A stretch of DNA of 64,000 nucleotides. Source: Citrifermentans bemidjiense Bem (GTDB taxonomy: Bacteria; Desulfobacterota; Desulfuromonadia; Geobacterales; Geobacteraceae). Below are positions 1 to 64,000 of this stretch, in pieces (within the stretch, counting starts at the first letter, position 1; each line of letters opens with the position of its first letter). The notes beneath the pieces are model-generated. The model was not told the DNA's origin and did not search any database. It was given only the letters and a program-made list of their open reading frames with translations. The stretch is from the NCBI RefSeq assembly GCF_000020725.1, contig NC_011146.1:682001-746000 (forward strand). The letters run 5' to 3'. The position numbers were made by a program, and so were the translations under genes.

Positions 1-941
1 TCGGCCGCGTCCTTGGCGACGCGGAACTGCACCAGGCCGAGCGGCTCGATCAACTTGTGGATTTCTCCCGCCTGCTTTTCGATCAGGTCGCGGTCGCCGT
101 CCACCTCGATGAGAAGCACGGCGCGGCCGCTGTCGGGTAGCCCCAGGTTGAAACGGCGCTCGACGCAGACGAGCGTGGCATGGTCCATGAATTCGAGCGT
201 CGTCGGGATGATCTTGTTCTTGATGATGGTCGAGACCGCGCGGGCGGCGCCGTCGATGGAATCGAAGACGGTCAGCATGGTCTTCTTGGCGTCGGGGTAG
301 GGGAGGAGCTTGAAGATGATCTTGGTGATCACCCCGAGCGTCCCTTCCGAGCCGCAGATGAGCTTGGTGAGGTCGTAACCCACCACTCCCTTCACCGTCT
401 CCCCGCCGGTCCTGATCACCTCGCCGGTGGGAAGGACCACTTCCAGCCCCATCACGAAATCCTTGGTGACGCCGTACTTGACGGCGCGCGGGCCGCCGGC
501 GCACTCGGCGACGTTGCCGCCCAACGTGGAAAACTTGAGGGAGGCGGGGTCGGGGGGATAGAAGAGCCCCAGTTTCTCGACCGCCATCTGGAAGGTCTCG
601 GTCACGACCCCCGGCTCCACTTCGGCCACCAGGTTGTCGGTGTCGATCCTGAGGATCCGGTTCATGCGGGTGGTCACCAGCACCACTCCCCCCCCTTTCG
701 GGAGGGCGCCGCCGGTGAAGCCGCTGCCTGCCCCCCTGGGGAATACGGGGAAGCCTTCACTGTTGGCGAGCTTCAGTATCCGCGCTACCTCTTCGCTGCC
801 GTCGGGATGCACTACGCAATCGGGGAGGAATTCCATTTGGGTGGCGTCGTAGCCGTAGCAGATCAGGTCCTGCGGGGTGGCGGCGATGTTCTCGCTGCCG
901 ACGATATCGGTCAATTGCTGCAGTATGCGTGCGTCGAGCAT
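1..941 (-). CDS. glcD: FAD-linked oxidase, glycolate/lactate oxidase GlcD-type subunit (C-terminus beyond left edge)
   Basis: Reading leftwards from the ATG at 941 gives a protein beginning MLDARILQQLTDIVGSENI that runs off the window at base 1 after about 313 residues. A FAD-binding PCMH-type domain fills residues 30-220: the stretch PRGAGSGFTGGALPKGGGVV and then FSTLGGNVAECAGGPRAVKYG are the usual FAD-contacting loops. The family (GlcD/LldD2-like) oxidises 2-hydroxyacids such as glycolate or D-lactate and passes electrons to an iron-sulfur partner; the partner would lie outside the window. A GGAAGAT ribosome-binding site precedes the ATG. It starts 53 bp after the LarA-family gene on the same strand, which suggests a joint role in lactate or another 2-hydroxyacid. 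Substrate is inferred, family is well supported. Confidence 0.9.
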   Translation of the reverse strand, partial: MLDARILQQLTDIVGSENIAATPQDLICYGYDATQMEFLPDCVVHPDGSEEVARILKLANSEGFPVFPRGAGSGFTGGALPKGGGVVLVTTRMNRILRIDTDNLVAEVEPGVVTETFQMAVEKLGLFYPPDPASLKFSTLGGNVAECAGGPRAVKYGVTKDFVMGLEVVLPTGEVIRTGGETVKGVVGYDLTKLICGSEGTLGVITKIIFKLLPYPDAKKTMLTVFDSIDGAARAVSTIIKNKIIPTTLEFMDHATLVCVERRFNLGLPDSGRAVLLIEVDGDRDLIEKQAGEIHKLIEPLGLVQFRVAKDAA

Positions 942-994
942 CTATCTTCCTTTCGATGGGTCTTTCGGATCTCGTTTCATATTTGTGGCGGCAG

Positions 995-2278
995 TTACGC
1001 CGGAGAGTGCACCGGCAGCACGTTCCCCCCCTCGGGTATCACGTAGGCGCGAAACTCTTCGGTGAGCATCGGGAGCGCGAGTCTCATTGCTTCTTCCAGC
1101 GTCTGCGCGGGGGTCATTCCCATGGTCCTGACTTCTTCCCCGGGGAGCTGGGAAACCAGCACTACCTTGAATCGCTCCGCCTTCTCCTTCACCGACCAGG
1201 CCGTCTGTCCGTTGATCTCGTAGCGTTTTCTCAGGGCCGATTCCAACTCGAAGCAGGTGGGGTAGCCGAACCAGTTGAAGAAGGTGGCGTTGCCGTAGCC
1301 GTCGCGGCATTCCGCGAGAAGCACCATGACCCCTCCCGGTTTCAGGGCGCGGCTTGCGTACTCCATCGACTTGTGCGCCTGGATCAGGTTGATGTCCTTG
1401 GGGAAACCGCCGCAGGAAACCAGCACCAGGTCGGCCAATTCGTCGATGGGGGCCGAGAAGGCGTCGGCGTAAAAGCGGCACCCTGCCAGGTGGGCGTCGC
1501 GCCAGTCGCCGGCAAAGGCGGCGACGATCTTCTTGTCCGGGCCGAGCACGGTGTTCAGGATGAACTCGGGGGGGCGCTTGCCGCACGCTTCCAGCATCGC
1601 CTCGTGCACCGGGTTCCCCGCAAGGTTTCCCGTTACCGCCTTGGGATGCCTGCCGCTTCCCTCTTCCGGGTTCAACAGGGCAAAGTGGCTCGCCATGCAA
1701 CTGCGTCGGCTGGAGACGCCGGGAAGCAGGCTTTTTCTTCCGCCGCCAAATCCCGCGAAGTAGTGAAAGGTAATTGCGCCGGTAAGGATGAGCCGGTCCG
1801 CCTCAGCGACGCGACGGTTTATCTCGACCGGCACTCCGCGGGAGGTATCCCCCAGGTACACCAGCGCGCCGGGGGCGTCGCAGTCGTGGTCGCTGACCCT
1901 GACCCGGCCGTACACCTCGCCGAGGATCTTTCTCTGCTCGGCCTCGGTCTGTTTGCGATGTATCCCCAGTGCGATCACTATCTCTATATCGCGGTCCCTG
2001 ATTCCGGCCTGGTTCAGGCGGGACACCAGCATGGGGAGGTAAACCTCGCTGCCGGTGGGCCTGGTGACGTCGGAGGTGACGACGACCACCTTTTCTCCGG
2101 GTCCGAAGGCCGACAGGGCCTGCTCGCAACCTGCCATTGCTTTCTCTATGAGTTGGGACGGCGAACCCTGCGGAACAAAGGGGCGTGGGCGCAGCACCGA
2201 AAGAATACGGTCGGGAGAGATCTGCAGAGGATAAGTTTGATCGCCACATTTAAGATCGAGCATCGCGTTATGATACAT
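995..2278 (-). CDS. larA: LarA-family nickel-dependent 2-hydroxyacid racemase/epimerase
   Basis: The 427-residue product is full length for the LarA (DUF2088) family, which racemises lactate or related 2-hydroxyacids using the nickel-pincer nucleotide cofactor. The catalytic set known from Lactiplantibacillus LarA is present at the right spacing: His107 (in IALGIHRKQT), His172 and Lys182 (in FHYFAGFGGGRKSLLPG) and His198 (in MASHFAL). It is encoded directly upstream of a GlcD-type oxidase, so it may interconvert enantiomers of that enzyme's substrate. LarA relatives act on several hydroxyacids, so lactate itself is an inference. LarB, LarC and LarE, needed for cofactor synthesis, are not in the window. 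The start is uncertain: ATG at 2278 or 2263, neither with a clear ribosome-binding site. Confidence 0.85.
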   Translation of the reverse strand: MYHNAMLDLKCGDQTYPLQISPDRILSVLRPRPFVPQGSPSQLIEKAMAGCEQALSAFGPGEKVVVVTSDVTRPTGSEVYLPMLVSRLNQAGIRDRDIEIVIALGIHRKQTEAEQRKILGEVYGRVRVSDHDCDAPGALVYLGDTSRGVPVEINRRVAEADRLILTGAITFHYFAGFGGGRKSLLPGVSSRRSCMASHFALLNPEEGSGRHPKAVTGNLAGNPVHEAMLEACGKRPPEFILNTVLGPDKKIVAAFAGDWRDAHLAGCRFYADAFSAPIDELADLVLVSCGGFPKDINLIQAHKSMEYASRALKPGGVMVLLAECRDGYGNATFFNWFGYPTCFELESALRKRYEINGQTAWSVKEKAERFKVVLVSQLPGEEVRTMGMTPAQTLEEAMRLALPMLTEEFRAYVIPEGGNVLPVHSPA

Positions 2279-2546
2279 ATTCGAGATTGAATGCGCAACT
2301 GTTTACCGGACGCTGACTCTGTCAAAGGCGCGGCGACACTGGCAGGAAACGGCGAGTTGCAGATCACTGCTGCCGCGGCGTCTCATTGAGCGCAGCTCAT
2401 ATCCTAATAGATGAGATGAGAGCCGCGGTCGCTATGTCGGCACTCATCCACTGTGACTGTGCCGCGTATACGCGATCATGGGTAGTCGATCAGCAGTTAA
2501 AAGCTCAAAACATTTAATCTTTTCGCACCTCTGATAAGGAATTAGA
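2279..2546. other. Intergenic region between divergent larA and hppA
   Basis: No coding frame with a ribosome-binding site and no convincing RNA structure was seen here. The sequence is less GC-rich than the flanking genes. It should contain the leftward promoter for the larA operon, but I could not pick one out with confidence. Confidence 0.4.
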
Positions 2547-2576
2547 TTGACAAAAGGTGCTCTTTTCGATAACAAT
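2547..2576 (+). promoter_or_regulatory. Probable sigma-70 promoter of hppA
   Basis: A perfect TTGACA lies at 2547-2552. Candidate -10 hexamers are GATAAC at 2568-2573 (spacing 15) or AACAAT at 2571-2576 (spacing 18). The leader to hppA is about 80 nt and ends in an AGGAGG ribosome-binding site at 2646-2651. The -35 is strong, the -10 weak. Confidence 0.5.
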
Positions 2577-2660
2577 CACCCGTTTTTATGAAAGGATTTG
2601 TACTGCGCAAAGGGAAGTCACGCCTTTTCGAGGCATATCTAAATAGGAGGATTTTTTTCA

Positions 2661-4703
<2,043 letters not shown>

Positions 4704-4724
4704 CAACAGGCTTTGGCTGAAACT

Positions 4725-4759
4725 AAAAAGGCGTCCCGGATTTCCGGGGCGCCTTTTTT
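4725..4759 (+). terminator. Intrinsic terminator after hppA
   Basis: A 15-bp stem (arms 4725-4739 and 4744-4758, one G-T pair) closes a 4-nt loop and ends in a run of six T, 20 bp after the hppA stop. The A-run on the other side means it could also work leftward. Confidence 0.92.
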
Positions 4760-4793
4760 CGTGGCTCGTAAGGGAATTGCGGGGGACTTCGAG

Positions 4794-4835
4794 TCCCCTC
4801 CCCCTCTGGGGGAGGGACAGGGTGAGGGAGACGCC
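4794..4835. repeat. Dispersed intergenic repeat, CCCTCCCC/GGGAGGG/GGTGAGGG family
   Basis: A C-rich arm, a G-rich arm and a GGTGAGGG tail form a short hairpin. Related copies occur at 15047-15079, 28419-28462 and 55226-55260. This type of short repeat is common between genes in many GC-rich bacteria; function unknown. Confidence 0.7.
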
Positions 4836-4952
4836 ACAAACCTTCAAAAGATAATCCCGGTCCTTCCGGAATTCCCGGATGCACCTTTTTCGTTTTCCAC
4901 TCGCGGCGATAGCGGAATAGATCCGCCCCTCGAATACTGCGCTTCGGGGTAG

Positions 4953-5220
4953 GGAATAGTAAAGTCTCGCTGGGAATTGTGCAACTCCGATTTGGAATTA
5001 GCAATTCCGGCTCGGGTTTAAGCAATTCTGATTCGGGTTTATGCTATTCCGATTCGAGTTTATGCTATTCCGATTTGGATTTATGCAATTCTGATTTGAG
5101 AATTGTTAAATTGATTTGGAAATAGTTAATTCGGGTTGGGAATAGTCTATTTCGATTTGGAAATTGTAAAGTTCGGTTCGGAATAGTGCTATTTGATTTG
5201 GAATAGTGAAAAGCTGCTCC
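4953..5220. repeat. Degenerate ~21-bp tandem repeat array, about 13 units
   Basis: Units start near 4953, 4973, 4994, 5015, 5036, 5057, 5078, 5099, 5119, 5139, 5160, 5180 and 5200, giving a period of 20-21 bp, close to two helical turns. Consensus is roughly GGAATTATGCAATTCCGATTT; many units hold an imperfect inverted repeat (GGAATT...AATTCC or GAATAG...CTATTT) followed by a CGATTT or TGATTT linker. The array is AT-rich against a GC-rich background and sits between the convergent ends of hppA and glgA. It contains no credible coding frame. I do not recognise the family. Confidence 0.8.
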
Positions 5221-5260
5221 GCAGCGCCCCGTTTCACTCGCAACAGCGCAGCCCGCTGTC

Positions 5261-6817
5261 TCAGGGGGTGTTGCAACCGGGAATGGTGGGGCGATTGCGG
5301 AATTTCCGAGGGGTAACTCGGGAGGTGGCCTGCCCGTACCGCTCCTCGCCCAGCTTTCTTCTCATTGCCTCCAGGTAGAGCCGCTCGTACTTCGCGGCCG
5401 CGTCCTCCCAGGTGAACCTCTTGGCCATGGCGTTTTGCCTGAGCGAGTGGATGCCTTCCTTGTCCTGGTACCAGGTGTGTACGGCCCAGCCGACGGTGTC
5501 GAACAGGGCGCCGGCGTTCAGGTCCCAGAACTTGAAACCGTCCCCGCTGCGGTTTTGGGCGTCATAGTTTTGCACCGAGTCGTCCAGCCCGCCGGTGGCG
5601 CGCACTATGGGGATGGTGCCGTAGCGCATGCTATACATCTGGTTCAATCCGCACGGCTCGAAAGCCGAGGGCATCAGGAAGAAGTCGCACCCACCCTCGA
5701 TCCGGTGAGCGAGGGCGTTGTCGTAGCCGATACGGCAAGCGAAACGGTCGGGGCGCCCGGCGGCCATCCCCCCGAAGTAGAAGTGAGCCCAAGGCTCGCC
5801 CGCTCCCAATAGCACGAGCTGCACGTCGAGTTCGAGGATCCGTGGCAGCGCCTGGGCCAGCACGTCTATCCCCTTTTGCTTCACCAGGCGGGACACCATA
5901 CCTATCAGCGGTACGTCTTCACGTTCGGGAAGCCCCAGCGCGCGTTGCAGTTCGCGCTTGCATATCCCCTTCCCAGCAAGGTCCCGCGCGCTGTAGTTGG
6001 CGGGAAGAAGCGGGTCCCCCTCGGGGTTCCACTCCTCATAGTCGACGCCGTTCAATATCCCGGAGAGCTCACCCGCCCGCTCACGTACCACCCCTTCCAG
6101 CCCCCAGCCGTATTCCGACGTCTGGATCTCCCGCGCATACCCCTGGCTCACCGTGTTGAGGAGCGTGGCGTGGTAGATCCCCCCCTTCAGGAGGTTCACC
6201 TGGTTCTCTTTTTCCAGCTCCAGATAGGTGAAGTGCTCCCATCCGATCCCGAGCACGTCCATGGCTCCTTCGTAGAAGCTTCCCTGGTGCTGCATGTTGT
6301 GGATGGTGAGTAGAGACGCCGACTGCGAGAGGTACTGGTCGTGCCGGTACCAGCTGTTCATCAGAACGGGGACGGCTGCCGTATGCCAGTCGTGGGCATG
6401 CACCAGGTCCGGTGTGAAGCGGATCATCTTGCACAGTTCCAGGCTCGCCTTGGAGAGGAAGATGAAGCGGTTGTCGTTGTCGAGGTACCCCTTGTTGTCA
6501 CGCTCGTAAAGGGAGTCCCGGCCGTAGAACTCCTCGTGCTCCAGGAAGTAGATCGGGACGTCGCTGCCGGGGATGCGCCCTTCCAGAACGCCGCAGTACA
6601 TCTCGCCGATGATCCCCATCGGCACGACCAGCGCGCCCGGGAGTTGGCGCAACCGGTAGCGGTCGCGGTCCACATTGTAATAGCGGGGCATCACCACCCG
6701 AACGTCATGCCCTCTGGCTTCGAGGTATTTCGGGAGAGCGCCGACGACGTCGGCAAGCCCGCCTTCCTTGGCGAAGGGAACTGCTTCGGAAGCGGTAATG
6801 AGGATGTTCAGACGCAT
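5261..6817 (-). CDS. glgA: Glycogen synthase (ADP-glucose type, GT5)
   Basis: The 518-residue protein starts MRLNILITASEAVPFAKEGG, with the N-terminal substrate-binding KxGGL motif of bacterial glycogen synthases (Lys17), followed by the starch-synthase catalytic domain (HAHDWHTA near residue 140) and the C-terminal glycosyltransferase domain with the acidic FEPCGLNQMYSMRYGT loop and TGGLDD. It adds glucose from ADP-glucose to growing alpha-1,4-glucan in the cytoplasm. The last ~25 residues after the usual end (ATSRVTPRKFRNRP onward) are an unusual basic tail. It lies 83 bp after the M48 protease gene on the same strand and may share its transcript; no other glycogen gene is nearby. Confidence 0.96.
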   Translation of the reverse strand: MRLNILITASEAVPFAKEGGLADVVGALPKYLEARGHDVRVVMPRYYNVDRDRYRLRQLPGALVVPMGIIGEMYCGVLEGRIPGSDVPIYFLEHEEFYGRDSLYERDNKGYLDNDNRFIFLSKASLELCKMIRFTPDLVHAHDWHTAAVPVLMNSWYRHDQYLSQSASLLTIHNMQHQGSFYEGAMDVLGIGWEHFTYLELEKENQVNLLKGGIYHATLLNTVSQGYAREIQTSEYGWGLEGVVRERAGELSGILNGVDYEEWNPEGDPLLPANYSARDLAGKGICKRELQRALGLPEREDVPLIGMVSRLVKQKGIDVLAQALPRILELDVQLVLLGAGEPWAHFYFGGMAAGRPDRFACRIGYDNALAHRIEGGCDFFLMPSAFEPCGLNQMYSMRYGTIPIVRATGGLDDSVQNYDAQNRSGDGFKFWDLNAGALFDTVGWAVHTWYQDKEGIHSLRQNAMAKRFTWEDAAAKYERLYLEAMRRKLGEERYGQATSRVTPRKFRNRPTIPGCNTP

Positions 6818-6900
6818 ATGGATCGGCTCCTGTGGCTTATCTTTGTGGCCAAGGCCTCAGAAAAAATACCATGCAAAATTAGCGGCGCAATTGATCCGTG

Positions 6901-8160
6901 TTAATTATTCCGACGCTCGCCGGTGGACGCCATGGCCCTAAGGGCGGCTACCCTCTCCACGACGGGGGGATGGCTGTAATAAAACCCGGCATACAGCGGG
7001 TGAGGATGGAGGTTCGAGAGGTTCTCGCAGGAGAGCTTGACGAGGGCCGAGGCGAGGGCGTGCGGAGCCCCGCTGAGCTCTACGGCAAACCGGTCCGCCT
7101 CGCGCTCGTTGCGGCGGGAAAGCCAGGAGCCGACGGGGGTGAACGGGAAGGAGGCGATGGAGAGGATGAAGCTGACCAAGAGCACCTGGGCCGGGAAGGA
7201 GGCCTCTTGGTGGCCGAAGAGCCCCGGGAGCCCACCCCAGCCGATCAACTGGTGCACCAGGAAGAAGGCCGCGAGTGCCACGCTCTCCATGAGGAGCAAC
7301 TGCTTCCAGATGTGCCCCTTCTTCCAGTGGCCGGTTTCGTGCGCCAGGATAGTCAGCAACTCCTGGTGATCCATCTGCTTCAGAAGGGTGTCGTACAAAA
7401 CGATCCGCTTTACATGGCCTATGCCGGTGAAGTAGGCGTTGGAGTGGAGGCTGCGGCGGGAGGCGTCCATCTGCAACACCCCCTTCACCTCGATCCCGGC
7501 CCTGTCCAGCATGACCCGTATCTCCGCTTCCAGCTCAGGATCGGACAGCGGCTCGAACTTGGAGAAGAGCGGCTCGATCACGTAGGGCGAGAGGTAGATC
7601 ATGGTGATGGAGAAGAGCGCGAAGAAGCCCCAGACCCAGAGCCACCAGAGTTCCGGGGAGTGCCGGACCAGCAACAGGGCGGCGCTCACCAGGATTCCCG
7701 CGAGGAGTGCCGAAATGAGCATCGACTTGAAGAAATCGGAAAGCCAGAGGCCGGGCGTCGTGGTGTTGAAGCCGTAGCGCCGCTCCAGTCGGAAGGTGCT
7801 GTAGAGCGAGAAGGGGATCTCCAGGACGCTCTGCGAAAGGAAGATGAGAAGCATGAAAGTGAGCCCCCGGACCAGGTAAGAGCCGGAAAGGGAGGCGATC
7901 CAGTGGTCGTAAAGGGGGAGCAAAGGTGTGAACAGGAAAACGAGAAGCAGCGCGCTGTCGTAGATTGACTCAACGAGACCTACCCTGTGCTGCTCCAGAG
8001 TGTAGCGCGCCGATTTAGCCAGCGCCTCCTGGTCTATGGCCCCGGCGAACCCCTCGGGCACAGTGGTGCCGTACCGCTTCAGGTGGCGCAGGTTCAGGTA
8101 ACGCAACAGGTAGGCAACGGCAAAGCGAACCAGGAACAGGGATATCAGGAGGGTCTTCAT
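6901..8160 (-). CDS. M48 family (Ste24/CAAX-type) membrane zinc metalloprotease
   Basis: A 419-residue integral membrane protein with several hydrophobic segments in its N-terminal half (CAAX protease N-terminal region) followed by a peptidase M48 domain. The zinc motif HETGH sits in LTILAHETGHWKKGH and the third ligand is the glutamate in NEREADRFAVEL. Ste24-like enzymes cleave membrane or C-terminally modified proteins; in bacteria the role is usually taken to be membrane protein quality control, which is an inference here. The start has a GAGG ribosome-binding site 6-8 nt upstream. glgA follows on the same strand. Confidence 0.92.
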   Translation of the reverse strand: MKTLLISLFLVRFAVAYLLRYLNLRHLKRYGTTVPEGFAGAIDQEALAKSARYTLEQHRVGLVESIYDSALLLVFLFTPLLPLYDHWIASLSGSYLVRGLTFMLLIFLSQSVLEIPFSLYSTFRLERRYGFNTTTPGLWLSDFFKSMLISALLAGILVSAALLLVRHSPELWWLWVWGFFALFSITMIYLSPYVIEPLFSKFEPLSDPELEAEIRVMLDRAGIEVKGVLQMDASRRSLHSNAYFTGIGHVKRIVLYDTLLKQMDHQELLTILAHETGHWKKGHIWKQLLLMESVALAAFFLVHQLIGWGGLPGLFGHQEASFPAQVLLVSFILSIASFPFTPVGSWLSRRNEREADRFAVELSGAPHALASALVKLSCENLSNLHPHPLYAGFYYSHPPVVERVAALRAMASTGERRNN

Positions 8161-8251
8161 GGCGGCCTCTTTAGTTGGGTTTTCGTCCGTTTCTGTCCGG
8201 GCAGCTCTGCAAGCGGCCGGGGATAAGTTTTCCGCTCCGGGGCTTCTGACT

Positions 8252-8284
8252 AAAAAAGGCCCCCCGTCATTGGCGGGGGGCCTT
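8252..8284 (-). terminator. Intrinsic terminator of the exported OB-fold gene
   Basis: An 11-bp perfect stem (8256-8266 with 8274-8284, seven-base loop) is followed on the minus strand by a run of T (plus-strand A-run 8252-8257), 23 bp beyond the stop at 8307. Confidence 0.92.
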
Positions 8285-8306
8285 CGTTTGCTCTCTTCGG
8301 GCGGCG

Positions 8307-9140
8307 TTACTTCTTGACGCTCCCTTTTTCGATGATGGCGGTGTACTTGTAGCCGCCGCCGAAATCCTTGTCTTTGGCGAGCGTGCCGGAGACCGTGATG
8401 ATGTCCCCTTCTTCAGCCTGATCGGTCGTGGTGATCACCAGATCGTTGGTCTTCTTCTTCGCGTTGCCGGTGCCGTCCTGCAGGTGGATCCAGTTTTTGC
8501 TCATGATTCCCGAGGCAACCTTCACTACCTGGCCCTTGACGACGACCTGCTTGCCGTTCAGGGAGCCGCGCTTGGAGAAGATCTCCTCGACGGTGTAGGC
8601 GTTGGCGCCGGTGGCCTTTGCCACCTTGACCGGGCCGGCAGGCGCTTTCTTCTCGCTGGCGGCGGGTTTTGCCGAGGCTGTCTTCGCGCCTGCGATCTCG
8701 GGAGAGCCGCAGAACAGGATGTCGTCGAACTTGCGGTTGAGCGCCTTGCTCTGGAAGCCGCCCATGGACATGCATCCCTTGAAGGAGAGGGTGTCCCCTA
8801 CCTTGGTCGGAAGGACGGGATAGGCGACCCAGGTCTTGGTCCCGGCGCTGTCGATGTTGGCGTAGGTATATCCACCGCCGTCCATGGTCTCCACGACCTT
8901 GCCCGCAGGGTTCAGGTTGGGAGGCGGTGCTGGCGCTGCGCCTTCTGCAGCGGGGGCGGCCCCTCCGCCCATCATCATGTGACCGCTCTTGGAGACCGAT
9001 TCCTTTATCGCCTCGACTTTGGACGCCTCGACTTTGGACGCCTCGGCTTTTTCGGGGGCCTGCGGTGCGTCAGCGCAGGTGCCGGCTACCGGCAGTGCGA
9101 GTGTGAGTAATACCGACATGATTGTTGAGTAACGTTTCAT
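8307..9140 (-). CDS. Exported two-domain OB-fold (NrfJ-like / tRNA-anti-like) protein
   Basis: The 277-residue product has a clear signal peptide (cleavage near AGTCADA, residue 23), then a low-complexity linker with EASKVEASKVEAIK encoded by a tandem DNA duplication, and two related beta-rich modules. The first contains GKVVETMDGGGYTYANID, a pattern seen in NrfJ-like proteins of metal reducers; the second, NGKQVVVKGQVVKVASGI then WIHLQDGTG, matches the bacterial OB-fold nucleic-acid-binding-like family. Despite the family name these exported proteins are unlikely to bind nucleic acid. Role unknown, perhaps periplasmic and linked to respiration. A GGGGGAG ribosome-binding site is 7 nt from the ATG, and the gene has its own terminator. 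Confidence 0.75.
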   Translation of the reverse strand: MKRYSTIMSVLLTLALPVAGTCADAPQAPEKAEASKVEASKVEAIKESVSKSGHMMMGGGAAPAAEGAAPAPPPNLNPAGKVVETMDGGGYTYANIDSAGTKTWVAYPVLPTKVGDTLSFKGCMSMGGFQSKALNRKFDDILFCGSPEIAGAKTASAKPAASEKKAPAGPVKVAKATGANAYTVEEIFSKRGSLNGKQVVVKGQVVKVASGIMSKNWIHLQDGTGNAKKKTNDLVITTTDQAEEGDIITVSGTLAKDKDFGGGYKYTAIIEKGSVKK

Positions 9141-9172
9141 TCAGGAACTCCCCCCAGGGTAGGTGCCGCAAG

Positions 9173-9202
9173 CGCGGCGCAAAGCAGCAGCTTTGCGCCG
9201 CG
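9173..9202. other. Perfect 12-bp hairpin downstream of clpB, no T-run
   Basis: Arms 9173-9184 and 9191-9202 pair perfectly around CAGCAG. It lies between the clpB stop (9256) and the start of the next gene (9140) on the same strand. Without a T-run it is not a standard terminator; it may stabilise the clpB mRNA end or act as a transcription pause. Confidence 0.5.
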
Positions 9203-9255
9203 TACACTATCAGCTTTGCCGAAAGTTGGCAATTTATTAATTACCGTTTACAGCA

Positions 9256-11850
9256 TCATGCCTTTTTCCCGATGGTCAGGGAGTCTCCCTGCGCCGGGAG
9301 GTCGACCACCACTATGTCGCCCGGGGCGAACTTGTTCTCAAGCAGCATGAGCGCCAGCGGGTCCTGGATCTTCCTTTGCAGCGCGCGCTTGAGCGGCCTT
9401 GCCCCGTAGGCAGGGTCGTATCCCTCCCGGGCCAGGAATTCGCGAGCCTGCTCGGTCACCTCCAAGCCGAGTCCCTTTTCCTCCAGTCTTTTGGTGAGCG
9501 ACTGCAATTGGATGGAGACGATTTCCTTGATCCTTTCCAGCGGCAGCGAGTGGTAGATGACGATCTCGTCGACCCGGTTCAGGAACTCGGGCTTGAATGC
9601 CTCCCGCAGGGTCTCCATGACCTCGCTTTGCATTTTTCCGTAGTCGGCGGCCCCGTACTGCTGGATCCACTGCGACCCCAGGTTGCTGGTCATGATGATG
9701 ACCGAGTTCTTGAAATCGACCGTCCGCCCCTGGCCGTCGGTGAGCCGGCCGTCGTCCAATATTTGCAGGAAGACGTTGAACACCTCGGGGTGCGCCTTCT
9801 CGATCTCGTCGAATAGGACGATGCAGTAGGGGCGGCGGCGCACCGCCTCGGTGAGTTGCCCTCCCTCCTCGTAGCCGACGTACCCGGGAGGGGCTCCGAT
9901 CAGGCGGGCGACCGTGTGCTTCTCCTGGTATTCGCTCATGTCGATGCGGACGATGGCCTGATCGTCGTCGAAGAGAAACGAGGCCAAGGCCCGTGCCGTC
10001 TCGGTCTTGCCGACGCCGGTAGGTCCCAGGAAGATGAAGGAGCCGATGGGGCGGTTGGGGTCGGATAGGCCGCTGCGGGCGCGCCGCACCGCGTTCGCCA
10101 CCAGGGTGAGCGCCTCGTCCTGCCCCACCACGCGGCTTTTGAGCCGCTCCTCCATCTTGACCAGCTTGTCGGACTCGGTCTCCAGCATCCGGTTCACCGG
10201 TATGCCGGTCCACTTGGCCACCACCTCGGCCACCATCTCGGCGTCGACTTCTTCCGGGAGCATCTTCTCTTCCTTCTGGACCGACTCCAGGGTGAGCCGC
10301 TTCTCCTCCATCTCCTTCTCGATGGCGGGTATCTCGCCGTAGCGGATCTCGGCGGTGCGGGCCAAGAGCCCGTCGCGCTCCGCACGCTTGGCTTCCTCGG
10401 CTTTCTCCTCCTTGCGCTGCTTCAGCTCCCCCAAATCCTTAAGGAGGTTGGTCTCCCTTTTCCAATGTTCGTTCAGCTTCGCCGACTGCGCCTTCAACCC
10501 GTCCAGTTCCTCCTCTAGCTTTTTGAGCCGGTCCAGCACCTTCGTGTCCTGCTCGCGCAGCATGGCCTGGCGCTCGATCTCGAGCTGGATGATGCGCCGG
10601 TCGATTTCGTCGATCTCGGTCGGCTTCGAATCGATCTCGATCCGTAGGCGGGACGCGGCCTCGTCGATCAGGTCGATCGCTTTGTCGGGGAGGAAGCGGT
10701 CGGTGATGTAGCGGTCCGAAAGGGTGGCCGCGGCGATGATGGCGCCGTCCTTGATCCGTATCTTGTGGTAGTTCTCGTACTTCTCCTTGAGCCCCCTGAG
10801 GATGGAGATGGTCTCCTCCACGCTCGGCTCGCCGGCGAATACCTGCTGGAAGCGGCGTTCCAGGGCGGCGTCCTTCTCGATGTGCTTGCGGTATTCGTTG
10901 AGGGTCGTGGCGCCGATGCAGTGCAGCTCTCCGCGGGCCAGGGCCGGCTTCAGCATGTTGGAGGCGTCCATCGCCCCCTCGGCGGCACCGGCTCCCACCA
11001 GCGTGTGCATCTCGTCGATGAAGAGGATGATCTTACCTTCCGAGCGCGCCACCTCCTTGATCACCGCCTTCAGGCGCTCCTCGAACTCGCCGCGGTACTT
11101 CGCCCCTGCGATCAGCGCCCCCATGTCGAGCGCCATGATCACCTTGTCCTTGAGCGATTCGGGGACGTCGCCCGAAACGATGCGCTGGGCGAGTCCCTCG
11201 ACGATGGCGGTCTTGCCGACGCCAGGCTCCCCGATCAGCACCGGGTTGTTCTTGGTGCGGCGCGACAGGACCTGGAGCACCCTTCTTACTTCGTCGTCGC
11301 GCCCGATCACCGGGTCGAGTTTCCCCTGCCTTGCCAGGTCGGTGAGGTCGCGACAGTACTTGGCAAGCGCCTGGTATTTCCCCTCCGGGTCCTGCTCGTT
11401 CACCGCCTCGCCGCCGCGCAGTTCTTTGAGCGCCGACAGGATCCCGTCGCGGGTAACCCCGTTCTGGCTCAAGAGCCGGGAACTCGGTGCGTCCTTCGCT
11501 GCCACCAGCGCCAAAAGCAGGTGCTCCGTGGAGACGAACGCGTCGTGCATGGAGTCCGCCTCTTTCTGGGCCTGGTCCAGTACCCGGTTCAGCGTGGCGG
11601 AGAGCGAGACCTGGGCAGCTCCGGTGACCTTGGGCAGACGCTTCAGCGTCTCGTCGACGCTCTCGCGCAGCTTGGCCAGCGGCGCTCCTATTTTCTTCAA
11701 AAGGTCGGGGACGAACCCTCCCTCCTGGTCTATGAGGGCGAGCAGCAGGTGTTCGGCCTCGATGCTGCCGGCGGACATCTCTGCCGCTTTCTCCTGCGCC
11801 GTCACCAGTGCTTCCTGTGTCTTAACGGTCATTTTTTCCGGTCGTATCAT
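9256..11850 (-). CDS. clpB: ATP-dependent disaggregase ClpB
   Basis: At 864 residues this has the full ClpB layout: N-terminal Clp repeat domain (1-150), first AAA+ module with Walker [14 protein letters not shown] near residue 205, a long coiled-coil middle domain (about 400-530, lysine/glutamate-rich), and a second AAA+ module with [15 protein letters not shown] near residue 605 and sensor/arginine motifs, ending in the ClpB C-terminal domain. The middle domain separates it from ClpA and ClpC. It works with DnaK to pull apart protein aggregates. ATG at 11850 is preceded by AGGAGG at good spacing; the later ATG seven codons in is less likely. Probably heat-shock controlled, in keeping with rpoH nearby. 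Confidence 0.98.
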
Positions 11851-11879
11851 GGCAGTGCCTCCTAAAGTCCTAGAAGAAG

Positions 11880-11905
11880 ATAAGTAGGGGGATGGGTAGT
11901 GTCAA
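11880..11905 (-). promoter_or_regulatory. Possible clpB promoter (TTGACA)
   Basis: On the minus strand CTTGACA (TTGACA at 11905-11900) lies about 50 bp upstream of the clpB start, with C-rich sequence and TTATCT about 16 nt further. The CTTGA and C-run resemble a sigma-32 promoter, but the spacing is not canonical, so the sigma class is open. Confidence 0.35.
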
Positions 11906-12101
11906 GGCTGGGCGAGGTTTTTAGCTTGAGAGTATGGGCGGGAGCGCCCGAAGAGTTTGCCGCTTCGCCAATGCTTGTGGTGCGCGGCAAGATATGGCAT
12001 TATCCGCACGGTACAAAGCGATCCGTAAGCAACTTTGCAGGCGCGGTGTTACCTGGTTCAGGCACAAGCAACGACGCTGTGAGATTGGTAGGGGAAGAAT
12101 T

Positions 12102-12665
12102 GTGGCAAAGCTGACATTGAACGAAAAGGAACATGGCGTCGCGGAAGATCTGGAACTGGATGCCGGGGACGAAGTCGCTGCCGCTATCGAGGAAGATTGG
12201 GACGATCCCATTCCCGACGACGATCTGTACTATGGGGATGAGCCGGAAGAGCTTCTCGACGATGAACAGGATGACGCCGAGGAGCTGGTGTGGGACGGCG
12301 ACGACCTAGCGAGGCCGGTGGTTCCGACGCCCGGATGTGCCGTCAGTTTCTTTGCCGACAACAAGCGTCATCACGCCATCTGTCTTGCCATCATCGGCGA
12401 CGAGGTGCTCCTGGAGCATAAAGACGCCACCCGCTGTTTCCTCTTCATCGGCAAGGTGACGGAGATCGTGCCGCGCATCCGGCGCGGAGTCGTCTCTGCC
12501 ACCATAACCGTCGGAGCACTGAAAAAATGCCGCTACCACTCGGTTCCCAAGAAGTGGCTCCAGGAGATGATCCGGACGGGGCAGAGCTGGAAGGGGATGG
12601 AGGGTGGAGGAAAAGTGGCGCCCCCTCCGGGCGATCTTTTGAAGGGGCAGATGGACCTTTTTTGA
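12102..12665 (+). CDS. Conserved-looking hypothetical acidic protein
   Basis: I do not recognise this 187-residue protein. I chose the GTG at 12102 because AGGGGAAG lies just upstream; in-frame ATGs further up have no ribosome-binding site and poor composition. The N-terminal ~70 residues are strongly acidic (EEDWDDPIPDDDLYYGDE and following). The C-terminal half, from PGCAVSFFADNKRHH, is a compact mixed-charge domain with FLFIGKVTEIVPRIRRG and ends GDLLKGQMDLF. It is cytoplasmic by sequence, with no helix or signal. It is divergent from clpB and followed by a strong terminator, so it is a single-gene unit. Confidence 0.7.
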   Translation: MAKLTLNEKEHGVAEDLELDAGDEVAAAIEEDWDDPIPDDDLYYGDEPEELLDDEQDDAEELVWDGDDLARPVVPTPGCAVSFFADNKRHHAICLAIIGDEVLLEHKDATRCFLFIGKVTEIVPRIRRGVVSATITVGALKKCRYHSVPKKWLQEMIRTGQSWKGMEGGGKVAPPPGDLLKGQMDLF

Positions 12666-12740
12666 GAGTTGGGAGAGACGCAGTGAGTTGCGTTTGGGCA
12701 CAGCAGCAGGAGGGGGGCAGCTCTTCTTCTTATAAATGAC

Positions 12741-12780
12741 GATGGCCGCGCGGGAATCACCCGCGCGGCCATCCTGTTTT
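12741..12780 (+). terminator. Strong intrinsic terminator between convergent genes
   Basis: A 14-bp perfect GC-rich stem (12741-12754 with 12760-12773, loop AATCA) is followed by CTGTTTTT on the plus strand. It ends the hypothetical gene; it may also reduce read-through from ilvE on the other strand. Confidence 0.88.
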
Positions 12781-12785
12781 TGAGG

Positions 12786-13856
12786 CTAGATCTTCCTGAT
12801 CCAGCCGAATCGGTCTTCGATCTTGCCGGTCTGGATCCCGGTCAGCGTGTCGTAGAGCACCTGGGTGTATTTCCCTACGCCGCCGTTGCCCACCTGGACC
12901 GTATCGCCGGCGTAGCTCAGGGTACCGACCGGGGTTACCACCGCGGCGGTGCCGCTGCCGAATGCCTCGGTGATCTTCCCGCTTTTCAGATCCGCCATCA
13001 GGTCGTTGACGTCTATGCGCCGCTCCTCGACCTTCAGGTTCAACGACTTGGCCAGGGTCAGCACCGAGTCACGGGTGATGCCGTTGAGTATGCTTCCTTC
13101 AAGCGGCGCGGTGACGATGGTGTCGCCGTAGGCAAAGAACATGTTCATCGAGCCGACTTCCTCGATGTAACGCTTGTGGACGCCGTCCAGCCAGAGCACC
13201 TGGTCGAACCCTTTCTTCTTGGCCTCGAGTCCCGCCTTGAGCGAGCTGGCGTAGTTGCCGCCGGTCTTGGCCTCGCCGGTGCCGCCCGGGGTTGCCCTCA
13301 CGTAATGGTCCTCCACCATGATCTTCACGGGATTGAAGCCGTTGGCGTAGTAGGCGCCGACCGGGGAGAGAATCACGTAGAAGTAGTAGTGGTCCGAAGG
13401 CTTGATGCCGACATGCGGCTCCACGGCGATCATGGCGGGGCGGATGTAGAGGGAGGTCCCTTCGGCGCCGGGGACCCATTCGCGCTCGGCGGCCACCAAC
13501 TGCTCGATGCCGCTTACAAAGAGTTCCTCGGGGATCTCGGGCATGCAGAGCCGGTCCGCTGAGTGGTTGAAGCGGCGGGCGTTCATCTCGGGACGGAAGA
13601 GAGCAATGGTGCCGTCCTTCCACCTGTAGGCCTTGAGCCCTTCGAAGATTTCCTGGGCATAATGCAACACGAGCGCCGCCGGGTCGAGCTGGAACGGCTC
13701 GTACTTCTTGATCCTGGCATCTACCCACCCCTGGCCGACCTTCCACTCGATCAAAAGCATGCGGTCGGTGAAAATCTTGCCAAAGCCAAGCTGTGATTCG
13801 TCTTTGAATTTCGCCTTTTTCTCCCCCTCGCTGAGGGGCACTATCCTGATTTCCAT
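12786..13856 (-). CDS. ilvE: Branched-chain amino acid aminotransferase
   Basis: The 356-residue protein is a class IV (fold type IV) PLP aminotransferase of the longer type II branched-chain family. Diagnostic stretches are YAQEIFEGLKAYRWKDG, SLYIRPAMIAVEPHVG and GTGEAKTGGNYASSLKAG, where the lysine of AKTGGNY is the PLP-binding residue, and EAFGSGTAAVVTPVG in the C-terminal part. It makes leucine, isoleucine and valine from their keto acids with glutamate as donor. Monocistronic by context, with convergent and divergent neighbours. Confidence 0.96.
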   Translation of the reverse strand: MEIRIVPLSEGEKKAKFKDESQLGFGKIFTDRMLLIEWKVGQGWVDARIKKYEPFQLDPAALVLHYAQEIFEGLKAYRWKDGTIALFRPEMNARRFNHSADRLCMPEIPEELFVSGIEQLVAAEREWVPGAEGTSLYIRPAMIAVEPHVGIKPSDHYYFYVILSPVGAYYANGFNPVKIMVEDHYVRATPGGTGEAKTGGNYASSLKAGLEAKKKGFDQVLWLDGVHKRYIEEVGSMNMFFAYGDTIVTAPLEGSILNGITRDSVLTLAKSLNLKVEERRIDVNDLMADLKSGKITEAFGSGTAAVVTPVGTLSYAGDTVQVGNGGVGKYTQVLYDTLTGIQTGKIEDRFGWIRKI

Positions 13857-13993
13857 GTGGCAGAACCTCCGGTTTTCGGCGCCAGGCGTCGCTTTTATTC
13901 GATCTTTTCGTTTACCATATTCAGGATAGGGGGCGCAAGCAATTTAACCCGCCGCAAGCCCCTGTTTCGGCCACGGTTATTTCACGCAGGACC

Positions 13994-14022
13994 TTGATTT
14001 TTTACATGCTGCTTGATATATT
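13994..14022 (+). promoter_or_regulatory. Sigma-70-type promoter of rpoH
   Basis: TTGATT (13994-13999) and TATATT (14017-14022) are separated by exactly 17 bp. The predicted start point near 14029 falls inside the CIRCE operator. Confidence 0.75.
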
Positions 14023-14023
14023 G

Positions 14024-14050
14024 TTAGCGCTCACGAGAGCGGAGTGCTAA
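14024..14050. promoter_or_regulatory. CIRCE operator (HrcA site) on the rpoH promoter
   Basis: TTAGCGCTC, nine bases, then GAGTGCTAA: this differs from the CIRCE consensus (TTAGCACTC-N9-GAGTGCTAA) at one base. It begins two bases after the -10 hexamer, the usual place for HrcA to block transcription. Confidence 0.92.
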
Positions 14051-14092
14051 CAGCAGGAGGCAAAACCTGCACTCACAGGGGGTAACAGTACT

Positions 14093-14950
14093 ATGACACA
14101 CAGCATGCCGGTACCTATCGACAACCTGACCCTTTACCTCGCGGAAATCAACCGTTTTCCGCTGCTTACGGCGGACGAGGAAATGGATTTGGCTGGCAGG
14201 TTCCGTCGCGAGGGAGACCTTGAGGCGGCGCACCGGCTGATCACCGCGAACCTTCGTTTCGTGGTGAAAATAGCAGGCGAATACCGTTCCTACGGGATGA
14301 AGATGCTCGACCTGATCCAGGAAGGGAATATCGGGCTGATGATGGCGGTGAGAAAGTTCGACCCTGACAAGGGGGTGCGGCTCATCTCCTACGCGGTCTG
14401 GTGGATTAGGGCCTACATCCAGAACCACATCATCTCCGCCTGGAGCCTGTTAAAGATCGGGACCACGCAGGCGCAGAGAAAGCTCTTCTTTAAGCTGAAC
14501 CAGGCGAAGCAGGCGATCGTCAACATGACCGGCGAGGGCGACCTGCACGCGGCGGCGATATCGCTGGACGTGAAGGACAACGAGGCCCGGGAGATGGAAC
14601 AGCGCCTCCGGGGCGAATTGTCGCTCGACGTCGAGATGTTCGAAGGCGAGGGAGGGGGGACCTTCCTGGAGAGCCTTCCCGACCTGCGGCAGAACCAGGA
14701 GGAGATGCTGGCCGAGCGCCAGGAGACCACCATCCTAGAGCGAAACGTAGCCAGCGCGCTGGAAAACCTGAACGAGAAAGAGAAGTTCGTCATCGAGCAG
14801 CGCGTAGCCGCGGAGGACCCGATGACCCTGCAGGAAATAGCCGATCACTTCTCCATCTCGCGCGAGCGGGTCCGCCAGATAGAAGAGGGTGCGCTCAAGA
14901 AGATGAAGCGCTTCCTCGCCCCGCTGGTGATGGAAGCCGAGGCGGCGTAA
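14093..14950 (+). CDS. rpoH: Heat-shock RNA polymerase sigma factor RpoH (sigma-32)
   Basis: The 285-residue protein has sigma-70 regions 1.2, 2, 3 and 4. Region 2 is visible as LIQEGNIGLMMAVRKFDP then YAVWWIRAYIQ, the RpoH-box as QRKLFFKLNQAKQ, and region 4.2 as ISRERVRQIEEGALKKMKRF. It directs RNA polymerase to heat-shock promoters. The ATG at 14093 has a GGGGG ribosome-binding site, a little far upstream. The promoter is standard sigma-70 but overlaps a CIRCE element, so HrcA should repress it until proteins unfold; sigma-32 output would then depend on the HrcA circuit. The gene has its own terminator. Confidence 0.96.
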   Translation: MTHSMPVPIDNLTLYLAEINRFPLLTADEEMDLAGRFRREGDLEAAHRLITANLRFVVKIAGEYRSYGMKMLDLIQEGNIGLMMAVRKFDPDKGVRLISYAVWWIRAYIQNHIISAWSLLKIGTTQAQRKLFFKLNQAKQAIVNMTGEGDLHAAAISLDVKDNEAREMEQRLRGELSLDVEMFEGEGGGTFLESLPDLRQNQEEMLAERQETTILERNVASALENLNEKEKFVIEQRVAAEDPMTLQEIADHFSISRERVRQIEEGALKKMKRFLAPLVMEAEAA

Positions 14951-14978
14951 CCGAAGCTGCCGCTGATACAACAAAATT

Positions 14979-15016
14979 TAAAAGGGCGCCTCCGGAAATG
15001 GAAGCGCCCTTTTTTT
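14979..15016 (+). terminator. Intrinsic terminator of rpoH
   Basis: Inverted repeat AAAAGGGCGCCTCC...GGAAGCGCCCTTTT with one mismatch, followed by seven T, 30 bp after the rpoH stop. Confidence 0.92.
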
Positions 15017-15046
15017 ATGCTGCATTCTTTACTTACGAAGGTTGGT

Positions 15047-15079
15047 TCCCCCTCCCCTTGCGGGAGGGGGTGAGCTGGG
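15047..15079. repeat. Dispersed repeat, CCCTCCCC/GGGAGGGG family
   Basis: Short copy of the hairpin repeat also present at 4794-4835, 28419-28462 and 55226-55260, in the gap between rpoH and plsY. Confidence 0.6.
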
Positions 15080-15149
15080 AATAGCTTGATTTTGATAGTG
15101 CAACATCCTAACCGAACAGTGCTGGGGACAGGAGTGATTTGCCTTGACC

Positions 15150-15731
<582 letters not shown>

Positions 15732-15892
15732 AGAAAGGTCCCCCCGTTACTTAATGAAAATACCGCGGCATCCTACAGTATTTTCCTTAAAACCGCAAGG
15801 CCGGGGGCGGCGCCAAAATCGGAAGCGCGCCTGGGACAACCGCCGGCGTGGTGCGAAAAGAGAGAGACGCTTGAGGATTTCTGGAGGGTTTG

Positions 15893-16330
15893 CTAGCTGC
15901 GGACCACGGGGGGAGGGGTTCTTTTTTCCTCGAACCAGAGCACGGCTCCCGCCATCGCCAGGAACACAGCATCCCGCGACAGGGCGAGCCAGGGGGAGGT
16001 CTTGCCCCCGCCGAAGCAACCGCAGTCGATGTCGAGCCCGCGCACGATCAGCGAAGCGAGAGCTGCCATGAAGACCACGTTCAGCGCCGCAACGATGAGA
16101 GCGCAAGCCCTGACCCGGTATCCCGACACCAGCAGCACTCCGCAGATCAGTTCCAGGAAGGGAAGCACCGCCGCGGTGAAGTAGCTCCAGAAGTAGGGGA
16201 GGATCTGGTAGCTGGCCACGCTCCCGGCGAAGGTGACCGGGTCGGCGATCTTCGGGAGCGCAGCGTAGATGAATATCCCGCCCAGAGCGATCCGGACGGC
16301 GACAGGAAGGTATCGCTTCACAGCGCTCAT
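15893..16330 (-). CDS. DoxX/MauE-family membrane protein
   Basis: A 145-residue protein with four hydrophobic helices of the MauE/DoxX type, starting MSAVKRYLPVAVRIALGGIF. The conserved cysteine pair in DIDCGCFGGG between helices three and four is typical of MauE-like proteins, thought to handle thiol-disulfide exchange in the membrane. Its ATG overlaps the stop of the upstream rhodanese gene (ATGA) with a GGGGGAACG ribosome-binding site, so the two are translationally coupled. A role in moving sulfur or disulfides with that rhodanese is an inference. Confidence 0.8.
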   Translation of the reverse strand: MSAVKRYLPVAVRIALGGIFIYAALPKIADPVTFAGSVASYQILPYFWSYFTAAVLPFLELICGVLLVSGYRVRACALIVAALNVVFMAALASLIVRGLDIDCGCFGGGKTSPWLALSRDAVFLAMAGAVLWFEEKRTPPPVVRS

Positions 16331-16821
16331 CGTTCCCCCTTCGCTAACGGGTAGCCCGCGTCCCGCCATTCAGGAAGTCCCCCTTCGAAAACGTAGACCG
16401 AGCCATATCCGGAACCGATCAGGAGCTTAGCGAGCTCCATGCTGTCGTGGCAGGAAAAGCCGTTGCAGTAGGCGATAACGACCGAATCCTTGCCGACTTT
16501 TTCCAGGAGCGGGCTCTTTCCCGTGCGCTTTTTGGCCTCCTCGAGCGGCAGCGGCAGCGCGCCGGCGATGTGTTCCTCGCGGAAACTTGCGGCACTGCGT
16601 GCATCCACAACCACCGCCTGCCCCGCGTCCAGCATCTCCTTGACCTGGGCGAGCCCGACCGGCATGGGAAGCTGTTCGCCCGCCTGCGCGGGGGCTGCCT
16701 GCCGCGTGGGGGCGCCGCGCCAGGCGTCGGCCAGGAGCGTCCGGTTCCAGAAAACGCCGAGCGCTGCGGCGACCAGGACGATCAGCGAAATTTCTATTAT
16801 TGAAACAGTAGTTTTAGCCAT
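16327..16821 (-). CDS. Membrane-anchored rhodanese-like domain protein
   Basis: 164 residues: one N-terminal transmembrane helix (about 6-28), a short proline/alanine linker, then a rhodanese domain. The active-site loop is IAYCNGFSCHDSMELA, with the catalytic-position cysteine in YCNGFSC, and the domain ends VFEGGLPEWRDAGYPL. Such proteins carry sulfane sulfur; the anchor places the domain on the periplasmic side. I chose the ATG at 16821 (AAGGGTG upstream); a GTG four codons earlier is possible. It overlaps the MauE-like gene by four bases. Confidence 0.85.
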   Translation of the reverse strand: MAKTTVSIIEISLIVLVAAALGVFWNRTLLADAWRGAPTRQAAPAQAGEQLPMPVGLAQVKEMLDAGQAVVVDARSAASFREEHIAGALPLPLEEAKKRTGKSPLLEKVGKDSVVIAYCNGFSCHDSMELAKLLIGSGYGSVYVFEGGLPEWRDAGYPLAKGER

Positions 16822-16952
16822 GGGTTTTGGCACCCTTTATGAACATCTGCGCCCGCCGAGGGCGGCTGGTCCCCGCGGAGGGGACGATTTACCTGACAGA
16901 TGTTACGCAAAAGAGATGCCGAGGTCAACGGTGCGATGAAATAGGGCGGGGG

Positions 16953-17393
16953 CTAGTCGGATTCGTGCTCAGGGGGGTAGATGTCGTGTTCCTCCAGCCA
17001 ATGCGCGGCGCGTGTGGTGAGAAGTTCCTCCCGCAGCGCCTGGAAGCGCTCCATCTCCTCAGGGTAGAAGGAGAGGATCTCGTTGAGCTTTCCGTGCGAA
17101 TGCCTCCCGGTGAAGGCCCGCACCAGCATCGCCTTCAAGCCGTCGTTGCCGATCCCCTGGATGAAGGCGTGCACCATCTGGCGTTCCTGCCCGTAGTCGA
17201 AGGGAGGGATTTCGAGGTACCGCTCCTGGTTCTCCCCCACCTCTTCCCAGAAAGACTCGTCGTCGTACTCGGCCGGGACGGAGAACACCTCGCCGGTCTC
17301 GCGGTCGAGAAAATAGATCATCTCGGTGTCGCCGTTTTCGAAGGCCTCCATCAGGTCCTCCCAGACGATCTCCAGATTGCGCATAGCGTGCAT
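16953..17393 (-). CDS. UPF0158 family protein
   Basis: A 146-residue soluble, acidic protein that I place in UPF0158 from the opening pattern IVWEDLMEAFENGDTEMIYFLD followed by a tyrosine/aspartate-rich central part and PFDYGQERQMVHAF. Function of the family is unknown. GAAGAGG lies five bases before the ATG. It stands alone between the rhodanese gene and lpxH, and is transcribed away from lpxH. Confidence 0.75.
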   Translation of the reverse strand: MHAMRNLEIVWEDLMEAFENGDTEMIYFLDRETGEVFSVPAEYDDESFWEEVGENQERYLEIPPFDYGQERQMVHAFIQGIGNDGLKAMLVRAFTGRHSHGKLNEILSFYPEEMERFQALREELLTTRAAHWLEEHDIYPPEHESD

Positions 17394-17481
17394 CGATACC
17401 TCTTCAACATCAGCTTTGTAGCCAGGGGCAAGATTAATACAAGAGAGCCGCAGGCTAAATGAGCCCTCGGCGCCTGTTCAC

Positions 17482-17510
17482 TTTACCAAAGTTGCATTTT
17501 TGTATATATT
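17482..17510 (+). promoter_or_regulatory. Promoter of lpxH placing +1 at the start codon
   Basis: TTTACC (17482-17487), 17 bp, TATATT (17505-17510). The expected transcription start, seven bases beyond the -10, is 17517, the A of the ATG. No ribosome-binding site is present. Confidence 0.55.
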
Positions 17511-17516
17511 GCGCGC

Positions 17517-18236
17517 ATGCGCAAGATCTTCATCGCCGATGCCCACCTGAAAAGACCGGAAGACGCCAACTACCGCACCCTGGTCCGGTTCCTGGAGAAC
17601 CTCCCCGCCGACACGGAGACGCTCTATCTCCTGGGGGACATCTTCGAGTTCTGGATCGGCAACCCAGAGCCTGTGTACGGCCACTACCGGGAGATCGTCG
17701 ACTGCCTGAAGCAGGTGAGGGGGCGCGGCGTGCGCATCGTCTACTTCGAAGGGAACCATGATTTCCATCTGGACCGCTTCTTCGGGGAAAAACTGCAGGC
17801 AGAGGTTCATCGCGCCGGAGCGTTGCTGGAAATCGGGGGGCAGAAGGTCTATGTGTGCCACGGCGACGAGATCAACCGCGAGGATTACCGCTATCGCGCC
17901 TTCCGGCTGCTGCTGCATAACCCCGTGGTAAAGGCGCTGGTCCCCATCTTCTCCAGGAGGATCGCGGACCACGCGGCGGCGGTGCTGTCGCGCCGCTCCA
18001 GCAGCAAGCACTCCTTACGCGAAAAGCGCTGGGACTACCGGGTCATCCTCGATTCCTTCGCCCGCAACCGCTTCGCCTCGGGGTGCGACGCGGTCATCAC
18101 CGGCCATTACCACCTTCCCATGATAAAGCGGGAGCCGGGGCGCCTTTTCATCTCTTTGGGCGACTGGATCACCCACTATTCCTACGCGCAGTGGCTGGAC
18201 GGCGAGTTCACCCTGGAGAGTTACCGGGAGAACTAG
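17517..18236 (+). CDS. lpxH: UDP-2,3-diacylglucosamine hydrolase-like metallophosphoesterase
   Basis: The 239-residue protein is a calcineurin-type phosphoesterase of the LpxH group. Metal-binding motifs in order: ADAH near residue 8, GDIFEFWIG near 40, GNHDF near 80, CHGDEIN near 115, GHYHLP near 195. LpxH removes UMP from UDP-2,3-diacylglucosamine in lipid A synthesis at the membrane surface. The canonical Escherichia enzyme has GNRD where this has GNHD, so this is the variant (LpxH2-like) group and the substrate is less certain. It appears to be leaderless. Its stop overlaps the convergent YkgJ-type gene by four bases. Confidence 0.75.
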   Translation: MRKIFIADAHLKRPEDANYRTLVRFLENLPADTETLYLLGDIFEFWIGNPEPVYGHYREIVDCLKQVRGRGVRIVYFEGNHDFHLDRFFGEKLQAEVHRAGALLEIGGQKVYVCHGDEINREDYRYRAFRLLLHNPVVKALVPIFSRRIADHAAAVLSRRSSSKHSLREKRWDYRVILDSFARNRFASGCDAVITGHYHLPMIKREPGRLFISLGDWITHYSYAQWLDGEFTLESYREN

Positions 18237-18463
18237 CCCACCCCGAAGAGCCTCTGGTAGTTGGCCACCCGCTTCTCCAGGGTCGGGGCCGCGATGGCCC
18301 GGCAGATGTCGTCGGGGCGGTAGCCGCGGCAGACCTTAGGGCGCTCCTCGTAGATGCCGCAGACCAGACTCTCCATGAGGTGCGGGCATCTCTCCCCCGC
18401 CTTTTTCCCCAGCGTGCTGATGTCCGGCGCAACGCAGCAGGTGCCGCATCCTGAACATTCCAT
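18233..18463 (-). CDS. YkgJ-type cysteine cluster protein
   Basis: A 76-residue protein with the CxxCxxCC pattern (CSGCGTCC at residues 3-10) and further cysteines in RCPHL, VCGIY, VCRGY and ICRA, matching the zinc/iron-chelating YkgJ family (UPF0153). It is likely a small metal- or cluster-binding protein; role unknown. It follows the transpeptidase gene after 9 bp on the same strand. Confidence 0.8.
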   Translation of the reverse strand: MECSGCGTCCVAPDISTLGKKAGERCPHLMESLVCGIYEERPKVCRGYRPDDICRAIAAPTLEKRVANYQRLFGVG

Positions 18464-18472
18464 TGCCGTCCC

Positions 18473-19822
18473 CTACCTGAAGAACGCCTCCAGCGCTTGC
18501 TCGCCGACCGAGGTCGCCTTTATGCGCCACTTGTTCCCGTTCACCACTAGCGCCGCGAGCGCTATCTGCGGGTCCTCCATCGGCGCATAGGCTGCAAACC
18601 AGCTGTAATGGCCGGCGGGATCGGTCCCGTCGATGGATCCGGTCTTGGCCGCGATGCTGACCGAGGCGAGCATCCGCCTACCCCTCCTGTCGTGGAAGGC
18701 CCGGCGCGAGGTGCCGGTTTGCACCGTGGTGGAGAGCATGCGCGCCATCGACGCAGCCGTCTCCGGCGTCATCACGGTCCTCAGCGCCTGCGGCTTGTGC
18801 GTAAACACCAGGTTCCCCTTGGCGTCGCGTATCTCCTTGGCGAAGCCCGGGGCCATCATGACGCCGCCGTTGGCGACCGCGGCCATCATGGCGGCTGCAT
18901 GGAAGGGAGACGCCTTCACTTCGCGGTTCAGTCCCGCTCCCATCCGCATCAGCTCGTTGTCGGTGGAAGGCGCGGGGGCGGTGCTCGACATTATCGGGGC
19001 GCCTGGGAGCAGCGCCTGGTTGAAGCCGTAGCGTCCGGCGTACAACAAGAGCGGGTCTCGTCCCACCACCTCTCCGGCCAGCCTGCCGTACACGGGATTC
19101 ACCGATTTACCCATGGCGACCGCAAGCGGCATCTGCTGGTTGCCGCGCCCGGGGTGCACCCGCCAGTACTTGGGGCTTTCCGAGGTGAGGCGGCCGTTGA
19201 AGGCAAAGGGGGTTTCCGGGGTCACCTTCTTGCTTTCCAGCGCGGCGGTCGCGGTGACGATCTTGAAGAGCGAGGCGAGCGGGTAGAGGTGGTAGCTACC
19301 GTCCTTTTCCCACGCAGGCTCGACCGAGGAATGGGAGACCATGGCGAGGATGCGCCCGGTTCTCGGTTCCATGGCGACGAACAGCCCATAAGGGACCTTG
19401 TAGTCGGACAGCACCTTTTCGACCCGCTTCTGCACGTCCTCGTTGATGGCGTACACCACCTGCCCCCCCTGCGGCAGGGGGGCCACGAGGGATCCCCCTT
19501 GCGGCTGCGCCTTCGGGTAGGCCTCCGCCGCCAGGCGGAAGGCGCTCCCCTGGTCCAGATTCTTCAAGGAGACCGTTTCCGCCGCAGCTGTCGGCATGGC
19601 CGTTTTTGCGGGTGAGGAATTCAACACGGAGATGATCGGGTAGGAGGCTAGCAGTGCCGCGATGACCCCCAAGACGATGCCGTACCGCGTCTTGCGCGGC
19701 TTCTCGTCATCCTCCTGGATCGTCTTGAAGGCGTTGCGCCCTTCAAGTCTCTTGGCCCTGATTGATCTCTTGCTTCGGTTTTGTTTGTCTATGTCTTTGA
19801 AATCTTGCATAACCCGCTTCAC
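18473..19822 (-). CDS. Penicillin-binding transpeptidase domain protein (short class B type)
   Basis: 449 residues: a basic cytoplasmic N-terminus, one transmembrane helix (about 47-67), a short linker, and a transpeptidase domain. All three serine-acyltransferase motifs are visible: SLFK (in YPLASLFKIV), SVN (in MGKSVNPVYG) and KTG (in IAAKTGSIDG). The domain crosslinks peptidoglycan or cleaves beta-lactam-like bonds in the periplasm. The large pedestal domain of ordinary class B PBPs is missing. The start is a GTG at 19822 or the ATG at 19810. No division or elongation gene lies nearby. Confidence 0.88.
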   Translation of the reverse strand: MKRVMQDFKDIDKQNRSKRSIRAKRLEGRNAFKTIQEDDEKPRKTRYGIVLGVIAALLASYPIISVLNSSPAKTAMPTAAAETVSLKNLDQGSAFRLAAEAYPKAQPQGGSLVAPLPQGGQVVYAINEDVQKRVEKVLSDYKVPYGLFVAMEPRTGRILAMVSHSSVEPAWEKDGSYHLYPLASLFKIVTATAALESKKVTPETPFAFNGRLTSESPKYWRVHPGRGNQQMPLAVAMGKSVNPVYGRLAGEVVGRDPLLLYAGRYGFNQALLPGAPIMSSTAPAPSTDNELMRMGAGLNREVKASPFHAAAMMAAVANGGVMMAPGFAKEIRDAKGNLVFTHKPQALRTVMTPETAASMARMLSTTVQTGTSRRAFHDRRGRRMLASVSIAAKTGSIDGTDPAGHYSWFAAYAPMEDPQIALAALVVNGNKWRIKATSVGEQALEAFFR

Positions 19823-19843
19823 GTCTGGAGTTTAATCGGGCCA

Positions 19844-21184
19844 CTATATGTCAACTGCTCCCTCTTTGTCAACGCCGGCCGGACTCTTTTCTGGAGCCGC
19901 CAGATCCATCAGCGTACGCCCCTCCAGTGCCTTGGCGAGCGCAGCATCGACCGTTTCCACGATCTGCTCGGCCTGCTCTTCTCCGGAGATGGAAGCATAG
20001 ACCCCGCGGTTTCTCAGCGACAGCAGTACTTCGGCGATGGTTACCCGGTTCAGATCCCGCGCCGGGTAGTAGCACTCTCCCTCGCCGGCGCAGACGAGGA
20101 AACCCTCCTCGCGCAGGTGCTCCAGCGTGTCCCGCACGATGCGCAGCGGGATGTTCAGCTTTGCGGCCAGGTGCTGCTCTCCCCACCCGGGGGATCCCCC
20201 GTAGAAAGCCTCCCCGATGTGCCGCAGCGCCGCGAGTGCTATCAGCTCCTGCAGGGTGGGGCTGATGCTCCTCCCCCGGATGTCCCGGTGAAAGAACGCC
20301 CGGTTCTGGTGCGCCGCCACCACCTCCATGCCGAAGAGGACGATGATCCAGCTGACGTAGATCCAGACCATCAGTATGGGGAGCGCCGCGAGCGTGCCGT
20401 AGATGGCGTTGTAGTTGCCGGCTCCCACCTGGAAGTGGATGTAGGCCCACTGGGCGAACTGCCAGAGGGTCCCCGCGAGGACAGCCCCGATCAGGGCGGA
20501 GGTATAGCGGACCCGGGTATTGGGAATGAAGGTGTAGAGGAGGAAGATAGCCACCCAGACGCTCAGGTACGGGGTGAGGCCGAGCATGAAGAGAAAGAGA
20601 TCACCCAGGTAGGTCCGCTCCATCAGCCACCCGATGAGCCATTTGCTCTGCAGCGTGGTGGTGATGCTGGTGGCGGCGAGCAGCAATAGCGGCGCGCTGA
20701 TCAAAACGCTCAGGTAGTCGCTGAATTTCCGGTACAGGGATCGGGTCTCCTGGACCCCCCAAACGACGTTGAAAGCCTCCTCGATGCTTCCCAGCATGCT
20801 GATGGCGGTGAAGAGGAGAGCCGCGAGGCCGATGGCTCCGACCGACCCCATGTTGGTGTTGCCGATGTAGGAAACCACCCGGTTCACCACCTCCTCCGAG
20901 CCGGCGGTCACCTCTTTCAGGATCAGGGGAGCGAGCCGGTTCTGGGCGCCCAGCCCCTTCAGTACCGAGAAGGCCAGGGCCAGAAGCGGCACCAGCGACA
21001 GGACCGTCGTGAAGGAGAGGGCGGTGGCGCGCAGCAGCGAGTTGTTGGCCATGAAGTTGGAGAAGGTGAAGCTCAAGAACTGTAGCAGCCGGACCATCCT
21101 TCCCTTGAAGCCGCCGACGGCTGAGGGGTCGTACTCCCAGATGAGCCCGGTGGAAAAGGGCCTTTTATCGCTGGAATTTTTCAT
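19844..21184 (-). CDS. YihY/BrkB-family membrane protein with C-terminal winged-helix domain
   Basis: The 446-residue protein begins with a soluble stretch, then six membrane helices of the YihY/virulence factor BrkB family (old name ribonuclease BN, not supported for this family), seen in FTTVLSLVPLLALAFSVLKG and GTLWQFAQWAYIHFQ. From about residue 310 a soluble domain reads LQELIALAALRHIGEAF then RIVRDTLEHLREEGFLV, a winged-helix pattern. The family is suspected to transport or flip a lipid or other substrate; unproven. ATG at 21184 follows GGAAGGATT. Confidence 0.85.
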   Translation of the reverse strand: MKNSSDKRPFSTGLIWEYDPSAVGGFKGRMVRLLQFLSFTFSNFMANNSLLRATALSFTTVLSLVPLLALAFSVLKGLGAQNRLAPLILKEVTAGSEEVVNRVVSYIGNTNMGSVGAIGLAALLFTAISMLGSIEEAFNVVWGVQETRSLYRKFSDYLSVLISAPLLLLAATSITTTLQSKWLIGWLMERTYLGDLFLFMLGLTPYLSVWVAIFLLYTFIPNTRVRYTSALIGAVLAGTLWQFAQWAYIHFQVGAGNYNAIYGTLAALPILMVWIYVSWIIVLFGMEVVAAHQNRAFFHRDIRGRSISPTLQELIALAALRHIGEAFYGGSPGWGEQHLAAKLNIPLRIVRDTLEHLREEGFLVCAGEGECYYPARDLNRVTIAEVLLSLRNRGVYASISGEEQAEQIVETVDAALAKALEGRTLMDLAAPEKSPAGVDKEGAVDI

Positions 21185-21249
21185 AATCCTTCCGTACCGA
21201 TACCTTGCCGTGCGCCCGAGGCGCCGGGCCAAGGGCTACCTGCCACGAA

Positions 21250-21273
21250 AAAAGCCCACCTAGGTGGGCTTTT
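21250..21273 (-). terminator. Terminator after YtxH gene
   Basis: Perfect palindrome AAAAGCCCACCT-AGGTGGGCTTTT with T-run on either strand, 16 bp after the YtxH stop at 21290. Symmetric, so it may act in both directions. Confidence 0.85.
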
Positions 21274-21289
21274 AAGGGGGCGGTCTCTG

Positions 21290-21604
21290 TTAGAGTTCCG
21301 CTTTCTGTTTTTCCTTTTCCCGCTCCATCGCCTCTTTGCCGGCCTCTATGGCCGAGGTGATGATGCCTTTCTTCTCGAGGACCAGTTCCTTGCCGTCCTC
21401 GTAGCTGGCCCTGATCTTGTCCTGCGCCTCGTTGGCGTATTCCTTGATCTTGTCTACCGCGTCGTCGGCCAGATCCTTGATCTTGCCGCGCATTTCCTCG
21501 CCCGTCTTGGGGGCAAGCAGCAAAGCCGCCCCGATCCCCACGGCGGCGCCGGCAAGGAAGGAGAGGAGCATAGTACCGGTACCGATATCATTATCTTTGG
21601 ACAT
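21290..21604 (-). CDS. YtxH-domain (gas vesicle GvpP-like) protein
   Basis: A 104-residue protein: one hydrophobic helix with glycine/alanine face (FLAGAAVGIGAALLLAPKTG), which is the YtxH signature, then a long amphipathic helix rich in lysine and glutamate. Family members are stress-related membrane-associated proteins of unclear role. The gene follows the DUF948 gene after four bases, a common pairing that suggests one envelope function. Confidence 0.88.
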   Translation of the reverse strand: MSKDNDIGTGTMLLSFLAGAAVGIGAALLLAPKTGEEMRGKIKDLADDAVDKIKEYANEAQDKIRASYEDGKELVLEKKGIITSAIEAGKEAMEREKEKQKAEL

Positions 21605-21608
21605 GAAG

Positions 21609-22004
21609 TCACCCCCTGGTTTTTGTTTTGACTAGTCTATCAGCAATAAATTGACCCGCAACCTTAGCGCCCGTCAGCCAGACCGTATAGTTACTGGCTA
21701 CGTTGCTGGCGATCCCTAATACTTTGTTGATCATCCTTATGTTGTGGCCGGCGTGCCCTAGCTCGCTCAAAAGCATGTTGACGCCGTCGGCGTTGGCTGC
21801 TGCTGAGCTGGTCACGACCTGGATGTCTGCGACCGTGTCGCGCAGATCCTTGATGAGCGGCTTCAGTTCCTGCTGCAATGAGTCCGTGGCCTCCTGCATC
21901 AAGACGGCAGCCTTCCTCAGTTCCGCGAGGACAGGTATCAGACACAGTGCCAATACCACGAGTGTCACCGCTGTCACTGTCGAGGTTATCTGTAGTAAGA
22001 GCAT
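21609..22004 (-). CDS. DUF948 family membrane protein
   Basis: 131 residues with an N-terminal transmembrane helix (residues 3-26, TSTVTAVTLVVLALCLIPVL) followed by an alpha-helical domain of coiled-coil character (QEATDSLQQELKPLIKDLRD), typical of DUF948. The C-terminus is basic. Function unknown; it is encoded with a YtxH-domain protein here, as it often is elsewhere. Confidence 0.85.
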   Translation of the reverse strand: MLLLQITSTVTAVTLVVLALCLIPVLAELRKAAVLMQEATDSLQQELKPLIKDLRDTVADIQVVTSSAAANADGVNMLLSELGHAGHNIRMINKVLGIASNVASNYTVWLTGAKVAGQFIADRLVKTKTRG

Positions 22005-22075
22005 GCAATCCTCCTGGTACTGTTGGACCTGTTTTCTCGGTGTATTTCGATTCTATGGAAGGGGGCAAAAGGGTC

Positions 22076-22101
22076 GGGGAGGCCGCCGGTGCGGCCTCCC
22101 C
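22076..22101 (-). terminator. Hairpin terminator after the multihaem cytochrome gene
   Basis: An 11-bp perfect GC-rich stem (22076-22086 with 22091-22101, loop CGGT) lies 18 bp past the cytochrome stop; the minus strand then has only a short T-run. Confidence 0.7.
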
Positions 22102-22119
22102 GATTAGCTGCAGGAGTCG

Positions 22120-22977
22120 TTACTTCTTAGCCGGCTTGGCCGGTTTGGCTGCGGGCTTGCCTGCGGCCGGTGCTGCTGCCGGCTCGCTCCAGCGGTTCAG
22201 GTCGTGAGCGATGTTGTGGCACTCGCCGCATTTCGGGAACTTCGCCATGATGGCAGCCGGGTGCGGTTTCACGTGGCACTGGGTGCACTGCGGCACGGTC
22301 TTGTGCTTGTTCTGGTGGCAGTAGACGCAGGCGAGCTTGCTGTGCTTGGCGGGGCTCGATACCAGCAGGGTGTACGCCTTCTTGTGGCAGGCTGCGCACA
22401 TCTTCGACGGGGTGTCGGACTTGTAGGTCACGTCGGTCGGCTTGTGGGCCTGGTGGCAGACCTTGCAATCCTTCTGGACGATGTCGGCGGAGTGGGACTT
22501 GTGGCACTGGGTGCAGTCCGGGATCCTGCCGTGAACGTTGTGGCAGAAGGAGCAGTTAAGAGCGGTGTGCTTGCTCTTGAACTGGCGCAGCAACTCGATC
22601 TGGGTGGTGTGGCAGGTGAGGCACGGATCGGTGATGTTGTTGCCGAACTTTATGTTCTTCGGAGTATGGGGGTTGGAGTGGCAACCGAGGCAGCCCTGGA
22701 GCTTGTAGTGCGGCTTGCCTTCGTGGCACTGGCTGCACAGCGGGATCGGCTTCTTCACCTTGGGCGGGTGGCCTACGTGACAGTCCTGGCAGGTCACTTC
22801 GGTCTTGTGCTTGCCGCCTGCCTGGGCGATGGCCTTGGGTGCCGCGTCATGGCACTTCACACAGTCGCCGTTGGTGAGTGTTGCAGCAGCAGGTGCGATA
22901 TCGGCTGCAGTTGCCGTTCCCACAAACGCAAACAGCGCTAAGGCCGATATTAGATTCAAAATTTTTGCTACTCTCAT
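22120..22977 (-). CDS. Periplasmic dodecahaem cytochrome c
   Basis: The 285-residue protein has a signal peptide ending near ATAADIA (residue 25) and twelve CxxCH haem-attachment motifs: CVKCH, CQDCH, CSQCH, CLGCH, CLTCH, CSFCH, CTQCH, CKVCH, CAACH, CVYCH, CTQCH, CGECH. Many further histidines (for example GKHKTE, SKHTAL, AKHSKL) can be sixth ligands. The mature chain ends in an alanine/proline/lysine-rich tail (PAAKPAKPAKK). Proteins like this move electrons across the periplasm of metal-reducing Geobacteraceae; which pathway is unknown. There is no lipobox. The gene has a strong ribosome-binding site (AGGAGGGG), its own promoter and a terminator. Confidence 0.93.
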   Translation of the reverse strand: MRVAKILNLISALALFAFVGTATAADIAPAAATLTNGDCVKCHDAAPKAIAQAGGKHKTEVTCQDCHVGHPPKVKKPIPLCSQCHEGKPHYKLQGCLGCHSNPHTPKNIKFGNNITDPCLTCHTTQIELLRQFKSKHTALNCSFCHNVHGRIPDCTQCHKSHSADIVQKDCKVCHQAHKPTDVTYKSDTPSKMCAACHKKAYTLLVSSPAKHSKLACVYCHQNKHKTVPQCTQCHVKPHPAAIMAKFPKCGECHNIAHDLNRWSEPAAAPAAGKPAAKPAKPAKK

Positions 22978-23331
22978 TGCCCCCTCCTTAGGTATAAAAC
23001 ATAGTTAATTATAAGCATGGGTTTATATAACGTCTCAAGGGGAGTTGTCAAGATATTAGGCGGTGAAAGAGGCCGTATATCGTGCTTCTTTGCCACGATT
23101 TCAGGTAAGGAACAGGAATAGCCGGATCGAGAATCTGGCCTGACAGGAATAGCCGCTTGCCCGGAACGATCTTCAGCTTCTGACAGTCTGGATGACATAA
23201 CAGGAGATCGTTGCCTCGGCTGCTAGTTCAAGGCCCAGTACGGGTGACGACACGCCGTATATTCGGACCCGCAAGGTAGAATGCGCGCAGTATGCTGTTA
23301 GCATTCGCGACGAATAATCTCCACTCCCGGT
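22978..23331. other. Intergenic region upstream of cytochrome gene
   Basis: Apart from the leftward promoter at 23024-23051, the only structure seen is a short direct repeat ACAGGAATAGCCG (about 23108 and 23140). No coding frame with a ribosome-binding site. It also holds the untranslated end of the gsp operon; no clear terminator was found after gspN. Confidence 0.4.
23024..23051 (-). promoter_or_regulatory. Promoter of the dodecahaem cytochrome gene
   Basis: On the minus strand TTGACA (23051-23046), 16 bp, TATATA (23029-23024). The expected start near 23017 gives a 40-nt leader. Confidence 0.7.
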
Positions 23332-24168
23332 TCAGATGGAGGGGTGCGCCAGCGTGCCGCGGATCGGGATGCTGAAGGCACCGGGGGAGCTTTGGTACTT
23401 GGTGAGGAGCAGGAATACGAACTTCTGCCGCTCCAGGAACGCGGGCTTGGGCATCATCTCCATGGTGAGGTTGAGCGGCGACGTTCCCAGAGGGTTGGCT
23501 AGCTGCGTGTCGCCGGAGATCCGCACGTAGATGCCGTCGCCGTTCAGGGTGAAGCTCTTCACGGCCGCGCGCCCCTTGTCGATCTTGAGTGCGCCGCGCA
23601 CCTCGCGGTAGGCCGCGTCGGGAAGCGGCATGGAACCCACCTTGAGGCCGGCGACCTCGGCGCCCTTCACCTCCAGCTGCATATCGCCTTGCCCGCCGTC
23701 TTTGCCGGGGGCGAGCTTCCCGGTGAGACGCAGTTCTCCCTTGATGCTCGCCTCGGCCACGTTCTTGAAGAAGGGGATCTCCTCCAGGCGAACGCCGCGG
23801 CACTTAAGGTCCCAGGCGGGGTTTTTCCCGAGGAATATCTCCCCATTAACTTCCCCCGCGCCGATGCCGCCGCTGCAGGCTACGGCCGCCTTGCCGGCTA
23901 AAAGCGGGAGCAGCTCAAGACGCACCTTCGCGTCGCGCAACTGCAAAAGCGCCCCCTTCTCCGAGCCTATTTCCAGGGTGCGGGCCGAGAACCCGATGGG
24001 AAGTATCTTGCCGAAGCCGGTGCAGCGCAGGGTGTACCCCGCGTTGCCGCAGATCCGCATGAGGAGCCCCTCCACCGAGCGGCTGGGGACGAAGAGGATG
24101 GTCAGGAATAGGAAACAGGCGACAGCTGCAGGGATGCCGCAGGCAAGGTAAAGGGTGCGTCTTTTCAT
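23332..24168 (-). CDS. gspN: Type II secretion system protein GspN
   Basis: 278 residues with an N-terminal membrane anchor (about 8-28) and a beta-rich periplasmic domain, as in the GspN family (T2SS N / AsmA-like fold). Last gene of the gsp operon, overlapping gspM by four bases (ATGA). GspN is an accessory part of type II secretion found in a subset of systems, including those of deltaproteobacterial lineages. Identity rests as much on operon position as on sequence. Confidence 0.8.
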   Translation of the reverse strand: MKRRTLYLACGIPAAVACFLFLTILFVPSRSVEGLLMRICGNAGYTLRCTGFGKILPIGFSARTLEIGSEKGALLQLRDAKVRLELLPLLAGKAAVACSGGIGAGEVNGEIFLGKNPAWDLKCRGVRLEEIPFFKNVAEASIKGELRLTGKLAPGKDGGQGDMQLEVKGAEVAGLKVGSMPLPDAAYREVRGALKIDKGRAAVKSFTLNGDGIYVRISGDTQLANPLGTSPLNLTMEMMPKPAFLERQKFVFLLLTKYQSSPGAFSIPIRGTLAHPSI

Positions 24169-24710
24169 TTGCTTCCCGCAGGTGCCGGCTTGATGAGTGC
24201 GATGGTGAGCGCCAGGTCGAGCTTGGAGGGGTCGTCGAAGCGCTGCTTGATCGAGGCCTTCTTGACCGTCACCGGGCGCGCCCCCTTCTCCAGGCGGTAG
24301 ATAAGGTTCACCGCCTCGTTGGCCGTGAGCCCCTCCATGCGCAGTTCGGCGGCGTCCTCGACGTAGCCGGGGATCTCCTCCCCCTTCACCGGTTTGATCT
24401 GGCTGGCGCGTCCCTTGATGCCGATCTCTTCCACGATCTTCGCCGGGGAGTCGTCGGCCCTGGTGGCCATGAGGCGGTTGGCGAGGCGCTGGGCGCCGGC
24501 GCTGGCGCTCTGGTAGCGGAGCTTCAGCTGCATCATCTCGGCGATGTCGGCCTCGCGCGCGGCGCGCTTTCGCGCAAGCTTCGAGATGTTGCCGTTGATG
24601 ACGGTGACGGCGACGATGACCGCCAGCACCACGGCGACGGCTATGCCCAGTCGTTGCCTGCTGCGGCTGTCCAGCCCCTGCAGGGCACTTACGATATCTT
24701 CCCTGCTCAT
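24165..24710 (-). CDS. gspM: Type II secretion system protein GspM
   Basis: 181 residues: short cytoplasmic N-terminus, one transmembrane helix (about 22-41, LGIAVAVVLAVIVAVTVING), a periplasmic coiled coil and a small ferredoxin-like domain. GspM partners GspL in the inner-membrane platform. Overlaps gspL and gspN by four bases each. Confidence 0.85.
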   Translation of the reverse strand: MSREDIVSALQGLDSRSRQRLGIAVAVVLAVIVAVTVINGNISKLARKRAAREADIAEMMQLKLRYQSASAGAQRLANRLMATRADDSPAKIVEEIGIKGRASQIKPVKGEEIPGYVEDAAELRMEGLTANEAVNLIYRLEKGARPVTVKKASIKQRFDDPSKLDLALTIALIKPAPAGSK

Positions 24711-25993
24711 CTGGTCACCCCCTTCATGGTCCCGCTCAGCGTGAAGGTAACGCTGCCGTCGGGGCGCGACTTGGTTTCGCTCACCTCGGCCTGGTTCAAA
24801 AGGGGCGCGGTGCGGGTCTTGAAGTCGTTGGCGGCCTGGAAGCTCTTGGCGTCCCCCTTGAGGCGCACCTCGGTTCCGGTCACCTCGGCCTCGTAGATCC
24901 CCCCCACGTCGTCGCCCTTGGCCAGTGCCACATCCTTCAAAAGCTGCAGCACGTTGCTGGAGGTCTTGGCCCCTTCCAGCCGCTTGATCTCGGACCGGAT
25001 CTCGGACACCTCGTCGACCGCCTTCTTCCTGGTCGGGAAGATCTCCTTGTAGATCGCGGTTATCGAGCGGTCGAGCGAGGCGAGGTCCTTTCTCACCAGG
25101 TAGTAGCGCACCCCGCTCTCGGCGATGATGAGGAGCACCAGGGCCGCCGCGAGCATCATGGTCAGCCGCAGGCGCTGGTACAGTTTTTCGCTTCCCGCCG
25201 TGTAGGCGAGAGCCCCGCGGCGCAAGTTGATAGCGGAACCGTCAGCCGCCGCGACAGCGACGGCATAGGCGCCGGCCAGGTCGTGCGCCGCATGGTTGTC
25301 GTCACCGAAAGCCTCGAAGAGCCCCGGGACAGCGGAGAGCCCTCCACCCCCCTGGGTGTCTGCCGCATGCGAGATGACCTTGTCCACCTTGACGTTGCGG
25401 CCCATTTCCACGGCAGCCACGGTCCTGGCGATTTCGGACTCGCCGCAGTTCGCCGGCAGCGCCCGGAAGAAGATGGCAGCGCCGTCTTTATAAGCTGCGA
25501 AGGCGTCGCCGTCGCTTACCGCTACGGTGCCATGCTCTGGCGCCAGCCGGTTCCAGTGGAACAGCGAAGCCGTCACCATCTCCGGCTCCAGCCCGGCATC
25601 CTTCAGGGTTTCGATCATCCCGGAAAGCTCGCCCGCGTGCCCCCAGATGGCGAGCACCTTACCCTCGGCTAGCGGCAGCGCGTCGAAGACCAGGTCTTCG
25701 GTATCGAGGGCGGTCTCCCCCTTCAACTCCAGGGGGAGGAGGTCCCGAACCTTGGAGCGGTCCGTTATGGGGAGCTCGAGCTCCCGCATGAACAGCTGGG
25801 ACGGGGGGACGGCAAGGATCACCCTGTGCTCACCCGCGGCCATGTTGCTGGTCTTCAGGATGCGGGAAAGCTCCCCTTCCTCCCCCGACAGGGCATGGCG
25901 CTCGGCGGAGAGGAAGTTCACCCCCCCCTTGCGGGCCTTGAAGGAGGCCAGGACCAGCTCGGTCCTTTTAAGCTGCACGATCAGCATATCCAT
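24707..25993 (-). CDS. gspL: Type II secretion system protein GspL (PilM/actin-like)
   Basis: 428 residues. The first ~280 form the cytoplasmic actin-like domain that binds GspE; a single transmembrane helix (about 288-305, LTMMLAAALVLLIIAESG) leads to a coiled coil and periplasmic ferredoxin-like domain. The start chosen is the ATG overlapping the gspK stop (TGATG). It links the secretion ATPase to the membrane platform. Confidence 0.88.
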   Translation of the reverse strand: MDMLIVQLKRTELVLASFKARKGGVNFLSAERHALSGEEGELSRILKTSNMAAGEHRVILAVPPSQLFMRELELPITDRSKVRDLLPLELKGETALDTEDLVFDALPLAEGKVLAIWGHAGELSGMIETLKDAGLEPEMVTASLFHWNRLAPEHGTVAVSDGDAFAAYKDGAAIFFRALPANCGESEIARTVAAVEMGRNVKVDKVISHAADTQGGGGLSAVPGLFEAFGDDNHAAHDLAGAYAVAVAAADGSAINLRRGALAYTAGSEKLYQRLRLTMMLAAALVLLIIAESGVRYYLVRKDLASLDRSITAIYKEIFPTRKKAVDEVSEIRSEIKRLEGAKTSSNVLQLLKDVALAKGDDVGGIYEAEVTGTEVRLKGDAKSFQAANDFKTRTAPLLNQAEVSETKSRPDGSVTFTLSGTMKGVTR

Positions 25994-26934
25994 CAATACT
26001 CTCTCCAATAAAGAACTGCTGGTGTCGCACTACCACTGGTGCGGACCACGGCCTCGGCCACGGCCACGCTTTCGCCCACTTTTCCTTCGGAGCGGATCCG
26101 GTACACGCTGCCGCCGAAGGTGATTTTGTCCGAGAACTTGGGGAGCATCGAGTCCATTCCGGGTATCGAATTGAAATCCGCCATTCCCTTGATCGGCCTG
26201 GTCTTGCGGAAGTCGAGGATCCTTTGCACCAGGTCGTCGCTCATCCTTTCGTCCAGAGCCGCCAGCACCTCTTTGGGCGCCGTATTGACGTTTATCAGAG
26301 TGGCCGGCTCCAACTCGTTGCTGTTGCCGTACACGGTCACCAGCGATTTAAGGGTCGTCAGCGTCTCCGGGGTGAAACCCTTTACCAGCGCGAGCTCGTC
26401 CACCGTTTCCAGTCTCTTGTTCTTGGCTGCGTAGGGGAGCTTCAGGGTTCCGTAGTAGTTGCTCTCGGCCCCTCCGGGGAGCGGATTATCGTTTTCGTCC
26501 ACCCAGTCCATAAGCGAGTCGGCGAGGTCGGTGCTGAGCTTCAGCCTGGTGAGGAGGCGGAGCAGCATCGGAGTGTAATAGGGGGCCGCAGTGCCGTTGG
26601 CCGAGGTCGCCGTGTTGATGTTGAGCTTCCCGGTCTCCTCTTCGATGGTGATGGTCACCGTGCCGTCATCCGCCTGGAAAGACTGCGGCTTCGCCCACGG
26701 CTCCAGAAGGGAGCTGTACGGCTCGTTCAGCCTCATCGCGCTGGAGAGCTGCAGCAGCTTGATCCCCCCGGCTACCCCCGACTCCGCCAGTATCCCCGCC
26801 TGCTGCGAGGCGACGAAGTTGTGGCTATGCGAGGTGTCGACGTAGACCTCGTTCACGAACTCCACCAGGAGCGCCACGAGCAGGGCCGTGACGATCAGGG
26901 TTATCACCAGGGCGAATCCCTTTTCCCCCCTCAT
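25993..26934 (-). CDS. gspK: Type II secretion minor pseudopilin GspK
   Basis: 313 residues, the large pseudopilin. It begins MRGEKGFALVITLIVTALLV, a prepilin leader with cleavage after the glycine before FALVITL. The inserted helical domain contains LMDWVDENDNPLPGG and INVNTAPKEVLAAL, typical GspK stretches. It caps the pseudopilus with GspI and GspJ. ATG overlaps the gspJ stop (ATGA); longer frames upstream are antisense artefacts of gspJ. Confidence 0.93.
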   Translation of the reverse strand: MRGEKGFALVITLIVTALLVALLVEFVNEVYVDTSHSHNFVASQQAGILAESGVAGGIKLLQLSSAMRLNEPYSSLLEPWAKPQSFQADDGTVTITIEEETGKLNINTATSANGTAAPYYTPMLLRLLTRLKLSTDLADSLMDWVDENDNPLPGGAESNYYGTLKLPYAAKNKRLETVDELALVKGFTPETLTTLKSLVTVYGNSNELEPATLINVNTAPKEVLAALDERMSDDLVQRILDFRKTRPIKGMADFNSIPGMDSMLPKFSDKITFGGSVYRIRSEGKVGESVAVAEAVVRTSGSATPAVLYWREY

Positions 26935-27536
26935 CGCGTGAGCCTCTGCGAGGCGATGGTGCTGAACTCCTCGCCTCCCTTTAGCGTGAGGGTGATTCTC
27001 ACCTGTTTGGGGAGTCCCCCGTTCAGGGCGGTATCCCAGCTCTTCACCCATTTGTTCCCGTCCCAGCACTCGACCAGGAAGCCTTCGATCTCGTCCACCA
27101 CCGGGTAGGGGACGGACTTCACCTTCACGTCGAGGTAGGGATCGCGCGCTTCGCGCTGCAGCGAAAGCGTCTGCTGTTCATTCTTTTCCTGCACCGAGTA
27201 GCGCACCGCCACGATGTCGGAAGCGGGCGCCGGGTCGATCCGGGGGGGGGCGATGGCGGTGAACTGCAAAAGCGAGGCGGGCTTGCCGAAGCTGTCCCGG
27301 TCCTCGACCACGAAGTGCAGCCTCGCGTTTTTGGTGTTGAAGAAGCAGGAAGAGAGTTCGTCGTGCAGCTTGCCCAGCGTCGTCGAGAGCTCGCGGCGCT
27401 GCTCCATCCGCCTCCCCCCCTTCTCCCGCGCGGCCACCACCGAAAAATAGGTGCCGTACAGGGCGCCGGCGAGGATCACCAAAAGCGCCAGCGCGATCAG
27501 GAGCTCGATGAGGGTGAAACCCCTGTTATTGTGCAT
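26931..27536 (-). CDS. gspJ: Type II secretion minor pseudopilin GspJ
   Basis: 201 residues beginning [20 protein letters not shown], a class III prepilin leader cut after RG. It belongs to the pseudopilus tip complex. The start overlaps the end of gspI by 11 bp. Confidence 0.92.
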   Translation of the reverse strand: MHNNRGFTLIELLIALALLVILAGALYGTYFSVVAAREKGGRRMEQRRELSTTLGKLHDELSSCFFNTKNARLHFVVEDRDSFGKPASLLQFTAIAPPRIDPAPASDIVAVRYSVQEKNEQQTLSLQREARDPYLDVKVKSVPYPVVDEIEGFLVECWDGNKWVKSWDTALNGGLPKQVRITLTLKGGEEFSTIASQRLTR

Positions 27537-27870
27537 TTTGCGGTGCGTATTGCACAAGCGTGAGCCTCTTGGCGTCGTCGTTCCAGGTCACGGTGAGGCG
27601 GATCTGGTTCAGTCCCGGGATCTCGGTCTTGGTGATCTCGCGCACCCACTTGTGCCCGGGATGGTTCGGTGCGAAGTCACCCTTGTTGTCGGCAAGCTTC
27701 CCGAACTCGGGGTCCTCGAGCTTCGCGCGCCCCAAAAGGACGGCGGTCGTCTCCTCCGCGTCGCTCCCTACCAGGGACAGGTGGTGGTTGAGCGAGGTGA
27801 TCACGGTGAGGAGCACCCCGGCCGTGATGGCGAGCGCGATCATCACCTCCAGAAGGGTGAACCCTTTCAT
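27526..27870 (-). CDS. gspI: Type II secretion minor pseudopilin GspI
   Basis: 114 residues beginning MKGFTLLEVMIALAITAGVL with a very short prepilin leader. A strong AGGAGG ribosome-binding site precedes the ATG, which overlaps the gspH stop (ATGA). Part of the pseudopilus tip. Confidence 0.93.
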   Translation of the reverse strand: MKGFTLLEVMIALAITAGVLLTVITSLNHHLSLVGSDAEETTAVLLGRAKLEDPEFGKLADNKGDFAPNHPGHKWVREITKTEIPGLNQIRLTVTWNDDAKRLTLVQYAPQNAQ

Positions 27871-28463
27871 GAATCAACCTCCTGACGCCCTTCGAGCACC
27901 TTCACCTTCCCGCCGGAAGGGTACGCGATGACGGTGAATTCCTTCTCCCCCCCTTTGAGGTGGATGGTCATGCCGTCGCCGATTCCCCCGGGGCCGAACG
28001 GGACCGTCACTTCACCCTCGGTGACGAGCCCCAGCGACGGGACGTTCACATCCTCGATGTCGATCCCCTCTTCGATCAGCCGCCGGTTCATGAACTGGTC
28101 CCCGGGCTGCAGCTCTTCCCCCGAGGGGGAGAGCTGGGTGATGCGGGTGCTGTTGTCGTTGAGGTTCAGGTGCAGGCGGTAGACCTTCTTGGTGACGATG
28201 GCCTGGTCGTTCAGGAACCTGATGCCGCTCCCCAGGTTGCGCGCCGAGTTTTTCAGCTTGGTCGCCTCGGTGTCGGGCAGGCGCGGGAAAACGATTCCCG
28301 CGGCGAGCGTGACGATGAAGATCACCACCAGGAGTTCCAGAAGCGTGAAGCCGGCAGTACAGCGGCTTGGAATTTTATCCGTACTCTTATCCGCCAAAGA
28401 CCCGATGCTCCCGTCTATCCTCCCTCTCCCCTTGGGAGAGGGTCGGGGTGAGGGCGTTGCCAT
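27867..28463 (-). CDS. gspH: Type II secretion minor pseudopilin GspH
   Basis: A pseudopilin with the cleavage region CTAGFTLLELLVVIFIVTLA. From the ATG at 28463 the leader would be 38 residues and its first ~15 (MATPSPRPSPKGRGR) are simply the translated dispersed repeat at 28419-28462; such leaders are normally far shorter. A TTG at 28397, with GGGAG upstream, would give a 16-residue leader and is an equally good or better start. The rest of the protein is a normal GspH beta-rich domain. It lies between gspG and gspI. Confidence 0.88.
   Translation of the reverse strand: MATPSPRPSPKGRGRIDGSIGSLADKSTDKIPSRCTAGFTLLELLVVIFIVTLAAGIVFPRLPDTEATKLKNSARNLGSGIRFLNDQAIVTKKVYRLHLNLNDNSTRITQLSPSGEELQPGDQFMNRRLIEEGIDIEDVNVPSLGLVTEGEVTVPFGPGGIGDGMTIHLKGGEKEFTVIAYPSGGKVKVLEGRQEVDS
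28419..28462. repeat. Dispersed CCCTCTCCC/GGGAGAGGG/GGGGTGAGGG repeat at the 5' end of gspH
   Basis: Hairpin repeat of the same family as 4794-4835. It sits in the gspG-gspH junction and may have been inserted there, altering the apparent start of gspH. Confidence 0.75.
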
Positions 28464-28479
28464 ACCGTTGTCGCCGCCT

Positions 28480-28923
28480 CTACTTCATATTCCAGCTCTG
28501 GATGTCGGCGTTGTTCCCTTCGCCGCCGCGCGCGCCGTCGGCGCCGAAGGAGGAGAGGTCGTAGTCGCCGTGCTCGCCGGGGGAGAGGTAGACGTAGTCG
28601 CCGCCCCAGGGATCCTTGGGAACGTTCTTGTTCTCCAGGTACCCTTCCGCTTTGTAGTTGTTGGGGATCTTCCCGGTCGTCGGCTTAGTCACCAGCGCCT
28701 GCAGCCCCTGCTCCGTTGTGGGGTAGCTGCCGCTGTCGAGCTTGTATAGCTTGAGCGCCGTCTCGATGTTGCGGATCTGCACCTTCGCGTCGGCGATCTT
28801 TGCGTCGTCGCTGCGGCCGATGATCTTCGGCCCGACCATGACGGCCAGGATGCTCAGGATGACGATGACCACCATCAGTTCGATCAGTGTGAAGCCGCGG
28901 CTGTCTTTCAGTGTCTTGAACAT
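28480..28923 (-). CDS. gspG: Type II secretion major pseudopilin GspG
   Basis: 147 residues with leader [10 protein letters not shown] and then [20 protein letters not shown]. The conserved calcium-site region near the C-terminus, [19 protein letters not shown], and TTEQGLQAL are diagnostic for GspG. It is the main subunit of the periplasmic pseudopilus. GGAGG is well placed before the ATG. Confidence 0.97.
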
Positions 28924-28980
28924 TGCAAAACCTCCAATATCAGAAAGTCGGATTGTATTTAAGCGATGGTATCCCGTTGC

Positions 28981-30183
28981 TCATTTGACCAGCTGATTGA
29001 GCTGCATGATGGGGAGCAGCACCGCTATGACCATGAAGCCTATGGTGAGCCCCATTCCCAATATGAGGAGCGGCTCCAGCATCGCCATGGACCTGGTCAC
29101 GGTGGCGTTGAATTCCTTCTGGAAGGCGTCGCCGGCCTTAATCAGCATCCCGTCCAGCTCGCCGCTCTTCTCTCCCACCGCGGTCATGTGGGTCAAAAGC
29201 GGCGGGAAGAGCGGACTCGCCTTGAGCGACGCCGAGAGGCTCCCCCCCTGCATCAGGCTCTCCCTGGCCTCGGCCAGAAACGCCTTGTACTCCCGGTTCA
29301 CCACCGCCTCGCCGGTTATGTCCATCGCCTTGATGATGGGGACCCCGCTTTGCAGCAACAGCCCCAGCACCTTGGCGAAACGCGACAGCACCAGGCGCTG
29401 CCAGAGCTGCCCCGCCACGGGGAGCTTCAAAATCAGGCGGTCGCGCTTTCGCACCAGTTCCTCGCTCTTGATCAGCCGCTTGTACCCGGTCCAGAGTGCG
29501 AACGCCGCGGCCAAAAGGAGCCACCACCCCTTCCTCACCAGGGCGCTCGCCTTGATGAGGATGATGGTCACCATGGGAAGGGTCGCCTTGTTGGTCTCGA
29601 AGACGGCGGATATCTTGGGGACAACGAACCCCAGGAGCACCAGCATGACCGCCGTCCCCACCACCACCATGATGGCGGGGTAGATGAGCGCGGTGATGAC
29701 CCGGCTCCTCACTTCGGCCTGATCCTCCTGGAACTCGGCCAGCCGCTCCAGCACCACTTCCAGCGCGCCGCTTGCCTCGCCGGCCGCGACCATGCCGATG
29801 TAGCTCTCGGAGAAAACGGCTGGCTCGGCGGCCATCGATTGCGCCAGCCCCTGCCCCTCGGCAAGCCGGTCCCGCACTCGCCCTAATACCTTTTTCAGTT
29901 CGCCCGGCGCTTCCTGCTCCCAAAGCGTCGCCACCGCCTCGTAAACCGGGACGGCGCTACCAAGTAGGGTCGCCAGCCTTCGGGTTGCGAGCGAGAGGTC
30001 GGGAACGCTGACGCCGGAGCTGAAGAGCTTCCGCTTCCCACCTTCGACGGCGGGGGCGATCTCCTTGGCGTAGAGCCCCTTCTGCTTCAGTTGCAGCCGC
30101 GCCTCGGTTTCGCCGGCCGCATCCACGGTCCCGGAGACCTCGGTCCCTTTCTGGTTGAAGGCGCTATAGCGAAAGGTCGGCAT
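28981..30183 (-). CDS. gspF: Type II secretion inner-membrane platform protein GspF
   Basis: 400 residues with two homologous T2SSF domains and three membrane helices. It starts MPTFRYSAFNQKGTEVSGTV, the usual GspF opening, and contains LSASLKASPLFPPLLTHMTAVGEKSGEL in the second domain (quoted in part: LFPPLLTHMTAVGEKSG). It forms the platform on which GspE drives pseudopilus growth. Overlaps gspE by 20 bp. Confidence 0.96.
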   Translation of the reverse strand: MPTFRYSAFNQKGTEVSGTVDAAGETEARLQLKQKGLYAKEIAPAVEGGKRKLFSSGVSVPDLSLATRRLATLLGSAVPVYEAVATLWEQEAPGELKKVLGRVRDRLAEGQGLAQSMAAEPAVFSESYIGMVAAGEASGALEVVLERLAEFQEDQAEVRSRVITALIYPAIMVVVGTAVMLVLLGFVVPKISAVFETNKATLPMVTIILIKASALVRKGWWLLLAAAFALWTGYKRLIKSEELVRKRDRLILKLPVAGQLWQRLVLSRFAKVLGLLLQSGVPIIKAMDITGEAVVNREYKAFLAEARESLMQGGSLSASLKASPLFPPLLTHMTAVGEKSGELDGMLIKAGDAFQKEFNATVTRSMAMLEPLLILGMGLTIGFMVIAVLLPIMQLNQLVK

Positions 30184-31726
30184 AGTCGTCCTGAGTCACC
30201 CTCAGGACCTCCTCGATGGTGGTGATCCCCTGGGCTGCCTTGGCGAGGCCGTCCTCGCGCAGGGTGCGCATCCCCTTGGAGACGGCGTATTCCTTGATGG
30301 CGCCGGAGGAGGCCTGCCGGATGATCATGGAGCAGAGTTCGGCGTCGATGGGGAGAAGTTCGTAGATGCCGACCCGCCCGATGGTCCCAAGGTTGAAGCA
30401 CTTCTCGCAGCCGCGGCCGCGGTACAGAAGCGGCGGGAGTTCGACGCCGGGGTAGCTTCTGTCCGGGACATAGGATTCCTTGCAGTGCGGGCAGATGACG
30501 CGGACCAGCCGCTGCGCGAGTACCGCGGAGAGCGAAGAGGCGACCATGAACGGCTCGATCCCCATGTCGATCAGGCGGGTCACCGCGGTGGCGGCGTCGT
30601 TTGTGTGCAGCGTCGAGAGGACCAGGTGGCCGGTGAGCGAGGCCTGCATGGCGATCTCGGCGGTCTCGGCGTCGCGGATCTCGCCGATCATGACGATGTC
30701 CGGGTCCTGCCTGAGGATGGAGCGAAGCCCCGCGGCGAAGGTGAGTTCGATCTTCGGGTTGACTTGGATCTGCCCCACACCCTTCAACTGGTACTCGATC
30801 GGGTCCTCGACGGTGATGATGTTCTTCTCCGGCGAGTTGATCTGGGAGAGGGCCGCGTAGAGCGTTGTGGTCTTGCCGCTGCCGGTAGGTCCCGTCACCA
30901 GGATGATGCCGCTGGTTCTCGACAAGAGCCGGTCCATCAGCCGGTCGTTGCCGTCGGAGAGGCCGATCTCTTTGAGTGAGAGGACGCCGCGCTGCTTGTC
31001 CAAAAGCCTCAATACCACGCGCTCCCCGAAGAAGGTGGGGATGAGCGAGACGCGTATGTCGACGTCGCGCCCGGCCACCTTGACCCTGATGCGCCCGTCC
31101 TGCGGCAGCCTCTTCTCGGCGATGTTGAGCCCGGACATGATCTTGACGCGGGAGGTGAGCGCCTCCTGGATCACCTTGGGGGGGGAGAGCATCTTGTACA
31201 AAAGGCCGTCGATCCGGAAGCGGACCTCGAGCTCGCGCTCGAAGGGCTCGATGTGGATGTCGCTCGCGCGCTCCTTAACCGCCTGGAACAGGATCGAGTT
31301 CAGAAGCCGGATCACCGGCGCCTCGTCGGTCAGCTCCATCAGGTCGCGCGGTTCGTTGAAGGTGGTGGCGAGGGTGGAGAGCTCTTCCCCTTCGAGTTCC
31401 TCGACCACCTCCTGGGCGGAGCCGGAGAGGCGGGAGTAGAGGCGGTTCACCGCATCCAGAAGAGCCGGGCGCGGGACTGCGACCACGGAGACCGGCTGCG
31501 AGAAAAGCCCGGCCATCTCGTCCAGCGCCAGGAGGTTCGCCGGATCGGCGCTGGCGGCGACGATGGAGCCGTCCTCCTCGTGCAGCGGGAGCAGCAGGTT
31601 GTTGCGAGCGAAGTTGAGCGGGACCCGGTTCACCAGCGCCCCGTCTACCTTGGAGTCGTCGATCTCGGCCTGGTAGGGAAGGCCGAGCCGTGTCGCTATT
31701 TCTTCTATGTCTAAGCTTTCTGCCAT
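30164..31726 (-). CDS. gspE: Type II secretion ATPase GspE
   Basis: 520 residues. N-terminal T2SSE domain (to about 150), then the hexameric ATPase: Walker A GPTGSGKTTTLYAAL, Asp box RSILRQDPDIVMIGEIRD, His box LVLSTLHTNDA. A zinc-binding tetracysteine element (CPHC about 30 residues before CEKC) marks GspE/PilB type ATPases. It powers the system from the cytoplasm through GspL. Confidence 0.96.
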   Translation of the reverse strand: MAESLDIEEIATRLGLPYQAEIDDSKVDGALVNRVPLNFARNNLLLPLHEEDGSIVAASADPANLLALDEMAGLFSQPVSVVAVPRPALLDAVNRLYSRLSGSAQEVVEELEGEELSTLATTFNEPRDLMELTDEAPVIRLLNSILFQAVKERASDIHIEPFERELEVRFRIDGLLYKMLSPPKVIQEALTSRVKIMSGLNIAEKRLPQDGRIRVKVAGRDVDIRVSLIPTFFGERVVLRLLDKQRGVLSLKEIGLSDGNDRLMDRLLSRTSGIILVTGPTGSGKTTTLYAALSQINSPEKNIITVEDPIEYQLKGVGQIQVNPKIELTFAAGLRSILRQDPDIVMIGEIRDAETAEIAMQASLTGHLVLSTLHTNDAATAVTRLIDMGIEPFMVASSLSAVLAQRLVRVICPHCKESYVPDRSYPGVELPPLLYRGRGCEKCFNLGTIGRVGIYELLPIDAELCSMIIRQASSGAIKEYAVSKGMRTLREDGLAKAAQGITTIEEVLRVTQDDYADLSL

Positions 31727-31792
31727 GTTGGGCCTGTTCGCTTTTGGTTGGATGCTGCCGGTTGCGGTGGGAGGGTCAGCTCCGCACCGGTC

Positions 31793-33715
31793 TTAGGGCT
31801 TGTCCTCGGTCACCGACTTGGGCTTTTCCTTGAGGGCCTGCTCCAGGTTGATCGGCTCGCTGGTCTTCACCGCGTCGCTGAAGGCGTTTCTCTGGTTGAC
31901 GGAAACCTCGGCCATGTCGCGCGCGTCCTTGATTATGCGCGGGGTGAGCATGATCAGCAGGTTGGTCTTGTCCCGGGTGGTCTTCTTGGTCTTGAAAAGC
32001 CATCCCAGGAGCGGGATGTCGCCCAGAAGCGGGATCTTGCTTTCCGTAACCTGGTCCGTGTCCTGAATCAGTCCGCCGATGATGACCGTGTCGGTGTTCT
32101 TCACCACCACGGAGGTCTTGGCCGAGCGCTTGGTGCTTCCGAGGTTGGGGTTGGTGGCGGTGCCGAAATCCTTCACCGCGGAGATTTCCTGGTAGATGTC
32201 GAGCTTTATGTACTCGCCCTCGCTGATCTGGGGCTTGATCTTCAGGATGATACCGGTGTCTTTCCTCTCGATCGACTGCTGCGAGAGGCCGGTGGAGGTG
32301 AGGTTGGTGCCGGAGAGGAAGGGGACGTTCTCGCCCACGAAGATCTCGGCTTCCTTATTGTCGCTGGTCATGATGTTGGGCGTGGACAGGACGTTCAGCG
32401 CGCCGTTACTCTGCAGCGCCTTGAGCGTTGCGGGGAACAAGGCCACGCCGGCGTCCGGTGGCGTGATGCCCAGCTGTCCGGCGAGGGTCAGGGTGCCGGT
32501 CAACCCGGCTACGGCACCGAAGGGATCGAAGGTTCCGACGGTAGAGAGCGTGCCGTTGGAAGCTCCGGTGACCACCCCCCATTGCAGGCCGAGTTCCTTC
32601 GCCTTGTTGGCGGAAACCTCGGCGATCATCGCCTGTACGAAGACCTGGCGGCTGCGGCGGTCCAGCTTCTGGATCACCTGCAAGAGGTTCTGGTAGTCGG
32701 TGGGGGAGGCCATGATGACCAGCGAGTTGGTCGACTTGTCGGGGGTGATGGTGATCTTCCCACCCTCGAAGATGGCCTGTTGCGGCGCCGTCGCGGCAGC
32801 GCCCGCAGCGGGCGCCGGCGTGGCCGCCGTACCTTTGAGGAGGCCATCCAGCACCTTGGCGACCTCGGCGGCCTCGGCGTTTTCCAGGTAGTAGACGTTG
32901 ACCTTGCTGCTGGTGGTGGGGGGGACCACGTCGACCAGCGCGATCAGCTTCTTCACGTCCGTCTTGTCCTTGTCGCTGCCGAAGATGATCAGAGCGTTCA
33001 GCCTGTTGTCGGGCACTACGGTCGAGGATGCGGTGTTGGTGGCAGCCGCGCCGGGGGCTCCCCCTTTGGAGGACTTGCCGCTCATCCAGTCCTTGACCAG
33101 CGTCGCCACGCTCTCGGCGGCCGCGTTTTTGAGGAAAACGAGTTCGGCACCCTCGCGCACCTGATCCGTGTCGATGTGCTTGAGGATCCCCAGCACCTTC
33201 TGGATGTTGAATGCTGAGTCGACCACGAGGATCATGTTCGCCGCGCCGAAGGCGGAGATCTGGCCGTCCTTGGAGACCAGCGGCTGCAGGAAGGTCACCG
33301 CGTCCTGTGGGGCGACGTGCTCCAGCTGGATCACCCTGGCTTGGTAGCTGTCGTTCACGACGGAGCGTTCACCGTCGGAGAGGATCCTCATCCCCGACTG
33401 CCTGGCGCTGGACGTGGGGACTATCTTCAGCACCTTTCCCGCCGGTACCACGGTGAACCCCTTGAGTTCCAGGACCGAGGTGAAGACGTTGTACGCCTCC
33501 TCGTTGGAGAGCTTCGCCGGGGAGAACACCGAGATCTTTCCCTTCACCCTGTCGTCCATGATGAAGTTCTTCCCGGTCAGGTCGCTGACAAATTTCACCA
33601 TAGTGGCGATATCCACGTCGGTGAAGTTCAGCACTACACCCTTGGCGAACACCAGGGGCGGTGCGGCGAGCAGGAACATGAGCATGGCTATGATGCGCGC
33701 ACATCTTCTTTTCAA
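31793..33715 (-). CDS. gspD: Type II secretion outer-membrane secretin GspD
   Basis: 640 residues: signal peptide (to about FAKG, residue 25), N0 domain (VVLNFTDVDIATMVKFVSDL), N1-N3 domains separated by alanine/proline-rich linkers, and the secretin core with SNGALNVLSTPNIMTSDN, VPFLSG and VVKNTDTVIIGGLIQD. It forms the outer-membrane channel. The apparent start is a TTG at 33715 with a G-rich ribosome-binding site; ATG codons follow within the signal peptide. It is separated from gspC by the four-helix-bundle cassette. Confidence 0.95.
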   Translation of the reverse strand: MKRRCARIIAMLMFLLAAPPLVFAKGVVLNFTDVDIATMVKFVSDLTGKNFIMDDRVKGKISVFSPAKLSNEEAYNVFTSVLELKGFTVVPAGKVLKIVPTSSARQSGMRILSDGERSVVNDSYQARVIQLEHVAPQDAVTFLQPLVSKDGQISAFGAANMILVVDSAFNIQKVLGILKHIDTDQVREGAELVFLKNAAAESVATLVKDWMSGKSSKGGAPGAAATNTASSTVVPDNRLNALIIFGSDKDKTDVKKLIALVDVVPPTTSSKVNVYYLENAEAAEVAKVLDGLLKGTAATPAPAAGAAATAPQQAIFEGGKITITPDKSTNSLVIMASPTDYQNLLQVIQKLDRRSRQVFVQAMIAEVSANKAKELGLQWGVVTGASNGTLSTVGTFDPFGAVAGLTGTLTLAGQLGITPPDAGVALFPATLKALQSNGALNVLSTPNIMTSDNKEAEIFVGENVPFLSGTNLTSTGLSQQSIERKDTGIILKIKPQISEGEYIKLDIYQEISAVKDFGTATNPNLGSTKRSAKTSVVVKNTDTVIIGGLIQDTDQVTESKIPLLGDIPLLGWLFKTKKTTRDKTNLLIMLTPRIIKDARDMAEVSVNQRNAFSDAVKTSEPINLEQALKEKPKSVTEDKP

Positions 33716-33734
33716 GAAAAACCCCCCACAAAGG

Positions 33735-33765
33735 CAGATAAAGGCAGATAAAGATAGAGATAAAG
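33735..33765. repeat. AGATAAAG-type repeat, left flank of four-helix-bundle cassette
   Basis: Short tandem units (CAGATAAAGG, CAGATAAAGA, TAGAGATAAAG) end 1 bp before the stop of the four-helix-bundle gene. They are the inverse of the CTTTATCTTTATC array at 34189-34225 on the other side. Confidence 0.8.
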
Positions 33766-33766
33766 A

Positions 33767-34135
33767 CTAATCGGAATGCATTTCCTTCAGTGCCAATACA
33801 ATCTTGTTGATTTCCTGGTACAGCTGAGAAAGGCGGTCATCGAGTGAATCCGCTTCTTCGCTTTTAAGGTAACCGACCCTTTTGGAATATTCGAGGTGGC
33901 TTTGTGTTTCGGTTAAAGAGCCACGTGCATGATAATAAAAGTTGACCTTGTCAAGGAGATGCTTTCTACCATAAGCTTCGGCTATGTTGGCTGATATGCT
34001 CAAGGCCGACCGTCTAATCTGGGAAGTCAGTCCGTAATCTTCTTTCTTAGGAAGGTGTTCCGTGGCAGAGTAAACCTGCTCGGCCACCGCCATCGCGTGT
34101 TGCCAAACCGGCATATCCTTGAAGCTACGGTACAT
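33767..34135 (-). CDS. Four-helix-bundle protein (avd/23S rRNA intervening-sequence protein family)
   Basis: 122 residues beginning MYRSFKDMPVWQHAMAVAEQ, the typical opening of this family, with the central SQIRRSALSISANIAEAYGR and YYHARGSLTETQSHLEYSKR signatures. Members occur as open reading frames in 23S rRNA insertions, as accessory (Avd) proteins of diversity-generating retroelements, and as scattered orphan genes; their orphan role is unknown, and the family is basic and may bind nucleic acid. No reverse transcriptase is in the window. It lies within the gsp operon between gspC and gspD, has lower GC than its neighbours, and is bracketed by inverted AGATAAAG repeats, which points to insertion as a unit. 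Confidence 0.9.
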   Translation of the reverse strand: MYRSFKDMPVWQHAMAVAEQVYSATEHLPKKEDYGLTSQIRRSALSISANIAEAYGRKHLLDKVNFYYHARGSLTETQSHLEYSKRVGYLKSEEADSLDDRLSQLYQEINKIVLALKEMHSD

Positions 34136-34188
34136 GGCATCCTCGGCGCTGATATTCTTGGCTTACCTCTTCCTCCCTGTCTTGCCTT

Positions 34189-34225
34189 GCCTTTCCTCAA
34201 TCTTTATCTTTATCTTTATCTGTTT
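34189..34225. repeat. GCCTTTCCTCA + CTTTATC array, right flank of four-helix-bundle cassette
   Basis: This 37-bp stretch matches 58985-59021 with two mismatches. Its reverse complement resembles the array on the left flank at 33735-33765. Confidence 0.85.
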
Positions 34226-34235
34226 CACCTCTGCC

Positions 34236-35126
34236 TCACCTGATGTCGTAATTGAAAGTAGTCGGCTGCCCGTCGCGGATCAGGTCGAGTTTGATCCTGC
34301 TCTGCCCCTTGAGCGAGGCGAAGGACTGGATCGCCTTCTCAGGAGAATCGATCGGGAAGTCGTTCATCCTTAAAAGCACGTCGCCGTTTCTGATGCCGAT
34401 GGTCCCGAAGATCCCCTGCGGCTTCACCTCGGAGGCGCGGAACCCCTCGACCTTACCGTCCTTCATGCTGGGCAAAAGGCGCGCGTCGGTCATGGCCTGC
34501 CCTATGTTGTCCAGCGCGGCGTTCAAGGCGCGCTGGTCCACGACGTAGTTGCCGGATCCGGTCGGCGCTGCCAGTCCGCCAGATGCGGCGGAGGGGAGGG
34601 CGGGTGCCGGTTGCGCCGCCGCTGCGGCTGCCGCGGTAGGCGTCAGGATCTTCACCCTCTTGCCGCCGATGAGGATCTCAGCCACGTCCTTTTTCACCGA
34701 AACGAGCGGGCCTGCGGAAAACACTGTCTCTCCCAGCCTGAACACCCGCTCCTCGTGGGTGGACCCCTTCTGCACCAGGGCAAAGCTTTCCCGGAAGGAG
34801 CCGACCGCCGTTCCCAGCAGGGTGAGGTCCCCGACCGACGGGGCGACGGGTGCTGCCGCCTGCCCCGGAGCCGCCGTCGGCTGCAGGATGGCGCTGAGCT
34901 TCCCTTGGGTCGCCTTGCCGAAGAGCGCGCGTTCCAGGATCGGCGCGAAAGCAAGCAGGTCCTGGACGTCTCCGGGGGCCTGGGCCGCAGCTTGCGCCTG
35001 TTTCTGGGCCGTCCTGGGATAAAGCCCGGAGATCTTGAAGCTGAGCAGGTCCGCGGCGATAAGTGCCGAGACCGCGATGAGCGCAAGGCCAAGCGATATG
35101 TTGAGGGGGAGAATCCAGCGCGGCAT
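34236..35126 (-). CDS. gspC: Type II secretion protein GspC
   Basis: 296 residues: short cytoplasmic tail, one transmembrane helix (about 6-26, LPLNISLGLALIAVSALIAA), the periplasmic homology-region domain (LTLLGTAVGSFRESFALVQK), an alanine-rich linker and a C-terminal PDZ domain (FGTIGIRNGDVLLRMND). GspC links the inner-membrane platform to the secretin. I start at the ATG at 35126 with AAAGGG upstream. It is the first gene of the gsp operon and has its own promoter. Confidence 0.9.
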   Translation of the reverse strand: MPRWILPLNISLGLALIAVSALIAADLLSFKISGLYPRTAQKQAQAAAQAPGDVQDLLAFAPILERALFGKATQGKLSAILQPTAAPGQAAAPVAPSVGDLTLLGTAVGSFRESFALVQKGSTHEERVFRLGETVFSAGPLVSVKKDVAEILIGGKRVKILTPTAAAAAAAQPAPALPSAASGGLAAPTGSGNYVVDQRALNAALDNIGQAMTDARLLPSMKDGKVEGFRASEVKPQGIFGTIGIRNGDVLLRMNDFPIDSPEKAIQSFASLKGQSRIKLDLIRDGQPTTFNYDIR

Positions 35127-35164
35127 GAAAGACCCTTTGTCTGCTGAGTAGTTGAAGCTGTGCG

Positions 35165-35193
35165 AATATATTAGATGACTTTGAGTTATGCAA
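35165..35193 (-). promoter_or_regulatory. Promoter of the gsp operon
   Basis: On the minus strand TTGCAT (35193-35188), 17 bp, TATATT (35170-35165), about 40 bp upstream of the gspC start. Confidence 0.7.
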
Positions 35194-35219
35194 CAAAAAA
35201 GGGGGCGCAATGGCGCCTC
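35193..35219 (-). terminator. Leftward terminator just upstream of the gsp promoter
   Basis: Minus strand: GAGGCGC, loop, GCGCC, then CCC and six T. It would end a short leftward transcript coming from about 35270-35440, which has no recognised gene. Confidence 0.5.
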
Positions 35220-35273
35220 AGGATGCGTCGCGTGCGCCTTGCCGGCCCCTTCGGCACCGGACCGGAAGAAAGG

Positions 35274-35408
35274 TTAATTAATCTTCTGGAGTGCCCTTTC
35301 TAATCGGTGCGTCTGCAGTGTCAGCAAGAGCTGTGCCGCTGCGCCTGGAGCGGCTCCCGGTTCCATAACCTCTGCCTGTTGCGTCTTTTTTTCGAGAAGC
35401 GCTTCCAT
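35274..35408 (-). CDS. Candidate small protein, 44 residues (uncertain)
   Basis: From the ATG at 35408 this frame reads MEALLEKKTQQAEV, then an Ala/Pro/Gly stretch, then LLLTLQTHRLERALQKIN, which looks like a short helical protein with plausible codon use. It lacks a ribosome-binding site. A different frame starting at 35439 has a good GGAGG but reads as a Ser/Arg-rich, unlikely peptide and ends at 35278; the two overlap across a run of seven A. A frameshifted or decayed small gene is possible. A terminator follows at 35193-35219. Confidence 0.25.
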   Translation of the reverse strand: MEALLEKKTQQAEVMEPGAAPGAAAQLLLTLQTHRLERALQKIN

Positions 35409-35495
35409 GAGCAGGTGTCAACTGTCGGAATTGGCCCATGAAGCCGCCTCCGTTTTTGACGCGAGACAGATCTTTGACGCCGCCGGCTCCGGTGG

Positions 35496-35525
35496 TTGCT
35501 GTCCGCTTCCCTGCTGTGCTACACT
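35496..35525 (+). promoter_or_regulatory. Possible mqnB promoter
   Basis: TTGCTG (35496-35501), 18 bp, TACACT (35520-35525), 35 bp upstream of the mqnB ATG. Only moderate match. Confidence 0.35.
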
Positions 35526-35560
35526 GCCCGAGCCCATCGAGCCGTCTCCGGAGAAAACGT

Positions 35561-36292
35561 ATGAAGCCTGTCATCGTAACCGCATCGACCACGTTGGAAC
35601 TCTCGGAGCTCATCGCCGGCACCTCCGCCATCGCCGTTACCGGCGTCGGCCACCTGCGGGTCTATCGCGCCAGCTATCGCGGAGTGGAGTTGGTCATCGC
35701 CGTAACCGGCATCGGCAAGGTGAACGCGGCGGCCGCGACCACGCTGTTGCTGGAGCGCTTCGGCGCAGAGCTGCTGATCAACACAGGGTGCGGGGGCGCG
35801 TTCCCCGGCTGCGGCCTCGGCGTAGGGGACCTGGCGATAGCTCAGAGCGAGACCCTCGCAGACGAGGGGGTGCAGACCCCTGACGGGTGGCGCGGCCTGG
35901 AGCTGATCGGCATCCCCGTATTCCAGGGGGATGGGAAGCGGATCTTCAACACCGTGCCGCTGGACCTGGACCTGGCCCGGGGGGCAGAGGCGCACGCCCG
36001 GGAGCTCGGCTATGCCGTTGCCGGCGGTCCCTTCCTCACCGTCTCCACCTGCAGCGGGAGCGCCCTCCAGGGACAGGAACTTTTGCGCCGCTTCCCGGGG
36101 GTTTGCGAGAACATGGAGGGAGGAGCCGTGGCGCAGGTGGCGCTTCCCTACGCGGTCCCGCTGCTCGAAGTGCGCGGCATCAGCAACTTGGTCGAGGACC
36201 GCGACCTCGCGCGCTGGGACCTGAAGCTCGCCGTCTCCCAGGCGCAGAAATTCCTCCTGGACTATCTGGAGCACCTGCCGCTATCTGTGTGA
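35561..36292 (+). CDS. mqnB: Futalosine hydrolase MqnB
   Basis: 243 residues of the nucleoside phosphorylase/nucleosidase fold. Visible are AVTGIGKVNAAAATTLLLER, LINTGCGGAFPGCGLGVGDL and ENMEGGAVAQVA, where the glutamates of ENMEG contact the ribose. It cleaves futalosine to dehypoxanthinylfutalosine and hypoxanthine in the futalosine route to menaquinone. mqnD follows on the same strand. ATG at 35561 is preceded by GGAG; a longer in-frame start upstream has no ribosome-binding site. Confidence 0.9.
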   Translation: MKPVIVTASTTLELSELIAGTSAIAVTGVGHLRVYRASYRGVELVIAVTGIGKVNAAAATTLLLERFGAELLINTGCGGAFPGCGLGVGDLAIAQSETLADEGVQTPDGWRGLELIGIPVFQGDGKRIFNTVPLDLDLARGAEAHARELGYAVAGGPFLTVSTCSGSALQGQELLRRFPGVCENMEGGAVAQVALPYAVPLLEVRGISNLVEDRDLARWDLKLAVSQAQKFLLDYLEHLPLSV

Positions 36293-36389
36293 CCACATTC
36301 GGCACGGCTTCTGGCCTCTCCGCATAGTCAAACCCCAGTTGCCACCGTATGACTTGATGTAAACCACCGCAGAAAAAATGCAACCTCCT

Positions 36390-36418
36390 CTTGCACTCCC
36401 GCCATAGAAACAGTATAT
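36390..36418 (+). promoter_or_regulatory. Promoter of mqnD
   Basis: TTGCAC (36390-36395), 17 bp, TATATT (36413-36418), 63 bp upstream of the mqnD ATG. Confidence 0.7.
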
Positions 36419-36481
36419 TAAAAAGTTCAGATTCATCCCATAGTCAGACCTGTGACAGAGAATAGATGGAGCAATGCCAGA

Positions 36482-37348
36482 ATGAACACTGTTGATACCA
36501 AGCAGATAGAGAAAAAATCGTCTCCGATACTGTCGCTGGGATTCTCTCCCTGTCCCAACGATACCTTCATCTTCGACGCGCTGGTTCACGGGAGGGTGGA
36601 ATGCGGCTACGCCTTTAAAGAGCGGCTGGAGGACGTGGAGACACTGAACCGGATGGCGCTCTCGGCAACCCTGGACGTCTCCAAGGTTTCCTACCACCTG
36701 CTCGGCCACATCCTGGGCGACTACCTGCTCCTGAGAAGCGGCGGGGCGCTGGGGCGCGGCTGCGGACCCCTGCTGGTGGCGCGCGAAAAGCTCGATGCGG
36801 CAAGCCTCGCCGGCAAGAGGATCGCCCTCCCCGGGCGCTACACCACCGCGGCGCTGCTCTTGAGGCTCTTCAACCCGTCCCTCTCCGACTTCGTCTACCT
36901 CCCCTTCGATAAGATCATGGCGGCGGTAGCCGACGGCTCGGTGGCCGCCGGCGTCATCATTCACGAGTCCCGTTTCACCTACCAGGGGCATGGTCTGCAG
37001 AAGATCCTGGACCTGGGGCAGTGGTGGGAAGAGGAGACCGGGCACCCCATCCCTTTGGGAGGCATCGCGGCCCGGCGCGACCTGGGGAGGGAGACCCTCC
37101 TGGCGCTGGAGCAGGCGATCGCTGCGAGCGTCGAGCGCGCCTTCAAGTACCCGGCGGAAGCGCGACCCTATATCAGGGCCCACTCGCAGGAGATGAGCGA
37201 CGAGGTCTGCGACGCCCATATCGGGCTCTACGTGAACGATTTTTCCCGGGGGCTGGGGAGCGAGGGAGAGGCCGCCGTACGGCTTTTGCTAGGGCGCGCC
37301 GAGGCGGCGGGGATCATCCCCCCCTTGCGGGAGCCGCTGCTGATCTGA
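36482..37348 (+). CDS. mqnD: 1,4-dihydroxy-6-naphthoate synthase MqnD
   Basis: 288 residues of the periplasmic-binding-protein-like MqnA/MqnD fold: LGFSPCPNDTFIFDALVHGR near the N-terminus, DVSKVSYHLLGHIL, and GVIIHESRFTYQGHGL with the catalytic-region histidine. It converts cyclic dehypoxanthinylfutalosine to 1,4-dihydroxy-6-naphthoate in menaquinone synthesis. I chose the ATG at 36482; a GTG ten codons earlier is possible. Confidence 0.94.
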   Translation: MNTVDTKQIEKKSSPILSLGFSPCPNDTFIFDALVHGRVECGYAFKERLEDVETLNRMALSATLDVSKVSYHLLGHILGDYLLLRSGGALGRGCGPLLVAREKLDAASLAGKRIALPGRYTTAALLLRLFNPSLSDFVYLPFDKIMAAVADGSVAAGVIIHESRFTYQGHGLQKILDLGQWWEEETGHPIPLGGIAARRDLGRETLLALEQAIAASVERAFKYPAEARPYIRAHSQEMSDEVCDAHIGLYVNDFSRGLGSEGEAAVRLLLGRAEAAGIIPPLREPLLI

Positions 37349-37435
37349 TCCCTGTGGGAGGGAATGGCTAAAGTTATCCTTTCCCGCTGTCGATACGTGG
37401 AAGCGGCAGTGCTGGCTGCCTGGAGGTCGGTTCGG

Positions 37436-39619
37436 ATGTTAAAGACGTTGAAATTGAAGAAGGGGCATGCGCTGTTGGCGGCCGGTCTCTCCCTGCTGTT
37501 CTGGCTCGGGGACACATTTGTCGACGCCTATGTGTTCGGGAGGAGGTCGTTCGTCGACCAGCTACTGGCCCCCGAGCCGTTCGAGATATCCATGCGCATT
37601 TTCTACGCCACCCTGGCCGGTATCTTCTTCACCGGACTTTTCCAGCTCTGGGAAAAGGGGCGCAAGGTGGAAACGGCCCTGCGGCATTCCGACGATCTCT
37701 CCAAGATCTTCTTCGGCTCCTCCCGCGACGCCATCTGCGTGATCAAGACCGACACCCTCTCCGTCTCCGACGCCAACAGCGTTTTCGTGCAGAAATACGC
37801 GCTGAAGGACGCGCAGTCCGCCGGAAGCTTCCCCGAACTCCTTGCCCGCAACGGTCTCACGGACCAGGTGCTGGGGCAGCTCGCGGCCTGCGCCGGGGGC
37901 GCCGCCCCGGTCAGCTTCGAGATCAACTACCGCGGGGCAGATGGCGGCACCTGTTACGAGGAGGTCTCCATTCACCCGGTGGGCGAAATGCAGCAGGATG
38001 TGGAGACGGTGCTCTACGTGGCTAGGGACATCACGGTGCGCAGGCGCTCGCAGGAGATGCTGGTGGCCTCGGAGGCGAGGTACCGCGCCATCTTCGAGAA
38101 CACCGGGACCGCGATGGCCATCATAGAGCCGGGAGGGATGCTGCAGACGGTGAACCGCGGCTTCGAGGCGGCCAGCGGGTACAGCCGCAGCGAGATCGAA
38201 GGGAAAAAGGTCTGGACCGATTTCGTCAAAAGCCCGGAGGGAGGCGTGCTCGACCGTGGAGCGGGCGCACAACGCCGCACCTTCGAGGCGCTGCTGGAGG
38301 ATAAAACCGGCACGCAGCGCAGCATGGCCGGTAACTGGGCGCCCGTCGACGGGACCGAACAGGCTGTGCTGTCGCTGCTCGACATCAGTGCGAACAAGGA
38401 GGCGGAGGAGGAGCTCAGGAAGAGCCGGGCCACCCTCGCCGTCGCCCAGCGCATCGCCCGGCTCGGTAACTGGGACTGGGACCTCTGCACCAACTCGCTC
38501 AACTGGTCCGAGGAGATGTACCGCATTTTCGGGCTCGACCCGGCAGGATTCACCCCCACCTATGACTGGTTCCTGCAGGTGGTGCACCCGCAGGACCTGG
38601 AGCGCGTGGTTCGTTCGACGAACGACGCGATCTACAACAGCAAGCCCTACCAGATCGACTACCGTATCTTGCTCCCAAGCGGCGCCGCGCGAACCATCTC
38701 GGCCAGCGCCGAGGTGACCTACGACGCCCAGGGGAACCCGCTGCACATGGTGGGTACCAACCAGGACATCACTTGGCGCATCGAAGCGGAAGAGGCGCTC
38801 AGGAGCTCTGAGGAGAAGTTCTCCAAGGCTTTCCACGCAAGCCCCGACTCCATCGTCATCACCCGCGCCGCGGACGGAACCTACATCGACGTCAACGAGG
38901 CGTTCCAGGTGATCACCGGGTACTCGCGAGACGAGGTGATCGGCAAGAGTTCCACCGAGGTCGGGCTTTGGGCAGACCCCGATGCGCGCATGGTGATGCT
39001 GAAGCTTTTGAACCAGCACGAGCACGTACGCAACCTGGATGTCCGCTTCCGGGTGAAATCGGGGGAAGTCCGGGAGATGATCTGGTCTGCGGACGTCATC
39101 GAGTACGACGGGGAAGCCTGCCTGATCGCCATATCCCGCGACGTGACGGACCAGAGGCAGATGGAGAAGGAGCTTCTGGAGAGCGACGCCCGCCTCTACA
39201 TGAAGCACGAGGAGCTGAAGAACGTCTTTCACCAGATGGAGGTGATCCGCCGCGAGTGGGAGGAGATCATGGACTGCATCAGCGACATGTTCATCCTCGC
39301 CGACCAGTTCGGCAAGATCCGCAGGTTCAATCGCGCCGTGGAGACCTTCACCGGCAAGGCGCACCGCGACATCGTGGGGAGGGACTGCGAAGCGTTCCTT
39401 AAAGAGCACGGCCTGGGGGCGCACCTTGCATCGCCGGACCTGGAGTTGCTGCACAAGGAAACGGGCAAATGGTTCGTGGTGAAGCGCCATGCCTTCCCGA
39501 ACGCCGAAGTCGACGGCTCGTCGCGGGAGGTGGTTATCATTAACGAGACCACCAGCATACGGCGCAGGACGGGCCATGAGGCGCCACAAGCGGCAACAGA
39601 GGTTTCCGCTGCTAATTAG
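37436..39619 (+). CDS. Membrane-anchored multi-PAS sensor without output domain
   Basis: 727 residues. Two N-terminal transmembrane helices (about 13-33 and 55-75) precede a run of five PAS domains: about 85-200, 205-325 (RYRAIFENTGTAMAIIEPGG), 330-455 (ARLGNWDWDLCTNSLNWSEE, PAS_3 type), 460-590 (KFSKAFHASPDSIVITRAAD) and 605-710 (DCISDMFILADQFGKIRRFN). No histidine kinase, GGDEF, EAL or receiver domain follows; the chain ends in a short unstructured tail. It must signal through a partner, or is a kinase that has lost its output. ATG at 37436 has GGAGGT eight bases upstream; an ATG at 37364 is less well placed. Follows mqnD on the same strand, with no clear functional tie. Confidence 0.85.
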   Translation: MLKTLKLKKGHALLAAGLSLLFWLGDTFVDAYVFGRRSFVDQLLAPEPFEISMRIFYATLAGIFFTGLFQLWEKGRKVETALRHSDDLSKIFFGSSRDAICVIKTDTLSVSDANSVFVQKYALKDAQSAGSFPELLARNGLTDQVLGQLAACAGGAAPVSFEINYRGADGGTCYEEVSIHPVGEMQQDVETVLYVARDITVRRRSQEMLVASEARYRAIFENTGTAMAIIEPGGMLQTVNRGFEAASGYSRSEIEGKKVWTDFVKSPEGGVLDRGAGAQRRTFEALLEDKTGTQRSMAGNWAPVDGTEQAVLSLLDISANKEAEEELRKSRATLAVAQRIARLGNWDWDLCTNSLNWSEEMYRIFGLDPAGFTPTYDWFLQVVHPQDLERVVRSTNDAIYNSKPYQIDYRILLPSGAARTISASAEVTYDAQGNPLHMVGTNQDITWRIEAEEALRSSEEKFSKAFHASPDSIVITRAADGTYIDVNEAFQVITGYSRDEVIGKSSTEVGLWADPDARMVMLKLLNQHEHVRNLDVRFRVKSGEVREMIWSADVIEYDGEACLIAISRDVTDQRQMEKELLESDARLYMKHEELKNVFHQMEVIRREWEEIMDCISDMFILADQFGKIRRFNRAVETFTGKAHRDIVGRDCEAFLKEHGLGAHLASPDLELLHKETGKWFVVKRHAFPNAEVDGSSREVVIINETTSIRRRTGHEAPQAATEVSAAN

Positions 39620-39667
39620 AAACCATCGGCAACTCGGCAGGTTAGGGCGCTGCGGGCTCCTGAAAGC

Positions 39668-39696
39668 TTGACTTAAGGCCGAGAGCGTGCTATACG
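39668..39696 (+). promoter_or_regulatory. Promoter of the RlpA-like gene
   Basis: TTGACT (39668-39673), 17 bp, TATACG (39691-39696); the leader then carries AAAGGAGG before the ATG at 39725. Confidence 0.65.
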
Positions 39697-39724
39697 GGAG
39701 CCTCGCCCAACAAAGGAGGTGCGC

Positions 39725-40189
39725 ATGGCATCACCCGAGCAGAGCGGCAGGATGGTACGCATTTGCGCGTTCGTCTTGATGCTCTTCCCGATCCACACGC
39801 TTCCCCTGCTGGCTGCAGAACAAGTAGAAAAAACCGCTGTAGAGGCATCTGTTGGAAAAGTAGAACCGCAACAAAAATCGGTGGTGAACAAACTGGTAGG
39901 CATAGCGTCGTACTATGCCAGCAAGTTCCACGGGAGACGGACCACGTCCGGGGAAAGGTATCATCCTGAAAAGATGACCGCCGCCCATCACAGCCTCCCG
40001 CTGGGGACCAGGGTTCGGGTCAGGAACCTCGCCAACGATAAGGAAGTCACGGTTGTGATCAACGACCGCTGCCGCAAAAAAAGCGTACCGTTCATCGATC
40101 TGTCACGCGCTGCGGCAAGGAAACTGGGTTTTCTCGGTTCGGGGGTGACCAAGGTGGCCATCATCCCGCTCCCCGCGGAAGAGTCCTAG
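39725..40189 (+). CDS. RlpA-like double-psi beta-barrel protein
   Basis: 154 residues: signal peptide (about 1-31), a short linker, and an RlpA-like double-psi barrel: GIASYYASKFHGRRTTSGER, LPLGTRVRVRNLANDKEVTV and the catalytic-region aspartate in INDRCRKK, ending VPFIDLSRAAARKLGFL. RlpA proteins are lytic transglycosylases acting on septal peptidoglycan in the periplasm. There is no SPOR domain and no lipobox, so it is a minimal member. Excellent ribosome-binding site AAAGGAGG. Confidence 0.88.
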   Translation: MASPEQSGRMVRICAFVLMLFPIHTLPLLAAEQVEKTAVEASVGKVEPQQKSVVNKLVGIASYYASKFHGRRTTSGERYHPEKMTAAHHSLPLGTRVRVRNLANDKEVTVVINDRCRKKSVPFIDLSRAAARKLGFLGSGVTKVAIIPLPAEES

Positions 40190-40220
40190 TAAAAATTCAT
40201 ACATCTGGGCGAACAGACGG

Positions 40221-40253
40221 AAAAGGCCGGGGCATAGTTCCCCGGCCTTTTCT
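40221..40253 (+). terminator. Terminator of the RlpA-like gene
   Basis: Perfect 12-bp stem AAAAGGCCGGGG...CCCCGGCCTTTT (40221-40232 with 40240-40251), followed by TCT; 31 bp after the stop. Confidence 0.9.
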
Positions 40254-40279
40254 CGTTCGTGCGTATGATTCCGCCAATG

Positions 40280-40301
40280 AAAAGTAGCCTGTCCCCCTTT
40301 T
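40280..40301. repeat. Half-copy of the GGGGACAGGCTAC repeat
   Basis: AAAAGTAGCCTGTCCCCC followed by TTTT equals one arm of the hairpin at 49067-49118. It lies between the RlpA-like gene and the 3' end of the TPR gene. Confidence 0.8.
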
Positions 40302-40303
40302 AT

Positions 40304-42241
40304 TTAATCTTCCTTGCTCTTTTTCTTGGACTTTTTCTTTTTGGATTTCTTGGCGGGCTTGTCGTCGCTGTCCTTCTTGGATTTCTTCGCTTCCTTCCCT
40401 TTTTTACCCTTCTTCCCTTTCTTGGCCTTGCTCCCGTTGGAGGACTTGTGCTTGCGGTAGCTCCTGGGCTCGGGGTTGAACTCGTCCTTGATGTTGCTCA
40501 AAAGGACCTGGGCTTCTTCCAGTTCGGGGTCCGCCTTCCTCGCCGCTTCGAGCGACTCCTTTGCCTCGGCGATGTGGCCGTCCTTCATCTGGACCCGTCC
40601 CATGGCGTTCAGGGCCTTGGCGTGGTCGGGCTTCAGGGTCACCGCTTCCTTGTATTGGGCGGTGGCCGCGTCGTAATCCTTCTGGAATTCGTAGACCAGG
40701 CCTAGCTTGTAGTGCGCGTTCGGGTCGCTGGGTGAGAGATCCACTCCGTCCTTCAGGAGCTTGGCCAGGGCATCGTAGTTCTTGTTCTTGACGTAGATGG
40801 CGGTGAGGGCGGTGCGGACTTCCTGGTCGTCCTTTTTCAGCCTGAGCACTTCCTGGTATTCGGCGGCCGCCTCGTCGATCATGTTTCTTTTTCTCTGCAG
40901 GTTGGCGAGCTCGCGGTGGGCGTCCACCGACTCGCCGTCCAGCTTGATGGCTGCATGGTAGGCCTCGGCCGCGGCGTCAAGCTCTTTGCTGTTGACGTAG
41001 GCGCGCGCAAGCTTCAGCCGCAGCGCCGGGTCGGCGGGGTTTGTCTTGATGAGCGCCTGGTACTGTTCGAGGGCCTGGTTGAAGCTGCCGCGCAGCGTGT
41101 AGATGTCGGCCAGGCGCTGCCGCGCCTGCTGGTTGTCGGGGCTCGATGCCAGTACCTGGCGGTACTCGACCACCGCCTCGTCCAAGAGCGCCTTGCGCTC
41201 ATAGATCCCGGCCAGGTTGAAATGGAGCTCGGGGTTCTCCGCCTTGTTTCTCAGCGCGTCGCGGTAGTACGACATCGCTTCATCCTCGCGTCCCACCGCG
41301 AGCAGGGTGTCGCCCAGGCGCTGCTGGGCCACCGCGTCGTCGGGCTCATCGGCCAGCCGCAGCCGGTACTCGCTGATGGCCATCTCGTATTCTTTGGCCA
41401 GGCGGTGCTTTTCAGCCAGCGCCATGTGGTCGACCTTGGGAAGTTCCTTCGGCTTCGAGCCGATGCCGGCGAGCCCCCGCTCGTAGTCGGCGCTCTTCGC
41501 GTCACCCTTGCGGGCGTATGCCTCGGCTAAGAGCCGGTGTGTCTCCTTGTTGGCCGGCTGGGCGATCGCCGCGAGCTTCAACTCGCTGACCGCCTTGTCG
41601 GCCTCGCCACGCTCCAAGAGAAGGGCGCCAAGGCCAAAGCGGGCCTGCGCGTTGTCGGGCTGCAAGACCAGGGCCCTGCGGTAGGCGTCCTCGGCCTTCT
41701 GCTTCTGCCCCGCAGCGTTGTAGGATGCAGCGATGCCCGTGTAAAGCGCCGCGTCGTCGGGGAAGGCGGCAATCGCCTCGTTGTAGTGGAAGATGGCGAG
41801 CAGGTGCATCTGCTTGTCCGCCATGACCCGGGCAAGCCCTGCGTGGTAGCGGGGGTCGCCGGCCTTAAGCCCCGCGGCAAGCTCCACGGCAGCTTCCTCG
41901 CCGGCTCCCTTCTGCAGGTGCAAAAGGCCCAGGTTCCCGCTGGCGGGATAGAATTCGGGGTCGAGGGAGAGGGTCTCGCGGTACTCGCTTATGGCGGCGT
42001 CGACATTGCCGCTTCTCTCGAAGGTGAGCCCCTTCAGGTAGTGTCCGGCAGGCCCGGTCGGGCAGAGTTCCGCCACCCGTTTCTCGGCTTCCTTCCTCTT
42101 CTGCTCGCCCGCTTGCGGGGAGAGCTCCATGATGATGCGCTTGGCGTCGCGGCAGGCGTTGCCCGAAGGAAACGGCCAGTTGAACCCGGTGGAGAACAGG
42201 GTCACCGCAAGAAGCGAGGATAGCGCTGCATATCTTTTCAT
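40304..42241 (-). CDS. Exported TPR-repeat protein with lysine-rich tail
   Basis: 645 residues: signal peptide (about 1-20), then more than a dozen tetratricopeptide repeats from about residue 65 to 590, many with the canonical W/L-G-A-P pattern (for example AHYKLGLVYEFQKDYDAATA), and a ~50-residue C-terminal tail made almost entirely of Lys, Ser and Gly with a few acidic residues (KSKKKKSKKKSKED at the end). TPR arrays build protein-protein scaffolds. The tail could bind polyanions such as lipopolysaccharide or nucleic acid; that is speculation. Single gene by context. Confidence 0.88.
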   Translation of the reverse strand: MKRYAALSSLLAVTLFSTGFNWPFPSGNACRDAKRIIMELSPQAGEQKRKEAEKRVAELCPTGPAGHYLKGLTFERSGNVDAAISEYRETLSLDPEFYPASGNLGLLHLQKGAGEEAAVELAAGLKAGDPRYHAGLARVMADKQMHLLAIFHYNEAIAAFPDDAALYTGIAASYNAAGQKQKAEDAYRRALVLQPDNAQARFGLGALLLERGEADKAVSELKLAAIAQPANKETHRLLAEAYARKGDAKSADYERGLAGIGSKPKELPKVDHMALAEKHRLAKEYEMAISEYRLRLADEPDDAVAQQRLGDTLLAVGREDEAMSYYRDALRNKAENPELHFNLAGIYERKALLDEAVVEYRQVLASSPDNQQARQRLADIYTLRGSFNQALEQYQALIKTNPADPALRLKLARAYVNSKELDAAAEAYHAAIKLDGESVDAHRELANLQRKRNMIDEAAAEYQEVLRLKKDDQEVRTALTAIYVKNKNYDALAKLLKDGVDLSPSDPNAHYKLGLVYEFQKDYDAATAQYKEAVTLKPDHAKALNAMGRVQMKDGHIAEAKESLEAARKADPELEEAQVLLSNIKDEFNPEPRSYRKHKSSNGSKAKKGKKGKKGKEAKKSKKDSDDKPAKKSKKKKSKKKSKED

Positions 42242-42476
42242 GTATGGCCCTTTTGTTTTCGATGTTGTGGGAAGGCACCGGGAAGCTGGCGCCGACGTAT
42301 TCCCGGCGAGCGGTGCCGGGCGCTGCGGGGACAGAGGGGGTCCCGTGAAGTTGGCGGATTATACACATCAGCACTATTAAATTCAATTGCAAATCGCCAA
42401 TCATTAACGATGACGGAGCTTTGCGTCTGGAAACCCTTGCAAACAGTGGGGGGGTGTTAGGTTAGGGCGGATTACC

Positions 42477-42505
42477 TTGACTTTCATGATAAAGATGGTT
42501 AAATC
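42477..42505 (+). promoter_or_regulatory. Possible hsp20-lon promoter
   Basis: TTGACT (42477-42482), 17 bp, TAAATC (42500-42505). The -35 with preceding CC also suits sigma-32, but there is no CCCCAT-type -10. Confidence 0.45.
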
Positions 42506-42513
42506 TTCTGCAC

Positions 42514-42550
42514 CCGGTCAGCCGTGGCCACCACGGGGGCCGGCCTTTTT
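42514..42550 (+). terminator. Hairpin with T-run in the hsp20-lon leader
   Basis: Two stacked stems (CCGGTC with GGCCGG, inside it CCGTGG with CCACGG around CCA) are followed by CC and five T. It has all the marks of an intrinsic terminator, but lies 64 bp before hsp20 on the same strand, so it may be an attenuator or end a short RNA. Confidence 0.6.
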
Positions 42551-42614
42551 GTATGTACTAAAGGCCCGGAGAACGTCCTGCCACCAGGGGCGTCCGGCCG
42601 CCTTGAGGGGCGTA

Positions 42615-43058
42615 ATGGCGGTGATTCCCAAAGAACCGTTGGAGTGGCTGGGGCTGTTCCGCCAGCAGATGGACGAGATCTTCCGTTATCTCTCCACGCT
42701 GGAAGGGCGGGAAGGGTTCGGCGAGAAGGAGCACTCCCCCCTGGTGGATATCTATGAGACGGACAGTTCCTTCGTGGTCGAGGCGGAACTTCCCGGCTGC
42801 GACGTGCAGGACATCTCCCTGAGTATCTGCTGCTCCACCTTGGTCGTGGAAGGCTCCACCCGCGAGGGCGCGCTTTCCGGCGTCAACTACAGCTGCCTTG
42901 AGCGCTCTGCCGGCCGCTTCTGCCGGGCCATCGAACTCCCGCCGGGAGCCGATCTGGAGCGGGTCTCGGCACGCTACCGGCGGGGGCTGCTCACCGTGGT
43001 CATCCCGTGGTGCAAAGGGGAAAAGCCGCATATCCGGGAGATTCAGATAGAAGAGTAA
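42615..43058 (+). CDS. hsp20: Small heat-shock protein, Hsp20/alpha-crystallin family
   Basis: 147 residues beginning MAVIPKEPLEWLGLFRQQMD. The alpha-crystallin domain (about 45-140) includes SPLVDIYETDSSFVVEAELPG and LPPGADLERVSARYRRGLL, where GLL is the conserved G-x-L motif; the C-terminus carries an IQI anchor motif (IREIQIEE). It holds unfolding proteins for refolding by other chaperones. Four cysteines are unusual for this family. GAGGGG precedes the ATG. lon starts 10 bp later, so the two are co-expressed. Confidence 0.93.
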   Translation: MAVIPKEPLEWLGLFRQQMDEIFRYLSTLEGREGFGEKEHSPLVDIYETDSSFVVEAELPGCDVQDISLSICCSTLVVEGSTREGALSGVNYSCLERSAGRFCRAIELPPGADLERVSARYRRGLLTVVIPWCKGEKPHIREIQIEE

Positions 43059-43068
43059 GGAGAGGTAC

Positions 43069-45515
<2,447 letters not shown>

Positions 45516-45519
<4 letters not shown>

Positions 45520-46490
45520 GACTGGCGGAACTGGGCGAATTCGGCCTGATCGACCGCATCAAGAAAAATGTCGCCGCGTCCCCCTCGGTGCTTCTAGGCA
45601 TCGGGGATGACGCGGCGGCTCTCGTTCCTGCTCCGGAATGTGTCACCCTGATCACCTGCGACATGCTTCTCGAGTCTGTCCACTTCGACCTCTCCTTTTG
45701 CGACCCGGAAAGCCTCGGCAGAAAATCCCTTTCGGTGAATCTCTCGGACCTGGCGGCGATGGGTGCCCACCCACGCCAGTTCCTGCTCGGCATCGCCCTC
45801 GGGAAGGAAGTCCCGATCGAGTTCATGGACCGCTTCATGGCGGGGGTGCTGGAGCAGGCCGAGCGCTTCGGCGCCACCCTGGTAGGGGGCGACACCTGCG
45901 CCTCCAAGGGGGGGATAGCCATCTCCATCACGGCCTTGGGCGAGCAGCGCCCGGAGCTGGTGCTGAAGCGAAGCGGCGCGCGTCCGGGGGACCTCATCTG
46001 CCTATCCGGTACGGTGGGCGACGCAGCGGCGGGGCTTGTGGCGCTTCGACAAGGGGTGCGGGAAGGTTTTCTGGTGTCGCGCCAGCTCGACCCGACCCCC
46101 AGGGTTGCCGCCGGGGTGGCGCTCGCCGAAGGCGGGCTCGCCACTGCGATGATCGACGTAAGTGACGGTGTTTTGGGGGATTTGGGGCACATCCGCGAGA
46201 TGTCCGGGGTGGGCGCCAGGCTTGAACTCGCCAAGCTGCCGCTTTCGGACGAGTACCGGGCCGCCTGCGGCGACGACCCGTATGCGCTGGCGCTTTCGGG
46301 AGGGGAGGACTACGAGCTTTTGTTCTGTATCGCCCCGGGAAAGAGGGGGGAGGTGGAGGCGCTTTTCGCTAAGCTGGCGCTTAGGCTTTCGGTGATCGGC
46401 GAGATTACCGCCACCCCGGAAGTAAAGCTCGTCACCCCCGGTGGGGGCGTCTACGCCCCGGGCCACGGCGGCTTCGACCATTTCGGGTAA
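45516..46490 (+). CDS. thiL: Thiamine-monophosphate kinase
   Basis: 324 residues of the PurM/ThiL fold: GIGDDAAALVPAPE (Mg-ATP site), TCDMLLESVHFDLSF, SVNLSDLAAMGAHPRQFLL, GGDTCASKGGI and ALSGGEDYELLF are all ThiL signatures. It phosphorylates thiamine monophosphate to thiamine pyrophosphate. The start is TTG at 45516, overlapping the lon stop (TTGA), with GAGGGG upstream. Confidence 0.95.
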
Positions 46491-46502
46491 AGGCAGTTTT
46501 TT

Positions 46503-46901
46503 CTATTCGCCGCAGATTTTCACCGCGACGCGGCGCTCCCTGGGGCCGTCGAACTCGCAGAAGTAAAGCACCTGCCAGGTTCCCAAAAGAAGCTTCCCCC
46601 GGTCCACCAGGAGCCGCTCCGAGCTCCCGATCATGCTCGCTTTCACGTGCGCCGCGGAGTTCCCTTCGGCGTGGGTGAAGTAGTGCGCGTCCGGCACCAG
46701 CCGGTCCAGGCAGTTGCTGATGTCGCGCTTGACCGCCGGGTCGGCCCCTTCGTTGACCGTGACGGCCGCCGTCGTGTGGAGGACAAAGATCTCGCAGCAT
46801 CCGCTGCCGATACTGGAAGCGGCGATGAGATCCTCCACCCGCGCCGTGATGTCGATCAGCTCGGTCCTCTCCCTGCTCTTCAGCGTCAGGTAATGTATCA
46901 T
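46503..46901 (-). CDS. yjbQ: YjbQ family protein (UPF0047, secondary thiamine-phosphate synthase activity)
   Basis: 132 residues with the conserved HTTAAVTVNEGADP and HVKASMIGSSE patterns and the C-terminal LLLGTWQVLYFCEFDGPR. The family forms trimers; Escherichia YjbQ can replace ThiE weakly when overproduced, hence the name, but its true role is unresolved. It is convergent with thiL, separated by 12 bp, which fits a link to thiamine. ATG at 46901 is preceded by GGAGGGTGAGG. Confidence 0.9.
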   Translation of the reverse strand: MIHYLTLKSRERTELIDITARVEDLIAASSIGSGCCEIFVLHTTAAVTVNEGADPAVKRDISNCLDRLVPDAHYFTHAEGNSAAHVKASMIGSSERLLVDRGKLLLGTWQVLYFCEFDGPRERRVAVKICGE

Positions 46902-46904
46902 CCT

Positions 46905-46972
46905 CACCCTCCCTAGCCCCTGCTTAGCGGCCTTTGCCAGCCCCTAGTCCCCAGTCCCTAGCCCCTGCCTAA
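46905..46972. repeat. Low-complexity CCCTAGCCCCTG repeat
   Basis: CCCTAGCCCCTGCTTAGCGG is followed after ~27 bp by a near copy CCCTAGCCCCTGCCTAACGG, with CCCCTAGTCCCCAGT between. It fills the gap between yjbQ and the next gene. Confidence 0.6.
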
Positions 46973-47463
46973 CGGTCCTTCTTGAAAAAGTTGTTCCTCA
47001 TCTTGCCGAGATACTTGTTGAGCGGGTTGGTGCGGGCCAGGAAGGGTAGCACCGGCTTGTCGCGCTGCCCCAGGGCCTGCAGGATCCTGGTGATGCCGGC
47101 GTGGCGCCCGACCCTGAGCCCGAGGTTGAAGATGCGCACCGCCTCCTTTTTGCGCCCGGAGATCAGGTAGATGGTTCCCAGCCGCAGGAAGTGGTTCGGG
47201 TTCCTTGGCTCGCTCCTGATCGCCTCCTGGCACAGGGCCACCCCCGCCTTGTCGTTGCCGGTGTAGTGTGTGAGCGCCAGTGCGAACTGCGAAAGGTGCT
47301 CGGGCGAGCGCTTTTGGTCCAGTGCTGCCCGCAGGAGCCTGAACGCCACGGCGAAGTTCCTTGTCTGTAGCGCCTCGGATCCCTGCCGGTACAACTCTTC
47401 GGCATCGGTTTCGCCGACCTTCCCGCCGGTACCCGCCTGTAGGTAATTTTCGGATCTGCTCAT
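46969..47463 (-). CDS. Small TPR-repeat protein
   Basis: 164 residues starting MSRSENYLQAGTGGKVGETD, with three or four TPR units (ELYRQGSEALQTRNFAVAFR, HFLRLGTIYLISGRKKEAVR) and a basic C-terminus (YLGKMRNNFFKKDR). No signal peptide or membrane helix. It is likely an adaptor; partner unknown. ATG at 47463 has GGGGGCGGGG upstream. Confidence 0.8.
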   Translation of the reverse strand: MSRSENYLQAGTGGKVGETDAEELYRQGSEALQTRNFAVAFRLLRAALDQKRSPEHLSQFALALTHYTGNDKAGVALCQEAIRSEPRNPNHFLRLGTIYLISGRKKEAVRIFNLGLRVGRHAGITRILQALGQRDKPVLPFLARTNPLNKYLGKMRNNFFKKDR

Positions 47464-47618
47464 GTCCCCGCCCCCGGTTTCCGATGGCCCCGCAGCCGGC
47501 AAGGCAACACGCCCCGCTGCGTTAGGATTGTAAACTATAGCATTTAATCTTGGTAAAAACAGCACTGGCGCGGGGTCGCGCCGGGCCCGGCGCGCTTTTA
47601 GCTCATGAGCGGCCGGGG

Positions 47619-47647
47619 TTGAAAAAAATAAGGAATTGTGCTCTAAT
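47619..47647 (+). promoter_or_regulatory. Promoter of folK with almost no leader
   Basis: TTGAAA (47619-47624), 17 bp, TCTAAT (47642-47647). The expected +1 is about 47654, two bases before the GTG start, and there is no ribosome-binding site. Confidence 0.6.
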
Positions 47648-47655
47648 CCCACGCT

Positions 47656-48144
47656 GTGGAAGAGCGCGCCTACATAGGGTTGGGGAGCAACCTCGGCGAC
47701 CGCGAGCTGAAGCTACTGATGGCCGTCGCCGAACTGGGGAAGCTCCCCGGAACGCGGGTCACCGGCGTGTCCCAGTTCTACGAGACCGAGCCCGTGGGGG
47801 GCGTTCCCCAGGACAACTTCTACAACGCCGTGGCGCGCATTGAAACGACACTCTCTCCTTTCCTGCTCCTGGACGAGTTGAAGCGGGTGGAGACCGAAGT
47901 CTTCCAGCGCAAGCCTTCAGAGCGCTGGGGCGCCCGCAGCATGGACCTGGACATCCTCCTCTACGGGGAGCTGGTGCTCGACTCGGACCGGCTCACCATT
48001 CCGCACCCGCGCCTGGCGGAGCGGCGTTTCGCGCTGCAGCCGCTGGCCGACCTCGCCCCCGACCTAGTGTATCCCGTCACAGGCAAAACCGTCTCGCAGC
48101 TTTTGGCTGCACTTACCGCCACCGAGAAGGTGGTCAAGCTTTAG
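47656..48144 (+). CDS. folK: 2-amino-4-hydroxy-6-hydroxymethyldihydropteridine pyrophosphokinase
   Basis: 162 residues: GLGSNLGDRE at the start, YETEPVGGVPQDNFYNAVAR in the middle, and the HPPK signature RWGARSMDLDILLYGE. It transfers pyrophosphate from ATP to the pterin in folate synthesis. GTG start at 47656 with no ribosome-binding site; the promoter suggests a near-leaderless mRNA. First gene of a folK-YHS-tal run. Confidence 0.95.
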   Translation: MEERAYIGLGSNLGDRELKLLMAVAELGKLPGTRVTGVSQFYETEPVGGVPQDNFYNAVARIETTLSPFLLLDELKRVETEVFQRKPSERWGARSMDLDILLYGELVLDSDRLTIPHPRLAERRFALQPLADLAPDLVYPVTGKTVSQLLAALTATEKVVKL

Positions 48145-48153
48145 GGGGAAGGT

Positions 48154-48390
48154 GTGAAGATACTGATCTGGGTGCTCCTTGGCTACCTCGCCTACCGGAT
48201 GCTCAAGGGGAAGTCCGAGGCGAAGATCGCCAAAAAGGAACCGGCCGCGGCGGAGACCTTCCAGGATCCGGTTTGCGGCGTGTATATATCGGAGGCCGAC
48301 GCGGTGGTCGGCAATCTGGCAGGAAGACGCTATCACTTCTGCTCCATGGACTGCCTCAGGCGGTTCGAGCAGATTCAGCAGCAGAGGTAA
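48154..48390 (+). CDS. Small membrane-anchored YHS/TRASH-like protein
   Basis: 78 residues: N-terminal hydrophobic helix (about 2-18), short basic linker, then [16 protein letters not shown] and [12 protein letters not shown], a YHS/TRASH-type metal-binding pattern with three cysteines. Similar short proteins (PP0621-like) are widespread and uncharacterised. GTG start with AGGGGGAAGG upstream, nine bases after folK. Confidence 0.75.
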
Positions 48391-48412
48391 CAACAAACCA
48401 AGCGGAGGAAAG

Positions 48413-49057
48413 ATGAAGTTTTTTATCGACACAGCGGACGTTAAGGAAATTCGGGAGGCAAACGAGCTCGGGCTGGTGGACGGTGTGACCACCAATCCGT
48501 CCCTGATCGCCAAAAGCGGCCGGCGCTTCGAAGAAGTCATCAAGGAAATCACCGGGATCGTGGACGGCCCCATCTCGGCGGAAGTGATCTCCCTCGAGCA
48601 CGACGGCATGATCGCCGAGGCGACCGAGCTGGCGAAGATCCACCCGAACATCGTCATCAAGCTGCCGATGACCCCGGAAGGTCTCAAAGCCACGAAGACC
48701 CTCTACAAGCGCGGGATCAAGACCAACGTGACGCTGATCTTCACCCCGATGCAGGCACTTCTGGCCGCCAAAGCCGGCGCCACCTACGTCTCCCCGTTCG
48801 TGGGGAGGCTGGACGACATCTCCCAGAACGGCATGGGGATCATCCAGGAAATCAGGACCATTTTCGACAACTACGGCATGGACGCCGAGATCATCGTGGC
48901 CAGCATCAGGAACCCGATCCACGTGCTCGACTCCGCGCTGATCGGCGCCGACGTCTGCACCATCCCGTACTCCGTGATGCTGCAGCTCGCCAAGCACCCG
49001 CTGACCGACGCCGGGATCAAGAAGTTCCTCGAAGACTGGGAGAAGGTTCCCAAGTAG
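48413..49057 (+). CDS. tal: Transaldolase, short (TalC/FSA-like) type
   Basis: 214 residues starting [20 protein letters not shown], the classical opening of the small transaldolase group. [13 protein letters not shown], the Schiff-base lysine in [12 protein letters not shown], and [20 protein letters not shown] are visible. It exchanges three-carbon units in the non-oxidative pentose phosphate pathway. AGCGGAGGAAAG is an ideal ribosome-binding site. Confidence 0.95.
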
Positions 49058-49066
49058 CCGCAACCG

Positions 49067-49118
49067 AAAAAGGGGACAGGCTACTTTTTGAAAACAAAAA
49101 GTAGCCTGTCCCCCTTTT
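49067..49118. repeat. GGGGACAGGCTACTTTTT hairpin repeat
   Basis: A 23-bp stem (49067-49089 with 49096-49118) around GAAAAC, ending in T-runs on both sides, so it can also terminate tal. One arm recurs at 40280-40301. Confidence 0.88.
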
Positions 49119-49172
49119 ACAGAAAATGTGCCAATGGGGGCGGGTCCTGGACCCGCCCTTGTTTTACCCGGG

Positions 49173-49799
49173 TTACTTGGGCTGGGCTTCGCCGGCGCCG
49201 CAGTTGCCGTTTCTGCGCTGCCACCAGACGTAGACGGCGATCAGAAGGGCGCTCACAACCACCACGCCGAGAACGGCCTGGTGCGAGTACTTCATGATCA
49301 GCTCCTGATTGCTGCCGATGACGTAGCCGATGACGGTGAGAACGGTGCACCAGATGCCGGCGCCGAGCAGGGTGTAGAGGGAGAACCTCAGGTGGTTCAT
49401 GCCCGAAAGCCCCGCCGGGAGCGAGATGAGGTGCCTGACCACCGGCAGGAGCCTACCTATGAAGGTCGAGATCTCGCCGTGCTTCAGGAAGAATTTCTCC
49501 ACCTTGGCGAACTTCTCCTCGGTGATGAAGACGTACTTTCCGTACTTGAGCACCAGGGGGCGCCCCAGGTAATGCGCGGCGTAATAGTTCGCGTAGGCGC
49601 CGATCAGGCTCCCCGCGGTGCCGCAGAGTATCGCCAAGGCCATGTTCATCTGTCCCTGCTGGGCCAGGTACCCTGCCGGGGGCATCACCAGCTCGCTGGG
49701 GATGGGGATGATGGAACTTTCCATCGCCATCAGGAGGAATATGCCGGGATACCCCAGCGCCCCGATGGTCTGTAACAGCCAATCCACTACTGCATGCAT
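49173..49799 (-). CDS. DedA-family membrane protein
   Basis: 208 residues with four to five membrane helices and the DedA/SNARE-associated (VTT) signatures: MESSIIPIPSELVMPPAGYL, GSLIGAYANYYAAHYLGR and FIGRLLPVVRHLISLPAGLS. DedA proteins are membrane transporters or flippases for lipids such as undecaprenyl phosphate. ATG at 49799 follows AAAGGAGAGCGAG; an ATG 36 bases earlier lacks a ribosome-binding site. It has a basic/polar C-terminus. Confidence 0.92.
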   Translation of the reverse strand: MHAVVDWLLQTIGALGYPGIFLLMAMESSIIPIPSELVMPPAGYLAQQGQMNMALAILCGTAGSLIGAYANYYAAHYLGRPLVLKYGKYVFITEEKFAKVEKFFLKHGEISTFIGRLLPVVRHLISLPAGLSGMNHLRFSLYTLLGAGIWCTVLTVIGYVIGSNQELIMKYSHQAVLGVVVVSALLIAVYVWWQRRNGNCGAGEAQPK

Positions 49800-49917
49800 T
49801 TCTCGCTCTCCTTTTCGCTTTCTGCGCGGCGTCATTCTATTACAGATCGCGGCAAAAAGACGACTAAATTAATCTGTTCTTCCGAAGCCGCCGGACTTTT
49901 TATCACCCAAGGGGACC

Positions 49918-51564
49918 ATGGAAAAAGAAATCTACGTAATCGGCCACAAGAATCCCGACACCGACTCGGTCGCCTCGGCCATAGCCTATGCCCGCTTGAA
50001 ACGTGAGCTGGGCGAGGAGAGGGTAACCGCAGCCATGGCCGGCGGTCTTAACCCGCAGACCACCTGGCTTCTTTCCCGGCTTGGGATCAAGGCGCCGCTT
50101 TATCTGGCCGACGTGCATCCCAAGGTGCGCGACGTGATCCAGCGGACCCCGGTCACGGTGCAGGAGGCGGCGCCGCTTCTGACCGCCCTGGAGCTCTTCC
50201 ACCACCACGGCATCAGGATTCTGCCGGTCCTGGACCAGCGGGGGGCGCCGACCGGGGTGATACCGCTTTTGAAGATCGCGGAGCGCTCGCTTGCGACCGG
50301 ACCGGCGTCGCTACGGCTCGTCACCGCGTCGCTCGATTCGCTCGCCGCCTGCCTCGAAGCGAGCTTTCTCGCCGGCTCCGGTGAAGCCGCGGTGGAGACG
50401 CTACACCTTTTCGTCGGGGCCATGGCGGAGGAGTCCTTCAACGCCAAGATAGCAGGGTTCGACCCGGTGAACCTCGTGGTGGTTACCGGCGACAGGCGCT
50501 CGATCCAGCTCTCGGCGATCGAGCGGGGAGTGCGCCTTCTGGTCGTAACCGGCGGGCTCGCCGTGGACGAGGAGGTGGTGCGCCTGGCCGCGGAAAACGG
50601 GGTGGCGCTTTTGTCCACGCCGCTCGACACCGCGGCGACCGTGTCGCGGGCCAGGCTCGCGACCCCGGCCGGACACCTCGCCGAGCCCGGTTTCGAGAGC
50701 GTCACCGTGGGGGCGCCGCTCGGGCGCCTCAGGGAGAAGCTCCTGCACTCGGGGGAGACCGCCGTGCTGGTCCTCGAGGAGGACGGAACCCTTGCCGGCG
50801 TCGCCACCAAGTCGTCGCTCTTCGCGCCGCTCCCTTACGCGCTGATACTGGTGGACCACAACGAGCTCTCGCAGTCGGTGCCGGGGGCGGAGGATCTGGA
50901 GATCCTGGAGGTCGTCGACCACCACAAGCTGGGGAACCCCCCTACCAGCAACCCCATCCCCTTCATCACGGCCCCGGTGGGGAGCACCTGCACCATCGTC
51001 GCCTCTCTTTACGAGGAGCACCGGGTGACGCCCCCCTCCGACATCGCGGCGCTTCTTTTGGCGGGGATACTATCCGACACCGTCATCCTCAAGTCCCCGA
51101 CCACCACCGGCAGGGACCGCGACGCAGTTTCGAGGTTAGCCGCGCTGGCGGGGCTCGACTGGCAGGCGTTCGGCGCCGAGATCTTCGCCGCCTCGGGGGC
51201 GCTCTCCGGCTACGGGAGCCCCGACCGCGTGGTCGTCTCCGACTTCAAGCTCTTCAACCAGGGGGAGATCCGCTTCGGCGTGGGTCAGGTCGAGGTGTTC
51301 GGCTTTGCCGAGTTCGAGGAGATGAAGGCGGATCTCAGGGGAGCGCTCGCCTCCCTGCGCGAGAAGGAGGGGCTGGAAGTCGCGGGGCTCATGGTCACCG
51401 ACATCTCCAGCGAGAGCACCATGTTCCTCATGGAGGGGGGGCAGGGGTACAGCCGCTTCATGGGGTACCCCCAGCCCGAGCCGCAGGTATTCGAGATGAA
51501 AGGGGTCATGTCGCGCAAGAAACAGCTGGTGCCGCACCTGATCAAGGTGCTGGGGGGACGCTAA
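49918..51564 (+). CDS. Family II inorganic pyrophosphatase with CBS/DRTGG regulatory insert
   Basis: 548 residues, much longer than plain family II enzymes (about 310). N-terminal DHH domain with YVIGHKNPDTDSVASAIAYA (metal-binding His and Asp); between about 70 and 300 lie CBS repeats (VHPKVRDVIQRTPVTV, SVTVGAPLGRLREKL) with a DRTGG-type domain; then the second part of the DHH domain (ILEVVDHHKLGNPPTSNPIP) and DHHA2 at the C-terminus. Such enzymes hydrolyse cytoplasmic pyrophosphate with Mn or Co and are inhibited or activated by adenine nucleotides on the insert. The methyltransferase/MTHFR fusion gene begins one base after its stop. Confidence 0.93.
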   Translation: MEKEIYVIGHKNPDTDSVASAIAYARLKRELGEERVTAAMAGGLNPQTTWLLSRLGIKAPLYLADVHPKVRDVIQRTPVTVQEAAPLLTALELFHHHGIRILPVLDQRGAPTGVIPLLKIAERSLATGPASLRLVTASLDSLAACLEASFLAGSGEAAVETLHLFVGAMAEESFNAKIAGFDPVNLVVVTGDRRSIQLSAIERGVRLLVVTGGLAVDEEVVRLAAENGVALLSTPLDTAATVSRARLATPAGHLAEPGFESVTVGAPLGRLREKLLHSGETAVLVLEEDGTLAGVATKSSLFAPLPYALILVDHNELSQSVPGAEDLEILEVVDHHKLGNPPTSNPIPFITAPVGSTCTIVASLYEEHRVTPPSDIAALLLAGILSDTVILKSPTTTGRDRDAVSRLAALAGLDWQAFGAEIFAASGALSGYGSPDRVVVSDFKLFNQGEIRFGVGQVEVFGFAEFEEMKADLRGALASLREKEGLEVAGLMVTDISSESTMFLMEGGQGYSRFMGYPQPEPQVFEMKGVMSRKKQLVPHLIKVLGGR

Positions 51565-51565
51565 C

Positions 51566-53398
51566 ATGGGCGGATCTTTTCTGGAGCGGGTGGCGCATGA
51601 GGTGCTGATCGGCGACGGCGCCATAGGGACCATGCTTTATGCGAAGGGCGTGGCGCTAGACGCCAACTTCGAGCACCTGAACCTGGTGCGGCCGCAACTG
51701 GTGCTCGACCTGCACGCCGAGTACCTGGCGGCGGGAGCGCAGGTGATCGAGACCAACACCTTCGGCGCCAACTACGCCAAGCTCTCCGCCATCGGCATCG
51801 GCGGCAAGGTGGCCGACATCAACCGCCAGGGGGCGATCCTCGCCCGCCGCGCCGCTAAGGTGCGCGACGTCTTCGTCGCCGGTTCCATGGGACCCATGGG
51901 TCGCGGCAAGCAGGAGATGAGCGCCGACCAGGTGCGCGACTCCTTCCGCCTCCAGGCAGCGGCCCTCGCCGAGGGCGGCGTGGATCTCCTCATCCTGGAA
52001 ACCTTCTCCGAACTGGACGAGCTGGAAACGGCGCTCTCTGCTGCCCGCGAGACCGGGCTCCCCGTGGTGGCGAACCTTGCCTTCGGGGAAGGTTCGAGGC
52101 TTGCCGGCGGCATCGAGGCCGAGGACGCGGCTCTGAGACTCGCCGCGGCCGGCGCGAGCCTCGTGGGCGCCAACTGCGGCGCCGGCCCCCTGGAGCTCCT
52201 CGCCACCCTGAAGCGGATCGCTGCGGTCACGGACCTTCCCCTGGCCGCCTACCCCAACTCCGGCTTCCCCGAATACGTCGACGGGCGTTACATCTACCGG
52301 ACCACCCCCGACTACTTCGCCGCCCGGGCCGAGGAAATGGTCGCGGCAGGCGCCGTCTTGGTGGGAGGGTGCTGCGGCACCACCCCTGAGCATATCCGGG
52401 TCATGGCACAGCGCCTTAAGGGAGCCCGTCCCGCAGCGCGCGTAGCCGTCGGCGCCGTGAGCCGCACCCCCGCCTCGGAAAAGGCCAAGACTGCAGCCTC
52501 CGGTTTTCTCGACCTCTGGGGGAAGGAGATGGTGGTCACCGTCGAGCTTGACCCACCGAAGGGGCTCGACTGCAGCAGGATACTGGCCGGGAGCCGCGCA
52601 CTCAAAGAGGCCGGTGCCGACGCCATCAACCTCGCCGAAAACCCGCTGGCGCGCGTGCGCATGGGGAACCTGGCGCTCGCCTCCCTGATCCGGCGCGATG
52701 TCGGGATCGAGGTCATCGCCCATATCACCTGCCGCGACCGCAACTTGATCGGGCTTCAATCCGACCTGATGGGGGCGAGCCTTCTGGGAGTGAGCTCCAT
52801 CCTCGCCGTAACCGGTGACCCGGCGAGCCTCGGCGAGGAGGCCGGCGCCTCCTCCGTCTTCGACCTCAACTCCTTCACGCTGATCAAGCTCTTGAGCGAC
52901 CTGAACCGCGGCGTCAACGCGCTGGGAAACCCCATCGGCGCCGGCACCGGATTCACCATCGGCGCCGCCTTCAATCCCAACACCCAGAAGATGGAGGTGC
53001 AGGTGGCGCGGCTCGCGAAGAAGGTGGCCAACGGCGCCTGCTTCGCCCAGACCCAGCCCATCTACGACCTGGAGCGGTTCGAGCAGATGATGGAGCAGAC
53101 CGCGCACCTGGGGATACCTATCCTACCCGGCGTGCTCCCCTTGGTGAGCGGCCGCAACGCCGAATTCCTGCACAACGAAGTCCCCGGCATCACCATTCCT
53201 GACGGCATAAGGGCTCGGATGGCGGGTAAGACGGGGGAGGAAGGGGTACGCGAGGGGCTGGCCATCGCCCGCGAATTCATCGAGGCGACTATGGGGAGGG
53301 TGGGTGGATTCTACCTGATACCCCCCTTCGGGAAGTACGAGATCGCCGTAGAGTTGGTGAAGTTCATAAAATCAAGGGCGGAACACAGAGGTCACTGA
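51566..53398 (+). CDS. Bifunctional homocysteine S-methyltransferase / methylenetetrahydrofolate reductase
   Basis: 610 residues. Residues 1-290 are a homocysteine methyltransferase domain with the zinc cysteines in VGANCGAGP and VGGCCGTTPEHI. From about 315 a MetF-like domain follows (VTVELDPPKGLDCSRILAGS and IGAAFNPN), which reduces methylene-THF. The fusion makes methyl groups and passes them towards methionine; bifunctional proteins of this layout (YitJ-like) occur in several anaerobes. The last residues (EHRGH) are encoded by the CCTCTGTG-family repeat, so the native C-terminus may have been altered. Follows the pyrophosphatase by one base. Confidence 0.93.
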   Translation: MGGSFLERVAHEVLIGDGAIGTMLYAKGVALDANFEHLNLVRPQLVLDLHAEYLAAGAQVIETNTFGANYAKLSAIGIGGKVADINRQGAILARRAAKVRDVFVAGSMGPMGRGKQEMSADQVRDSFRLQAAALAEGGVDLLILETFSELDELETALSAARETGLPVVANLAFGEGSRLAGGIEAEDAALRLAAAGASLVGANCGAGPLELLATLKRIAAVTDLPLAAYPNSGFPEYVDGRYIYRTTPDYFAARAEEMVAAGAVLVGGCCGTTPEHIRVMAQRLKGARPAARVAVGAVSRTPASEKAKTAASGFLDLWGKEMVVTVELDPPKGLDCSRILAGSRALKEAGADAINLAENPLARVRMGNLALASLIRRDVGIEVIAHITCRDRNLIGLQSDLMGASLLGVSSILAVTGDPASLGEEAGASSVFDLNSFTLIKLLSDLNRGVNALGNPIGAGTGFTIGAAFNPNTQKMEVQVARLAKKVANGACFAQTQPIYDLERFEQMMEQTAHLGIPILPGVLPLVSGRNAEFLHNEVPGITIPDGIRARMAGKTGEEGVREGLAIAREFIEATMGRVGGFYLIPPFGKYEIAVELVKFIKSRAEHRGH

Positions 53399-53503
53399 GG
53401 TCACAGAGGAAGGCGAAAAACTTTTGGTTTAACCCAAAAACGCCTTTGCTTTTGGATTTTCCTCTGTGTACCTCTGTGTCCTCTGTGGTGAGTGCCTTTA
53501 AAG
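53384..53503. repeat. CCTCTGTG-family inverted repeat
   Basis: Left arm ACACAGAGG-TCACTGAGG-TCACAGAGGA (53384-53410) and right arm TCCTCTGTG-TACCTCTGTG-TCCTCTGTGG (53459-53488) can pair across a ~48-nt loop. Related sequence lies at 56403-56459. The left arm includes the stop codon of the upstream gene. Confidence 0.85.
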
Positions 53504-53550
53504 TTAGCCGTATTTGACATGCATCAATTTATTACCGGACAAAGGAGCAG

Positions 53551-54258
53551 ATGATGACTGAAGCTATGACCAAGAAAGATATCCCCACTAAAGGCGCGAT
53601 CCTCCAGCGCGACCGCGAAACCTACGCCATCGCGCCGCACATTCCGGGCGGCTTCACCGACACGGCGACGCTCAGGAAGATCTGCGACGTGGCGGACAAG
53701 TACAACCTGGCTCTCAAAATCACCTCGGCGCAGCGTATCGCCATGATCGGCGCCAAGGAAGAAGAGCTGGACGCCATCTGGAGCGACTTGGCGCAGAACC
53801 CCGGCGCGGCCATCGGTCTTTGCGTCAGGAGCGTCAAGGTCTGCCCGGGCACCCAGCACTGCAAGAGGGCGGTACTCGATTCCGCGTCGCTCGGCCTCAA
53901 GCTGGACCGGATCTACCACGCCATGGAACTTCCCAACAAGATGAAGATGGGGGTCTCCGGCTGCCTCCTTTCCTGCTCGGAGTCGGGCGTGAAGGACATC
54001 GGCATCGTCGGGCACAACAAGGGCTGGCGCATCTTCGTAGGCGGCAACGCCGGCCCCAGGCCGCGCCTGGGCGAAATGCTGGTGGACAACGTGCAGAGCG
54101 AGGAAGAGGTGCTGGAGATCGTCGCCAAGGTGGTCGATTTTTACAAGAACGATCCGCAGCAGGGGCGCATCGGCAAGCTGGTAGAGGAGATGGGGATAGA
54201 GGCTTTCCGTGCCAAGGTCCTGGGAACCGCTGCCGCAGCGGCAGGGAGCGCCAAGTAA
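53551..54258 (+). CDS. Small sirohaem nitrite/sulfite reductase-like protein
   Basis: 235 residues, about half the size of a normal sulfite reductase subunit: one ferredoxin-like half (FTDTATLRKICDVADKYNLA and LKITSAQRIAMIG) and one sirohaem-[4Fe-4S] half. The cluster cysteines are C-x5-C in VCPGTQHCKRA and C-x3-C in GVSGCLLSCSES. It resembles the small monomeric assimilatory-type sulfite reductases of sulfate reducers and archaea; substrate is unproven. No electron donor subunit is adjacent. GGAG precedes two successive ATGs (53551, 53554). ttcA follows 47 bp on. Confidence 0.85.
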   Translation: MMTEAMTKKDIPTKGAILQRDRETYAIAPHIPGGFTDTATLRKICDVADKYNLALKITSAQRIAMIGAKEEELDAIWSDLAQNPGAAIGLCVRSVKVCPGTQHCKRAVLDSASLGLKLDRIYHAMELPNKMKMGVSGCLLSCSESGVKDIGIVGHNKGWRIFVGGNAGPRPRLGEMLVDNVQSEEEVLEIVAKVVDFYKNDPQQGRIGKLVEEMGIEAFRAKVLGTAAAAAGSAK

Positions 54259-54305
54259 TATGGACGCAAGTACGCAGGATCAGGCGCTCTCCGCGGGAGG
54301 TTGCC

Positions 54306-55073
54306 GTGGCGCTTATTGAGGACGCCGCCTTCACCCGGATCAAGAACCGGGTGGGGAAGGCCATAGCGGAGTTCGACCTGATCTCCGAGGGGGACCGGGT
54401 CGCGGTGGCGGTATCGGGGGGGAAGGATTCCTACACCATGCTGCACATGCTGGAGACCCTGAGAAGGCGCGCGCCGGTACGCTACGAGCTGGTGGCGATC
54501 AACATCGACTCCGGCTACCGCGGCTACCGCGCCGACATCATCGAGGAGCACCTGCGCGAGCACGGCTTCACCTATCACATGGAGAAGACCGACCACTACG
54601 ACATCATCTCCGAGAAGCGGCGCCCCAATTCCTCGTACTGCTCCATCTGCGCCAGGCTGAAGCGGGGGACGCTCTACACCCTGGCCCAGCAGTACGGCTG
54701 CAACAAGCTCGCGCTCGGGCACCACATGGATGACTTCATCGAGACCCTGCTCCTGAACCAGTTCTTCGTAGGCTCCCTGAAGGCGATGGCCCCGAGCATG
54801 CTGGCCGACAACGGCGTCACCACCGTGATCAGGCCTTTGGTTTACGTGCCGGAGAAGGAGATAATCCCGTTCTCGCGCAACAACCGCTTCCCCGTGGTCT
54901 GCTGCTGTTGCCCGGTCTGCGGCACCGCCGACCTGCAGCGAAAGAAGATGAAAGAGTTGCTGGAGACCTTGGAGCGGGACAACCCCCTGGTGAAGAAGAG
55001 CCTTTTGACCGCGCTCTCCAACGTGCATCCGCGCCATTTGCTGGACAAGGGGTTGACTAGGAAGCCTTCCTGA
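54306..55073 (+). CDS. ttcA: TtcA-family tRNA 2-thiocytidine synthetase
   Basis: 255 residues of the PP-loop ATPase family: AVSGGKDSYTMLHMLE binds ATP, CSIC (in SYCSICARLKRG) and the CCCCPVCG cluster near the C-terminus are the cysteine sites for an iron-sulfur cluster. It thiolates cytidine 32 of certain tRNAs. The GTG at 54306 has GGGAGG upstream. Members of this family in anaerobes can have other tRNA targets. Confidence 0.88.
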   Translation: MALIEDAAFTRIKNRVGKAIAEFDLISEGDRVAVAVSGGKDSYTMLHMLETLRRRAPVRYELVAINIDSGYRGYRADIIEEHLREHGFTYHMEKTDHYDIISEKRRPNSSYCSICARLKRGTLYTLAQQYGCNKLALGHHMDDFIETLLLNQFFVGSLKAMAPSMLADNGVTTVIRPLVYVPEKEIIPFSRNNRFPVVCCCCPVCGTADLQRKKMKELLETLERDNPLVKKSLLTALSNVHPRHLLDKGLTRKPS

Positions 55074-55156
55074 CGCAGATCGGCGACGATGTCCTTCACC
55101 GTCAGGTAGCCGCAGTAGATAACTATGGGAACTGCTCCTATGACCATCGGTTCCAT
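54842..55156 (-). CDS. Candidate small membrane protein, antisense to ttcA end (uncertain)
   Basis: From the ATG at 55156, preceded by an excellent GGAGGTGGCAAAC ribosome-binding site, the frame reads MEPMVIGAVPIVIYCGYLTV then KDIVADLRQEGF: a hydrophobic helix and a charged stretch with good codon use. Beyond about residue 37 the frame runs antisense through ttcA and looks non-coding up to its stop at 54842. It may be a small gene whose 3' part was lost or replaced. Confidence 0.3.
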   Translation of the reverse strand: MEPMVIGAVPIVIYCGYLTVKDIVADLRQEGFLVNPLSSKWRGCTLESAVKRLFFTRGLSRSKVSSNSFIFFRCRSAVPQTGQQQQTTGKRLLRENGIISFSGT

Positions 55157-55225
55157 GTTTGCCACCTCCATCCTTTGATGATGCAACCATATCAGGTGGT
55201 AGTGACAAAATAAGTCGCAAATGTT

Positions 55226-55260
55226 TTCCCTCCCCAAGAGAGTCGGGTGAGGGCGGCGCC
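55226..55260. repeat. Short copy of the CCCTCCCC/GGGTGAGGG repeat
   Basis: CCCTCCCCAAGAGAGTCGGG then TGAGGGCGGCGCC; same family as 4794-4835 and 28419-28462. Confidence 0.6.
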
Positions 55261-55312
55261 ATGTTAGTTAATGCCAGGCAGCTGGCTCTATATCGGTAGT
55301 GAAGGTGAGGAA

Positions 55313-56308
55313 ATGGCTGAAAAAAAAGTACAACAGGTAAGAATCGCGGTTCAGTGGGGCTTTCTTCTTTTTTCCCTCTACCTTGGGGTGACCTTCTACC
55401 GCTTCGTGCAGCACTTCCGCTCCGGCGGCGCGACCCCCTTCGTGGAGCGCCCGGACGGGGTCGAGGCCTTCCTCCCCATCTCCGGCCTGGTCAGCCTCAA
55501 GGGGTGGCTCACCTCGGGTTCCATCAACCCGGTCCATCCCGCGGCGCTGGTGGTCCTTTTAGCCGTCATCGCGGTGTCCGTCCTTCTGAAGCGCTCCTTC
55601 TGTTCCTGGATCTGCCCGGTTTCTACTATCACCGAGCTCTGCTGGAAGGTTGGGCACAAGATCTTCGGGCGCAACTACCGCGTCTGGCTCTGGCTGGACT
55701 GGCTCCTGCGCCCCATCAAGTACCTGCTGGTCCTCTTCTTCCTCTTCTCGATCCTGGTGTTGATGGCGCCGGACAGCGTCGCCTCCTTCATCCTTTCCGA
55801 CTACAACAAGACGGCCGACGTGAAGATGCTCGACTTCTTCCTGAACCTGTCGGGGCTGCCGCTGGCTTTCATCTCCGGGTTCCTGCTTTTGTCCTTCTTT
55901 TTCCGCAACCCGTTCTGCCGCTTTTTCTGCCCGTACGGCGCGCTCTTGGCGGTGCTCTCCCGCCTCGCCCCGGCCAAGGTGGAAAGGATGCAGAGCGCCT
56001 GCATCTCGTGCGGCAACTGCAACAAGGCCTGCCCGTCCCATCTCGACGTGATGAACGCTAAGCGGGTCTGCTCCGAGGAGTGCATCGGCTGCCTGCGTTG
56101 CGTGAGTTCCTGCCCGAAACCCGAGGCGCTGCAGGTGCGTCTCAAGGGAGGGAAGGTGGTTCCCGGCATGGTGTTCGCGGCCCTCGTGGTAGTGATCTTC
56201 GTGGGGGGGACCCTGGTAGGGAGGGTGGCCGGGCACTGGCACAGCGAGATACCCAAGTCCGACTACCAGAGACTGATCAACAACGGCCCGCCGATAGAGC
56301 ATCCGTGA
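55313..56308 (+). CDS. NapH/MauN-type polyferredoxin membrane protein
   Basis: 331 residues with five or six membrane helices and four cysteine motifs: two short CxxxCP (CSWICP near residue 102, CRFFCP near 205) and two ferredoxin motifs (CISCGNCNKACP, CIGCLRCVSSCP) for [4Fe-4S] clusters. NapH- and NosR-like proteins take electrons from quinol to periplasmic reductases; here no nap or nos gene is near, so the partner is unknown. ATG at 55313 has GTGAGGAA. A strong terminator follows. Confidence 0.85.
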   Translation: MAEKKVQQVRIAVQWGFLLFSLYLGVTFYRFVQHFRSGGATPFVERPDGVEAFLPISGLVSLKGWLTSGSINPVHPAALVVLLAVIAVSVLLKRSFCSWICPVSTITELCWKVGHKIFGRNYRVWLWLDWLLRPIKYLLVLFFLFSILVLMAPDSVASFILSDYNKTADVKMLDFFLNLSGLPLAFISGFLLLSFFFRNPFCRFFCPYGALLAVLSRLAPAKVERMQSACISCGNCNKACPSHLDVMNAKRVCSEECIGCLRCVSSCPKPEALQVRLKGGKVVPGMVFAALVVVIFVGGTLVGRVAGHWHSEIPKSDYQRLINNGPPIEHP

Positions 56309-56352
56309 GTCCCCCCCCTTGACGGGAGGGGGGATTACACTGCATAAAACAA

Positions 56353-56384
56353 AAGAGGGGACGGTATCGCTACCGTCCCCTCTT
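56353..56384. terminator. Bidirectional terminator after the NapH-like gene
   Basis: Perfect 14-bp stem (56353-56366 with 56371-56384) around TCGC; A-rich on the left, T-rich on the right. Confidence 0.85.
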
Positions 56385-56402
56385 CTTTATTCAATCTTTA
56401 AA

Positions 56403-56459
56403 GCCTTTCCTCAGATTCTCCTCTGTGAACCTCTGTGTCCTCTGTGGTGAAAGCCTTTA
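56403..56459. repeat. CCTCTGTG-family repeat with GCCTTTCCTC lead-in
   Basis: GCCTTTCCTCA, then TCCTCTGTGAACCTCTGTG-TCCTCTGTGGTGAAAGCCTTTA. Ends 8 bp before the DksA/TraR-family stop. The tail GTGGTGA..GCCTTTA matches that at 53484-53501. Confidence 0.85.
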
Positions 56460-56466
56460 GTCCTTA

Positions 56467-56886
56467 TTACCCTTCCTCTTCCTCGCCCAGCGCGATCTCG
56501 CGGTAGGCGCGGTCCTCTTCGAAGCGTTTGGTCTGTGCCTGCTGCTTCTCGAGGTCTGCCTTGCACTTGACGCAGTGCCGTGCAAAGGGAACGATCTTCA
56601 GCCGCCCGATGGGAATTTCCTCCTCGCACTCTTCGCAGATGCCGTACTCTCCTTCTTCGAGCCGCAGCAGCGCTTCGTCGATATGGCGCAGCTTTTCACG
56701 CTCCCTGTCCCCCAGCAAAAGGCCGAGTTCACGGTCGCGCTCGCTGGAAGCCTGATCGTAGATATCCCCGCTCGGTTCGTTAACGGGAACGTCTGAACCA
56801 GACTTCACAGTCTTGTTGATCTCTTTAAGCGTCTCCTCTTTCATTTTGAGGAGCATCGCTTTCATTTCTTCCGGTTTTTCTGTCAT
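56467..56886 (-). CDS. dksA: DksA/TraR-family zinc-finger transcriptional regulator
   Basis: 139 residues: N-terminal helical coiled coil, the acidic tip region, and a C4-type zinc finger (CEEC in GICEECEEEIPIGRLK; CVKC in ARHCVKCKADLE) followed by a helical tail ending in glutamates. DksA-type proteins enter the RNA polymerase secondary channel and, with ppGpp, adjust transcription. Start at the ATG at 56886 (MTEKPEEMKAMLLKMKEE). Downstream of rimO on the same strand. Confidence 0.88.
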   Translation of the reverse strand: MTEKPEEMKAMLLKMKEETLKEINKTVKSGSDVPVNEPSGDIYDQASSERDRELGLLLGDREREKLRHIDEALLRLEEGEYGICEECEEEIPIGRLKIVPFARHCVKCKADLEKQQAQTKRFEEDRAYREIALGEEEEG

Positions 56887-56967
56887 GTAAAAATACACTC
56901 CGTACTGTTGGTGTCCCTCAAAGCGACGCAATAATACAGCAATAGGGGTTCATGTCAAGTAGAAAGC

Positions 56968-58314
56968 CTAGTCTACGATTTCACCTATCAAGTCGTAATC
57001 AGAGGAATCAGTAATCTTCAATCTCACTATGTCACCGACGTTGGCATTACCTGCAGTGATATACACCAGACCATCGACATCAGGTGCTTGCCGTGAGGAA
57101 CGACCTTTGAGCAAGAGCTCAGTTTCTTCGCTGTAACCTTCAACTAATACGTCCTCTTCACTGTCAACCAAGGTCCTATTGTGCTTGAAGGAAACGCGTG
57201 CCTGGGTCCGCATCAGCTTCTTGTGGCGCTCCCTCTTGATCCGCTCGGACACCTGGTCCGGCATCTCCGCCGCAGGGGTCCCATCCTCCCTGGAGTAGCA
57301 GAAGACCCCGAGGCGATCGAAGCGGGTCTGCTCGACGAACTGCAAGAGCTTCTTGAAGTCGTCGGTGGTCTCGCCCGGGAAGCCGACGATGAGCGAGGTC
57401 CTGATGGCGATGTCCGGTATCTCGCGGCGCAGCTTGGAGATCAGGGTCCTGATCTCGGCCTCGCCGCTTCTGCGTTTCATGTTGGAGAGCACCGGGTCGC
57501 TGATGTGCTGGATGGGGAGGTCGAGGTACTTGCAGACCTTGGGCTCCTCCTTGATGAGCTGGATCAGCGAGTCGGTCACCCCGTCGGGATAGGCGTACAA
57601 AAGCCTGATCCACTTGAGCTTCTCCATCTTGACCAGTTCCTTGATCAGAAGCTCCAGGCTCGGTTTTCCCTCCAGGTCGCGGCCGTAGGCGGTGATGTCC
57701 TGGGCGATCAGGTTCAGCTCCTTGACCCCTCCCTCGACCAGCGCCTTCGCCTCGGCCAGAAGCGTCGCCAGCGGGCGCGAGCGGTGGCCGCCGCGCAGAG
57801 ACGGGATGACGCAGTAAGAGCAGTTGTTGGAGCATCCCTCGGCTATCTTCAGATAGGCCGTGTAGTGCGGCGACGACTGAAGCCGCGGGACCTCGTCGTT
57901 GTAGACGAAGTTGGGATCCCCGGTGTAGCAGAGCTGCTCCTCGGTCTGCTTCTTCTCGGCGATGATCTCCGCGATGCGCGGGTAGTCGCCGGTACCGATG
58001 AAGATGTCGACCTCGGGGAGCTCCTTGGCGAGTTCCTGCTGGTAGCGCTGGGGGAGGCAGCCGGTGACGATGAGCAGCTTGCAGCGTGCGTCATGCTTCC
58101 TGTCGGCCAGGTCCAGGATGGTGTCGATGCTCTCCTGTTTCGCCTCTTTTATGAAGGAGCAGGTGTTGACCACGATGATATCCGCCTGGGTCTCGTCGGT
58201 GGTAACCTCGTACTCGTCCTGCGACAGGTAGCCGAGCATCACCTCGGCATCCACCAGGTTCTTCGGGCAGCCCAGGCTCACCAGGCTCACTTTTTCCTTA
58301 GTCTTCTCGCTCAA
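56968..58314 (-). CDS. rimO: Ribosomal protein S12 methylthiotransferase RimO
   Basis: 448 residues: UPF0004 domain ([20 protein letters not shown] with the first cluster cysteines), radical-SAM domain with CSNNCSYC-type motif ([20 protein letters not shown]) and C-terminal TRAM domain. It adds a methylthio group to an aspartate of ribosomal protein S12. TTG start with AGAGAGG upstream. The last ~65 codons (56968-57180) are much lower in GC and differ in codon use from the rest, see findings. Confidence 0.96.
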
Positions 58315-58334
58315 AAAAAACCTCTCTTGCTTTT

Positions 58335-58820
58335 CTAGCTTCTGAAGTTCACGAACTGCATATCGATGTCGAGGTCCTTCCCTTTAAGCACCCGGATCAC
58401 CTCCTGCAGGTCGTCTATGTTCTTTCCGGTGACACGGAGCTGGTCGTCCTGGATCTGGCTTTGCACCTTGAGCTTGGTCTCCTTGATGACCTGACCGATC
58501 TCCTTCGCCTTCTCCTTGGAGATCCCCACCTGCAGGGTGATGATCTGGCGCACCATGCTGCCGGAGGCCTGCTCCGCCTTGCCGTACTGCAGCGACTTGG
58601 GGGAGATGTTGCGTTTGATGAACTTGGACTGCAGTATGTCGATGACCGCCTTCAGTTTGAAGTCGTCGTCGGCCAGCACCTTGATGTTTTCCTTCTCCAG
58701 GGTCACTTCGCACTTCGACCCCTTGAAGTCATAGCGCTGTGCGATCTCCTTCACAGTCTGGTTGATGGCGTTGTCGACCTCCTGCATGTCGACCTTGGAT
58801 ACGATGTCGAACGATGGCAT
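58335..58820 (-). CDS. yajQ: YajQ family nucleotide-binding protein
   Basis: 161 residues beginning [20 protein letters not shown], the standard YajQ opening, with [20 protein letters not shown] and [20 protein letters not shown]. YajQ proteins bind cyclic di-GMP or nucleic acid in some species; role here unknown. The in-frame upstream extension to 58871 ([10 protein letters not shown]) is only the translated repeat. Ribosome-binding site AGGGGGTT. Confidence 0.95.
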
Positions 58821-58822
58821 AG

Positions 58823-59045
58823 AACCCCCTAGAATCAGATAGAGATAAAGATAAAGATAAAGGTGAACCAACCCCCTAGAATCAGATAGAGATAAAGGTA
58901 AAGATAAAGGTGAACCAATCTGGTGAGTATCTGCTTTTTAGGCCTTTCCTCTATCTTTATCTCTATCTCTATCTGAGTTTTTTAGCCTTTCCTCAATCTT
59001 TATCTCTATCTCTATCTGTTTTTTCAATCTTTATCTGTTTTTTAC
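58823..59045. repeat. AGATAAAG/CTTTATC repeat cluster
   Basis: A 47-bp unit (58823-58869) containing CAGATAGAGATAAAG is duplicated with one mismatch at 58870-58916. After ~25 bp come two CTTTATC units in opposite orientation (58942-58978 and 58985-59021), 43 bp apart, then a partial third. The halves are inverted relative to each other and can form a long hairpin. The second CTTTATC unit matches 34189-34225 with two mismatches. Confidence 0.88.
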
Positions 59046-59741
59046 GATTTCAACCCCCGCGGGGACCTTGAAGCTGAACTTGCTGTCGGAGATCCCGCGG
59101 TTGGTCTTGATGCCGCTGAAATCCATTCTGGTGCTGTTTCCCGCTTGGTCGACTACGGTGGAGGAGACGACGGGGAACGGAGTCCCGGGGCGCCCCTTGG
59201 AGATGAAGGTTTCCACCGCCTTGCCGTCGATAACCAGGATGAGCTTCGCCATGGCCGGGCTTTTCCTGTTGGGGATCAGCTCCAGTTGGTAGTTCCCGTT
59301 TTTGTCGCGCTGCTGGTCGGCAAAGCTGATCTTGAAGTCCCTCGACACCTGCCCCAGTCCTGCCAGGTAGTTCATGGCGATGCCGTTCCCCGCCTCGAAA
59401 AGATGGGCCAGGTCCATGATCATCACCTGTTTCTGGTCCGGGATGTAATACCAGACGGTCTTGCCGTTGGAGACGATCTGCTGCTTGGGCTTGGTGTAGT
59501 TGAAGCGGAACATGGAGTCTTTTCCGCCCCCCTTCTTGATCAGAAGCTCGCCCCCACCCTTCTCCTCGCGACGCATCGCCCTGATGAGGCTGCGCTGGCT
59601 GAAATCGGCCTGCAGGTCGTTGAGGCCAGCGTAACCCTGCTCCAGGGTCCGGACCACCTGCGAAAGTTCGGCTGCAAACGACATCGTTGCGGAAAGCGCA
59701 ACCAGCGCCATGACTAGCATCGAAACTCTGATCAATTTCAT
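59031..59741 (-). CDS. lolA: Outer-membrane lipoprotein carrier protein LolA
   Basis: 236 residues: signal peptide (about 1-23, cleavage near SFAAEL), then a LolA-type domain (VVRTLEQGYAGLNDLQADFS, FRFNYTKPKQQIVSNGKTVW, YYIPDQKQVMIMDL, MDFSGIKTNRGISDSKFSF). It ferries lipoproteins across the periplasm from LolCDE to the outer membrane. ATG at 59741 has AGAGGT. The gene ends in the repeat cluster. Confidence 0.92.
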   Translation of the reverse strand: MKLIRVSMLVMALVALSATMSFAAELSQVVRTLEQGYAGLNDLQADFSQRSLIRAMRREEKGGGELLIKKGGGKDSMFRFNYTKPKQQIVSNGKTVWYYIPDQKQVMIMDLAHLFEAGNGIAMNYLAGLGQVSRDFKISFADQQRDKNGNYQLELIPNRKSPAMAKLILVIDGKAVETFISKGRPGTPFPVVSSTVVDQAGNSTRMDFSGIKTNRGISDSKFSFKVPAGVEIVKNR

Positions 59742-59866
59742 GTCGACCTCTGAAAGTAGTGAAGGTCTCGGGCAAGGGCTCGGGACCTTTCTGTGTGTTG
59801 CTGTGGCAGCGATTTGACCGGGCATTCTGACACACAACCCGATGGCGCGCAACCATTTCATTATGT

Positions 59867-60460
59867 TTACAGCGCCGCCAGCATCGCCTCCAGCGAGGAG
59901 GCGGCCGGTACCAGGAAGATGCTCCCGCCGCAGCAGGCGTCGTCGACGGAGAACATGGCGTCGATCATGACGATGCTCTCGCTTTCGCCTCCCTGCTCCT
60001 GGATCCGCGCGAAGAATTCGTCGCTTCCGCTCACCAGGGTCGGGACCGAGGGGAGCAGCGTCATCTTGAGCGTGTTTCCCAGGGCGTTCAGGCAGGCCGA
60101 TGCGAGGATGTTGCCGACCTCCATCAGGGTCGCACGCTCCAGCTCCGAGAGCGGTGCTTCGGGATTTGGCGCCTTCCCCAGTAAAAGTTCCACGACGCGC
60201 AGCGCGTTCTGCTGGGGGAGGAGGATCACGATGCTCCCCCGGACGTTGCCGAGGATCTGCAGCTGCAGCGTCGTCGCCTCCTGCTCCTGCTCGATCAGTT
60301 CGGCCAGCTTCTCGCTGTCGACGAACTTCAGGCGGGGGACCTCGATGGACACCCCTTTCCCCATCAACTGAGACAGGGCGGTCGCGGCATGTTCCATCCC
60401 GAGTTTGCACACCTCGGTCAGTGCGGCCAGGTCGGCCTGTTGCAGGACGGGATTGGGCAT
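59867..60460 (-). CDS. cheC: Chemotaxis phosphatase CheC-like
   Basis: 197 residues, CheC/FliY-type. The second E-x2-N active site is intact (LMEVGNILASACLNAL), but the first has lost its asparagine (TEVCKLGMEHAATAL, Lys in place of Asn). It should remove phosphate from CheY-P with one active site. Last gene of the che cluster, with GGAGG before the ATG. Confidence 0.9.
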   Translation of the reverse strand: MPNPVLQQADLAALTEVCKLGMEHAATALSQLMGKGVSIEVPRLKFVDSEKLAELIEQEQEATTLQLQILGNVRGSIVILLPQQNALRVVELLLGKAPNPEAPLSELERATLMEVGNILASACLNALGNTLKMTLLPSVPTLVSGSDEFFARIQEQGGESESIVMIDAMFSVDDACCGGSIFLVPAASSLEAMLAAL

Positions 60461-60519
60461 GTAAGCCTCCGTTAGACGTTGCCCCGGTAAAAGCCCGGGA
60501 AACTGTTTTGCCGCTTAAC

Positions 60520-62151
60520 TCACAACAGGCCGGCCAGGTCGAGGATGGTGACGATTTCTCCGTCCCCGAGCGTCGCCCCGCCGGCGAGTCCGGCCATCTT
60601 GCATAAAGGCCTGCCGAAAGGTTTTACGAAGAGTTCGTGCTGCCCTAGAAAGCGGTCCACCACGATGCCGACCCGCCTCCCCTTCGCCTCGGTGACGAAG
60701 AGCGGCAGGATCCCGTTGGGGAAACGCCCCAGCGGCAGGCCCAGTATCCGGTTCAGGCTCAAAAGCGGGATGGCCTCGCCGTCCAGCTGGAACATCTGCC
60801 GCTTTCCCATGGTTTCGATCTGGTGGCGCGCCAGCTCGACGGTGCGCAGCACCCCCGTCACCGGGACCGCCCCTTTCACGTTGCCGCACTGCACCACCAG
60901 CGCGTGGATGATGGCGATGGTCATGGGGAGCCTGAGCGTGAAGGTGCTTCCCTGTCCGGGCTCGCTCTCTATCACCAGGGTTCCCCCAAGCTTCTGGATG
61001 GCCGCGTTCACCGCGTCCATGCCGACGCCGCGCCCCGAGATGTCGGTGACGACCTTGGCGGTCGAGAAGCCCGGGATGCAGGAGAGCATCAGCGCCTGGC
61101 GCGGCGACAGGAGCGCCCCTTCTTCCGGGGTGATCACCCCCTTGGCGACGGCCGCTTCAATCATCTTCTGCGGTTCCATCCCCCGGCCGTCGTCGCTTAC
61201 CTGGATCGATATGCGGTCACGGTCGCGGGAAACGGAGAGCTTCACCGTCCCGCGGGGGGGCTTGCCCTGCGCCGCCCGCTCTGCGCTTTCCTCCATGCCG
61301 TGGTCCACGGCGTTTCTCAGGATGTGGTTCAGCGGATCGACCAACTGCTCCAGCATGCCGCGGTCCATGCCGATCTCGCGGCCGGACAGCTCGAAGTTGA
61401 TTTCCTTGCCGCTTTTCTTGGCGAGGCTTCGGACCGAGCGCTGGAAGCGGTCGCAGATCGCCTCGAAGGGCATCAGGCGCACCTTCATGACCTCGTCGTG
61501 CAGGGCGCGCAGAAGCTTCCCGGTCTCGGAGACCGCGTCGTTCAAGGCGGGGCTTGCCACCTCCTGCGCCACGTTCAACAGCCGGTGCTTGTTGGTGACC
61601 AGCTCGCCGGTCAGGTTGATCAGGTGATCCAGAAGCTCCGTCTTCACCCGCACCGTGCCGCTCGCCTCGCCGGCCGGCTCCTTGGCCTTCTCGGGTTCGC
61701 CTCCCGGCTGCGCCGCCTGGGGCGCTGGGTGCTCCGCCGGGGGCTCCCCCGCGGGCGCTTGCTTTTTCGGGAGAGCCGGCGTGTAACCCCGGAGCCTCTC
61801 CGCGAAGTCGTCGGGAGGGCGGGTGCATTCCCGGTCCGCCTCCACGTCGGCCAGCATGACGTCGATCAGGTCCACACCCTCCAGGAGCAGATCGGCCACC
61901 CCGGCCTCGAAGCAAAGGGCACCGTCCCGGACCCGCGCCATCAGGTCTTCCATGCTGTGCGCCACCACCACGACGTCGCCGTACTCCATAGAGGCGGCCA
62001 TCCCCTTGAGCGAATGGGCTCCCCTGAAGAGGGCGTCGACGGCGCTTCTCTCGGCAGGAGCCTGCTCCAAGGCGACCACCTGGTCGGAGATGGTCTTCAG
62101 GTACTCCCTGCTCTCGGAGAGGAAGAGGCTTTTGTACTGCGACATGTCCAT
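60520..62151 (-). CDS. cheA: Chemotaxis histidine kinase CheA
   Basis: 543 residues: HPt domain with phospho-acceptor in GAHSLKGMAASME (about residue 46), a Pro/Ala-rich linker from about 125 to 165 in place of a recognisable P2 domain, dimerisation helices (ELLDHLINLTGELVTNKHRL), HATPase with DHGMEE, SDDGRGM and SGRGVGMDAV, and a C-terminal CheW-like domain. P2 is absent, so CheY must dock directly. Ends 3 bp before... the cheY stop lies 3 bp upstream of its start. Confidence 0.96.
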   Translation of the reverse strand: MDMSQYKSLFLSESREYLKTISDQVVALEQAPAERSAVDALFRGAHSLKGMAASMEYGDVVVVAHSMEDLMARVRDGALCFEAGVADLLLEGVDLIDVMLADVEADRECTRPPDDFAERLRGYTPALPKKQAPAGEPPAEHPAPQAAQPGGEPEKAKEPAGEASGTVRVKTELLDHLINLTGELVTNKHRLLNVAQEVASPALNDAVSETGKLLRALHDEVMKVRLMPFEAICDRFQRSVRSLAKKSGKEINFELSGREIGMDRGMLEQLVDPLNHILRNAVDHGMEESAERAAQGKPPRGTVKLSVSRDRDRISIQVSDDGRGMEPQKMIEAAVAKGVITPEEGALLSPRQALMLSCIPGFSTAKVVTDISGRGVGMDAVNAAIQKLGGTLVIESEPGQGSTFTLRLPMTIAIIHALVVQCGNVKGAVPVTGVLRTVELARHQIETMGKRQMFQLDGEAIPLLSLNRILGLPLGRFPNGILPLFVTEAKGRRVGIVVDRFLGQHELFVKPFGRPLCKMAGLAGGATLGDGEIVTILDLAGLL

Positions 62152-62154
62152 CCG

Positions 62155-62520
62155 CTATCCCTCGGCCACTTCCCTAAGGGTGCGCGCCACAAGCTCCGGA
62201 TTGAACGGCTTCAGGATGAAAGCCTTGGCCCCCGCCTTCGCGGCCGCCTCGGTCATCGATTCCTGCCCGATGGCCGAGCACATCACCACGCGCGCCTGCG
62301 GGTCGAGCACCATGATTATCTGCAGCGCCTCGATGCCGGTCTTGTTGGGCATCACGATGTCCAGCGTGACGAGATCGGGGCGGCACTCCTGGTACTTCTC
62401 AATTGCCTCATTGCCGTCGGACGCCTCGGCGGTGATCTCGTAACCCTCTTCGGTTAGGATGTCACGGAGCATCTTTCTCATGAACAGCGAGTCGTCGACT
62501 ATCATGACCGTAGTGGCCAT
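62155..62520 (-). CDS. cheY: Chemotaxis response regulator CheY
   Basis: 121 residues, a single receiver domain: IVDDSLFMRKMLRD (acidic pocket), phospho-acceptor Asp in LVTLDIVMPN (residue 54 or so), switch Ser in MCSAIGQ and Lys in FILKPF. Strong AGGAGG ribosome-binding site. Three bases separate its stop from the cheA start. Confidence 0.96.
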   Translation of the reverse strand: MATTVMIVDDSLFMRKMLRDILTEEGYEITAEASDGNEAIEKYQECRPDLVTLDIVMPNKTGIEALQIIMVLDPQARVVMCSAIGQESMTEAAAKAGAKAFILKPFNPELVARTLREVAEG

Positions 62521-62560
62521 TGCTACCTCCTGATCTGCTACAAATCTTAAGCCACTGCGA

Positions 62561-62995
62561 CTAGATGCGGGCGGGGGCCTGCTTGAGCCCGTTCTCCAGC
62601 TCGTCGATCAGGGCCTCCAGCTGCAAAAGCCGCACGCGCCCACTTGGGGTCTCCAGGTACGCCTCGGTAAGCGGGTCTTCCCCCGGCTCTTCGCCGGTTA
62701 CGAGGTCGGAGGCGATGATGGCGCTCACCCCGTCCACCTTGAGCGCCAAATGGGCGAGCCTCGGGTCGAGCACCAGGAGCTTGCCGGGGATGGGGCGGCT
62801 TTTGAGCCCGAGATAAAGAGCCAGGTCCACGAGCGCGGTGAGGTTGCCGTGGAAGTTGATCAGCCCCAGGTAATGCGCGGGGGCGCCGGCGAAGGGGTAG
62901 CTTTGCAGAGGCTCCATCACCTCGCCGATCTGCTGCAGGCTGCAGGCGAATTCCTCCCCCCCCAGCGTGAAAAGGATCAGCCGTTCCGGGATCAC
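62561..62995 (-). CDS. cheW: Chemotaxis coupling protein CheW
   Basis: 144 residues with one CheW domain (LILFTLGGEEFACSLQQIGE, HYLGLINFHGNLTALVDLAL). It links receptors to CheA. GTG start at 62995 overlaps the receptor stop (GTGA). Confidence 0.92.
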   Translation of the reverse strand: MIPERLILFTLGGEEFACSLQQIGEVMEPLQSYPFAGAPAHYLGLINFHGNLTALVDLALYLGLKSRPIPGKLLVLDPRLAHLALKVDGVSAIIASDLVTGEEPGEDPLTEAYLETPSGRVRLLQLEALIDELENGLKQAPARI

Positions 62996-64000
62996 TGACC
63001 CGGCTCCCCTTGCACCTGGAACTTCTCGACGGAGCGGAGCAATTCCTCGGCGAGCTTGGAGAGCTCCACGGTCTGGAACACCATCTCCTGCATGGCGGAA
63101 TGCTGCTGCTCGGTCGCGGCGGAGACCTCCTCGGTGGAGGCGGCGTTGTCCTCGGCCACTTTGGCTATCTCGTCCACCATGCTCACCATCTTCTCCGCGC
63201 CGGTGTTCTGCATCTGCGACAGGTCCGCGATGGAGTTGGCCTTGCGCTCGGTATCGATGACGGTGGCCAGGATCTCCTTGAACGACTCCGCGGTGGTGTC
63301 CACGTTCTTCTTTCCGGCGATGATGCCGCGCGAACTGTCGGTGATGGTCTCCTGCAGCTTGCGGCTTTCCATCTTGACCAGGTCGATCATCTCCACGATA
63401 TCTGTGGCGCTCTTGGCGCTGCCGTCGGCGAGCTTTCTTACCTCTTCGGCAACCACGCCGAAACCTTTGCCGTATTCTCCCGCGCGGGCCGCCTCGATGG
63501 ACGCGTTCAAGGCGAGGAGGTTGGTCTGGCGCGCCATGTCCACGATGAAGTCGGCGATCTTCCCTACCTGCTGCAGCTTGCCGTTCAGGTCCATGAACTG
63601 CATCCCAATCAGCTCGACGCTGTCGAAGAAGCTCTTCATCCGCTCCAGCGAATCGTTGGCGAGCTCGCCGCCGCGCTGCGCCGTGATGCTGGTCTCGCGG
63701 GCGGCTTTGGCCGTTTCCCTGGCCCGGCGCGCCACCAGGTCGACGGAGATCGCCATCTCGTGGATCACCTTGGAGCTGCGGACGAGCATCTCGGCCTGGG
63801 TCTCGGCGCCGCCGGAGATCTGCTCGATCGCTTGCGCCACCTCCTCGGTAGAGGCGTTGATTTCAAGCGCGGAGGAGTTGAGCGTCCTGGTGGATTCCGA
63901 AACCCTTTCGGCCGTCTCCCGGATCTGGCGGACCAGGGTCCTGAGGCTTACCAGCATGGCGTTAATGGAGACGGCCATGCTGTGGGTCTCGTCGGGGAAA
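62992..64000 (-). CDS. Methyl-accepting chemotaxis protein (N-terminus beyond right edge)
   Basis: The visible 336 residues are the cytoplasmic part: the end of a HAMP-like linker (FPDETHSMAVSINAMLVSLR), then the long antiparallel coiled coil with the highly conserved hairpin (YGKGFGVVAEEVRKLADGSA) and methylation-helix pattern. The sensory part and true start lie outside the window. It heads the che cluster and overlaps cheW by four bases. Confidence 0.95.
   Translation of the reverse strand, partial: FPDETHSMAVSINAMLVSLRTLVRQIRETAERVSESTRTLNSSALEINASTEEVAQAIEQISGGAETQAEMLVRSSKVIHEMAISVDLVARRARETAKAARETSITAQRGGELANDSLERMKSFFDSVELIGMQFMDLNGKLQQVGKIADFIVDMARQTNLLALNASIEAARAGEYGKGFGVVAEEVRKLADGSAKSATDIVEMIDLVKMESRKLQETITDSSRGIIAGKKNVDTTAESFKEILATVIDTERKANSIADLSQMQNTGAEKMVSMVDEIAKVAEDNAASTEEVSAATEQQHSAMQEMVFQTVELSKLAEELLRSVEKFQVQGEPGQ

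What the first reader, a model, noticed from the sequence alone, without database searches (positions are those of the whole stretch)
33735..34225. Four-helix-bundle gene inserted in the type II secretion operon, bracketed by inverted AGATAAAG repeats
The gene splits gspC from gspD, has lower GC than its neighbours, and is flanked by opposite-facing arrays of the same short repeat, which recurs elsewhere in the window without the gene. This has the shape of a small mobile cassette: protein plus terminal repeats, with gene-less copies spread around. Orphan members of this protein family have no known function.
Basis: partly seen in the sequence, partly recalled or inferred. Interest (0 to 1): 0.68.

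Follow-up and report, generated by a model that had tools for sequence, protein, structure and literature searches.

The report
Gene bracketed by its own DNA repeats
A small bacterial gene family of unknown job usually sits between mirror-image runs of a six- or seven-letter DNA repeat that goes with its own branch of the family and is also scattered without the gene, which looks like an unrecognised kind of self-spreading repeat system.

Summary
A four-helix-bundle (23S-IVP, PF05635) gene at 33767-34135(-) splits gspC from gspD, has 47% GC against 62%, and lies between inverted AGATWR hexamer arrays. The genome's other two IVP genes are also bracketed by inverted arrays, but of other 7-nt units.

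The pattern is general. Inverted flank arrays occur at 71 of 88 IVP genes in the bacterial family (control genes 14 of 282) and at 51 of 78 across many phyla (controls 2 of 156). Within the family, related IVPs at unrelated sites carry the same unit in the same orientation. In Xanthomonas, 25 of 30 IVP loci are bracketed by the published, unexplained GGGAATC-type repeat. Genomes with the cognate IVP tend to hold more copies of its unit, with exceptions.

Best reading: a REPtron-like element in which a non-transposase four-helix protein is paired with its own repeat, whose gene-less copies disperse. Recognition and DNA-level spread are inferred. At gspC-gspD the gene looks old and repeatedly lost, not freshly inserted. 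No transposition was shown.

The parts
33767..34135 (-). Four-helix-bundle gene of the 23S-IVP family, 122 aa
   Evidence: PF05635 3.8e-35; TIGR02436 8.6e-35; four helices at pLDDT 95.4
33735..33765 (+). Arm downstream of the gene: AGATWR hexamers reading inward (on the gene's strand CTTTATCT...)
34196..34222 (-). Arm upstream of the gene: AGATWR hexamers reading inward
34236..35210 (-). gspC, upstream neighbour (context)
   Evidence: PF11356 T2SSC 1e-17
31793..33715 (-). gspD, downstream neighbour (context)
   Evidence: PF00263 Secretin 3.2e-51
58837..58909 (+). Gene-less element, first arm: AGATWR array
58949..59036 (-). Gene-less element, second arm: AGATWR array on the other strand

Best explanation
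The IVP gene and its flanking inverted hexamer/heptamer arrays form one heritable unit. Shown by computation: (1) the gene lies between inward-reading inverted arrays; (2) within the bacterial family the unit sequence goes with the IVP branch and keeps its orientation at unrelated sites, and a weaker link holds across phyla; (3) gene-less array pairs in the same orientation are scattered through this genome; (4) genomes with the cognate IVP tend to hold more of them. Inferred: IVP (a five-fold assembly of four-helix bundles in its crystal homologue) recognises its own arrays as DNA or as a nascent single strand. It would promote their copying or retention with host replication or repair enzymes, so that gene-plus-arrays is the full element and array-only pairs are its non-autonomous copies. 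This works like a REPtron (RAYT plus REP) but with an unrelated, non-transposase protein. The 23S rRNA intervening sequences that carry S23/IVP genes would be the same kind of element landed in rRNA.
For: Family: inverted-flank score >=15 in 71 of 88 IVP genes against 14 of 282 control ORFs of the same loci; direct orientation 10 of 88 against 25 of 282. Flanks paired with another IVP's flank reach 15 in 37 of 853. 39 of 48 distinct sites hold at least one scoring IVP. Arms lie a median 30 and 26 nt from the gene in the 71 scoring cases. Wide sample: 51 of 78 against 2 of 156 controls; mismatched partners 8 of 773. Dominant lag 7 nt in 97 of 122 scoring genes. Unit follows IVP similarity at different sites: Mantel r 0.42, 0 of 5000 permutations; 6-mer overlap 0.30-0.38 in the same orientation against about 0.03 reversed for normalised bits 0.6-0.8. 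Between phylum-level groups r 0.138, 0 of 2000. Own genome: 12 of 13 AGATWR clusters below 1.0 Mb are inward inverted pairs, none outward, one single-armed. Copy number with against without cognate IVP in 19 genus genomes: AGATWR p 0.0007, CAATTGA p 0.006, GGGRCTR p 0.023; Xanthomonas p 0.014 to 0.00015 by definition used. Xanthomonas: 25 of 30 loci have inward GGGANTN arms, 4 more GGGACC arms; shifted control 0 of 180. GspD tree: presence at gspC-gspD needs at least 4 changes.
Against: No transposition event, target duplication or catalytic domain was shown. IVP at gspC-gspD evolves in step with GspD. G018 has no PF05635 match but the highest GGGRCTR count, 266; G025 has 32 CAATTGA copies without that IVP type. 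17 of 88 and 27 of 78 IVPs score below threshold; in ten named genomes searched whole, 14 of 29 loci reach 15 (which overlaps the set). For the two closest cross-phylum pairs the unit is shared but the matching arm is in reversed orientation. Copy-number tests are not corrected for phylogeny.
Confidence: 0.57

Rival explanations
1. RNA-level element: the arms pair in the transcript, RNase III cuts the stem, and the IVP message is released from the gsp mRNA, as 23S intervening sequences are cut from rRNA. Arrays elsewhere are mRNA processing or stability stems.
For: Gene-in-the-loop anatomy equals that of 23S intervening sequences; the Coxiella one is excised by RNase III and has heptamers before its S23p gene (PMC4990558, abstract and passages). 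Arms lie inside operons and hug the gene.
Against: No excess of G-U over A-C mismatches in 122 arm pairs (162 against 188; 27 against 36 sites), so no sign of selection on an RNA stem. It does not by itself explain why the unit goes with the protein branch.
Confidence: 0.17
2. Host regulator: IVP is a domesticated repeat-binding protein that controls many operons through dispersed arrays. Arrays around its own gene are autoregulatory, and spread is slow and selected by the host.
For: IVP under purifying selection in the two pairs where dS is not saturated (dN/dS 0.13 and 0.05); the gspC-gspD gene looks long held in several lineages; arrays lie between genes.
Against: Patchy presence with at least 4 changes on the GspD tree; low GC of the gene in 160 of 166; different unit for each branch within one genome.
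Confidence: 0.17
3. Passive association: IVP genes prefer to land or survive inside pre-existing array pairs, and the protein has nothing to do with the repeats.
For: Arrays are common in these genomes: 14 of 282 control genes also score inverted and 25 of 282 direct. G018 keeps 266 GGGRCTR copies without any IVP.
Against: The unit goes with the protein branch at unrelated sites in one fixed orientation, and inverted far exceeds direct for IVPs only (71 against 10 of 88).
Confidence: 0.08
4. Chance or simple-sequence artefact.
For: Short low-complexity repeats align easily; mismatched flanks reach the threshold in 37 of 853.
Against: 71 of 88 and 51 of 78 against those controls.
Confidence: 0.01

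Closest known systems
REPtron: RAYT transposase with REP/REPIN repeats (PMC2817692, PMC3116915; search listing with abstract starts only; the rest recalled)
   Same: One gene flanked by inverted copies of a short repeat whose gene-less copies are numerous and intergenic; the repeat class goes with the protein branch.
   Different: RAYTs are HuH-type tyrosine transposases acting on 20-40 nt palindromes; IVP matches only its own four-helix family, and the repeat is a tandem array of 6-7 nt units.
23S rRNA intervening sequence with S23p/IVP gene (Coxiella; PMC4990558, abstract and passages)
   Same: Same protein family; inverted repeats; tandem heptamers beside the gene; called a selfish element.
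   Different: Those lie inside 23S rRNA; this one is between operon genes. None of 20 arm-poor loci tested contains LSU rRNA.
Intergenic short repeats: GGGAATC in Xanthomonas and GGGGA(T/C)T in Nostoc (PMC4692102, passages); TAACTGA in Beggiatoaceae (PMC4679880, passages); G. bemidjiensis multicopy sequences (PMC2996986, passages)
   Same: Short tandem arrays between genes; the Xanthomonas paper reports 70 and 75 convergent pairs in two genomes.
   Different: In the passages seen they are tied to no gene; [quoted passage not shown]
Avd, accessory protein of diversity-generating retroelements (PMC10053308, passages)
   Same: Same fold (4dwl TM 0.80/0.90) and a weak NCBIfam match (1.9e-4).
   Different: Below the Avd cut-off (21.7 against 80 bits), and no RVT_1 match in this genome.

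Membership tests
PF05635 / TIGR02436 (23S-IVP, four helix bundle) | Score above the curated cut-off | tested here: met
   120.8 against 33.8 bits; 119.3 against 24 bits
PF05635 / TIGR02436 (23S-IVP, four helix bundle) | Four-helix fold like 2gsc and 2rld | tested here: met
   pLDDT 95.4; TM 0.88/0.92 to 2gsc, 0.77/0.86 to 2rld
23S rRNA intervening sequence | Insertion inside a 23S rRNA gene | tested here: not met
   Lies between gspC and gspD; no Rfam family reaches its gathering score in the window
23S rRNA intervening sequence | S23/IVP gene between inverted repeats with short tandem units | tested here: met
   Hexamer arms here, mostly heptamers in relatives; Coxiella heptamers from PMC4990558 passages
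23S rRNA intervening sequence | Excision by RNase III | not testable with these tools
   No RNA data; no G-U excess in arms
REPtron (RAYT-REP) | HuH-type tyrosine transposase gene | tested here: not met
   PF05635 was the one Pfam match, and NCBIfam gave only four-helix and related models
REPtron (RAYT-REP) | Gene flanked by inverted copies of a repeat that is dispersed gene-less in the genome | tested here: met
DGR Avd | Avd model cut-off, and a reverse transcriptase in the genome | tested here: not met
   21.7 against 80 bits; 0 RVT_1 matches in G000
MITE / transposon | Target-site duplication at exact ends | not tested
   Only gspC-gspD junctions were read

The most novel reading that the evidence does not exclude
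A pan-bacterial class of elements in which a non-catalytic four-helix protein and a cognate 6-7 nt tandem repeat co-evolve as a selfish pair: the protein recognises its own repeat and drives array-only copies through the genome. This would be the common origin of intergenic heptamer arrays such as GGGAATC of Xanthomonas, of orphan 'four helix bundle' genes, and of S23-carrying 23S rRNA intervening sequences.
Probability: 0.45. Interest if true: 0.92.

Novelty: new variant of a known kind. Interest (0 to 1): 0.84.

Why it matters
The 23S-IVP family has solved structures but no known function. Intergenic short arrays have been reported separately in Geobacter, Xanthomonas, cyanobacteria and Beggiatoaceae without a cause. 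Linking array units to branches of one protein family gives both a testable partner: binding of a purified IVP to its own against a foreign unit, and array counts with and without the gene, become simple experiments. MacGregor (PMC4679880, passage) raised the possibility that a repeat-binding protein is itself the mobile element.

Tried and rejected
AGATAAAG as the universal signature of IVP cassettes: rejected, since the other two IVP genes over the cut-off in this genome lack it and have their own units. Recent insertion at gspC-gspD: not supported; by eye, 7 of the 14 junctions without the gene keep a unit-like scrap or a related AGGTTR array, one of them weak. RNA-stem selection: no G-U excess. 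Reverse-transcriptase partner: RVT_1 has no match in array-rich G000, G014, G015 and G025, though array-rich G021 has one; 7 of 19 genus genomes have one or more. Arm-poor IVP loci being 23S insertions: 0 of 20 tested. A first site clustering chained 54 of 88 loci into one group and was replaced by immediate-neighbour clustering. Paper searches that could show the link between this protein family and short arrays found none (open-licence PMC only, no preprints).

Rows dropped: of 90 rows at 40 bits or more, 88 were used (left out: the fragment G010:C114 and the second half of a split gene in G020). Of 80 loci, 78 had enough flank; they are the best 80 of at least 577 and lean towards the query's subfamily. 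Of 30 loci, 29 were read and 17 entered; many of the rest, and L292 among the 17, repeat loci (L292 scored too low to count). In one search genomes were sorted by IVP presence and unit type; second IVPs in G069, G071 and G083 and the weak one in G075 were not read for type, and G065's copy holds a stop.

Full report
What is there. The window lies in a 4,615,150-base single-contig genome. I recall that size for Geobacter (now Citrifermentans) bemidjiensis Bem; no call names the organism. Between gspC (34236-35210, PF11356) and gspD (31793-33715, secretin), on the same strand, lies a 122-aa gene at 33767-34135(-). It belongs to PF05635/TIGR02436, the 23S-rRNA-IVP or 'four helix bundle' family. 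AlphaFold2 gives four helices at pLDDT 95.4. The nearest solved folds are 2gsc and 2rld of the same family, then Avd of diversity-generating retroelements. The gene is 47% GC in a 62% GC neighbourhood. It is bracketed by inward-reading arrays of AGATWR hexamers that, with the gene, fill most of the gap between gspC and gspD. AGATAAAG occurs 16 times in the window against 0.79 expected.

Gene-less copies. AGATWRAGATWRAG occurs 216 times in the genome; read backwards it occurs once. Only 100 rows are listed. Below 1.0 Mb, where the listing appears complete for both strands, there are 13 clusters. Twelve are inward pairs (the IVP element, span 476, and eleven gene-less ones, spans 67-186 bp), one is single-armed, and none is outward. 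One gene-less pair is in this window at 58837-59036. Aklujkar et al. 2010 (PMC2996986, passages) noted intergenic direct repeats of 6 to 42 nt in G. bemidjiensis; their tables were not read.

Each IVP has its own array. The genome's other two IVP genes over the family cut-off have no AGATAAAG array in about 3 to 4 kb either side. One is bracketed by inverted GTTCAAC-type arrays and the other by CAATTGA-type arrays. I then took 88 IVP genes found in a search of 48 genomes of the family and aligned 350 bases upstream with the reverse complement of 350 bases downstream. A score of 15 or more was reached by 71 of 88 IVPs and by 14 of 282 control ORFs in the same loci; in direct orientation by 10 of 88 and 25 of 282. 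Among the hardest controls, small genes with gaps on both sides, 7 of 39 reach 15 inverted and 10 of 39 direct. Pairing one IVP's left flank with another genome's right flank gives 37 of 853. By distinct chromosomal site, 39 of 48 hold a scoring IVP. The test can miss real arms: G015 and G021 at gspC-gspD score below 15 but visibly carry arms of mixed AGATWR units.

It is not a Geobacter peculiarity. One scan of the GTDB species genomes returned the best 80 of at least 577 relatives, from many phyla. Of 78 with enough flank, 51 score 15 or more, against 2 of 156 control ORFs and 8 of 773 mismatched partners. In ten of those genomes searched whole, 14 of 29 loci reach 15, some of them the same loci again. 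The dominant repeat lag is 7 nt in 97 of the 122 scoring genes of the family and wide sets.

Protein branch and repeat unit go together. For IVPs at different sites within the family, mean array 6-mer overlap is 0.013-0.042 for normalised BLAST bits below 0.6. It is 0.30-0.38 for 0.6-0.8, in the same orientation relative to the gene (reversed about 0.03). Mantel r is 0.42, with 0 of 5000 permutations as high. Between phylum-level groups the link is weaker (r 0.138, 0 of 2000). The closest such pair is the Citrifermentans IVP at 418094 and an Anabaena IVP (L317), 68% identical, both beside CAATTGA arrays. There the best-matching arm is in reversed orientation (overlap 0.65 reversed, 0.10 same), in a locus with arrays in both directions. 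So orientation is fixed within the family but not shown across phyla.

A test on repeats described by others. Rehm et al. [quoted passage not shown] In 35 genomes of the genus of a Xanthomonas arboricola locus, 32 have an IVP match over the cut-off. Of the 30 IVP loci held, 25 have at least two GGGANTN units upstream in sense and downstream in antisense with none reversed, 4 have GGGACC arms in the same layout, and 1 narrowly misses. Positions shifted within the same loci give 0 of 180. These loci are largely orthologues at few sites, not 29 independent events.

Copy number. Among 19 genus genomes the five with the gspC-gspD IVP have the five highest AGATWR counts (220, 216, 148, 136, 89; next 51, 49, 37). 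Rank tests give p 0.0007 for AGATWR, 0.006 for CAATTGA and 0.023 for GGGRCTR. On the GspD tree the five fall in several places, with at least 4 changes needed; 148 of 500 label shuffles are as low, so the label is not clustered. In the Xanthomonas set, genomes lacking the GGGAATC-type IVP by four definitions have fewer copies (p 0.014, 0.0028, 0.0007, 0.00015). None of these tests is corrected for phylogeny. Contrary cases: G018 has no PF05635 match but 266 GGGRCTR copies; G025 has 32 CAATTGA copies without that IVP; G086 and G077 have 64 and 101 GGGAATC-type copies without any IVP match.

History at this site. IVP and GspD have diverged roughly in step (98/98, 93/94, 84/83, 84/87% identity in four of ten pairs; in others IVP is up to 7 points lower). 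dN/dS is 0.13 and 0.05 in the two pairs where dS is not saturated. The gene therefore looks ancestral at gspC-gspD and lost several times. By eye, 7 of the 14 junctions without it keep a unit-like scrap such as CTTAATCTGCC (one weak) or carry a related AGGTTR array. Mobility is supported by the same protein-repeat pair at unrelated sites and in distant bacteria, not by a caught event.

Mechanism. The arms show no excess of G-U over A-C mismatches (162 against 188), so selection on an RNA stem is not seen, though RNA-level function is not excluded. No RVT_1 match exists in G000 or three other array-rich genomes, but one does in G021, so an Avd-like retro route is not required. I favour a DNA-level, REPtron-like pair: IVP recognises its own array, and host enzymes do the copying or retention. 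Recognition, the nucleic acid concerned and the copying step are inferences. The Coxiella 23S intervening sequence also has tandem heptamers just before its S23p gene (PMC4990558, abstract and passages), so rRNA insertions may be the same kind of element; I compared it only through that paper.

Against the known. The protein is a member of PF05635. The element is not a 23S IVS by location, not a REPtron by protein, and not a DGR. Paper searches found no report linking this family to short repeat arrays, within an open-licence library only.

Noticed in passing
window 53384-53409 and 53460-53487; also 56419-56446: Another short inward inverted pair (CACAGAGGT / TCCTCTGTG, 9-nt period) in the style of the hexamer elements; whether a gene lies inside was not checked.
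   Followed up: no
window 46937-46965: A GGGGCTA-type array (unit CCAGCCCCTAGCCC), a unit that goes with another IVP branch; the genome holds 98 GGGRCTR hits though none of its three IVPs over the cut-off has that unit.
   Followed up: partly
window 4973-5208: Composite repeat block with 20/21-bp and 41/42-bp periods.
   Followed up: no
window 58823-59018: In the gene-less element both arms are doubled as larger blocks (47 bp x 2.0 and 43 bp x 1.9), as if enlarged in concert.
   Followed up: no
G018 (whole genome): Highest GGGRCTR count (266) of 48 genomes though it has no PF05635 match: arrays can outlive, or spread without, the gene.
   Followed up: partly
L183 22-2355: 33 CRISPR-DR9 repeats found by Rfam in the same fetched stretch as an IVP gene without arms.
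   Followed up: no
L059 and L060 (G018, G024), gspC-gspD junctions: Arrays of a related hexamer (AGGTTR) occupy the same junction without the gene.
   Followed up: partly
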